Positions 1 to 32,057 of a stretch of DNA of 32,057 nt are shown piece by piece (positions within the stretch are counted from its first letter, which is position 1; the number at the start of each line of letters is the position of its first letter). Under the pieces are notes generated by a model. The model did not search any database and had not been told where the DNA came from. It saw only the letters and a list, made by a program, of their open reading frames with translations. Origin of the DNA: an uncultured Bacilli bacterium (lineage in GTDB: Bacteria; Bacillota_I; Bacilli_A; RF39; UBA660); NCBI GenBank assembly GCA_947628365.1, contig CANQZN010000005.1, forward strand, positions 1 through 32,057, written 5' to 3'. The position numbers were made by a program, and so were the translations under genes.

Positions 1-813
1 ACCATTATCTTCTAAAAACTTAGCTTGGGCTCTTTGGCTTTCTGTAGCAGTTTGCTGATATTCATTTCCCCAGTGCATTGCGACAATTAACACATCAACT
101 TTATCTCTAACTGCTTCAATGTCGGCTTTAACTTTTTCTTCGTCAAATAAATTAACAATATAAGGTTCTTTAGCTATTGCACTAGCACCTAGACCATTTG
201 TTCCAACTGGTGTATATGAAAGCATTGTATAAGTAATACCATTTGCTTCCATTATTGGATAAGTATTTCTTTTTTCTTCGCTTGAAGCCATACCTGTTGC
301 TAAAATACCTGTCTTACTTTCCCACCAAGCAGCACTAATTTTAGCTCCACTTGCACCTCTATCCATAGAGTGGTTAGTAGCTAGGGATACTAAATTAAAA
401 CCAATATCTATCATGTTTTGACCAAAAGCACTTGGAGTATTAAATATAGGATAGCTACTAGGAGTACCAGTACTATCAAAAACAGTTTCTTGATTGTAAT
501 ATTTAATATCATAATCTTTTATTTTATCTTTTGTGTATGTTAACATCTCACTAAAATCATAAGTACCAGTATCTTTATTATAAGCAGCATTATATATAGG
601 ACTATGAATTAGGCCATCACCTGTCGCAATGAGAGATGCTTCATAGGTTTTGATTGGATCTTCAGGAGTAAATATATTATCAAAAGGATTTTTTGCACTA
701 TGCGTATCATTGTTTTTAAATATAAATTGAAAACCTAAAAAACCAACTAAAATTAGGGCTAAAACAAAGAAGAGAGCTAAATTTCTTTTAACTTTTTTCT
801 TTAGCTTTGCCAT
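1..813 (-). CDS. CapA-family (poly-gamma-glutamate synthesis-like) membrane-anchored protein, 3' part cut by window edge
   Basis: Reverse-strand reading from ATG at 811-813 is open to the window edge. It has an N-terminal TM segment and CapA-like motifs (ATGDGLIHSPIY, SLATNHSMDRG, VAMHWGNEY). Confidence 0.8.
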   Translation of the reverse strand, partial: MAKLKKKVKRNLALFFVLALILVGFLGFQFIFKNNDTHSAKNPFDNIFTPEDPIKTYEASLIATGDGLIHSPIYNAAYNKDTGTYDFSEMLTYTKDKIKDYDIKYYNQETVFDSTGTPSSYPIFNTPSAFGQNMIDIGFNLVSLATNHSMDRGASGAKISAAWWESKTGILATGMASSEEKRNTYPIMEANGITYTMLSYTPVGTNGLGASAIAKEPYIVNLFDEEKVKADIEAVRDKVDVLIVAMHWGNEYQQTATESQRAQAKFLEDNG

Positions 814-1172
814 TATTTTAACACCTCATAAACTTCTTCTACATTTTTTTCAGCTCTTAAGCCATGATTAGGAAGTAAATGCATATGATAATGTTTAATT
901 TTTTGGGCATTACCATAATTAACACAAACACTTAATTCTTTCGCATTTAATCTATCCATTATATGATTAATATATTTTTTAGCAATTTTATTAATATGTA
1001 ATACTAAATCATCTGGTAAATCCATTAAAGTATCATAATGTTCTTTCGGAATTATCAAAGTATGTCCATCTACATTAGGATAAGCATCCATTATAACTAT
1101 AACTTTATCATCTTCATATAGTTTATAACTAGGAACTTCTCCTTTAATTATTTTACAAAATAAACACTCCAT
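813..1172 (-). CDS. HIT family protein
   Basis: MECLFCKIIKGEVPSYKLYEDD N-terminus and HYHMHLLP histidine triad. The ORF extends to 1184; MECLFC is the likelier start. Confidence 0.9.
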   Translation of the reverse strand: MECLFCKIIKGEVPSYKLYEDDKVIVIMDAYPNVDGHTLIIPKEHYDTLMDLPDDLVLHINKIAKKYINHIMDRLNAKELSVCVNYGNAQKIKHYHMHLLPNHGLRAEKNVEEVYEVLK

Positions 1173-1250
1173 TAAAATCACCACTAATATTATAGCACAT
1201 AGGCTTAAAAAAACCTAATTTCGTTTATAATTTTGTGTAAAAATGTCAAA

Positions 1251-1934
1251 TTAATATTTTAAATTCTTTAGTTTATTTTTATTAATTTCACTTATTCTAA
1301 ATGACTCTAATCCTTTTTGCATAGCTTTATTAAATGTCCATTTTTCAATATTTTCTTTATTTTGAGATAAAAATTCAAAAGTTTTATCAAAATATTTTAC
1401 TAGGGCAACAGAATAACACCAACTAATAGCCATTTTGACATAATAATAAGAACTCTTAATACTAAGTAAATAATTTAAAACCATCTCTAAATAAGTATCA
1501 TTAATATAATAATTTAAAAGAATAACAATAATAAATCTTTGATAATATTCTTGGCTTTTATTTTTGATACTCCATAAATATTTTAAAAATTTTTCTTCAT
1601 TATTTTTAATAAATTTAAGTTCACTACAAAATATATCACAGATAGCCCAATTATCTATTTTAGGTAAAAAGTGGTTAATCAAATTAATTTTTTCTTCATA
1701 AGTAGTATGACATTTACCTATAATTAATCCTTGTAATAAAACTGTTTCAAAATAATCATCACTTAAATTATTTAGAATTTCTTGATATTCATATTCTTTA
1801 AGTAAATTACTAGCTATTTTTCTTAAAATAGGAACTTTAACACCTAAAATTTCATAATTAGTGTTGCATATTTTACTTTGAAATTTTTGATAATTTAAAT
1901 TTCTATTTATTTTTAAAGTATTTACAATATCCAT
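1251..1934 (-). CDS. DNA alkylation repair (AlkD-like, HEAT-repeat) protein
   Basis: YEILGVKVPILRKIA, WAICDIFCSELKF and MAISWCYSVALVKYF motifs typical of the AlkD-like family. Likely start at MDIVNTLK. Confidence 0.8.
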   Translation of the reverse strand: MDIVNTLKINRNLNYQKFQSKICNTNYEILGVKVPILRKIASNLLKEYEYQEILNNLSDDYFETVLLQGLIIGKCHTTYEEKINLINHFLPKIDNWAICDIFCSELKFIKNNEEKFLKYLWSIKNKSQEYYQRFIIVILLNYYINDTYLEMVLNYLLSIKSSYYYVKMAISWCYSVALVKYFDKTFEFLSQNKENIEKWTFNKAMQKGLESFRISEINKNKLKNLKY

Positions 1935-2030
1935 AATAACCTCTAATCCCATTATAATATAAGTGTATTTATTTTAAAATAAATAATTGTGTACTCATTT
2001 TGCCCAAATTAGCATAGATTAAATTAGGGA

Positions 2031-2585
2031 GTGATAAATTTGTCTAATTTTAGAGAAATTGTAACCAAAGCGGTTATTGGAAAAGCCAAAAAGACAAGTG
2101 GTAATAAATTTTCAATGGAAACAGAAGAAAAACCAGATACAGTATTAGGTTGTTGGGTAATAAATAACACATTTAATGGTACTAATAATAATGGTAGTGT
2201 TCAAATTAATGGATCATTTGATGTTAATGTTTGGTATTCTTATGATAATGATACTAAAACAGCAGTTAGTACTCAAAGATTTAATTATTCTGATAAAATG
2301 AATGTACCTTTAAAAAATGATACAGTTTTAGATAATAATTCAGAAATTATAGTTCGTAGTTTAAAACAACCAACAGTTACGGATGTTAATTTACAAAATG
2401 GTGTAGTTAATTTAAATATCGAAAAAGAATTAGGAGTAGAAATTGTTGGCAATACTAAAGTTAAAATAATGGTTGAAGATGATGAAGAAGATTATGAAGA
2501 ATTAATTGATGATGAATTAAATCAAGAAATAGATAATGTTAATGAAAATTATTTAGAAACAGAAGAAGTTAAAGAAGAAAAATAG
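2031..2585 (+). CDS. cotE: Outer spore coat morphogenetic protein CotE-like
   Basis: FREIVTKAVIGKAKK, VLGCWVINN, GSFDVNVWYSYDNDTKT and acidic C-terminus match the recalled CotE pattern (YREIITKAV, LGGWIINH, YDINVWYSYADNTKT). Confidence 0.85.
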   Translation: MINLSNFREIVTKAVIGKAKKTSGNKFSMETEEKPDTVLGCWVINNTFNGTNNNGSVQINGSFDVNVWYSYDNDTKTAVSTQRFNYSDKMNVPLKNDTVLDNNSEIIVRSLKQPTVTDVNLQNGVVNLNIEKELGVEIVGNTKVKIMVEDDEEDYEELIDDELNQEIDNVNENYLETEEVKEEK

Positions 2586-2599
2586 TCAACATTTTTTTG

Positions 2600-2629
2600 T
2601 TGACATGTAACTTATGGTAATGATATACT
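2600..2629 (+). promoter_or_regulatory. Sigma-A-like promoter for rpsP-khpA
   Basis: TTGACA (2600-2605), 18-bp spacer, TATACT (2624-2629). Confidence 0.6.
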
Positions 2630-2656
2630 AGTTGTAGTTGAAAAGGAGGCATTATA

Positions 2657-2932
2657 ATGGCAGTAAAATTAAGATTAAAAAGAATGGGCGCTAAACAAAA
2701 ACCATTTTATCGTATTGTCGCAGCTGACTCTCGTTTTCCAAGAGATGGTCGTTTCATAGAAGTTGTAGGAACTTATGATCCTATTAAAGGTGCTGACAAA
2801 GTTACAATTGATGAAGAAAAAACAATCGCATGGTTAAATAAAGGTGCTCAACCTACAGATACTGTAAAAAATATTTTATCTAATGCAGGTATAATTAAAA
2901 AATTTAATGATGCAAAAAATAAAAAGAATTAG
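2657..2932 (+). CDS. rpsP: 30S ribosomal protein S16
   Basis: [38 protein letters not shown] aaaggagg. Confidence 0.97.
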
Positions 2933-2940
2933 GAGTTTTT

Positions 2941-3186
2941 ATGAACGTAGTAGAATTTGCTGAATATTTAGTAAAAAGTATAGTATTAGAACCGGATTTA
3001 GTAAAAGTATCCGAATTTACAGCAGATGAAGATATTACTATCTTAGAAATACTTGTTCCTGAATCAGAAATGGGTAGAGTAATTGGTAAAGGCGGTAAAA
3101 TGAGCCAATCAATTAGAACTTTAATCCAAGCTTTTGCAGCAGTAAACAAAATGTCAAAAGTAAAAATTAATATTGATTCATTTTAA
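2941..3186 (+). CDS. khpA: KH-domain RNA-binding protein (KhpA/YlqC-like)
   Basis: GRVIGKGGKMSQSIRTLIQA KH motif, directly downstream of rpsP. Confidence 0.9.
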   Translation: MNVVEFAEYLVKSIVLEPDLVKVSEFTADEDITILEILVPESEMGRVIGKGGKMSQSIRTLIQAFAAVNKMSKVKINIDSF

Positions 3187-3211
3187 GAAATAGTCTCTAT
3201 TTCTTTTTTTG
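3186..3211 (+). terminator. Rho-independent terminator after khpA
   Basis: AGAAATAG-tct-CTATTTCT followed by a T run. Confidence 0.8.
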
Positions 3212-3214
3212 CGG

Positions 3215-3246
3215 AAAAAATTGTTGGAAGTTAACAACATTTTTCT
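3215..3246 (+). terminator. Hairpin plus T-tract, conserved upstream of all three variable-protein cassettes (copy 1)
   Basis: aaaaattGTTGgaagttaaCAACattttt. Homologous hairpins occur at 29165-29194 and 31417-31444. Confidence 0.6.
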
Positions 3247-3255
3247 TTTTGAGCC

Positions 3256-3284
3256 TTGACACCGGGGGGGGGGTAATATATAAT
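3256..3284 (+). promoter_or_regulatory. Poly-G-spacer promoter, copy 1 (10 G, 17-bp spacer)
   Basis: TTGACA 3256-3261, cc, G10 (3264-3273), taata, TATAAT 3279-3284. Confidence 0.85.
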
Positions 3285-3313
3285 TATCTTATAAAATAAA
3301 GGAATGATATTTT

Positions 3314-4621
3314 ATGAGAATAATTAACAAGAAATATTTATTAATAATAATTTTGGTAGGAGTAATAATAACCGGTATCATAATATTTAAACCAAAAGAA
3401 AATATTAAACTTGATAATGTAATATCAAAACAAAAAGTAAATAATAAAACATTTGCTATGTATACTGAAACAGATAATGGATATGAAGAATATAAAGATA
3501 ATAAATTTCCAGAAGGATATGTCTTAAATACAAATGAAAGTAAATGTATAGATAATAATGGAAAAGAAGTAGATAATATATTAAGTTTTAATAATGGAGA
3601 AGTGACTATAACAAGTGGAAAAACAACTTATTGTTATTTATATTTTGATAAGAGTTTAGGACTTGAAATAAAAGAAAAAGAACCCAAAGGGTTAAGTTTA
3701 GATAAAGAACGAGGAGCAATGTATCGATTTCAAGGTCAAGCGAGAGATGCAGAAGGAAATGAACTAGTAGATAATTATATATGTTTTGGAACAAGTGACA
3801 AAGATACATGTGTAAAAGATACAGATCATTATATGTATAGAATAATAGGAATAGAAACATCTACAGGAAGAGTAAAAGTAATAAAAAAAGAGGCATTAAA
3901 TAACACAGTAAATTGGTGGGATGATTATGATCATGATAAAACATTCCCAGAAAGTAAAATATATGAAGCAATAAGTGGAGATAAATTTTTAACCAATAAA
4001 GACTATATTCCACTAGGTTGGGAAGAAAAAATATCAACTAATACATGGATGTATGGAGATATGTTGAGCAACGATGTATTAGGAGCACGACAAACAGGAG
4101 AGGGTTTATATCAAACGGAAACCGGAAAGAAAGCAACAAAATGGTATAATTACGCAACGAAAGAAACGCCAGGTGCAATACAAGCAACAGTAGGATATGA
4201 GTCCTCACCATATAAAGGACAAACAGTATATTATACAGACGGAAAAGGAAAATGGACAAAGTCATTTGATTCAAAGGTAAGTTTAATGTATCTACACGAT
4301 TATCATTATTCAGTAAGTGATACAGCAAATTGTCAAATTACTGCAGGACAATATGCGGAGTGTAAAACAGGCTGGATGCATTTAAGTAATAATGATTCAG
4401 GTCTTACTGGTGAAGGTGTTCATGAATGGTCGATGTCACGGTATGGTTGGGATACTTTTTATGGCTTTTTTCATGGTCTTGGAATAAGTATCTATGGTTA
4501 TACTAGTAACGGTATCTTGATGAGCTATTTTTCTATTCGCCCTGTATTTTATATAAACGCCTCAGAAAAATTATTAAGTGGAACCGGAACGATAACAGAT
4601 CCTTTTATGATAAAAGAATAA
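3314..4621 (+). CDS. Predicted surface/secreted variable protein, copy 1: TM anchor, stalk, C-terminal FSIRPVF module
   Basis: N-terminal hydrophobic segment MRIINKKYLLIIILVGVIITGIIIF. Paralogous to 29258..30529 over most of its length. C-terminal SIRPVFYINASEKLLSGTGTITDPF. Confidence 0.85.
   Translation: MRIINKKYLLIIILVGVIITGIIIFKPKENIKLDNVISKQKVNNKTFAMYTETDNGYEEYKDNKFPEGYVLNTNESKCIDNNGKEVDNILSFNNGEVTITSGKTTYCYLYFDKSLGLEIKEKEPKGLSLDKERGAMYRFQGQARDAEGNELVDNYICFGTSDKDTCVKDTDHYMYRIIGIETSTGRVKVIKKEALNNTVNWWDDYDHDKTFPESKIYEAISGDKFLTNKDYIPLGWEEKISTNTWMYGDMLSNDVLGARQTGEGLYQTETGKKATKWYNYATKETPGAIQATVGYESSPYKGQTVYYTDGKGKWTKSFDSKVSLMYLHDYHYSVSDTANCQITAGQYAECKTGWMHLSNNDSGLTGEGVHEWSMSRYGWDTFYGFFHGLGISIYGYTSNGILMSYFSIRPVFYINASEKLLSGTGTITDPFMIKE
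4424..4545 (+). other. Hypervariable block (about 4424-4526) plus conserved 3' anchor (4527-4545) in variable protein copy 1
   Basis: Aligned by hand to 30335-30456: same length, about 47/99 nt differ, scaffold residues conserved, followed by an identical 19-mer atttttctattcgccctgt. Confidence 0.7.
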
Positions 4622-4648
4622 AAATTGGTAAGAAATTATCAATTTTTT
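4621..4648 (+). terminator. Terminator after variable protein copy 1
   Basis: aaaATTGgTAAgaaaTTAtCAATtttttt. Confidence 0.6.
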
Positions 4649-4723
4649 AATGTACATGACAAAAAGTGACAAAATAATAATAAATTGTAAAGTAGAATAC
4701 AGCCTCATGAAGGAGATAATTGC

Positions 4724-5560
4724 ATGACAAAAGAAAAAGTATTACTAAAAGATAAGGTAGCAAAAAAATTATTTACAAGTGGAACTGAGGCATCAAAAGA
4801 ATATGTCTTAAGTATAATAAGTGAGGTTATAAAAATACCAAAGAAAAAACTAAAAGAAGATTTTGAGTTAATATATCCACAAATAAATACGAATAAAAAT
4901 TATATTGAAAGTGAAGTAGATATCGCATATGAAAATAAAGATAACTATTTTTCTATAGAAATAAATTATAATAAATATAAGGAAGTAACCAATAAGAATT
5001 TTAGTTATATGTGCCAATTATATTTAAGACAAATAAAACATAAAAAAGATTATAGTAATATAAAACAAATATGGCAAATAAATGTCAATAATTATGATTA
5101 TTATGAAGAAAATAGATTTGTATATGTAAGTGAAATGATGGATACGAAAAGTCATAAATCAAGAAATATAGGGATGCATGTAGTAGATATCAATCTAGAC
5201 TACCTAGAAGAAAAAGAGTATAATGAAATAGAGAAGGGGGATATACTAGAGAAGTTATTATATATATTTGTATGTGATAATGAAGAAGAGTTAGATAGTA
5301 TATATAAAGGGGATAAATTAATGGAAGAGATAAGAAAAGAAGTAAAGAGATTTGATCAACCTGGAGATGAGGTATTATATTACGATAAAGAGGCCTTAGA
5401 CAGAAGAGCAATGATTTGGGAAACCAAAATGAGAGATGCTAGGAGAATGTTTGAAAAAGGCTATCCTTTGGAAGAAGTAATGGATATAACCAATTTAGAT
5501 GAAGACGAACTTTTAGAATTAAAAGAAAAAGTTGAAAAAGAAAAGAATAAAGGAGAATAA
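4724..5560 (+). CDS. Rpn-family recombination-promoting nuclease / PD-(D/E)XK putative transposase
   Basis: DKVAKKLFTSGTEASKEYVLSIISEVI..., ESEVDIAYENKDNYFSIEINYN and the C-terminal 'RRAMIWETKMRDARRMFEKG' region resemble this family. Confidence 0.7.
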   Translation: MTKEKVLLKDKVAKKLFTSGTEASKEYVLSIISEVIKIPKKKLKEDFELIYPQINTNKNYIESEVDIAYENKDNYFSIEINYNKYKEVTNKNFSYMCQLYLRQIKHKKDYSNIKQIWQINVNNYDYYEENRFVYVSEMMDTKSHKSRNIGMHVVDINLDYLEEKEYNEIEKGDILEKLLYIFVCDNEEELDSIYKGDKLMEEIRKEVKRFDQPGDEVLYYDKEALDRRAMIWETKMRDARRMFEKGYPLEEVMDITNLDEDELLELKEKVEKEKNKGE

Positions 5561-5564
5561 CTTA

Positions 5565-6374
5565 ATGAAAAAAAGTAATAAAGATCAAGAGAGTATTAAT
5601 AAAAAAATATCATTAGTATTAACAGGTATAATTATTTTCTTGCTTGGTATTATTTTAGGCTTGTTAATAAGAGGAAAAACAATTGAAAAATTGAAAAATA
5701 AAGAAGAAGAGAATAATGAAAAAGTAGTTAACATATATGATATAGAGCCAATAGTTAAAGATTATATGACTGTCAAAAATCGTAAAGTTTACTTATATAA
5801 TACCAATGAAGTTATATTAAAAAATGAAGGAGAAAATATAACTTTTAAAGAATATATTAATAAATATCAAGATTTAGATAAAGTAATGGATAATTTAAAA
5901 GATTCTTTAAATGTTGTTAATGCTTTAGAAGATGGTGGTACTACTATTTATGAAACAAAAGATAATAATAAAGTTTTTGATAAAAAATTAACTATCATTA
6001 AATGTCAAACTACTGATGGTAATAAAGACTTATATATTGGTGAATATATGAATACTTTAACGGCTTTTGAAAATGGAGCATGTGGTAAAAATTATTTTAA
6101 TGACAAAGAATTTTCAAGAGTATATACCATAAAAAATATTAAAGAAGTTAAAGTAGATAGTGAAAATAATAAGTATTATTTAGAAATAACGGTTGATGAT
6201 GGTAATAAAAGTACAACTATTAATCGTGTTATGAATAAAGAAAGTAGAGATATTTTAAAAGAAAATAAAAAATATGCTTTTTACTTTACAAATAAATATG
6301 GTGAATTATTAAAAGAAGATATGGAAGAAATATTTAATAAGGCAACTCTTACTGGTGTTGCTCCAAGTGAATAA
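5565..6374 (+). CDS. Hypothetical membrane-anchored protein
   Basis: RBS aaaggagaataactta before ATG at 5565; one N-terminal TM segment. The ORF in the track begins at 5532, but 5565 is better supported. Confidence 0.75.
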   Translation: MKKSNKDQESINKKISLVLTGIIIFLLGIILGLLIRGKTIEKLKNKEEENNEKVVNIYDIEPIVKDYMTVKNRKVYLYNTNEVILKNEGENITFKEYINKYQDLDKVMDNLKDSLNVVNALEDGGTTIYETKDNNKVFDKKLTIIKCQTTDGNKDLYIGEYMNTLTAFENGACGKNYFNDKEFSRVYTIKNIKEVKVDSENNKYYLEITVDDGNKSTTINRVMNKESRDILKENKKYAFYFTNKYGELLKEDMEEIFNKATLTGVAPSE

Positions 6375-6401
6375 CTATATTTTTGTGAAAAATTAATGAA
6401 A

Positions 6402-6428
6402 TTAGCACTCGGGACTTGCAATTGCTAA
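6402..6428 (+). promoter_or_regulatory. CIRCE element (HrcA operator)
   Basis: TTAGCACTC-N9-AATTGCTAA; consensus is TTAGCACTC-N9-GAGTGCTAA, so the right arm matches 7/9. Confidence 0.85.
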
Positions 6429-6519
6429 AAATAGTGCTATAATTATAGTTGTAAAGGGAATATAAAACAAACTTTACGGGTATTATAATTGTATATTGAT
6501 AAGAAAGGAAATGATTAAT

Positions 6520-6939
6520 ATGATGATGATACCAAGAAGAAGAGATAGTTTTGATTTATGGGAGGAATTATTTAAAGATCCATTCTTTACAACTAATGAA
6601 AGTAAAGTAATGCGTACAGATATCAAAGAGGGTAAAAATAATTATGATATTATAATTGATTTACCCGGATATGAAAAAGAAGATATCAAAATTGATATCG
6701 ATAATGGGTATTTAAATATAACTGCCACTATGAATAATGAACATGAAGAAAAAGATGACAGCAAATTTGTAAGAAGAGAAAGATATTTTGGTGAGTGCTC
6801 TCGTAGTTTCTATGTTGGTGATGAAATTGAGAGTGAAGATGTTAAAGCTTCATTTAAAAATGGAACATTAAAACTAGAAATACCTAAAAAAGAAGAAAAG
6901 AAGAGTATTCCTGAAAAGAAATATATCGATATAGATTAA
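6520..6939 (+). CDS. hsp20: Hsp20/alpha-crystallin family small heat shock protein
   Basis: RTDIKEGKNNYDIIIDLPGYEKEDIKIDIDNGYLNITA and FKNGTLKLEIPKKE; CIRCE upstream. Likely start MMMIPRRRDSF; the ORF extends to 6496. Confidence 0.93.
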   Translation: MMMIPRRRDSFDLWEELFKDPFFTTNESKVMRTDIKEGKNNYDIIIDLPGYEKEDIKIDIDNGYLNITATMNNEHEEKDDSKFVRRERYFGECSRSFYVGDEIESEDVKASFKNGTLKLEIPKKEEKKSIPEKKYIDID

Positions 6940-6948
6940 AATTAAAAA

Positions 6949-6978
6949 GAACATATAGTGTAAAATGCTATATGTTTT
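6949..6978. terminator. Terminator between the convergent hsp20 and sigK genes
   Basis: AACATATAG...CTATATGTTTTTTT. Confidence 0.75.
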
Positions 6979-6979
6979 T

Positions 6980-7684
6980 TTATAGACTATTTTTATTTTT
7001 AATAAATTCTCTTAATATTTTAGTTAAAGCTCTTTTTTCAATTCTTGAAACATAACTACGAGATATACCCATTTCATCAGCAATTTCTTTTTGCGTTAAA
7101 TCTTTTTCGTTATTTAGTCCATATCTTTTAATAATTATTTCTCTTTCTCTTTTATTTAATTTCTGCATATATTTTTTTAATAAAGCAATATTATCTTTAA
7201 TTTGTAAGGTATCTAAGATATCTTCTTTTTTATCTTCTAACATATCTGCTAAATTAATTTCATTTCCTTCTTTATCATAACCAATGGAATCATTTAAAGA
7301 GATAGTAAATTGATTTTTCTTATTGCTTCTGTAAAACATTAGAATTTCATTTTGAATACATCTTGCGGCATAAGTTGTTATTTTAACGGTTGGTGTTTTT
7401 TTATAAGTATCAATTCCTTTAATTAACCCAATCGTACCTATAGAAATTAAATCATCCGTATCAGTACTTTTATTATCAAACTTTTTAACAATATGCGCGA
7501 CTAATCTTAAATTATGCTCAATCAAAATACTTCTGGCTTCAGTATCTCCTTGTAACATTTTATCAACATATTTATCTTCTTCTTCACTAGTTAAAGGTGG
7601 AGGGAAGACATTATTACCATAGCTTCCAGTAAAAAAAATCATACTTTTTACCATAGCAATTAAATTTAAAAACATAAAATACAC
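6980..7684 (-). CDS. sigK: RNA polymerase sporulation sigma factor SigK
   Basis: IEHNLRLVAHIVKKFDN, DLISIGTIGLIKGI and MGISRSYVSRIEKRALTKI, with an N-terminal hydrophobic pro-region (VFPPPLTSEEE). Confidence 0.9.
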   Translation of the reverse strand: MYFMFLNLIAMVKSMIFFTGSYGNNVFPPPLTSEEEDKYVDKMLQGDTEARSILIEHNLRLVAHIVKKFDNKSTDTDDLISIGTIGLIKGIDTYKKTPTVKITTYAARCIQNEILMFYRSNKKNQFTISLNDSIGYDKEGNEINLADMLEDKKEDILDTLQIKDNIALLKKYMQKLNKREREIIIKRYGLNNEKDLTQKEIADEMGISRSYVSRIEKRALTKILREFIKNKNSL

Positions 7685-7746
7685 CCTTGATAAACTATAT
7701 GAGTATTTATGAAAAATTTGCCAAAGAAAAAGAGCTAAGTCGCTCC

Positions 7747-7914
7747 CTATTTAGATTTAAGACAAGTTTCAATCATACTAACGACAACATTATTAAAAGA
7801 GGTATTGTTTTCTTTAGCGATTTTTTCAATTTCTTTGATATATTTCTCTTTTATATAAAGAGTTTTATATGTCGCTGGTACTTTGTTCTTTGTCTTCAAT
7901 GGAACAAAACTCAC
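7747..7914 (-). CDS. Small ribbon-helix-helix-like protein, 55 aa, GTG start (not in the supplied ORF track)
   Basis: Reverse-strand translation VSFVPLKTKNKVPATYKTLYIKEKYIKEIEKIAKENNTSFNNVVVSMIETCLKSK*; RBS aaaggag about 10 nt upstream of GTG. Confidence 0.75.
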   Translation of the reverse strand: MSFVPLKTKNKVPATYKTLYIKEKYIKEIEKIAKENNTSFNNVVVSMIETCLKSK

Positions 7915-8052
7915 CTCATGACCACTCCTTTATAAAATTTTATTATAATAAATAATTAAATGATAAGTTAGAAATTTCTAATATACTTATTTAATAAAAA
8001 AATTTTCTTTCAAATATGGTACTTTTTAGATATAATAGGTTTAGGTGGTAGT

Positions 8053-10608
8053 ATGAAAAAAGTTGTATTAGTTGATGGTAATAATTTATTATTTCGTTCT
8101 TATTACGCAACAGCTTATACAGGAACAATAATGCGTAATAGCAAGGGGTTTCCTACTAATGCTTTATATGGCTTTGTAGGTATGATTAATAAAATTATTA
8201 CAGAAGAAAATCCAGAATATATGGTTGTCGCATTTGATATTGGTAAAAATTTTCGTAAACAAAAATATGACTTTTATAAAGAAGGGAGAAATGCAACTCC
8301 AGATGATTTAAAAGTCCAAATGCCTATAGCAAGAGAAATTTTAAAGGCTATGGGAATTACTTATCTAGAACTTGCTCCTTATGAAGCTGATGATATTATT
8401 GGTACAGTTGCCAAATCCGCTGAAGAAAATCCAGAATTTTATTCTCTAATTGTTTCAAGTGATAAAGATTTATTACAACTTATTAGTTTTGAAACAGAAA
8501 TTAAATTATTAAAACAATCTGGTTTTATTAGATATAATGAAGAATCTTTTAAAAAAGATTATGGTATTGAACCAATCAGAATTATTGATTTAAAATCTTT
8601 AATGGGTGATTCATCTGATAATATTCCGGGAGTTAAAGGTATTGGGGAAAAAACTGCCTTAAAGTTATTACAAGAATATAAGTCTTTAGATGGTATTTAT
8701 GAAAATATTGAAAGTATTACGGGTAAAACTAAAGAAAAATTATTAACTGATAAAGATAATGCTTATATGAGTTATGAACTTGCGACTATATATAGAGAAG
8801 TGCCAATTGATATTGATTTTAATGCTTTTAAATATAATGGCCCTAATGTTATTGAACTTAAGAAAATATATGAAGAATTAGAATTTTATTCCATGCTTAA
8901 AAATATAGTTGTCAAAAAAGAAGTTAAAGAAGAAATGAAATTTACCACTATTAATAATTTAGAAGATCTTATTTTAAGTGATAAAGTATCTTTTTACTTA
9001 GAAGTAGATGATATTAATTATCATAAAGGTAATATTTTAGGGCTAGGTATAACTACTAATGAGAGTACTTATTTTATTCCAAGTAATTTAGTTAAAGATG
9101 CTGTGAAACTATTACAAGATAAAGAATTAATAACTTATGATTTAAAGAAAAGTTTAGTGGTAGTATCTAGTGATATTAAATGTCAATTTGATTTAATGGT
9201 GGCTTCCTATTTAGTTGATTATCCAGCAAGTGATGATATTTCAAAACTTATGAATAGTTTTAATGAAGAGTGTATAAGCTTTGAAGATTTTAAGAAAAAT
9301 GGATTTAAAGATGCGCCTCAAGTTATAGCTAAGAAAAGTAAATTTATTTATGATTACTCTGAAAAAATTAAAGAACTAGTTAATGCCGAAAATCAAACAG
9401 AAATCTTAAATAAAATTGAAATGCCACTTATTTATGTTCTAGCAGATATGGAAAAAAGCGGGTTTAAGTTTGAAAGTAGTGCCCTTGATGAAATGCGGGA
9501 AGAGGTAAAACGCAAAATTGATTTAGTAACTCAAGAAATTCATGATTTAAGTGGTGAAAACTTTAATGTCGCAAGTCCTAAACAATTAGGTATTGTCTTA
9601 TTTGAAAAAATGGACATTGGTAAAAGTAAAAAAATCAATAGAGGTTATAAAACAGATATTAAAACTCTACAAAAATATGTTGATAAACATCCAATTGTCA
9701 ACAAAGTGCTTGAATATCGTAATCTATCAAAACTTTATAGTACTTACTTAGAGGGCTTACAAGAATATGTTTTAGAAGATGGTAAAATTCATACTATTTT
9801 TAATCAAACATTAACAAGAACCGGGCGTCTATCTTCCATGGAACCTAATTTACAAAATATTCCTGCTAGAGAAGAATATGGAAAAAAGGTAAGACTAGCA
9901 TTTGTTCCAACAAAAGATTTAATTCTAAGTGCTGATTATTCGCAAATTGAACTAAGAATTTTAGCTCATATTTCTGATTGCAAAGAACTGATTGAAGCAT
10001 TTGTTAATGATCAAGATATTCATACTAAAGTAGCTGCGGATATTCATGGTATCAAAGAAAGTGAAGTAACTAAGAATATGCGTAGTATGGCTAAAGCAGT
10101 TATTTTTGGTATAGTCTATGGTATCAGTGGTTTTGGTTTAGGAGAAAACTTACATATTTCGAGAACTGAAGCCAATAAATTTATCGAAAAATATTATGAA
10201 CTATATCCAGGGGTTAAAAATTATATGGATGAAATAGTTAAAAAGGCATATGATACCGGTGAAGTTAAAACAATGTTTGGTAGAGTAAGAAAGATTACAG
10301 AATTAAAAGATACTAATTATCATACTAGAGCAATGGGCGAAAGGATGGCTTTAAATACGCCAATTCAAGGTACTAGTGCTGATATCATGAAAATGGCGAT
10401 GATTGAAGTTTATAATAAAATTAAAGAAAATAATTTAGAAAGTAAAATGATTTTACAAGTTCATGATGAAATAATTATTGACGCCAAAAAAGAAGAAGTT
10501 GATATTTTAAAGAAAATAGTTAAAGAAGCTATGGAAAATGTCGTTAAATTAAAAGTACCTCTAAAAATTGAAATAAATTTAGGTATTAATTGGTATGATG
10601 CTAAGTAG
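8053..10608 (+). CDS. polA: DNA polymerase I
   Basis: N-terminal 5'-3' exonuclease (VDGNNLLFRSYYA, SSDKDLLQL, GDSSDNIPGVKGIGEKTA). Polymerase motifs (TRTGRLSSMEPNLQNIP, ADYSQIELRILAH, LQVHDEIIID). Confidence 0.97.
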   Translation: MKKVVLVDGNNLLFRSYYATAYTGTIMRNSKGFPTNALYGFVGMINKIITEENPEYMVVAFDIGKNFRKQKYDFYKEGRNATPDDLKVQMPIAREILKAMGITYLELAPYEADDIIGTVAKSAEENPEFYSLIVSSDKDLLQLISFETEIKLLKQSGFIRYNEESFKKDYGIEPIRIIDLKSLMGDSSDNIPGVKGIGEKTALKLLQEYKSLDGIYENIESITGKTKEKLLTDKDNAYMSYELATIYREVPIDIDFNAFKYNGPNVIELKKIYEELEFYSMLKNIVVKKEVKEEMKFTTINNLEDLILSDKVSFYLEVDDINYHKGNILGLGITTNESTYFIPSNLVKDAVKLLQDKELITYDLKKSLVVVSSDIKCQFDLMVASYLVDYPASDDISKLMNSFNEECISFEDFKKNGFKDAPQVIAKKSKFIYDYSEKIKELVNAENQTEILNKIEMPLIYVLADMEKSGFKFESSALDEMREEVKRKIDLVTQEIHDLSGENFNVASPKQLGIVLFEKMDIGKSKKINRGYKTDIKTLQKYVDKHPIVNKVLEYRNLSKLYSTYLEGLQEYVLEDGKIHTIFNQTLTRTGRLSSMEPNLQNIPAREEYGKKVRLAFVPTKDLILSADYSQIELRILAHISDCKELIEAFVNDQDIHTKVAADIHGIKESEVTKNMRSMAKAVIFGIVYGISGFGLGENLHISRTEANKFIEKYYELYPGVKNYMDEIVKKAYDTGEVKTMFGRVRKITELKDTNYHTRAMGERMALNTPIQGTSADIMKMAMIEVYNKIKENNLESKMILQVHDEIIIDAKKEEVDILKKIVKEAMENVVKLKVPLKIEINLGINWYDAK

Positions 10609-10670
10609 TTATGCTTAATTTTCTTGAAAAATAACTATTTATATAATAAAATATCTTTAGGTGATGGAAA

Positions 10671-11105
10671 ATGTTAAAAGAATTTAAAGAATTTATTTCA
10701 AGAGGAAATGTAGTTGATCTTGCTGTTGGTGTTATCATTGGTGCAGCATTTGGAAATATTGTTACTAGTTTAGTTAATAATATTTTTACTCCTTTAATTG
10801 GTATTATTTTAGGAGGACATGATTTTTCTAGTTTAGCTATAACTATTAAAGATGCTCAAATTATGTATGGGGCTTTTATCCAATCTGTAATTGACTTCTT
10901 AATTAATGCAGTATGTTTATTTATTATTGTTAAAGTAGTTAATAATTTAAATAATAATCTTCATAAACTAGGTAAAAAAGGTAAAGAAGAAGCAAAAGAA
11001 GAAGAAAAAACCGAAGTAGTAGAAGAAGTTAAAGATCAAAATACTATTCTTTTAGAAGAGATAAGAGATTTATTAAAAAAAGACGTTAAAAAAAGTAATA
11101 AATAG
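10671..11105 (+). CDS. mscL: Large-conductance mechanosensitive channel
   Basis: [44 protein letters not shown]. Confidence 0.97.
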
Positions 11106-11127
11106 TAATTAGAAAGAGGAAAAAATA

Positions 11128-11337
11128 ATGTTAGCGAATATTTTATATTTATTAGGTGGTTTAGTAGTTGGTGTTATTCTAGGCTTTTTAATATCGAGAT
11201 TTGTTACGAAAAAGTATATGGCTAAGAATCCCCCAATTAATGAAAAAATGATTGAGGCTATGATGAGTAGTATGGGTAGAAAACCTAGTCAAAAACAAGT
11301 AAATCAAGTTATGCGTGAAATGAATAGATATAGATAA
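11128..11337 (+). CDS. YneF/UPF0154 family small membrane protein
   Basis: Single TM followed by KKYMAKNPPINEKMIEAMMSSMGRKPSQKQVNQVMREM. Confidence 0.9.
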   Translation: MLANILYLLGGLVVGVILGFLISRFVTKKYMAKNPPINEKMIEAMMSSMGRKPSQKQVNQVMREMNRYR

Positions 11338-11364
11338 AAAGTATATAATAAAAAAGTAAATTGA

Positions 11365-11560
11365 TGATGAAAGATTAGTAGCAAATATTAATTTAGATAG
11401 AGAGTTAGTGGTTGGTGGAAACTAATTAAATTGTGTTTGTAAATCTCCTTTCGGAAAGTATTTAAAAAATACCGGGTGTCTTCGTTATTAGACAATTAGT
11501 ATATATAGGATGGTACCGCAGAATTGCTCCTTGGTTAGCACTTTTGCGGTTTTATTTTTT
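11365..11560 (+). promoter_or_regulatory. T-box leader of serS
   Basis: T-box core ggatggtaccgcag (11508-11521) and a competing terminator ACCGCA (11515-11520)...TGCGGT (11545-11550) plus T run, immediately before serS. Confidence 0.9.
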
Positions 11561-11571
11561 AGGAGGATAAA

Positions 11572-12855
11572 ATGATAGATATTAAATTAATAAGAGAAAA
11601 TAGAGAAATAGTTAAAGAAAATATTAAAAAGAAATTTCAAGATGAAAAATTACCTTTAGTTGATGAAGTTTATGAACTTGATATTAAATATAGAGAATAT
11701 AAAACTAAAGTAGATAATTTAAAGGCCGAGAAGAATAATTTAAGTGAACAAATTGGCACTTTAATGCGAGATAAAAAAATAGATGAAGCTAATCTAGTTA
11801 AAACTAAAGTAGCGGATATAGTTAAAGAAATACCAGAATTAGAACAAAAAGAAGCAGAATTAGAAGAAAAGATAAAGAAAATAATGCTTGTTATTCCAAA
11901 TATAATTGATGAAAGTGTACCAATCGGTAAAGATGATAGTGAAAATGTGGAAATTGAAAAATTTGGAGAGCCTATAGTACCGAGTTATGAAATTCCTTAT
12001 CATGCTGATATTTGTGAGGCACTTGATGGCTTAGATAAAGAAAGTGCTGGCAGAACTAGTGGTGAAGGATTTTATTATTTAAAAGGAGATATAGCTCGTC
12101 TTCATAGTGCAATGCTTACTTATGCTCGTGATTTTATGATTGATAAAGGTTTTACTTATTTTGTTCCTCCATTTATGATTAGAAGTGATGTTGTTACTGG
12201 TGTTATGTCATTTAAAGAAATGGAAGCAATGATGTATAAAATTGAGGGGGAAGATTTATACTTAATTGGTACATCTGAACACTCAATGGTTGGTAGATTT
12301 ATTAATCAAATTGTAAAAGAAGAAAGTTTACCAATAACTTTAACTAGTTATTCTCCTTGTTTCCGTAAAGAAGGCGGTTCTCATGGCTTAGAAGAAAGAG
12401 GATTATATCGTGTTCATCAATTTGAAAAACAAGAAATGGTTGTTTTATGTAAAATGGAAGATGGTATGGACTGGTATAATAAAATGTGGAAATATACCGT
12501 TGATTTCTTTAGAAGTTTAGATATACCTGTTCGTACTTTAGAGTGTTGTAGTGGTGATCTTGCTGATTTAAAAGTTAAGTCATGTGATGTTGAAGCTTGG
12601 AGTCCAAGACAACAAAAATATTTTGAAGTTGGTAGTTGTTCTATTTTAGGTGATGCTCAAGCAAGAAGACTTTCAATTAGATATAAAAGTAAAGATGGTA
12701 ATAAATATTTATGCAGTCTAAATAATACAGTAGTAGCATCTCCAAGAGGCCTAATTGCTTTAATTGAAAATAATTATCAAGAAGATGGTTCAATAAAAAT
12801 TCCAAAAGCCTTACAACCTTATATGGGCGGAAAAGAAAAAATAGAGAAGAAATAA
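11572..12855 (+). CDS. serS: Serine--tRNA ligase
   Basis: MIDIKLIRENREIVKENIKKK; class II motifs (TSYSPCFRKEGGSHGLEERGLYRVHQFEKQEMV; LCSLNNTVVASPRGLIALIENN). Confidence 0.97.
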   Translation: MIDIKLIRENREIVKENIKKKFQDEKLPLVDEVYELDIKYREYKTKVDNLKAEKNNLSEQIGTLMRDKKIDEANLVKTKVADIVKEIPELEQKEAELEEKIKKIMLVIPNIIDESVPIGKDDSENVEIEKFGEPIVPSYEIPYHADICEALDGLDKESAGRTSGEGFYYLKGDIARLHSAMLTYARDFMIDKGFTYFVPPFMIRSDVVTGVMSFKEMEAMMYKIEGEDLYLIGTSEHSMVGRFINQIVKEESLPITLTSYSPCFRKEGGSHGLEERGLYRVHQFEKQEMVVLCKMEDGMDWYNKMWKYTVDFFRSLDIPVRTLECCSGDLADLKVKSCDVEAWSPRQQKYFEVGSCSILGDAQARRLSIRYKSKDGNKYLCSLNNTVVASPRGLIALIENNYQEDGSIKIPKALQPYMGGKEKIEKK

Positions 12856-12860
12856 AAAAT

Positions 12861-12916
12861 AAAAGAAGTATGGAATTCTTTAAAATAAATTAAGAATTAA
12901 TGCTTCTTTTTCTATT
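12861..12916 (+). terminator. Terminator after serS
   Basis: GAAGTATggAATTCTT...AAGAATTaATGCTTCtttttct. Confidence 0.7.
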
Positions 12917-12938
12917 TACTAATAAAAGAAAATCAAAA

Positions 12939-13006
12939 AAAGTTTTTCCAGTCAAACCAAAAAACTTGCAAAAACGCAAAGTTTTTCCAATTCAACCAAA
13001 AAACTT
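12939..13006 (+). repeat. Two 29-nt direct repeats at 39-nt period, each with palindromic ends
   Basis: AAAGTTTTTCCAGTCAAACCAAAAAACTT (12939-12967) and AAAGTTTTTCCAATTCAACCAAAAAACTT (12978-13006); 3 mismatches. Confidence 0.85.
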
Positions 13007-13053
13007 TATATTTTAGAAATTTTATTGTATAATATTATTTGAGGTGAAAAATT

Positions 13054-14256
13054 ATGTTAAAAAGAACTTATTATTTAAATAAAATTAAAGATTTTTATCA
13101 TGTTAACTCACTAATAAAAATTTTGTGTGGTTTAAGAAGAAGTGGTAAATCTGTAATATTGCAACAAATAATAGAGGAGATTAAAGAAAGTGGAGTTAAA
13201 GAAGATCATATAATATACATTAATTTTGAATCACTTGATTATGCTAATATCACAGATGCAATAGAGTTAAATAATTATATTAAAAGTTTAGCAAAAGATA
13301 AAAATACTTATTACATATTTTTAGATGAAATTCAAAAAGTAAAAGATTTTGAAAAAGCTATTAATTCTTTAAGAATTACAAATCAATTTAGTATTTTTAT
13401 TACTGGCTCAAATAGTAAAATGACATTTTTAGAATTATCAACTGATTTATCTGGTAGATATGTAAGTTTTAGAATTAATCCATTATCATTTAAAGAAACT
13501 GTAGAAATAACTAATACTAAACCAGAAAATTATTTTGATTTATTATTAGATATATTTGAATGGGGAACTTTACCTCAAAGGTTTACTTTTGAAAATGATG
13601 ACTCCAAGGAAAATTATATTAGAGATGTTTATGACTCAATACTTCTTAAAGATGTTGTAGAAAGACTTGGCATATCTGACGTTACTTCGTTTAATAAAAT
13701 ACTACAATATGTTTTAGAAACCGAAACAAGAGAGTTTTCAGCAACAAATGTGTTAGATTATTTAGAGAAAAGCGGTAATAAAGTTGCAACAGATACATTG
13801 TATAAATATTTAGAAGCTCTTTGTTCAACATTTGTTATTAATAGAGTGTATAGATATGATGTAAATGGAAAAGCTATTTTAAAATCATTAAATAAATTTT
13901 ATGCGACAGATTTAGGTATAAAAAGAATTAAAACTAACAGTAAAGAAATTAACTATTCCCGTTCTTTTGAAAATTTAATATATAATGAATTAATAAAAAA
14001 AGGATATGAAGTTTATGTTGGTAAGACTAGAGAAGGTGAGATAGATTTTATAGCATCTAAAAATAAAAGTGTTAAATATATTCAAGCTTGTTATGATTTA
14101 TCAAATGAAGAAATTAGAATGAGAGAATTTAAGGCCTTTGATAGTATAAGTGATAACTATCCTAAATATGTAATATCAACTAATAAAGAAGATTATTCAC
14201 AAAAGGGAATTAAACATCTTAACATTTTTGATTTTTTAATGGATGATCAATTTTAG
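13054..14256 (+). CDS. AAA ATPase with C-terminal DUF4143-like domain
   Basis: Walker A GLRRSGKSVIL, Walker B YYIFLDEIQKV, ITGSNSKM sensor; C-terminal nuclease-like GEIDFIASKN. Confidence 0.88.
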   Translation: MLKRTYYLNKIKDFYHVNSLIKILCGLRRSGKSVILQQIIEEIKESGVKEDHIIYINFESLDYANITDAIELNNYIKSLAKDKNTYYIFLDEIQKVKDFEKAINSLRITNQFSIFITGSNSKMTFLELSTDLSGRYVSFRINPLSFKETVEITNTKPENYFDLLLDIFEWGTLPQRFTFENDDSKENYIRDVYDSILLKDVVERLGISDVTSFNKILQYVLETETREFSATNVLDYLEKSGNKVATDTLYKYLEALCSTFVINRVYRYDVNGKAILKSLNKFYATDLGIKRIKTNSKEINYSRSFENLIYNELIKKGYEVYVGKTREGEIDFIASKNKSVKYIQACYDLSNEEIRMREFKAFDSISDNYPKYVISTNKEDYSQKGIKHLNIFDFLMDDQF

Positions 14257-14324
14257 AATTAACAAATAAGTTTATAGTAAATTAATATTTTTAGTTGTAT
14301 AATAAAAAATGAGGTGGATAAATA

Positions 14325-15017
14325 ATGAAAAAAATAATGTATATATTAGTGGCTTTATTTGGTTTTATTCCTTTAATAGCTAAGGCTGAACCAGTAAAGG
14401 TTTATATTTTTGAAGCTGGCGGATGTCCAGCTTGTGAAGCGCAAATCAATTATTTAAATGGTTTAGACTCTTTAAATAAAAAATTTGTTATTGTTGAAAA
14501 AGAATTATATATTGATCATGACAACTGGGAAGTAGGAGCTGACTATGATTTAGGCTTAAAAGTTGCTAGAGCTTTTAAAAGAGCAGGTTTTGGTAAAGCT
14601 GGTGTCAAAAGTACTCCATTTGTAGTGGTAAGTGATCTTTATGCATCTATTGGTTATGATGATGAGCTAGAAAAAGTAATTGATGAAGCTTATGAACAAG
14701 GAGATAAAGATATAGTTAGTTGTATTGCACAAGGCAATAAAGATTGTTTACCAAGTAATTTTAATATAAAAACTGTTATTATTGCCGTTGTTGCTATTGT
14801 CCTTGTTTTTGGTGCTATAGTGGTTGTTACTTTATTAAAAGAAAGCAAAGCATCAAAAGTAGAAGAGGAAAAAGACGATGATAACAAAGATAGTTTAGAA
14901 GAAAAGGAAGGAATAAAAACTGCCAATAAACCTAAAAATAATGATAAACCTAAAGCTCAAAAAAACACTAAAAAGAAAACTAATAATAGTCCAAAAAGCA
15001 AAAAAGTATCAAAATAA
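14325..15017 (+). CDS. Secreted/membrane-anchored thioredoxin-fold protein with CPAC motif and Lys-rich tail
   Basis: Signal peptide, YIFEAGGCPACEAQINYL, KSTPFVVVSD, TM near residue 155. Confidence 0.75.
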   Translation: MKKIMYILVALFGFIPLIAKAEPVKVYIFEAGGCPACEAQINYLNGLDSLNKKFVIVEKELYIDHDNWEVGADYDLGLKVARAFKRAGFGKAGVKSTPFVVVSDLYASIGYDDELEKVIDEAYEQGDKDIVSCIAQGNKDCLPSNFNIKTVIIAVVAIVLVFGAIVVVTLLKESKASKVEEEKDDDNKDSLEEKEGIKTANKPKNNDKPKAQKNTKKKTNNSPKSKKVSK

Positions 15018-15083
15018 TTGATGCTTTTTTTGTCGAATTTTGAGAAGTATTTAGAAGTTTTGTCGAAGGTGTTGCAATTAGAT

Positions 15084-15202
15084 AAATTAAAGTTTAATAT
15101 CACTAATTGAAAGCGGGTTTTGGTTGATTTTCTAAACAAACTTTAATTTCTATATTTATATCTAACCCTATAACTGATCCCAAAAAATCACATCCCGCTT
15201 TC
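15084..15202. other. Intergenic region with two interleaved inverted repeats (candidate structured RNA)
   Basis: AAATTAAAGTTT (15084-15095) with AAACTTTAATTT (15138-15149); GAAAGCGGG (15109-15117) with CCCGCTTTC (15194-15202). Confidence 0.6.
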
Positions 15203-15248
15203 AAAATAATTAGTTATATGATAAAATACCTTCGTAGGAAGTGGTTTT

Positions 15249-16661
15249 ATGCATTTACCAGATTTAGATATTGCTAAAAAAAGAGAAAAAAGTGAAAATG
15301 TTTATATAGATTTAAAAGAAGATTATCATAAAGTATTTCAAAATAAAAAATATTATATAAGAACTTATGGTTGTCAAATGAATGTGCATGATAGTGAAGC
15401 GATTAAAAGTTATTTAGAAGCTTTAGGTTTTGTCAATACGGAAAATATAGAAGAAGCTAACTTAGTAGTTTTAAATACTTGTGCTATTAGAGAAAATGCT
15501 CGTGATAAAGTAGTAGGTTTTTTAGGAAAATGTAAATATCTTAAAAAAAATAGAGATGATTTTAAAATCGTTATCGCCGGTTGTATGAGTGAACAACCAG
15601 ATGTTATTGAAGATATTATGAAAAATCATAAATATGTTGATTTAGTTATTGGTACTCATAATATTCATGAATTACCTAAATTATTAATGCAAGAATATCA
15701 AAAACAAACTATTGAAGTCTATTCTAATAGCGATGAAGTTATTGAAGGTATGAATTATAAAAGAGATTCTAAATATACAGCATGGGTTAATATAATGTAT
15801 GGTTGTGATAAATTCTGTACTTATTGTATAGTTCCTTATACAAGAGGAAGAGAAAGAAGTAGAAAATTAGAAAGTATAGTGGAAGAAGTTAAAACATTAA
15901 AAGAAAATGGCTATAAAGAAGTTACTTTACTAGGTCAAAATGTTAATGCTTATGGTAAAGATATCGGAGAGACTTTTAGTCATTTACTTGAGTGTGTTGC
16001 GAAAACTAATATTGAAAGAATTAGATTTGTGACAAGTCACCCTTGGAATTTTACTGATGAAATGATAGATATTATTGCTAAATATGATAATATTATGCCT
16101 TATATTCATTTACCTCTTCAATCAGGCAGTAATAACATTTTAAAAAGGATGAATAGAAGATATACTAAGGAAGAATATATTGCTTTATTTAATAAAATGA
16201 AAGAAAAAATTCCTAATGTAGCAATTACTACGGATATAATTGTTGGTTTTCCTAATGAAACAAAAGAGGACTTTGAAGAAACTTTAGATGTAGTTAGAAC
16301 TTGTAAGTTTGATGGGGCTTATACATTTATATTCTCAAAAAGAGAAGGAACACCAGCAGCAAGAATGGAAGATAAAATTAGTTTAGAAGAAAAAGAAGAA
16401 AGATTAAAAGAATTAAATACTTTAGTTAATAAGTATAGTAATGAAAGTAATCAAAAATTATTAAATAAAGTAGTTGAGGTTTTAATTTTAGGTGTTAGTG
16501 ATAAAGATAAAACTAAAGTATATGGTTATACTGATACAATGAAATTAGTAAATGTTACAAGTGATGAAGATATTATTGGTAAAATTGTTAAAGTTAGAAT
16601 TACTTCTGCCAAAAGCTTTAGCTTAGATGGGGAATATGTTAAGGAAGAGGTTAGTGCTTAA
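15249..16661 (+). CDS. miaB: tRNA-2-methylthio-N6-dimethylallyladenosine synthase
   Basis: IRTYGCQMNVHDSE, NTCAIRENA, radical SAM YGCDKFCTYCIVPYTRGRERSR, C-terminal TRAM domain. Confidence 0.96.
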   Translation: MHLPDLDIAKKREKSENVYIDLKEDYHKVFQNKKYYIRTYGCQMNVHDSEAIKSYLEALGFVNTENIEEANLVVLNTCAIRENARDKVVGFLGKCKYLKKNRDDFKIVIAGCMSEQPDVIEDIMKNHKYVDLVIGTHNIHELPKLLMQEYQKQTIEVYSNSDEVIEGMNYKRDSKYTAWVNIMYGCDKFCTYCIVPYTRGRERSRKLESIVEEVKTLKENGYKEVTLLGQNVNAYGKDIGETFSHLLECVAKTNIERIRFVTSHPWNFTDEMIDIIAKYDNIMPYIHLPLQSGSNNILKRMNRRYTKEEYIALFNKMKEKIPNVAITTDIIVGFPNETKEDFEETLDVVRTCKFDGAYTFIFSKREGTPAARMEDKISLEEKEERLKELNTLVNKYSNESNQKLLNKVVEVLILGVSDKDKTKVYGYTDTMKLVNVTSDEDIIGKIVKVRITSAKSFSLDGEYVKEEVSA

Positions 16662-16699
16662 TTTAATATGAAGAAAACGATTTTAGAAGATGATGGCTT

Positions 16700-17770
16700 A
16701 TGAATCAAGAAATAATAGGAAAGTTTATAAAGCAACTTCGTGAAGAAAAGGGATGGACTCAAGAATTATTGGCACAGAAAATTTTTATTGGTAGGGAGGC
16801 CATTTCTAAATGGGAACGTGGAAAAACATTGCCAGAATCAAAATCATTGGAACAATTATGTAAAGTCTTTGATATTAGTTTAAATGAACTTTTGTGTGGT
16901 GAAAGGAATACGACCAAAAATATAGCATTAGATTTATATGAAGATAGTAAAAAGATAAGAAAAAAATTTAAAATTTTATTTAATATAACTATTTTATTGG
17001 TATTAATAATGCTTTTTTATTATTTTATTACGCAATATAAATCAGTGAAAATTTTTACAATTTCAGGTGAGAGCAAAAATTTTCAAATATATAATGGTTT
17101 ATATATTAAAACTAACGAAAAAATATATTTAAATATAGGAGAAATAATTAATAATAACCATTTAAAAATTAACAAAATTGAATTATCTTATTTGAAGGCA
17201 GATCAAGAAATTCCAGTTTTTACTAGTTTTGATACTAATTTGTTAATAGTTGATTATTATGGATATAATGAATATTTTAATTATGATAAAAATGATTTAT
17301 ATCTAAAAATATATTATGATAATTACAATGAAATAATAAAATTAAATTTTACGCAAGATTACTTAAACAACAAATTTTTCATTATTAAAAATTTTCGTAT
17401 TTCCAAAAATGATGTTTTAAATAATAATATACCAGACAATGAAAAATTAATAAATAAAATAAAAGAAAAATTTGATTATAAAGATAATACTTATAAATTT
17501 ATAATTGAATCCAACACTAATCAAATCGAAATATTATATAACGAAAATACAAATACATTATTATGCAATAAATTAAAAAATCAACAATTAAAGGAAGAAT
17601 ATTATTTAATTTTGGATTATAATTTAATAACTTATACGAATTACGAAAATGAAAAAATAAATTATAGTTTTAATTACGATGGAAATTTTAATTGCACCTT
17701 TGGAACATGTAATAACGTCAAGTCAAATCTTGATTCATTTTATAAAATTTTGTCTACAATTTTATCATAA
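16700..17770 (+). CDS. Membrane-tethered XRE-family HTH protein
   Basis: N-terminal HTH (IGKFIKQLREEKGWTQELLAQKIFIGREAISKWERGKTLPE), one TM, about 240-aa predicted extracytoplasmic C-terminus. Confidence 0.85.
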   Translation: MNQEIIGKFIKQLREEKGWTQELLAQKIFIGREAISKWERGKTLPESKSLEQLCKVFDISLNELLCGERNTTKNIALDLYEDSKKIRKKFKILFNITILLVLIMLFYYFITQYKSVKIFTISGESKNFQIYNGLYIKTNEKIYLNIGEIINNNHLKINKIELSYLKADQEIPVFTSFDTNLLIVDYYGYNEYFNYDKNDLYLKIYYDNYNEIIKLNFTQDYLNNKFFIIKNFRISKNDVLNNNIPDNEKLINKIKEKFDYKDNTYKFIIESNTNQIEILYNENTNTLLCNKLKNQQLKEEYYLILDYNLITYTNYENEKINYSFNYDGNFNCTFGTCNNVKSNLDSFYKILSTILS

Positions 17771-17773
17771 TTT

Positions 17774-17802
17774 GAAAGCATTTTTTATGCTTTTTTTTTA
17801 AT
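17774..17802 (+). terminator. Terminator after the HTH gene
   Basis: AAAGCATttttTATGCTTttttttt. Confidence 0.8.
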
Positions 17803-17874
17803 GTGCTTTAAAAGCCCTTTATTTTTTAAAAAAATATTAGTATGGTTAAGGAGAAAGAAGGGAGGCTAAAATGT

Positions 17875-18618
17875 ATGGGGAAAAAATTTATATATCTTTT
17901 ATTTGTTTTTGCACTATTTTTAATAGTGTCATTAATGAAAGTAGAAGCTAAAAATTTATATTATATTAATAACAATAATGTTTCTCTATCAAAAGAAGAA
18001 TATTTATTTATATCCGATTTATTTTATGATGGATATCAAAATATAATGGAAGAAAAGGATTATAATAATATCTTTTATGATTCTAATATTTTAAATAGCA
18101 AGATTTCTCATAATATTATTTTTGACAATTCATCCACAGTAACATTGCAAGGAACTTTTCAAAGTACTGCTAGCAAAAAAATTACTATTTCTAAAGCATG
18201 CGCTACTTATTGCTTAATTTCGATAGTTGCCGAATGGATTAAATCACCGATAGTCAGAAGTTATGATTTAATGGGAGCATATTTGGAAAACGTAAAATTA
18301 GTTACTAGTCCGATAACGACAGTAATGAATTCTACTGGACACAATGATTCTTACGAGATGGAAGAAGATAAAAATGGATTTGGCGTCTCTATAAAATTAT
18401 TAACTTCTGGTGATGATATGAAAATAGTTCAACATTTTAATGTTGCTGGATCAGGACACATTTATGGAACCTATCAGCATGCAATAAAAAATATAACACT
18501 TGCTAATAGTAAAAAATATACTATTTCTAAAAGTGGATATGGTAAGGTATTTTTGTTTAATAATCTTACAATAAGAAATTATTATGATGGTATGACTGGT
18601 GTAGACATTGAGATTTAA
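17875..18618 (+). CDS. Secreted protein of uncharacterised family (YQHA...YDGM C-terminus), paralog A
   Basis: Signal peptide MGKKFIYLLFVFALFLIVSLMKVEA; RBS gggagg before ATG 17875; C-terminal GTYQHAIKNIT...YDGMTG. Confidence 0.75.
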   Translation: MGKKFIYLLFVFALFLIVSLMKVEAKNLYYINNNNVSLSKEEYLFISDLFYDGYQNIMEEKDYNNIFYDSNILNSKISHNIIFDNSSTVTLQGTFQSTASKKITISKACATYCLISIVAEWIKSPIVRSYDLMGAYLENVKLVTSPITTVMNSTGHNDSYEMEEDKNGFGVSIKLLTSGDDMKIVQHFNVAGSGHIYGTYQHAIKNITLANSKKYTISKSGYGKVFLFNNLTIRNYYDGMTGVDIEI

Positions 18619-18632
18619 ATGATTTAAATCTC
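18610..18632. repeat. 23-nt perfect palindrome overlapping the stop codon of paralog A
   Basis: GAGATTTAAAT-G-ATTTAAATCTC; no T-tract follows. Confidence 0.75.
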
Positions 18633-18729
18633 ATGTTTAACATAAAATGAGAGAGGTGATAGATAAAAATAAAAATTTATAAAATCTGTTTTATCTTTCA
18701 GTAAAAAAGATTATATAGAAAGGGATTTT

Positions 18730-19824
18730 ATGAAGAAATTAAATTTGATGTTTACATTTTCAATTGCATGTTTGTTTGTCTTTTCTTCTACTGTTAATGC
18801 CGAAATAATTAATACAAATAAAAATGGAATAATAATGACACAAAAAGAAATTAATAATTTAAAAAATTTAGGTTTTAGTTTTGACAACATTGATTATATG
18901 GATGAGGATATTTTTTTTGCTAATAAAGATATAGAGGCTACTTTAGAAAGTCAAGAAAAAAAATATATTGAAACTTTATATATTTATAAGCCTAAAAACA
19001 AATTAATAGCATTGGGATTAAATCCAATCGAATTACAAGCCAATTTTGAAGAAAATGAAGATGATTATGTATTAGATAAAGTGATTCATAAAGAAATTAA
19101 CGAAAAACAATATAATAATGGCGAATATACAATAGCTGTTCCTTATGATGTTAATCCACATGTCGTTGGAAGAGGTATGAAAACTTTAACAACTTCTATC
19201 AGTTATATTTCAGCTTCTAAACGATATAGATTAACAAATGAATTAATTTGGAAAGAATCTCCGAAAAATAGATATGAGGATTTATATGGTATTGCAGGAA
19301 ATCCTGCACAACAAAATCCGGTATCTGGATCTCAAAATGCTTATGGAAGTTGGGATATTTATGACACATGTTCTGAAAGTATAATTGCAAATGGTGGGAG
19401 CAACTATACAAGTAAATCTTGGTATAAAAGCTCATTTGGCTATGGGATAAATATTCCATTACCGGAAAATTACTATAAAACAGTAAAATGGGATACGAAA
19501 TATGGAAATACTCCTAATCCTTGTAAAGATGCTCAACGGCCTGGTCTTACATTACCATCAAGAGGTTCAAAAAATTACACTCAAGAGATTCAAAATATGA
19601 AATTTACAATGTACTACGATGTTATAAAAGTTACGGGAACTTCTGTAGATGCTTTCGGAAGTTATCAACATGCTGTAGATTCAATTACTTTTACTCCTTC
19701 AATTAGCGTAAATATAACTAATAATGGAACTTTGGGAGGAATATTCAATTTAGATGCTACATATAGTAAAAAATTTGATGGTATGGAAGGAACTCATGCT
19801 CAAATTCTAAATCCTAAATGGTAA
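18730..19824 (+). CDS. Secreted protein of uncharacterised family (YQHA...FDGM C-terminus), paralog B
   Basis: Signal peptide MKKLNLMFTFSIACLFVFSSTVNA; RBS aaaggg; C-terminal GSYQHAVDSIT...FDGMEG. Confidence 0.8.
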   Translation: MKKLNLMFTFSIACLFVFSSTVNAEIINTNKNGIIMTQKEINNLKNLGFSFDNIDYMDEDIFFANKDIEATLESQEKKYIETLYIYKPKNKLIALGLNPIELQANFEENEDDYVLDKVIHKEINEKQYNNGEYTIAVPYDVNPHVVGRGMKTLTTSISYISASKRYRLTNELIWKESPKNRYEDLYGIAGNPAQQNPVSGSQNAYGSWDIYDTCSESIIANGGSNYTSKSWYKSSFGYGINIPLPENYYKTVKWDTKYGNTPNPCKDAQRPGLTLPSRGSKNYTQEIQNMKFTMYYDVIKVTGTSVDAFGSYQHAVDSITFTPSISVNITNNGTLGGIFNLDATYSKKFDGMEGTHAQILNPKW

Positions 19825-19947
19825 AAAAATTAAAACTTACATAAATAGTAAAGAACTATGCAATTTAATAGTTCTTTATTATTTATGTGTTAATTATATG
19901 ACAAGTATACTGAATAAGGTGTATAATAAATTTTAGAAAGGATTATT

Positions 19948-20604
19948 ATGAAGAAAAATAGTTTAATAAAAATTGTAGGACTAATTATAGGAATTATCTT
20001 AATTATATTATTAGGAGTATTTATATTTATTAATATACCTATAAAATCTATTAAGATAGATACAAATTTAATGAATACATATAATGATAATTTAATCGCC
20101 ATTAAAGATACATTAGATTTAATAACTATTCCTAGTGAAGATGGAATAATAGATTGGTATAAATTAAAAGATAATAATAAAATAGATAAAGATTTAAAAG
20201 ATGCTTATGAATATTTTTTAATACCAATTAGAAATTATTATCTGTATACAACAGGTGAAGGCTTTAATAAAGTTGGAGATAATGATAGTTTTTCTAATAG
20301 TAATTTTTTAGCAAATTTTACTAATAAAAAGAGAATAAGTATAAAAGAGTATAATAGTATAATGAAAAATTATTCTTTGTATAATATGGACACTATTGGT
20401 TCATTTTATACAGATTACTTATCTTTACAAAATGTTCTAATTTATAAAGATATAAAGAAACCACTTCAAGATTTAGCAAACTATTACTTAGAAATAAAGA
20501 ATAAGAAATTTAACAATTATTCTTTAGTTTTAGAGTGTGAAGCAAAAAAATCTGAATTAATTAAGGTATTTATTGAAACATTAAAGAATAAATTAAATTA
20601 TTAA
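19948..20604 (+). CDS. Hypothetical membrane-anchored protein
   Basis: RBS gaaagga before ATG; N-terminal TM; no recognised family. Confidence 0.7.
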   Translation: MKKNSLIKIVGLIIGIILIILLGVFIFINIPIKSIKIDTNLMNTYNDNLIAIKDTLDLITIPSEDGIIDWYKLKDNNKIDKDLKDAYEYFLIPIRNYYLYTTGEGFNKVGDNDSFSNSNFLANFTNKKRISIKEYNSIMKNYSLYNMDTIGSFYTDYLSLQNVLIYKDIKKPLQDLANYYLEIKNKKFNNYSLVLECEAKKSELIKVFIETLKNKLNY

Positions 20605-20703
20605 AGAATATTTTTGTAAATTTGACAAAATATAGACAATAAAAGTTACAGTTTGCCATAAAATTTATAATATAGTATAATATTAATGCCAATGAGGTGA
20701 AAT

Positions 20704-21198
20704 ATGAAAAGAATAAAAAAGTTTTTGAGGGAAAATAAGGTATTAGTTGTACTTGCAATAATCTTCTTAATTTGTATGATTATCTTAGTAAGTTCTACAA
20801 TCATAACATTTTATGATAATAGTAAAGATGTTTATGGAACAAGACTTGATACAACTAAAAATGTACCTTTAGAGGATGATGTTTTAAATAAAGTTAAAAC
20901 AGATTTACAAAGTGATAAGACAGTAACCAATGTTAATATTTTGAAAAAAGGTAAAATAGTTTACATTGAAATAGACTTTGCTGATGATACTAAATTAGAT
21001 AATGCAAAAAAGAGTGCAGAAGTTGCTTTAACAAGTTTTTCTGAAGCTCAATTAAAAGTTTATGACATCCATTTCACTATTAATTCTAAAAATACTAAAG
21101 ATGATAATGAAAGTTATACATTAATGGGTGCTCGTAATAAAAATGGTAGTGGCAAAATAATATGGAACAATAATAATAAAGAAGAGAGTAAAAAATGA
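20704..21198 (+). CDS. Hypothetical membrane-anchored protein, overlapping the next gene
   Basis: RBS gaggtga; N-terminal TM; 4-nt overlap with 21195..23207. Confidence 0.8.
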   Translation: MKRIKKFLRENKVLVVLAIIFLICMIILVSSTIITFYDNSKDVYGTRLDTTKNVPLEDDVLNKVKTDLQSDKTVTNVNILKKGKIVYIEIDFADDTKLDNAKKSAEVALTSFSEAQLKVYDIHFTINSKNTKDDNESYTLMGARNKNGSGKIIWNNNNKEESKK

Positions 21199-23207
21199 AA
21201 AATAAAAAATGGATAATACCTGTAATAGCACTAGTTTTCTTATCTATTATAGGTATAGTAACATTTAATATCCTGAATAACGCAAATAAATTAACTAGTA
21301 CAGAAAGAAAATGGATAAATAGTAATGTTAATAATTTACAAAATATATATGTAATTAATGATGAACCCCTTTTTAGCCAAGATGGCCACGGGGTTTTCTA
21401 TGACTTTTTAAATGATTTTAGTAATGAATATGGAATTAAATTAAATATTGTTAGTTTTGATTCTACAAGTACTCCTAGTGATATAAGTTTAAATTATACT
21501 AAAAATGTAACTAGTGATACTGATATTTTTTATACTGATCATTATGTCCTATTAGGTAAGGAATTAGAAATATATAATAGTTATCAAGAACTAGAAGATA
21601 AAAATATTGGTGTATTAAATAGTGATTTAGAATTTGTTAAAAGTTATTTAAAAGAAGTAAAAGTTAATCTTATTGGTTATAATACTTTTGATGATTTATT
21701 AAAAGATATGGGAACTAATATTAATTATATGATTTTACCAAGAATAAAATATCTAAGTTCAATATTAACTAATAATTTAAGAATAATATACCATTTAAGT
21801 GATATTAAAGTTTATTATACTTTTAATAGTAATGATAGTACTTTTAGTAATGTTATTTCAAAATATTTTCAAACTTGGGATAAATTAGATGAAAGTTTAA
21901 AAAAAGAAGAGTTTACAGTTTTTACCAAATCATTAGGTATAAGTGAAACAGAAATAGATAAATTATTAAGTATTGATTATGATTATGGTTTTGTTAATAA
22001 TTCACCATATGAAGTTATTATGAGTGGTAATTATGGTGGTATAGTTGCTGAATATTTACAAGAATTTAGTAAATTTTCTGGAGTATATTTTGATATTAAA
22101 AAATATGGTAATACTAATAAATTAGTAAATGCCATCAATAAAGGTAAAGTAGATTTATATTTTAATTTTAATAATGCAATTGAATCTAATTTTATTAAAA
22201 CTAATAATGGTATAAATAATAGTATTTCTATCTTAACTAATAAAGATAGTGATAAAGTTATGAAGTCTATTTATGGTCTTCGTGGGGAATCAGTATATGT
22301 TGAAGCAGGTAGTAATTTACTTGAATATTTAACTAAAATAGGTAATATCGAAATTCATACTTATAATAATTTAAAAGAATTATTTAAGTTAAATAATGAA
22401 GATGCTACTATTGTAATGGATACTTATATATTTAATTATTATAGTGATAATAAATTAAATAATTATGTTAGTAAATATGATGGCTTTATTAATAATAAAT
22501 ATAGTTTTAAAGTAAAAGAAGAATATAAAACTTTATATACTCTATTAGATAAATATATGGAATATTTAGATAATTCTAGTATGGTTAATTTAGGTATTAA
22601 TAGTCATAATGAAACAATCAAAGAAGGTAATATTTTAAATAATATTGCTAAGTATTGTATTATTGTAATAATTGCTGTTCTTTTCATTAGTTTTGTTATA
22701 TATCGTAATACAAAGAAAATTAAAATTGCTAAGAGATTAAAGAAAGATGATAAAATTCGTTTTATTGATGAACTTACTTGTTTAAAAAATAGAGCATATT
22801 TAAGTGATTTTATAAAATCTTGGAGTAATAATACTATTTATCCTCAAGCAATAATAGTTGTTGATTTAAATAAAATTCAAGAAATAAATGATAAATATGG
22901 GGTAAGTGAAGGAGATAAACAAATTCAAACAGCAGCGAATGCTCTTATTAAGACTCAACTTGATAATAGTGATTTAATGCGTAGTGATGGTAATGAATTT
23001 GTTATCTATACTGTTGGTTATAATCAAAAACAAATAATTAATTATATTCATAAATTAAATAAAGAACTTAAGAAATTACCATATAACTTTGGGGCTGAAT
23101 TTGGTTATAGTATTATTGAAAATAATTTAAAAACAGTAGAGGATGCTTTAAATGAAGCTACTATAGATATGAAAAATAAAAAAGCGAGTGGTAGTAGTGA
23201 AAAATAA
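21195..23207 (+). CDS. Membrane protein with tandem periplasmic solute-binding-like domains and a C-terminal degenerate GGDEF domain
   Basis: GVFYDFLNDFSNEYGIKLNIV and GGIVAEYLQEFSKFSGVYFDIKKY SBP-3-like segments, TM, then DELTCLKNRAYL...VVDLNKIQEINDKYGVSEGDKQI...RSDGNEFVIY. Confidence 0.8.
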   Translation: MKNKKWIIPVIALVFLSIIGIVTFNILNNANKLTSTERKWINSNVNNLQNIYVINDEPLFSQDGHGVFYDFLNDFSNEYGIKLNIVSFDSTSTPSDISLNYTKNVTSDTDIFYTDHYVLLGKELEIYNSYQELEDKNIGVLNSDLEFVKSYLKEVKVNLIGYNTFDDLLKDMGTNINYMILPRIKYLSSILTNNLRIIYHLSDIKVYYTFNSNDSTFSNVISKYFQTWDKLDESLKKEEFTVFTKSLGISETEIDKLLSIDYDYGFVNNSPYEVIMSGNYGGIVAEYLQEFSKFSGVYFDIKKYGNTNKLVNAINKGKVDLYFNFNNAIESNFIKTNNGINNSISILTNKDSDKVMKSIYGLRGESVYVEAGSNLLEYLTKIGNIEIHTYNNLKELFKLNNEDATIVMDTYIFNYYSDNKLNNYVSKYDGFINNKYSFKVKEEYKTLYTLLDKYMEYLDNSSMVNLGINSHNETIKEGNILNNIAKYCIIVIIAVLFISFVIYRNTKKIKIAKRLKKDDKIRFIDELTCLKNRAYLSDFIKSWSNNTIYPQAIIVVDLNKIQEINDKYGVSEGDKQIQTAANALIKTQLDNSDLMRSDGNEFVIYTVGYNQKQIINYIHKLNKELKKLPYNFGAEFGYSIIENNLKTVEDALNEATIDMKNKKASGSSEK

Positions 23208-24057
23208 AGTTAATGATACTAAAACAGCAATTAAAGATTTCTTTACTAACTTTTTTAAAGTAATTAGAAGAAATGATATGATTATACTTCCTGGTAATTT
23301 ATCTTTCTACTTTGTTTTAGCTATTATTCCCACTCTTGGTTTAATAAGTTTTGGGGCATCTATGTTAAACTTATCAGTAGATTACTTATATAATTTTATT
23401 TCTTCATCATTTTCGGTAGAGATTGCTGATTTAATATTAGGAGTTAATTTATCTAATGAAGCTGGTCTTCATTTCTTTATCACTATTTTAATAGGTTTAT
23501 ATATTGCTAGTAATGGTGCTGATTCTATTATTATTGCTTCTAATACTATTTATGGCACTAAGAATAAATCTTGGCTTAAAAGAAGAATAAAAGCAATAGG
23601 TATTTCTTTCATTATAATTTTACTTTTAATCTTTATGTTAGTAGTACCAGTTTTTGGCAATAATATTATTACTCTTTTTGAAGAGGTTAATCTAAATCCG
23701 CAAACAACAAATCAAGTAGTAGCAATTCTATCTTTAATGAAAGGTCCTATTTCTTGGTTAATTATCTTTGCCTTTATTAAACTCATCTATGTTTTAGCAC
23801 CAGATAAAAAGCCTAAAAATAGAGTTATCAATTATGGGGCTTGGTTTACAACAATTTGTTGGATAATTGGAACAAAAATATATTCTTTATATGTAACTAA
23901 TTATGCTGAATATAGTGTTTTATATGGTGGACTTGCTAGTATTGTAGTTCTAATGATCTGGATATATTTCTTATGTTATATATTTACAATTGGCATTGCT
24001 TTAAATAGTCAAAAAGATGAAGATAATTTGCTAAAAACTTCCACTATAAATAACTAA
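23197..24057 (+). CDS. YihY/virulence factor BrkB family membrane protein
   Basis: NLSFYFVLAIIPTLGLI, NGADSIIIASNTIYGTKNKSWLKRRIKAI, multi-TM. GTG start at 23188 or 23197. Confidence 0.88.
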   Translation: MKNKVNDTKTAIKDFFTNFFKVIRRNDMIILPGNLSFYFVLAIIPTLGLISFGASMLNLSVDYLYNFISSSFSVEIADLILGVNLSNEAGLHFFITILIGLYIASNGADSIIIASNTIYGTKNKSWLKRRIKAIGISFIIILLLIFMLVVPVFGNNIITLFEEVNLNPQTTNQVVAILSLMKGPISWLIIFAFIKLIYVLAPDKKPKNRVINYGAWFTTICWIIGTKIYSLYVTNYAEYSVLYGGLASIVVLMIWIYFLCYIFTIGIALNSQKDEDNLLKTSTINN

Positions 24058-24069
24058 TTAAAAGGGAAA

Positions 24070-24116
24070 ATAAAAATATGTACACAGGTATTACTTAGTA
24101 CATATTTTATTTTTGA
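24070..24116 (+). terminator. Terminator after the yihY-like gene
   Basis: AAAATATGTAC...GTACATATTTTattttt. Confidence 0.65.
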
Positions 24117-24165
24117 TATCAATCTAGTATCAATTTACTAACGATATTGAAGAGTAATACTTAAA

Positions 24166-24193
24166 AAGGAACTAAAATAAGTTCCTTTTTTTA
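24166..24193. terminator. Hairpin terminator, AAGGAACTaaaatAAGTTCCTTttttt
   Basis: GGAACT/AGTTCC stem with A/T flanks. Confidence 0.75.
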
Positions 24194-24571
24194 ACTCGTT
24201 ATATTTGCATGAAATAATGAAATAATCAATGAAATTAAGCGAGGAAGCCAAAAGCTAATTGTAATTAGTGTAAGTATTATCAAAATCATTAATATGATAT
24301 TTAATGTAGTATATTGTTTCTTTTTAATTAAGCATATAAGCCAGTATATAAACCAAATATAAATGAGTATACATACTAATGTAATTCCTACTAAATAAGT
24401 CCAAGAAAGTGACATAAACATTAAACCAAGTTGATTAATACCATTAGTGATATCTATATTATTTTTTGTAATATTAATATTAAAAAATATAAAAATAATG
24501 CTTATTATGACTAATACTAAAGAAATAATAGCGAGTACTTTAGTAGTCTTATTCTTAAATAATTTCTTCAT
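24191..24571 (-). CDS. Hypothetical multi-TM protein
   Basis: Reverse-strand ORF of 126 aa with about three TM segments. Confidence 0.65.
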   Translation of the reverse strand: MKKLFKNKTTKVLAIISLVLVIISIIFIFFNINITKNNIDITNGINQLGLMFMSLSWTYLVGITLVCILIYIWFIYWLICLIKKKQYTTLNIILMILIILTLITISFWLPRLISLIISLFHANITS

Positions 24572-24721
24572 ATTTTAAACACCTTAAAATTATTATAACA
24601 AATCTTGACTTTTATACTAGAGTTAGACAAAAACTTGATATTATTTATGTAAAGTATTTAGCTAATTAAAATAAAATTAATTGATAAGTGTTATAATATT
24701 ATTAGAAGAAGTTGGTATTTT

Positions 24722-26689
24722 ATGGAAAATAAGAAAAAAGAAAATAAAATTAGTTTACTCTTATGTTCTTTTATTAGCATTTTTTATTTAGAAATATTAT
24801 ATAAAATACTTGTTCATAATAACATTTTTAAATTATCTCTTATTAATATGTTATTATTTTTAGTATTTTTTAGTTTAATTTTAGCATTTATAGGGCACTT
24901 ATTTAAAAATCATCAAGTTAATAAAATTACTTATATTGTTTTACTAAGTATAATTAGTATTTGGTTTAGTGCTCAATATGTAGTAAAGAATTATTTTGAT
25001 TTTTATCTTTCTTTATCTTCTTTTCAAATTGCTGATCAACTAGGAGATTTTGCTTCAAAAACTGTTATGGAAATACTAAGAAGACTGCCCGGAATAATTT
25101 TAATATTTATACCATTAATTTTAACAATTATATTTAATAAAAAGATTAATTTTAAATATCAAAATGGCAAAGATAAATTAAAATTATTCATAATTATTTT
25201 AGTTAGTTATGGGATTAATTTAATTGGTTTAAATATTAGTAAAAAAGATACTTATTCACCATATAATTTGTATTATAAAATTAATGATGTTTCTTTGAAT
25301 GCCGAAAGCTTTGGCTTATTAGAGACTTTCTGTATAGATACTAAAAGAGCTATTTTTGGTTTTGATGAAGAGTTAATTAATGTTGATAATCCTCTTACAG
25401 ATGATAATAATGAGGAAGAAGAGAAACCTAAAGAATATACATATAATAATTTAGATATTGATTTTGATAGTTTAATAGCTAGTGAAACTAATAGTAAAAT
25501 TAAAAGTATGCATGAATATTTTAAAAATGATACAGGTACTTTACAAAATGAATATACAGGTTTTTTTAAAGATAAGAATTTAATATTATTTATGGCTGAA
25601 TCTTTTAATGAAGTAGCAGTAAAAAAAGAAATAACTCCAACATTATATAAACTTGTTAATAGTGGTTTTGTCTTTGAAGACTTTTATACCCCAACTATAT
25701 TTAGTACTATTGGTGGTGAATTTCAAGAATTAACTGGTTTGTATGCCGCTGGAACAGATATTTTAAGTAAATTTAGAAGTGGCAATATTGCATTTCCTCA
25801 AGGAGTATCAACTAAGTTTTTAGAAGCTGGTTATACTACTTATGCTTATCATAATAATAGTGCTTATTTTCAAGATCGTAATAAATATTTAAAAAGTTTA
25901 GGATTTACTAATTTTAAAGCATGTTCAACTGGTTTAGAAAAAGTAATCAATTGTAATATTTGGCCTCGTAGTGACTTAGAAATGATTAATGCCACAGTAG
26001 ATGAATATATTAATGACGATAAATTTATGGTATTCTATGCCTCTAATTCAGGACACTCCAATTATGATGGCTTTAATTCTAATCAAATGGCTAAGAAAAA
26101 TAAAGAAGAATATTTAGCATCTGGCCTAAATTATTCTGAGAGACCTGCCACTTATTTAGCAGCCCAAATGGAACTAGATAAAGCATTAGAATCATTAATT
26201 AAACACTTAGAAGAAGCAGGAAAGTTAGAAGATACAGTAATTGCTTTAGTTGGTGATCATTATCCATATGATTTACATATGAATGAAATAAATGAAATGG
26301 CCGATTATACTAAAGATGATATTGTGGAAGTAAATCATAGTAATTTTATTTTATGGAATAGTAATATGGAGACAGTAAATGTATCTAAAGTAGGTAGTCA
26401 AATCGATGTAATTCCAACAATTTATAATGTTTTTGGTATTAATTATGACTCTAGATTATTTATTGGTAAAGATATTCTAAGTACTGAAGGTGGTCTTGCA
26501 ATGTTTGGTAATAAATCTTGGGTATCTGATAAAGGAACATACTTTACATCTGAAAAGAAATTTGTGCCAAAAGAGGGTGTAGAAGTAGAAGATGATTATG
26601 TTAAGAAAATGAATCAAATTGTCTTAAATAAAATTAATATGAGTAGATTTATAATTGAAAATAATTATTATAGTAAGGTATTTAAATAG
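24722..26689 (+). CDS. LTA synthase-like sulfatase family protein
   Basis: N-terminal TM bundle; NLILFMAESFNEVAV, FEDFYTPTIFSTIGGEFQELTGLYA, VALVGDHYPYDL. Confidence 0.9.
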   Translation: MENKKKENKISLLLCSFISIFYLEILYKILVHNNIFKLSLINMLLFLVFFSLILAFIGHLFKNHQVNKITYIVLLSIISIWFSAQYVVKNYFDFYLSLSSFQIADQLGDFASKTVMEILRRLPGIILIFIPLILTIIFNKKINFKYQNGKDKLKLFIIILVSYGINLIGLNISKKDTYSPYNLYYKINDVSLNAESFGLLETFCIDTKRAIFGFDEELINVDNPLTDDNNEEEEKPKEYTYNNLDIDFDSLIASETNSKIKSMHEYFKNDTGTLQNEYTGFFKDKNLILFMAESFNEVAVKKEITPTLYKLVNSGFVFEDFYTPTIFSTIGGEFQELTGLYAAGTDILSKFRSGNIAFPQGVSTKFLEAGYTTYAYHNNSAYFQDRNKYLKSLGFTNFKACSTGLEKVINCNIWPRSDLEMINATVDEYINDDKFMVFYASNSGHSNYDGFNSNQMAKKNKEEYLASGLNYSERPATYLAAQMELDKALESLIKHLEEAGKLEDTVIALVGDHYPYDLHMNEINEMADYTKDDIVEVNHSNFILWNSNMETVNVSKVGSQIDVIPTIYNVFGINYDSRLFIGKDILSTEGGLAMFGNKSWVSDKGTYFTSEKKFVPKEGVEVEDDYVKKMNQIVLNKINMSRFIIENNYYSKVFK

Positions 26690-26760
26690 ATAAAAGTAAC
26701 TTTATCTATTTTTTGTTTGATTTTTTAAATCTTTATAATATAATTTAAGTAGGAGGATAA

Positions 26761-27984
26761 ATGAAGAAGTTTTGGAAAAATTATCGAGGAACGATTATTT
26801 TAGTAATTGCTATTATTATTGGAGCGATAGTAGGAATTATCTTTGGGGAGGATGCAGTCGTTTTAAAACCACTTGGTGATATATTCATAAACCTTATGTT
26901 TGTTATAATTGTTCCACTTATCTTTTTAACTATTTCAACTGCCATTATTAAAATGGAAAGTCCTAAGAGATTAGGCAAAATCATGAGTCGTATTGTTATC
27001 GTTTTTGTCATAATGTCTTTAATATCAGCTATTCTTGGTCTTATAACAACAAGAGTATTTAAATTAGTTGAAAATGATAATACTGCAAATATTTTAGAAT
27101 TACTTGATGATGATAGTGTTATTGATACTGATATGTCTATTCTAGAGAGAACTGCTAGTATGTTAACTGCTAGTGATTTTAATACTTTAATTAGTAAAGA
27201 TAATATTATTGCTTTGTTAGTATTTTCCATTATATTTGCCTTTGCTGTAAGAAAGAGCAAAGAGAAGGGTGAAGTTGTTACTAAATTTTTAGTAAGTTTA
27301 AATGATGTTGTTTTAAATATCGTTAGTATCATAATGTATTATGCTCCAATTGGACTAGGTTGCTATTTTGCATCTTTAATAGGAACTTATGGTAGTAGTA
27401 TTGCTGTTGGGTTCTTAAAAACATTTATAATTTATACAGTACTTTGTCTATTTGTTTATTTTGTTGTTTATTCAATTTATGCATTTATTGCTGGTGGTAA
27501 AAAAGGCTTTAAAGCCTATTGGTCAAATATTTTAGCCCCATCATTTACAGCTTTAGCTACTTGTTCATCAGCAGCATGTATTCCAGTTAATATTAAAGCA
27601 ACAGAAGATATGGGAGTATCACATGATATAGCAGAAACTACAATTCCTATGGGTACAAGTTTTCATAAAGATGGTTCAGTAATTGGTAGTGTTTTTAAAA
27701 TAATGTTTTTAGTTTATTTATTTAACACTAATACAAGTATTTGGTTTGTCTTAGGTTTATCACTTTTAGCAACACTTTTAATTACCGCAGTACCTATTGG
27801 TGGTGGAACAATATCTGAAATGTTAATATTATCACTTATGGGAATGCCAGCATCTGCTTTACCAATACTAACAATTATTGCGACCGTTATTGACGCTCCT
27901 GCCACAGTATTAAATGTTGTTGGTGACTCAGCATCATCAATGTTAGTTGGACGATTAGTTGACGGCAAAAAGTTCTTAAAATAA
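26761..27984 (+). CDS. Dicarboxylate/amino acid:cation symporter (DAACS family)
   Basis: IIVPLIFLTISTAI, FTALATCSSAACIPVNIKATEDMGV, TIPMGTSFHKDGSVIG, VVGDSASSMLVGRLVDGK. Confidence 0.93.
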   Translation: MKKFWKNYRGTIILVIAIIIGAIVGIIFGEDAVVLKPLGDIFINLMFVIIVPLIFLTISTAIIKMESPKRLGKIMSRIVIVFVIMSLISAILGLITTRVFKLVENDNTANILELLDDDSVIDTDMSILERTASMLTASDFNTLISKDNIIALLVFSIIFAFAVRKSKEKGEVVTKFLVSLNDVVLNIVSIIMYYAPIGLGCYFASLIGTYGSSIAVGFLKTFIIYTVLCLFVYFVVYSIYAFIAGGKKGFKAYWSNILAPSFTALATCSSAACIPVNIKATEDMGVSHDIAETTIPMGTSFHKDGSVIGSVFKIMFLVYLFNTNTSIWFVLGLSLLATLLITAVPIGGGTISEMLILSLMGMPASALPILTIIATVIDAPATVLNVVGDSASSMLVGRLVDGKKFLK

Positions 27985-28057
27985 TTATAAAGCATAACAT
28001 TTGACAAAACTCATCTTTAAAATATAGAAAAGATGAGTTTTTTTTAGTACAATTAAA

Positions 28058-29164
28058 TTGGTGATAATTATGGAATATATAATAATTGGCTTACTTATAT
28101 TAATAGTTATTTTATTATTAATAATATTACTAAAAAATAATGGTAGTAAAGATTTAATTGAAAGAATTGGTAGACTTGATACTAGTTTAACTAAAGATAT
28201 TGGTGATTTTAAATTAAATTTTAGTAAAGATTTAAGAAGTGATTTTGAAGTCTTAGATAATAAAATAGAATATAAACTTAATTTAATTAATGATCGAGTA
28301 AATAATCAATTATCTGAAAATTTTGAGAAAAGTAATAAAACATTTATGAATGTTTTAGAAAGATTAAATAAGATAGATGAAGCTCAAAAGAAAATTGATA
28401 GTTTAAATACTGAAATAGTTTCCTTGCAAAGTGTTTTAACTGATAAAAAGACAAGAGGAACATTTGGTGAGGTTAATCTAGAATATATTTTAAATAATGC
28501 TTTCGGTTCTGCTAAAGGTGGTATCTATGATACACAACATAAGATGAGTAATGGCTATGTTGCTGATTGCCTATTATATGCTCCATCTCCTTTAGGAGTT
28601 ATTGCTATTGATAGTAAATTTCCTCTTGAGAATTATCAAAAAATGGTTGATAAAAATAGAACTAAAGAGGAAAGAGCAATATTAGAGAAAAGTTTTATAA
28701 ATGATGTGAAAAAACATATTAATGATATTTCTGAAAAATATATTATACCGGGTGAAACTAGTGATGAAGCTATTATGTTTTTACCAGCAGAAGCTTTATT
28801 TGCAGAGATAAATGCTTATCATCCTGAATTACTCAATTATGCTTATTCTAAAAAAGTTTGGATTACTGGTCCAACTACTTTAATTAGTACTTTATCAATT
28901 ATTAGTATGATTTTAAAAAATATGGAAAGAGATAAGTATGCTAAAGTTATCCATGAAGAATTAGATAAATTAGGTGTTGAATTTAGTAGATATAAAGATA
29001 GATGGGATAAATTATCTAGAAGTGTTAAAAGTGTTAATCAAAGTTTAGATGAATTACATACCACAACCGAAAAGATTACTAAAAGATTTGAAAGTATTAA
29101 AAATGCTGAAATTGATAAATTAAAAGGCGAAGAAATAAAATTAGTTCCTGATAGTGAAGAATAA
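28058..29164 (+). CDS. rmuC: DNA recombination protein RmuC
   Basis: KKTRGTFGEVNLEYIL, AIDSKFPLENYQKMV, EAIMFLPAEALFAEI, ITGPTTLISTLSIISM. Confidence 0.94.
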   Translation: MVIIMEYIIIGLLILIVILLLIILLKNNGSKDLIERIGRLDTSLTKDIGDFKLNFSKDLRSDFEVLDNKIEYKLNLINDRVNNQLSENFEKSNKTFMNVLERLNKIDEAQKKIDSLNTEIVSLQSVLTDKKTRGTFGEVNLEYILNNAFGSAKGGIYDTQHKMSNGYVADCLLYAPSPLGVIAIDSKFPLENYQKMVDKNRTKEERAILEKSFINDVKKHINDISEKYIIPGETSDEAIMFLPAEALFAEINAYHPELLNYAYSKKVWITGPTTLISTLSIISMILKNMERDKYAKVIHEELDKLGVEFSRYKDRWDKLSRSVKSVNQSLDELHTTTEKITKRFESIKNAEIDKLKGEEIKLVPDSEE

Positions 29165-29194
29165 AAATTGTTGTAAGTTAAACAACATTTTTTT
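29165..29194 (+). terminator. Conserved cassette hairpin plus T-tract (copy 2)
   Basis: aaaattGTTGtaagttaaaCAACattttttt. Confidence 0.65.
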
Positions 29195-29203
29195 GATAAC
29201 AAC

Positions 29204-29228
29204 TTGACACCGGGGGGTAATATATAAT
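29204..29228 (+). promoter_or_regulatory. Poly-G-spacer promoter, copy 2 (6 G, 13-bp spacer)
   Basis: TTGACA 29204-29209, cc, G6 (29212-29217), taata, TATAAT 29223-29228. Confidence 0.8.
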
Positions 29229-29257
29229 TATCTTATAAAATAGGAGAGAGTTATTTT

Positions 29258-30529
29258 ATGAGAATAATTAACAAAAAATATTTATTGATAATATTGTTGG
29301 TAGGAGTAGTACTAACTGGTGTCATAATATTGAAACCAACTAAAGAAGTTAAACTAGATAATGTTATCTTAAAACAAGAGGTAAATAATAAAACTTTTGC
29401 TATGTATACAGAAACAGATAATGGTTATGAGGAATATGAAGGAAATAAATTTCCAGATATGTATGTACTTAATCTAACCGAATCAAAATGTATAGATAAT
29501 AATGGTAATAAATTAGAAGATGTATTAAGTTATGAAAATGATAAAGTAACAATAACAAGCGGAAATACAACATATTGTTATTTGTATTTTGATAAGAGCT
29601 TAGGCTTAGAAATAAAAGAAAAGAATCCAAACAAATTAAGTGAAGAAATCAAAGGAGCTATGTATAGATTTCAAGGCCAACAAAAAGATGATGTTCGAAA
29701 TTATATCTGTTTCGGAACTAATGATCAAAATACTTGTAAAGGTGATACTGATCACTATATGTATAGAATAATAGGAATAGAAGCAGAAACAGGAAGAGTA
29801 AAAGTAATAAAGAAAGAAGCCTTAAATGAGAAATATCCATGGTATACAGATAAAGATGCAGATATAGATTTTCCAAAAAGCAAAATATATGAAGCACTAA
29901 ATGAAGATAAATTTTTAAAAAATATATCTTATGTACCAACAGATTGGAACGCTAAAATATCCGATAATACTTGGCTATATGGCGATATGCTTTATAATGG
30001 TTCTTCAGGAGAAACAAGTCAAACTGGAAAAGAATTATATTTAATAGAAACTGGACAAAAAGAAACAAAATGGTATAATTATGCTACAGAGGATACCACA
30101 GGAGCACTACCACATTTAGTAACTGATAAAAATTCTGGAAATATAGGTAAAACAATATATTATACAAATGGAAGTGGATATTGGACAGAAACATTTGAAA
30201 GTAAAGTAAGTTTAATGTATTTACATGATTATTATTATTCTGTAAGTGATGAAGCAAATTGTGATTCGGATGAAAATTGTAAAAGTGGTTGGATGCATTT
30301 ATCTCAAAATGATAAAAATGTATCAAACGGTATCGAGTGGACAATGACACGTCAAGGCTGGCGTATTGTTTTGGGCTGGTTTGACGGATTAATAGTTCCC
30401 GATGATGGTAATATACGTACAGGGGGATTACTTAATAATTTTTCTATTCGCCCTGTCTTCTATATCGATGCATCTGAAAAATTATTAAATGGAAAAGGTA
30501 CACTAGAAGATCCGTTTATAATAAAATAA
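29258..30529 (+). CDS. Predicted surface/secreted variable protein, copy 2
   Basis: Same leader, stalk (KTFAMYTETDNGYEEY..KCIDNNG..TYCYLYFDKSLGLEIKEK) and FSIRPVFYIDASEKLLNGKGTLEDPF C-terminus as 3314..4621. Confidence 0.85.
   Translation: MRIINKKYLLIILLVGVVLTGVIILKPTKEVKLDNVILKQEVNNKTFAMYTETDNGYEEYEGNKFPDMYVLNLTESKCIDNNGNKLEDVLSYENDKVTITSGNTTYCYLYFDKSLGLEIKEKNPNKLSEEIKGAMYRFQGQQKDDVRNYICFGTNDQNTCKGDTDHYMYRIIGIEAETGRVKVIKKEALNEKYPWYTDKDADIDFPKSKIYEALNEDKFLKNISYVPTDWNAKISDNTWLYGDMLYNGSSGETSQTGKELYLIETGQKETKWYNYATEDTTGALPHLVTDKNSGNIGKTIYYTNGSGYWTETFESKVSLMYLHDYYYSVSDEANCDSDENCKSGWMHLSQNDKNVSNGIEWTMTRQGWRIVLGWFDGLIVPDDGNIRTGGLLNNFSIRPVFYIDASEKLLNGKGTLEDPFIIK
30335..30456 (+). other. Hypervariable block (about 30335-30437) plus conserved 3' anchor (30438-30456) in variable protein copy 2
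   Basis: Aligned by hand to 4424-4545, same length, identical 19-nt 3' anchor. Confidence 0.7.
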
Positions 30530-30582
30530 TAAAAAAATTAAAATCTCCTTTAATGGGAGATTTTGCATTTTATAATAATTTG

Positions 30583-31323
30583 TTAGTCATTATTTTCTAA
30601 AAAATATTTAGCTAATTTTTCATAATTATCTTGGCTGTTTAAACAAGTATCTATTAAATAACCTTTTTCATTATTATTTTGATATTCTTTAAGTCCTCTA
30701 ATATAAAAATCTTTATTTCTATCTTCAATATAAAATGGCATTATATTATTATGCAAACATTCACGAAACATTATCATTCTTCCAACACGACCATTTCCAT
30801 CTTGAAAAGGATGAATTTTTTCAAATCTAACATGAAATTCAATTATATCTTCAAAACTTTTATGAGAAATATTATTGTACCATTTTAATAAATCAGCCAT
30901 ATCTTTAGCAACATTTTGAGGAAGAGAAGTTGTAATATTACCTACAAAATTTTTCTTGCTTTTATATTCACCTACATTAAACCAATCTTTTTCATTATCA
31001 GTCAAAGTACCATCTTTTAAGATAAAATGAAATTTTTTAATCATATCTTCTGTAAGAGTATCATCAATTGTATCTAGCATATATTTAAATAGTGTAAAAT
31101 GATTTTTTATTTCTGTAGCATCTTTTAACACTATTACTTTATCACTACTTGTTAAAATTGTTCCTGTATCATAAATACTAGCGGTTTCATCTGGAGTTAT
31201 AGTAGATCCTTCAATACGATTATTATTGTAGGCAAAATTTAATTGTGTTTTATGATATAAATTTCCTGATAAATTCATATTTTTTTGTTCAATTAAAGCT
31301 TTTTTGATTTCACTAACTTGCAT
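30583..31323 (-). CDS. Fic family protein
   Basis: Canonical HPFQDGNGRVGR motif; N-terminal NNNRIEGS inhibitory-helix-like segment. Confidence 0.93.
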   Translation of the reverse strand: MQVSEIKKALIEQKNMNLSGNLYHKTQLNFAYNNNRIEGSTITPDETASIYDTGTILTSSDKVIVLKDATEIKNHFTLFKYMLDTIDDTLTEDMIKKFHFILKDGTLTDNEKDWFNVGEYKSKKNFVGNITTSLPQNVAKDMADLLKWYNNISHKSFEDIIEFHVRFEKIHPFQDGNGRVGRMIMFRECLHNNIMPFYIEDRNKDFYIRGLKEYQNNNEKGYLIDTCLNSQDNYEKLAKYFLENND

Positions 31324-31416
31324 TTTCTCACCTTACTTCTTAATAAATATTTCTATATAAAATTATAACTTGTTTTAGTAATATTTCCTATATTAATAAA
31401 TAATATTTTCCATTTT

Positions 31417-31444
31417 AAAAGTTGAAAGTTAACAACATTTTTTT
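31417..31444 (+). terminator. Conserved cassette hairpin plus T-tract (copy 3)
   Basis: aaaaGTTGaaagttaaCAACattttttt. It lies in a divergent intergenic region, so it is not the 3' end of a co-oriented gene. Confidence 0.55.
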
Positions 31445-31453
31445 GATAACAAC

Positions 31454-31479
31454 TTGACACCGGGGGGGTAATATATAAT
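31454..31479 (+). promoter_or_regulatory. Poly-G-spacer promoter, copy 3 (7 G, 14-bp spacer)
   Basis: TTGACA 31454-31459, cc, G7 (31462-31468), taata, TATAAT 31474-31479. Confidence 0.8.
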
Positions 31480-31508
31480 TATCTTATAAAATAAAGGAGA
31501 AATATTTT

Positions 31509-32057
31509 ATGAGAATAATTAACAAAAAATATTTATTGATAATACTTTTGGTTGGAGTAATCATAACCGGTGTCATATTATTTAAACCAAAAGAAGAATT
31601 AAAATTATATGAAGTAAAATTACAAGATGATAATAAAAAAGATTTAGCTATTATGGTAGAACAATTAGATAAGAGTTATAAAGAAAATAATAAAATACCA
31701 TATAAAGGATATACATTAAATGAAACGATGACAAAATGTATAGATAATAATGGTAATGTAGTAAATGAAGAGATTACTTACGAAAATGGAACAATAACAA
31801 TAAGTACAGATAGAACAATATATTGTTATTTATATTTTGATAGACAAGACGAGATAGAAGATTTAAGTGGGCAAAATCATAATGGCAAAAATTATGCAGT
31901 AGAGTGGACAGAAGAAGGAATAACAACAAGCGTTGATTCAAATAATTTGGGCTATGTAGATTGTGGACTTGCAAAGTACGATTTTGAAGATTCAATAACT
32001 ATGGTAACTAGAGTAAAATTTAATGATTTAACCGGACAACAAGATTTTTTTGGAAAT
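31509..32057 (+). CDS. Predicted surface/secreted variable protein, copy 3, with LamG/ConA-like module; truncated by window end
   Basis: Leader MRIINKKYLLIILLVGVIITGVILF and KCIDNNG..YCYLYFD stalk shared with copies 1 and 2; then DLSGQNHNGKNY..GYVDCGLAKYDFEDSITMVTRVKF, typical of LamG/ConA-like lectin folds. Open to the window end. Confidence 0.8.
   Translation, partial: MRIINKKYLLIILLVGVIITGVILFKPKEELKLYEVKLQDDNKKDLAIMVEQLDKSYKENNKIPYKGYTLNETMTKCIDNNGNVVNEEITYENGTITISTDRTIYCYLYFDRQDEIEDLSGQNHNGKNYAVEWTEEGITTSVDSNNLGYVDCGLAKYDFEDSITMVTRVKFNDLTGQQDFFGN

Follow-up and report, generated by a model that had tools for sequence, protein, structure and literature searches.

The spacer-type phase-variable promoters that we found described belong to pathogens and were characterized gene by gene; in the case reported here, one cassette covers about 42 surface genes in a gut bacterium with a small genome. 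In Neisseria, porA and fetA have the same promoter geometry as the one considered here. For porA the optimal spacer is 17 bp, and transcription is lost when the spacer is shorter (PMC2791445, PMC7864442). In Treponema pallidum, the gene of the surface protein tp0126 has a poly-G between the −35 and −10 boxes with an optimum of 17 nt, and the tpr genes have a poly-G of varying length within their promoter (PMC7864442). As regards diversity-generating retroelements, one that has two templates, its six variable repeats being located in different ORFs, has been published (PMC6642488), and in the targets of Faecalibacterium prophage retroelements DUF6273 carries the variable region at its C-terminus (PMC11792537).

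The window, i.e., the whole stretch of DNA that was analysed, comprises 32,057 nucleotides of an uncultured Bacilli bacterium (assembly GCA_947628365.1, contig CANQZN010000005.1). Its poly-G promoter at 29204-29228 resembles those of porA and fetA in that a homopolymer lies between the −35 and −10 boxes of a surface-protein gene. It differs from them in that single genes are concerned in Neisseria, whereas about 42 repeats of one cassette are found here in a 1.1-Mb genome, most of them preceded by a terminator-like hairpin and all sharing the same leader. The difference from tprL is of another kind: the tract of tprL overlaps the −10 region and does not act as a spacer, whereas every copy is here a near-identical spacer cassette.

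The same genome contains a retroelement that shares with those of the BPP-1 type (PMC8144416) the kind of reverse transcriptase, template and variable repeats, adenine-specific changes and a variable segment at the C-terminus, within a domain that is tentatively lectin-like; a putative Avd-like protein is also present. However, it has four tandem templates at one locus and a mosaic variable repeat, and its targets are scattered over the genome, most of them behind poly-G promoters. The Faecalibacterium DUF6273 targets have their variable region at the same position, i.e., at the C-terminus of the DUF6273(-like) region, but they are phage proteins, whereas those considered here are membrane-anchored cell proteins unrecognised by Pfam sequence profiles. 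Promoters of this type are already known (porA; Treponema tp0126). What is unusual is the scale and the pairing with a retroelement that has four templates.

Promoter cassette and its copies in the window

The sequence at 29204-29228 is exactly TTGACA-CC-GGGGGG-TAATA-TATAAT on the forward strand, i.e., a −35 box (29204..29209), a G6 tract (29212..29217) which is the length-variable part of the spacer, and a −10 box (29223..29228). The resulting spacer of 13 bp is the shortest in the genome. TTGACA is the same in 41/41 complete cassettes of the genome and TATAAT is invariant across all cassettes. The earlier note had described this site as a promoter with a G tract as spacer and as a copy, four G shorter, of a first promoter with the same boxes and flanks. 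Both descriptions are accurate: the homopolymer sits between recognisable −35 and −10 boxes, and the G6 is to be compared with the G10 of copy 1 (3256..3284, forward strand), which has a 17-bp spacer and is predicted ON. A third copy, which the earlier note does not mention (31454..31479, forward strand), has a G7 tract and a 14-bp spacer and is predicted OFF. The cassette pattern is thus found three times in the window vs. 0 in 100 dinucleotide shuffles, and no G run of at least 6 occurs in the window outside these three copies.

Downstream of the cassette promoter are found a 29-nt leader with a ribosome site and then a common membrane anchor (MRIINKKYLLIIILVG...). In the copy considered here the leader (29229..29257, forward strand; TATCTTATAAAATA, nearly invariant in the family) includes the Shine-Dalgarno-like AGGAGAG. 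Just upstream of the promoter, an A/T-rich hairpin followed by a T-run (29163..29194, forward strand) carries the conserved AAGTTAACAACATTTTTTT element. The latter is found upstream of nearly every −35 box, and in most copies it corresponds to the 3' half of the hairpin with its T-run. A hairpin is obtained by a simple stem rule in 27 of 39 copies, the mean folding z being −2.3 vs. mononucleotide shuffles. The hairpin at 29163..29194 looks like a terminator; it would end the transcript of the RmuC-like gene located upstream and should protect the promoter against read-through. While the boxes, the leader, the flanks and the region of the start codon hardly vary among the cassettes, the tract ranges from G6 to G10.

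Cassette family in the genome and in the genus

Further sites with the same boxes and a Gn tract, which the earlier note had proposed to look for, do exist: the genome that includes the window (G000; 1.10 Mb, 88 contigs) contains 40 exact cassettes vs. 0 for the reversed control pattern. One AATC-G7 variant and one copy cut at the end of contig C31 must be added, so that the family consists of 41 complete cassettes plus one contig-end-cut copy, i.e., about 42. The earlier note had missed the scale of this family; it had also missed the terminator-like element that accompanies the promoters and the connection with a diversity-generating retroelement. Most of the G runs of at least 6 seen in the genome fall within cassette promoters. 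It must be noticed that a G8 run at G000:C2:9022 (L273:223), directly before TATAATTTATAAT and upstream of an acetyltransferase-like gene, has no TTGACA box; it may be a poly-G promoter that is degenerate or of another kind.

The genus was scanned with a broader pattern, TTGACA-(0-4)-G6+-...-TATAAT. This pattern is found in 10 of the 37 other genomes of the genus, 9 of which have 3 to 36 diverged copies each, and only one single match is found among 62 more distant genomes. In sister species, some of which are uncultured Bacilli of the rabbit gut («Lapin» bins), the G tract is located in the same place despite changed flanks, in which bases are added or replaced in some cases (CTC-Gn-TATTA, ATC-Gn-TAATT). 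Nearly all sister-species spacers have 14-17 bp, and tract length varies in most of the multi-copy sister species. G8 is the modal tract in two species, and the modal spacer across the genus is 15-16 bp.

TTGACA-Gn-TATAAT with G8 or more was also observed in unrelated gut bacteria among the matches listed (L048-L127). These include lipoproteins of Candidatus Faecalibacterium gallistercoris and faecigallinarum, Candidatus Ancillula with G9-G13, and rabbit-gut Clostridia. This suggests that the poly-G promoter design is widespread, perhaps convergent.

Spacer lengths and predicted promoter states

The ordinary promoters of the same genome were used as a reference (39 TTGACA/TATAAT pairs, the poly-G type being left out). 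Their spacers have 17 bp (n=17), 18 bp (n=6), 16 bp (n=5) or 14 bp (n=1), never 13 or 15 bp, and 10 fall outside that range. On the other hand, the 41 poly-G spacers have 13 bp (n=1), 14 bp (n=7), 15 bp (n=24), 16 bp (n=7) or 17 bp (n=2). In other words, 28/39 ordinary pairs have 16-18 bp, and 13-15 bp are found in 1/39 ordinary pairs vs. 32/41 poly-G promoters (Fisher p=1.2e-10 for 16-18 vs. 13-15 bp). The spacer of a cassette is equal to n+7, or to n+8 in two flank variants of the genome, and a change in tract length carries it across the promoter optimum of this organism (copies 13-17 bp, peak 17 bp).

Because ordinary promoters peak at 17 bp, most copies are predicted to be OFF, that at 29204 most strongly. 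The predicted states are OFF for 32 of the 41 copies, intermediate for 7 and fully ON for 2, one of the latter being copy 1 (3256); the copy at 29204-29228 is predicted to be the furthest from ON in the genome. This agrees with the OFF state previously proposed for the 13-bp spacer, a length used by none of the genome's ordinary consensus promoters. The G6 copy has, in addition, a weak alternative −10 (AATTAT) at 16-bp spacing; low expression is therefore predicted, and silence is not proven. The genus-wide mode of 15-16 bp could mean a low basal set-point instead of OFF. Such an internal calibration makes ON/OFF states predictable from sequence.

Variation of the G tract and its interpretation

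Unequal copies had been presented in the earlier note as direct evidence that the tract is unstable. They are not, because the copies are different loci and not alleles of one locus, but the indirect evidence holds. Over 27 copies, differences in tract length do not correlate with flank divergence (Spearman 0.04, permutation p 0.36), as would be the case for a tract that slips rapidly. Among the pairs that are at most 4 differences apart over 95 nt, 3/7 are unequal in tract length, and length changes among copies are almost confined to the G tract. The ORFs downstream of predicted-OFF promoters are intact. An orthologous tract was sought via khpA synteny, and 0/29 sister loci have a poly-G there; no cassette copy was found in IMG/VR viral contigs. 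Contig ends located inside cassettes were dropped as evidence of tract heterogeneity: they are uninformative in this respect because a repeated cassette alone would break the assembly.

The site at 29204-29228 is one of about 42 near-identical cassettes, each of which is likely to switch its own surface-protein gene by the length of its G tract. According to this model, each cassette would drive its own membrane-anchored, lectin-like surface protein. In every cassette the gap between −35 and −10 is set by tract length: G10 gives the 17-bp optimum (predicted ON), G9 a spacer of 16 bp (predicted intermediate) and G8 or shorter a spacer of at most 15 bp (predicted OFF or nearly so). Gain or loss of G by slipped-strand events would lead to a reversible and independent switching of each gene. 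At any time most genes would be OFF, and the upstream terminator-like hairpin would keep the OFF copies silent. We infer from the sequences that the tract may slip within the population, that this would affect transcription and that switching would be stochastic and independent.

Tract lengths might instead represent a fixed tuning of promoter strength, i.e., stable spacer lengths specific to each paralogue, with a graded and constant expression and no switching. The comparisons made above, which are all between paralogues, are compatible with this, and the G8 mode of two species could be a selected set-point. Nevertheless, such a tuning is unlikely: flank relatedness does not predict tract length, graded expression could be tuned in an A/T-rich genome without any pure G run, and these promoters account for most of the G runs of at least 6 seen in the genome. 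Moreover, a G8 run is generally prone to slippage.

It is very improbable that the G run acts as a conserved protein-binding or G-quadruplex regulatory element whose length is secondary. Its conservation across diverged flanks and species would fit such an element, but the tract lies exactly in the spacer and varies in length while its surroundings are nearly invariant, and one run of 6-10 G would not be expected to fold into an intramolecular quadruplex on its own. The genome was assembled from a metagenome and is fragmented; homopolymers can come out with a wrong length in such an assembly, and several of its contigs break off within a cassette. The true tract could be uniform and the differences could result from homopolymer or repeat misassembly. 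However, the three copies of the window are inside the contig with unique flanks, length also varies in most multi-copy sister species, and the boxes, only a few bases off, are invariant in this genome; an artefact is thus very improbable. Switching by tract length remains the preferred explanation.

Surface proteins behind the cassettes

The gene following the G6 promoter (29258..30529, forward strand) encodes a protein of 423 aa. A membrane helix lies at its N-terminus (residues 6-24), followed by an ectodomain whose C-terminal part is tentatively DUF6273-like. The product of the copy 1 gene (3314..4621, forward strand; 435 aa) is 65% identical to it. The copy 3 gene (31509..32057, forward strand), cut by the contig end, belongs to a subfamily whose complete member has a Laminin_G_3 domain. 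Three types of ectodomains are found in the family: the majority end with S(V/I)RPVFY(I/L), the others being Laminin_G_3 (E=6e-13) and ALK/LTK glycine-rich (E=4e-55). Among the 26 full-length RPVF genes listed, 18 have a complete poly-G promoter, 7 start inside a contig-end cassette and 1 (L201) has none.

No Pfam match by sequence was obtained for the 29258 product, including DUF6273 and C-type-lectin-like domains, and weak Pfam and NCBIfam matches of the window proteins (E 0.02-0.06) were set aside. The structural model of the 29258 product (pLDDT 87.6) matches several viral DUF6273 models (E 2e-7 to 3e-3, probability about 1, with a TM of only ~0.3 of the query) and one IgA peptidase structure (E=5e-6). 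The cassette family encodes membrane-anchored proteins that appear to be lectin-like, which the earlier note had not foreseen; the lectin-like assignment is tentative because solved C-type lectins match this model only at E about 3.

Diversity-generating retroelement

Contig C11 of the same genome (L192:8972-10200) contains four tandem template repeats which start at 8972, 9278, 9604 and 9941, with start-to-start distances of 306-337 bp. The reverse transcriptase of this contig (RVT_1, E=4.7e-18) has IGNMTSQ and YMDD motifs; its best solved relative is 8ub7 («Reverse transcriptase», E=2e-22), which we take to be the BPP-1 retroelement enzyme. An Avd-like protein is found at the expected place in the locus (PF22296 bAvd, E=7e-6, below the curated cut-off), together with a MutS-I-domain protein. 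Another reverse transcriptase, about 330 aa long (L160, G000:C8:9197-9757), is not close to that of the retroelement; it could be of the retron or defence type.

A C-terminal segment of 37 residues in most RPVF proteins aligns without gaps with the four templates. Across the family, mean entropy is 3.12 bits where the template codons have A in their first two bases vs. 1.64 elsewhere (p=5e-5). In L014, a poly-G gene (G9), 12/28 A positions are changed vs. 0/83 elsewhere (p=8e-9), and its variable repeat is a mosaic, i.e., template 4 for the first 33 bases and template 3 onward. The same adenine bias is observed for L017 (G8; p=4e-5), L218 (contig-end-cut cassette; p=2e-5) and L201 (no poly-G; p=4e-4), all these p-values, that of L014 included, being somewhat flattering because the best two-part template was picked for each gene.

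In the window, the variable segment of the 29258 gene (30344..30454, forward strand; 37 residues) is homologous to the template repeats and diverged, and that of the copy 1 gene (4433..4543, forward strand) is also diverged from the templates. The adenine bias is absent from these two genes (p=0.13 and 0.09; for 29258-30529, 18/29 A vs. 37/82 non-A, p=0.09), and the assembly contains no template that shares their 3' end. Both segments are too diverged to be called current targets. Judging from the substitution pattern, a subset of the gene family is rewritten by the four-template retroelement; this pattern is seen for a few genes, and 29258 is not among them.

Poly-G promoters and the retroelement

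Close relatives of the contig C11 reverse transcriptase are mostly found in genomes of the genus without poly-G promoters. The rule that poly-G genomes have this retroelement was rejected, since a clear overlap is observed in the genus only for G000 and G008. In G018, the templates of the retroelement match none of the poly-G genes compared there. The pairing is not strict, and we are therefore dealing with two separate systems which meet on one gene family in the species of the window.

As a possibility somewhat short of probable, these systems may form a two-layer display, in which the multi-template retroelement would rewrite the binding tips and poly-G slippage would pick the lectin-like members that are shown. 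It seems that this bacterium changes not only the set of surface proteins that it displays but also their appearance. If the two-layer display is true, a new variant could be kept silent at first and be shown at a later time. Some cassette genes being also retroelement targets, this family offers a natural test of hypermutation coupled to random expression switching. In the non-subscription literature, judged from titles and the first lines of abstracts, we found no study that connects phase-variable promoters to the targets of diversity-generating retroelements.

Among the sister species, G018 has the largest number of poly-G promoters, and its retroelement is a separate one with a local, adjoining SUMF1-like target. 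Its contig C18 (L261:1-7391) contains two 148-nt repeats, 92% alike, with 8/28 adenine changes and 1/82 others. In G008, the retroelement of contig C9 (L262:2374-4055) has two repeats that resemble templates and, locally, a target of the RPVFYL type; this contig has no poly-G promoter. Lastly, two sporulation-type sigma-factor-like genes, read from their translations, are present in this genome of ~1.1 Mb (window 6980-7684, reverse strand, and L192:404-1198).

Follow-up and report, generated by a model that had tools for sequence, protein, structure and literature searches.

A hypervariable block in a poly-G-promoted paralog family: probable former target of a multi-template DGR in an uncultured Bacilli bacterium

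The hypervariable block near the C-terminus of the protein that we call copy 2 is real and is part of a genuine DGR target family. We read it as the VR of a DGR-targeted family of about 30 paralogs, a former target that is now drifting and is probably no longer rewritten, and we give this reading a probability of roughly 0.7. Copy 2 lies in a 32,057-nucleotide stretch of DNA (hereafter the window) from an assembly of 1.10 Mb in 88 contigs that is 92% complete (G000). The multi-template system around the block is an interesting and unusual finding, and several other paralogs in the same genome differ from its templates predominantly at adenines.

Results

The window carries three members of the family (Table 1). 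The reading frame of copy 2 is intact, with the hypervariable block (30335-30456) in frame, and its product carries a hydrophobic segment in the N-terminal part and a hypervariable domain in the C-terminal part. The paralog proteins are probably surface-anchored. Across 26 paralogs, amino-acid variability averaged 2.48 bits in the VR columns and 1.09 bits in the rest of the protein. Hence, the hypervariable block proposed by the first-pass annotation was borne out, and variability was in the main confined to it; the per-position profile also revealed a lesser peak of variability at residues 281-300 (1.94 bits). Residues G367, R398, P399 and F401 were invariant in and around the block, with adjacent columns reaching 3-3.6 bits, and the conserved scaffold comprised G, W, V and RPVF.

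Table 1 Features of the three family members in the window.
Feature	Position	Strand	Remarks
Copy 1 promoter, G10	3256..3284	+	Spacer 17 bp; same promoter type as copy 2
Copy 1 gene	3314..4621	+	435-aa paralog
VR1 core, 30 codons	4442..4531	+	Strong DGR codon footprint; matching template not found
IMH-like 3' edge of copy 1	4529..4545	+	Identical to copy 2 edge
Copy 2 promoter, TTGACA - CC(G)6TAATA - TATAAT	29204..29228	+	Spacer 13 bp; candidate phase-variable poly-G tract
Copy 2 gene	29258..30529	+	423-aa ORF; no Pfam match; about 30 near-full-length paralogs in the genome
VR2 core, 30 codons	30353..30442	+	Entropy peak; third-base A 8 vs 14.7 expected; probable former DGR target
IMH-like conserved 3' edge of copy 2, TTTTCTATTCGCCCTGT	30440..30456	+	Exact match elsewhere in copy 1 only
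Copy 3 promoter, G7	31454..31479	+	Spacer 14 bp; same promoter type as copy 2
Copy 3 gene	31509..32057	+	N-terminal part common with the copies, C-terminal part different; truncated by contig end

The VR1 and VR2 cores are of equal length, as had been stated, and have identical residues at 10 of 30 positions and identical bases at 47 of 90. The A content of the block had been given as about 27 of 99; the count is about right, but the composition is ordinary (29 A, 41 T, 33 G and 19 C over 30335-30456), so that the block is not A-rich. The 17-mer at its 3' edge occurs exactly twice in the assembly, in the two window copies on contig C5. In copy 3 the paralog match covers residues 1-118 only (about 118 aa), and its C-terminal part is divergent, as in many other family members. 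Since copy 3 and many members keep the promoter and N-terminus and differ C-terminally, these two parts can be regarded as a common module.

Searches of the window proteins against Pfam, NCBIfam and PHROG returned no significant match, and DUF6273 was matched in just one of seven relatives, at 0.0018. No relatives of the target family were found in the viral contigs searched, and a viral origin was rejected. AlphaFold models of the C-terminal domain (runs of 7 and 6 sequences) were of low confidence, with a mean pLDDT of 52, and for this reason their Foldseek matches (best 9qa6, 1.8e-4) were set aside. Lectins were matched by these models only at E>0.5, leaving a C-type lectin fold for the target domain unconfirmed. 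Between copies 2 and 3, on the minus strand (30583-31323), a 246-aa ORF contains HPFQDGNGR, a motif typical of Fic proteins that was read directly from the sequence.

A search of the genome for reverse transcriptases (RTs) returned two. The DGR-type RT (C11:11003-12115) carries the motif GLPIGNMTSQ...YMDD and matches PF00078 (4.7e-18) and the phage RT family phrog_1423 (1.7e-74). Among PDB sequences it is closest to 8ub7 chain A, 'Reverse transcriptase' (2e-22), which we take to be the BPP-1 DGR RT. Upstream of it lies an Avd homolog that matches phrog_3206, 'Avd protein of DGR' (6e-16), as well as NF033474 (1.5e-8, 34.9 bits) and bAvd (26.9 bits), the last two under the curated cut-offs. Four tandem template units occupy C11 8972-10187, 0.8-2 kb upstream of the RT; each comprises about 112 nt of template-like sequence and a conserved tail, at a spacing of 306-337 nt. 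Between this array and Avd, a 132-aa ORF (L033, 10278-10676) gave a weak match to MutS domain I (6.6e-5), and from this match its product may be a DGR accessory protein. The second RT (L001, 1369-2313 of G000:C8, 314 aa) matched a retron St85-type model just under the cut-off; it was rejected as the DGR RT, as it matches retron-type and not DGR models.

The DGR that the first-pass annotation had postulated is thus present at the level of the genome, with RT, Avd and templates on C11 and with sister paralogs whose VRs match these templates with differences enriched at template adenines. The VR of L012 is a mosaic of TR4 (positions 1-33) and TR3 (34-112), in which 12 of 12 mismatches fall at A and none of 84 non-A sites is changed (hypergeometric p=7e-9). 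The VR of L021 combines TR1 and then TR4, with 10 of 12 mismatches at A. In L006, L024 and L025 the mismatches were likewise enriched at A, more weakly (57-61%; 11/18, 15/26 and 17/30, respectively) and with non-A changes too. The switch penalty in the mosaic fits was set by the analyst's choice. L012 lies on the RT contig C11, and the other four genes lie on C14, C38, C1 and C69; spread over five contigs, most template-matched paralogs are therefore remote from the RT locus. Comparisons of VR and template in relatives gave 14/14, 16/16 and 16/17 mismatches at A. In relative G008, the VR of L237 (G008:C26) matches one template over 67 nt with 8/8 mismatches at A and a second over 68 nt with 12/12 at A (units in L167 and L165), which suggests, from the alignments, a two-template mosaic in this genome also. 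The automated two-template mosaic search in G008 allowed one non-A mismatch per segment, and its results are suggestive only.

The template units look like stand-alone RNA genes of about 300 nt, presumably transcribed on their own. Most units read have a TATAAT box shortly upstream of a leader (typically TAGGTAATCT), which base-pairs across the template with the tail (AGATTATCTA); compensatory leader/tail variants are TAGGCAGTCT/AGGCTGTCTA and AGGGTAGACT/AGTCTATCCT. The last helix is followed by a terminator-like T-run. An alignment of 19 template-unit tails folds with 98.6% paired cells and contains 20 pairs changed on both sides, as compared to a pairing of about 45-50% in slid controls. Across 38 genomes of the genus, a covariance model detected template units in 18, with 4 in the source genome, 13 in G008, 12 in G031 and 11 in G037, many of them on separate contigs. 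In the G037 assembly (template units at loci L169-L174) no RT was found at E<=1e-30; the assembly may lack the RT, or the RT may have diverged.

The window copies themselves did not fit this pattern. None of the four assembled templates and 51 template units from relatives fits VR1 or VR2 (assembly 92% complete), the best A-tolerant score for the window VRs being 13, versus 37-85 for template-matched paralogs. The window's own repeats contained no template, only the paralogs themselves. Against the best template of the same genome, mismatches were spread over all bases, with 18 of 57 at A for VR2 and 12 of 44 for VR1. Hence, the proposal that one template/RT system diversifies both window copies is unsupported, since neither VR fits a template and the differences are not confined to A, and an explanation of copy 2 by A-to-N changes fails against all templates found.

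Because no template fits VR1 or VR2 and their mismatches are not A-biased, a template-free trace of rewriting was sought in codon third bases. Templates contain 0-1 third-base A per 30 codons, as compared to about 47% in the rest of the paralog genes. Against expected counts matched for amino acid, the VRs of L006, L012, L021 and L025 had 1 observed versus about 10-11 expected, and VR1 had 2 versus 9.8 (P=2.7e-5). For VR2 the depletion was partial, with a ratio of 0.54 (P=0.0012; counts in Table 1). Of 867 outside windows, a single one fell to the VR2 level and none to that of VR1. The depletion correlated with similarity to the existing templates (Spearman -0.69, p=6e-4) and recurred in G008, with a pooled ratio of 0.29 and none of 718 outside windows at 0.5 or lower. 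A weak version appeared in G022, which has neither RT nor template unit at the thresholds used: two of seven related genes were below 0.5, and the pooled ratio was 0.73. As a simple measure, the third-base-A footprint offers a way to spot old DGR targets once the template is gone.

All three window copies are preceded by a promoter of the form TTGACACC(G)nnTAATATATAAT, with n=10, 6 and 7 in copies 1, 2 and 3, respectively. A homopolymer thus lies between -35 and -10, and its length varies among the copies. Poly-G promoter phase variation of this kind is known from Neisseria porA/opc, in which a homopolymer between -35 and -10 alters the spacer length. Compared with Neisseria, the present 1.1-Mb genome holds at least 39 promoters of one type, some of them before DGR targets: 39 near-identical promoters have the exact core, with G6-G10 and spacers of 13-17 bp, and 41 were found under a looser pattern. 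The promoters of the window targets appear suited to phase variation and are candidates for switching, so that the earlier description of the proteins as phase-variable holds for their expression, as judged from promoter sequence. A 17-bp spacer is the usual promoter optimum, and on this ground the assembly may show copy 1 in the on state and copy 2 in the off state. Poly-G promoters occurred in 11 of the 38 genomes; both poly-G promoters and template units were present only in the source genome and G023.

Discussion

The RT, Avd and the small MutS-domain-I-like protein are encoded once, on C11, immediately after the tandem array of four template units. In the mechanism that we propose, each of these units would be a small RNA gene of its own, with a TATAAT box, a tail-pairing leader, the template repeat, a structured tail, a final hairpin and a T-run. 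The RT would copy the template RNA with errors at adenines, and the cDNA would then take the place of all or, at times, only part of a paralog VR, giving two-template mosaics. Retrohoming itself and the role of the tail are steps that we infer. The copy 2 VR would once have been written by a process of this kind, as its codons still avoid third-position A, and would since have drifted at non-A positions too; this drift, and the failure to fit any template found, indicate that its rewriting has probably ceased. The poly-G promoter of copy 2, with G6 and a 13-bp spacer, suggests that this gene may serve as a fixed variant of the repertoire whose expression is turned on and off. Extended to the whole genome, one RT/Avd machine with many dispersed structured template RNA genes would rewrite dozens of phase-variable surface proteins, with combinatorial VRs, and old VRs would persist as a frozen, switchable repertoire; we put the odds of this wider picture at about even.

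Three other accounts of VR2 were weighed against that of a former target. VR2 might still be active, with its private 3' edge stemming from a shared missing template or IMH. A template for it could sit in the unassembled ~8% of the genome, which is in 88 contigs; template units in relatives number up to 13 and are scattered across contigs, and the two window copies have the same 17-bp IMH-like edge, with no further exact match in the assembly. However, synonymous sites within the block differ between these copies, whose third bases agree in just 13 of 30 codons, so that one template was not the recent writer of both, and third-base A in VR2 already stands at 54% of expectation, versus near 9% in VRs with a template. 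We consider continued activity unlikely. Homologous recombination or gene conversion among paralogs, in which a donor VR would have passed on the footprint without any action of the DGR at this gene, seems slightly less likely still. About 30 paralogs with common flanks provide the substrate, mosaic VRs could be produced by VR-VR recombination too, and the VR2 footprint could derive from an ancestral VR via gene duplication or conversion and not from retrohoming at copy 2. Against this, the VR2 interior is absent from the other paralog VRs listed, and the block looks private outside its 3' edge; at L012, a mosaic of template sequences with zero non-A changes favours direct template copying.

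That the block has no DGR history, and is a ligand-binding loop of the ordinary kind whose paralog family experiences diversifying selection, is consistent with the lack of A bias in the mismatches of VR2 to existing templates (18/57). It is nevertheless already disfavoured and, in our judgement, very improbable: DGR-written sisters align with the block column by column, the depletion of third-base A is confined to it, and the same genome carries the DGR machinery and A-specific sisters.

DGRs that have more than one TR, serve several targets or act in trans are already known (PMC6642488, PMC10907252). The DGR of Bordetella phage BPP-1 (Brt, Avd, TR, and VR in mtd), as described in PMC6642488, is similar in its RT and Avd homologs, in a template repeat with a non-coding region on its 3' side, in A-specific VR differences, and in a C-terminal VR with a conserved IMH-like 3' edge. 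BPP-1 has one template and one target. In the present genome, by contrast, there are several template RNA units that seem to stand alone, the paralogous genes number about 30 and mostly lie a long way from the RT, and a MutS-domain-I-like ORF is also present. The DGRs of Thiohalocapsa PB-PSB1 (PMC10907252) are likewise chromosomal and have many targets (nine loci, 15 targets), with evidence of in-trans action on remote targets as a further likeness. They fall into four locus classes, each with one complete locus and degenerate loci, and their targets, unlike those here, are putative conflict-system sensors; in our genome a single RT locus was found, with tandem templates, candidate phase-variable promoters and mosaic VRs. 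Of the DGRs in the MetaCSST survey (PMC6642488), that of Stenotrophomonas, with 2 TRs and 6 VRs, is an example in which both TRs and target ORFs are multiple; the passages of that survey consulted report neither TRs as dispersed structured RNA genes nor targets with poly-G promoters. Neither dispersed stand-alone template RNA genes nor DGR targets with phase-variable promoters were found in the open-licence literature searched.

If the wider picture is true, a very small genome of a gut bacterium unites two strategies of antigen variation, poly-G on/off switching and RT rewriting with several templates, and template RNAs that stand alone would lend themselves to use as modular DGR donors. As 19 diverse tails already show covarying structure, recognition of the template RNA by the RT-Avd complex would become testable.

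Nine contigs of the source assembly (C9, C24, C43, C56, C63, C65, C77, C83 and C85) start 36-52 bp upstream of a paralog start codon, within the conserved promoter and leader. Judging by these positions, either the repeat breaks the assembly or the site may recombine.

Follow-up and report, generated by a model that had tools for sequence, protein, structure and literature searches.

A poly-G tract in the promoter spacer as a probable random switch for a dispersed family of putative surface proteins in an uncultured Bacilli bacterium

The last gene on this stretch of DNA is preceded by a promoter with consensus -35 and -10 boxes and a run of seven G residues in the spacer between them, raising the question of whether the number of Gs determines if the gene is expressed and whether that number can change. 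The window, meaning the whole stretch of 32,057 nucleotides that was analysed, is the entire contig C5 of a genome of 1,103,092 bases in 88 contigs, estimated to be 92% complete; because the window is the whole contig, the gene starting at 31509 runs off its end. The promoter, its two sister promoters in the window, and the genes they precede are as follows.

3256..3284, plus strand: sister promoter with G10 and a 17-bp spacer, predicted on (motif search of the window)
3314..4621, plus strand: gene of the G10 promoter, 435 amino acids, with the same N-terminus as the other two and a C-terminal module without assignment, ending in IRPVFYI
29204..29228, plus strand: sister promoter with G6 and a 13-bp spacer, predicted off (motif search of the window)
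29258..30529, plus strand: gene of the G6 promoter, 423 amino acids, same family as the gene at 3314..4621 and 63% identical to it
31427..31444, plus strand: AGTTAACAACATTTTTTT block, present upstream of nearly all copies, with column conservation of 0.79-1.00 at positions -27 to -10
31454..31459, plus strand: -35 hexamer TTGACA, identical in 39 copies genome-wide
31462..31468, plus strand: G7 tract within the spacer, the sole part of the promoter core that varies among copies (G6-G10)
31474..31479, plus strand: -10 hexamer TATAAT, giving a 14-bp spacer, predicted off by internal spacing calibration
31480..31508, plus strand: leader TATCTTATAAAATA with AAAGGAG as ribosome binding site; each of the 47 copies of the leader core is invariant or has a single mismatch
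31509..32057, plus strand: gene of the 31454 promoter, truncated by the contig end, with an N-terminal membrane anchor, a shared domain of about 112 amino acids and a LamG/concanavalin-like module

The letters of the -35, G7 and -10 elements, their coordinates and the 14-bp spacer at 31454-31479 are all exact, with CC between the -35 and the G run and TAATA between the G run and the -10. TATCTTATAAAATAAAGGAG lies directly 3' of the -10 ending at 31479, and the ATG follows at 31509, a distance of 30 bp. The preliminary description had given the three spacers in the window as 17, 13 and 14 bp, and this is borne out by the G10 promoter at 3256, the G6 promoter at 29204 and the G7 promoter at 31454; the pattern occurs in none of 100 shuffles of the window. 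The homopolymeric tract is located wholly between consensus -35 and -10 boxes, as expected of a porA-type promoter. Within the upstream block, ATGTTG forms the left arm in 23 of 39 copies, where a terminator-like hairpin is predicted; the 31454 copy has a degenerate left arm and a weak predicted fold.

Copies of the promoter across the genome

A search of the 1.10-Mb genome with 4 to 16 Gs allowed identifies 39 exact copies of the motif, while a reversed control pattern has none. Searching for the -10/leader core, independently of the G tract, returns 47 copies with at most one mismatch each, none of them decayed, and four additional contig ends (C24, C27, C35 and C83) begin within this core. 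The array therefore comprises about fifty loci, which are dispersed across many contigs; the repeat breaks the assembly, so that many contigs end within the element. The preliminary description had called for a genome-wide motif search and had named a lack of other copies as an objection to its own reading, an objection removed by the 39 exact and at least 47 leader copies and their varying G length. Runs of at least seven Gs were also searched regardless of their flanks, with 100 of 101 overlapping places listed and their flanks then read. Nearly all of the runs examined belong to this element, the few exceptions being at C2:9022 and on C10, C17 and C39. Only two promoter copies deviate in their flanks, C8:16346 with an additional C and C15:12215 with TTGACAATC, the latter preceding a gene of another kind.

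Across the 39 exact copies, tract lengths are G6 (one copy), G7 (seven), G8 (23), G9 (six) and G10 (two), and this difference among promoters with identical boxes and spacer flanks is likewise characteristic of the porA type. The largest tract is G10, so that tracts in this genome never extend beyond the 17-bp optimum. Neither the boxes nor the letters flanking the Gs vary across copies, and the leader is for the most part invariant as well; the promoter core and 14-nt leader stay nearly constant while the 27 coding regions compared diverge. Over 330 bp of their coding starts, median differences are 28% for the first codon position, 33% for the third and 38% for amino acids. An invariant promoter set against divergent coding regions indicates that the promoter is constrained or homogenised. 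The G count shows no phylogenetic signal when compared with gene distance (Mantel r = -0.11, P = 0.90), and the G difference averages 1.0 in the 15 closest gene pairs versus 0.97 over all pairs. This lack of correlation indicates that G length changes much faster than the genes do, as would be expected of a tract undergoing slippage.

At their right ends, contigs C77 and C30 share an overlap of 106 and 105 bases, respectively, in which the sole difference is G8 versus G7. The mismatch could be a trace left by the assembler of reads disagreeing on the tract, or the overlap could represent two separate recent copies of the element; the pair is the only direct hint of length heterogeneity at one locus.

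Spacer length and predicted promoter state

The spacing preference of this genome was calibrated on 202 upstream regions without poly-G, amounting to about 279 kb in stretches that may partly overlap, with a promoter-like pair defined as two boxes of at most one mismatch each and the expectation taken from shuffles. Spacers in these regions peak at 17 bp, with 15 observed versus 2.0 in shuffles; five are of 16 bp, three of 18 bp and one of 14 bp, and none of 15 bp occurs among the 202 regions, a distribution that supports the off state proposed earlier for the 31454 copy. The usual spacing preference seems to hold for the sigma factor of this organism, and from the 17-bp optimum G10 is predicted to be on, G9 intermediate, G8 low, and G6 and G7 off. 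The 41 complete poly-G promoters have spacers of 17 bp (two), 16 bp (seven), 15 bp (24), 14 bp (seven) and 13 bp (one). Two promoters, including that at 3256 in the window, are thus predicted on and seven intermediate, and the remainder, the 31454 copy among them, are predicted low or off. The earlier suggestion that one or a few copies are expressed at a time fits these counts in the present assembly, however there is no sign of coordination or mutual exclusion, and independent switching of the copies is the simpler reading.

Very probably, these roughly fifty sigma-A-type promoters, with their hypermutable G tract in the spacer, function as random on/off switches for a surface protein family. 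Slipped-strand mispairing would add or remove Gs, shifting the -10 relative to the -35. With G10, the polymerase would bind well to the 17-bp promoter and the gene would be on; G9 would be intermediate, G8 low, and G7 or fewer, as in the 31454 copy, essentially off. Each copy would drive its own membrane-anchored protein, in which the shared N-terminal domain is joined to a C-terminal module of one of three or more types, and a clonal population would therefore be a mosaic of surface types. From the sequence we infer that the tracts would slip in living cells, that transcription would depend on their length and that the genes would switch; the benefit may be the evasion of phage, antibody or grazers, or variation in adhesion. 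Counting against a switch are the single G length found per locus in the assembly, the lack of tracts longer than G10 and the position of G8 near the lower limit for fast slippage. A general repair defect was considered as the source of slippage and rejected on the presence of MutL, which is encoded in 34 of 38 genomes of the genus, this one included.

Alternatively, the spacers may be a form of fixed promoter tuning, in which a stable, selected length gives each paralog a constant level of expression without switching. Spacer length would be expected to predict promoter strength here as well, and a single G length is found per locus in the single assembly. However, G length lacks phylogenetic signal and differs between near-identical paralogs, two contig ends differ in G count alone, and stable tuning neither needs a pure G run nor would be confined to the spacer, as it would also use substitutions in the -35 and -10 boxes, of which the 47 leader copies have none. 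We regard fixed tuning as very unlikely.

The protein family and its members without poly-G

The products of all three window genes begin with MRIINKKYLL, and common to all copies are the N-terminal membrane anchor and the domain of about 112 residues, which contains conserved cysteines. Beyond this shared domain, at least three types of C-terminal module are found. The module of the gene at 31509 had been described as different from the others, and indeed it is of the LamG type versus another module in the other two window genes. The truncated window copy (31509..32057) alone has no family match in a domain scan; three full-length paralogs are 79-83% identical to the part in the window, and the one in L021 (79% identical) matches PF13385 (Laminin_G_3) at 2.9e-13, over the family cut-off. 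Other family members contain an ALK/LTK glycine-rich domain (PF12810, 3.6e-55). The commonest module is that of the genes at 3314 and 29258, to which Pfam, NCBIfam and the PDB give no assignment; a weak lead to DUF6273 (0.013) appears in 2 of 19, and an AlphaFold2 model built from seven sequences was too poor, with a mean pLDDT of 46. The anchor and the lectin-like modules suggest that the proteins of this family are exposed on the surface. A family gene on C32 is interrupted by a stop codon.

One paralog, L034:1-1100 (G000 C77), encodes a chimera in which the first 155 or so residues are of the commonest, non-LamG module type and the remainder belongs to the LamG type, which points to cassette recombination. 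Recombination among paralog cassettes may be the main source of variation in this family; gene conversion or recent copying would then account for the identical promoters, and the G tract would have no role. This reading is also favoured by the different poly-G genes that different species carry at one position beside rmuC and by contigs that break at the repeats. It accounts for the conserved flanks, but not for why the G count alone varies, and cassette recombination and G-tract switching can coexist; as the main source, recombination is judged unlikely.

The rmuC flank is an insertion hotspot. This flank, seen at 28058-29258 of the window and in L165, L173, L174 and L175, carries in several species a poly-G promoter and surface-type gene, which differ from species to species; most sister genomes have there a phosphoglycerate-mutase-like gene and, after it, a pduL-like gene.

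Two reverse transcriptases encoded in this genome, at C8:9197-9757 and C11:11189-11893, led to consideration of a DGR origin for the variable C-terminal stretch. This was rejected, as no template/variable repeat pair was recognised near either enzyme and that on C8 contains a VTG motif, which we take to be the mark of retron reverse transcriptases. The reverse transcriptase gene on C11, of no assigned type, is located downstream of four imperfect 255-nt direct repeats.

The surface protein family is found in 38 of 38 genomes of the genus, with 2 to 84 matches each. In several of these, some members lack poly-G and are adjoined by a divergent small XRE-like gene; such paralogs include L275 (G000 C29), L274 and L277, and in sister genomes L288, L290, L291, L292 and L293. 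Most of the XRE-adjoined members have a palindrome within or beside the promoter spacer, for example TTGACAATACAAAATAAGTTTTGTATAAT. The spacer is exactly 17 bp in all five operator promoters matched by the scan (L275 in this genome, L288, L290, L291 and L292), providing independent support for the prediction that promoters are active at 17 bp. Judging by gene type and layout, we take the XRE-like product to be a putative dedicated repressor of the single adjoining gene, and operator and repressor together would be a second, deterministic silencing route for members of the family. We tentatively suggest, at somewhat less than even confidence, that in this genus two interchangeable switches, both operating in the spacer, control the family, namely the random length of a poly-G tract for many members and a repressor-bound palindrome in a fixed 17-bp spacer for others. 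If true, members would be silenced either randomly or actively, resulting in a combinatorial surface.

Related lineages and known systems

The exact motif of this genome is absent from sister species. With the flanking letters free to differ, the same architecture occurs in no fewer than 25 of the 38 genus genomes, this one included (0 for the control); TTGACA is the -35 in 13 of these, and copies per genome number 41 in the present one and reach 38 in a sister species. This distribution bears on whether the G run could be a structural element or the binding site of a regulator shared by every copy, with its length incidental. Flanks and leader are conserved to the degree expected of a shared regulatory site; however, between sister species the letters beside the run change (CC/TAATA, CTC/TATTA, none/TAATATTT and AATTTTC/none) and the run itself keeps its place between the -35 and -10, a position in which its length necessarily affects the promoter spacing. 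A regulator site or structural element is thus highly improbable.

Among the 273 copies listed genus-wide, spacers of 15 bp (122) and 16 bp (116) are most frequent. G8 is the mode across the genus whether the non-G part of the spacer is 7 or 8 bp, on which grounds compensation across lineages between the non-G spacer length and the G length was rejected; the constant mode suggests that it is set by a slippage equilibrium and not by fine selection on the total.

A tighter TTGACA pattern was found in only 4 of 298 genomes drawn from the class, this one included, and viral contigs had no match to a related pattern. The public-genome matches listed include MAGs of 'uncultured Bacilli bacterium' labelled Lapin, French for rabbit, with patterns like those of the sister genomes; the organism is related to uncultured rabbit-gut Bacilli. 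The same layout is also found, among the matches listed, before predicted lipoproteins in chicken-gut Faecalibacterium and several gut Clostridia. Faecalibacterium MAGs from chicken gut and elsewhere hold, among these matches, many copies of aaatcgggccTTGACACC-Gn-TATGCTATAAT with G7-G10 (L060, L062, L066, L070, L074, L081, L082, L090, L098, L099, L101, L117, L125 and L126), preceding predicted lipoproteins (MKLKKIASLMLAGIMAVSMLTAC) where the gene is visible, and these apparently form an independent poly-G array. In another Bacilli group, TTGACAT-G8/9-TAGTTTTATAAT promoters are located before SipW/CalY-like secreted proteins (L088, L097, L102 and L109).

In porA of Neisseria meningitidis, a G tract between the -10 and -35 sets transcription with an optimum of 17 bp (PMC7864442), and the tract is inside the spacer as it is here. 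That system consists of a single porin gene, whereas here one promoter sequence is common to some fifty paralogs dispersed through the small genome of an uncultured Bacilli lineage. The poly-G of Treponema pallidum tp0126 is also situated between the -35 and -10, with a 17-bp optimum (PMC7864442). Tracts of tprL in vivo contain 7 to 11 Gs, mostly 9, however in tprL and its tpr paralogs the tract lies immediately 5' of the transcription start and it is the short tracts that are permissive (PMC7864442); the tpr family is also small and its proteins are outer-membrane proteins. Neisseria opc resembles the present case in that a promoter homopolymer (poly-C) controls transcription of a surface protein, and differs in that the tract encompasses the -35 region instead of lying within the spacer (PMC7864442). 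By analogy, the mechanism proposed here would be that of porA and tp0126 and is as such already known. Mycoplasma variable lipoprotein families likewise comprise many surface paralogs in small AT-rich genomes, under promoters with a poly-A spacer or GAA repeats; they differ in the repeat unit, in their lipoprotein anchors and in their usually clustered locus, in contrast to the dispersed copies here.

Apparently new are the scale, the uncultured gut Bacilli host and the apparent repressor control of some paralogs. In a search of mostly open-access literature, judged by titles and abstracts, no account was found of such an array in uncultured gut Bacilli or of the poly-G promoters of Faecalibacterium. 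To our knowledge, transcriptional spacer switching is known mainly from single pathogen genes, and about fifty such promoters within 1.1 Mb would give this uncultured gut lineage a very dense contingency system. The array represents a natural series of spacer lengths in otherwise identical promoters, and arrays of this kind in commensals make the drivers of surface diversity in the healthy gut, be they phage, antibody or niche, testable from existing metagenome reads.
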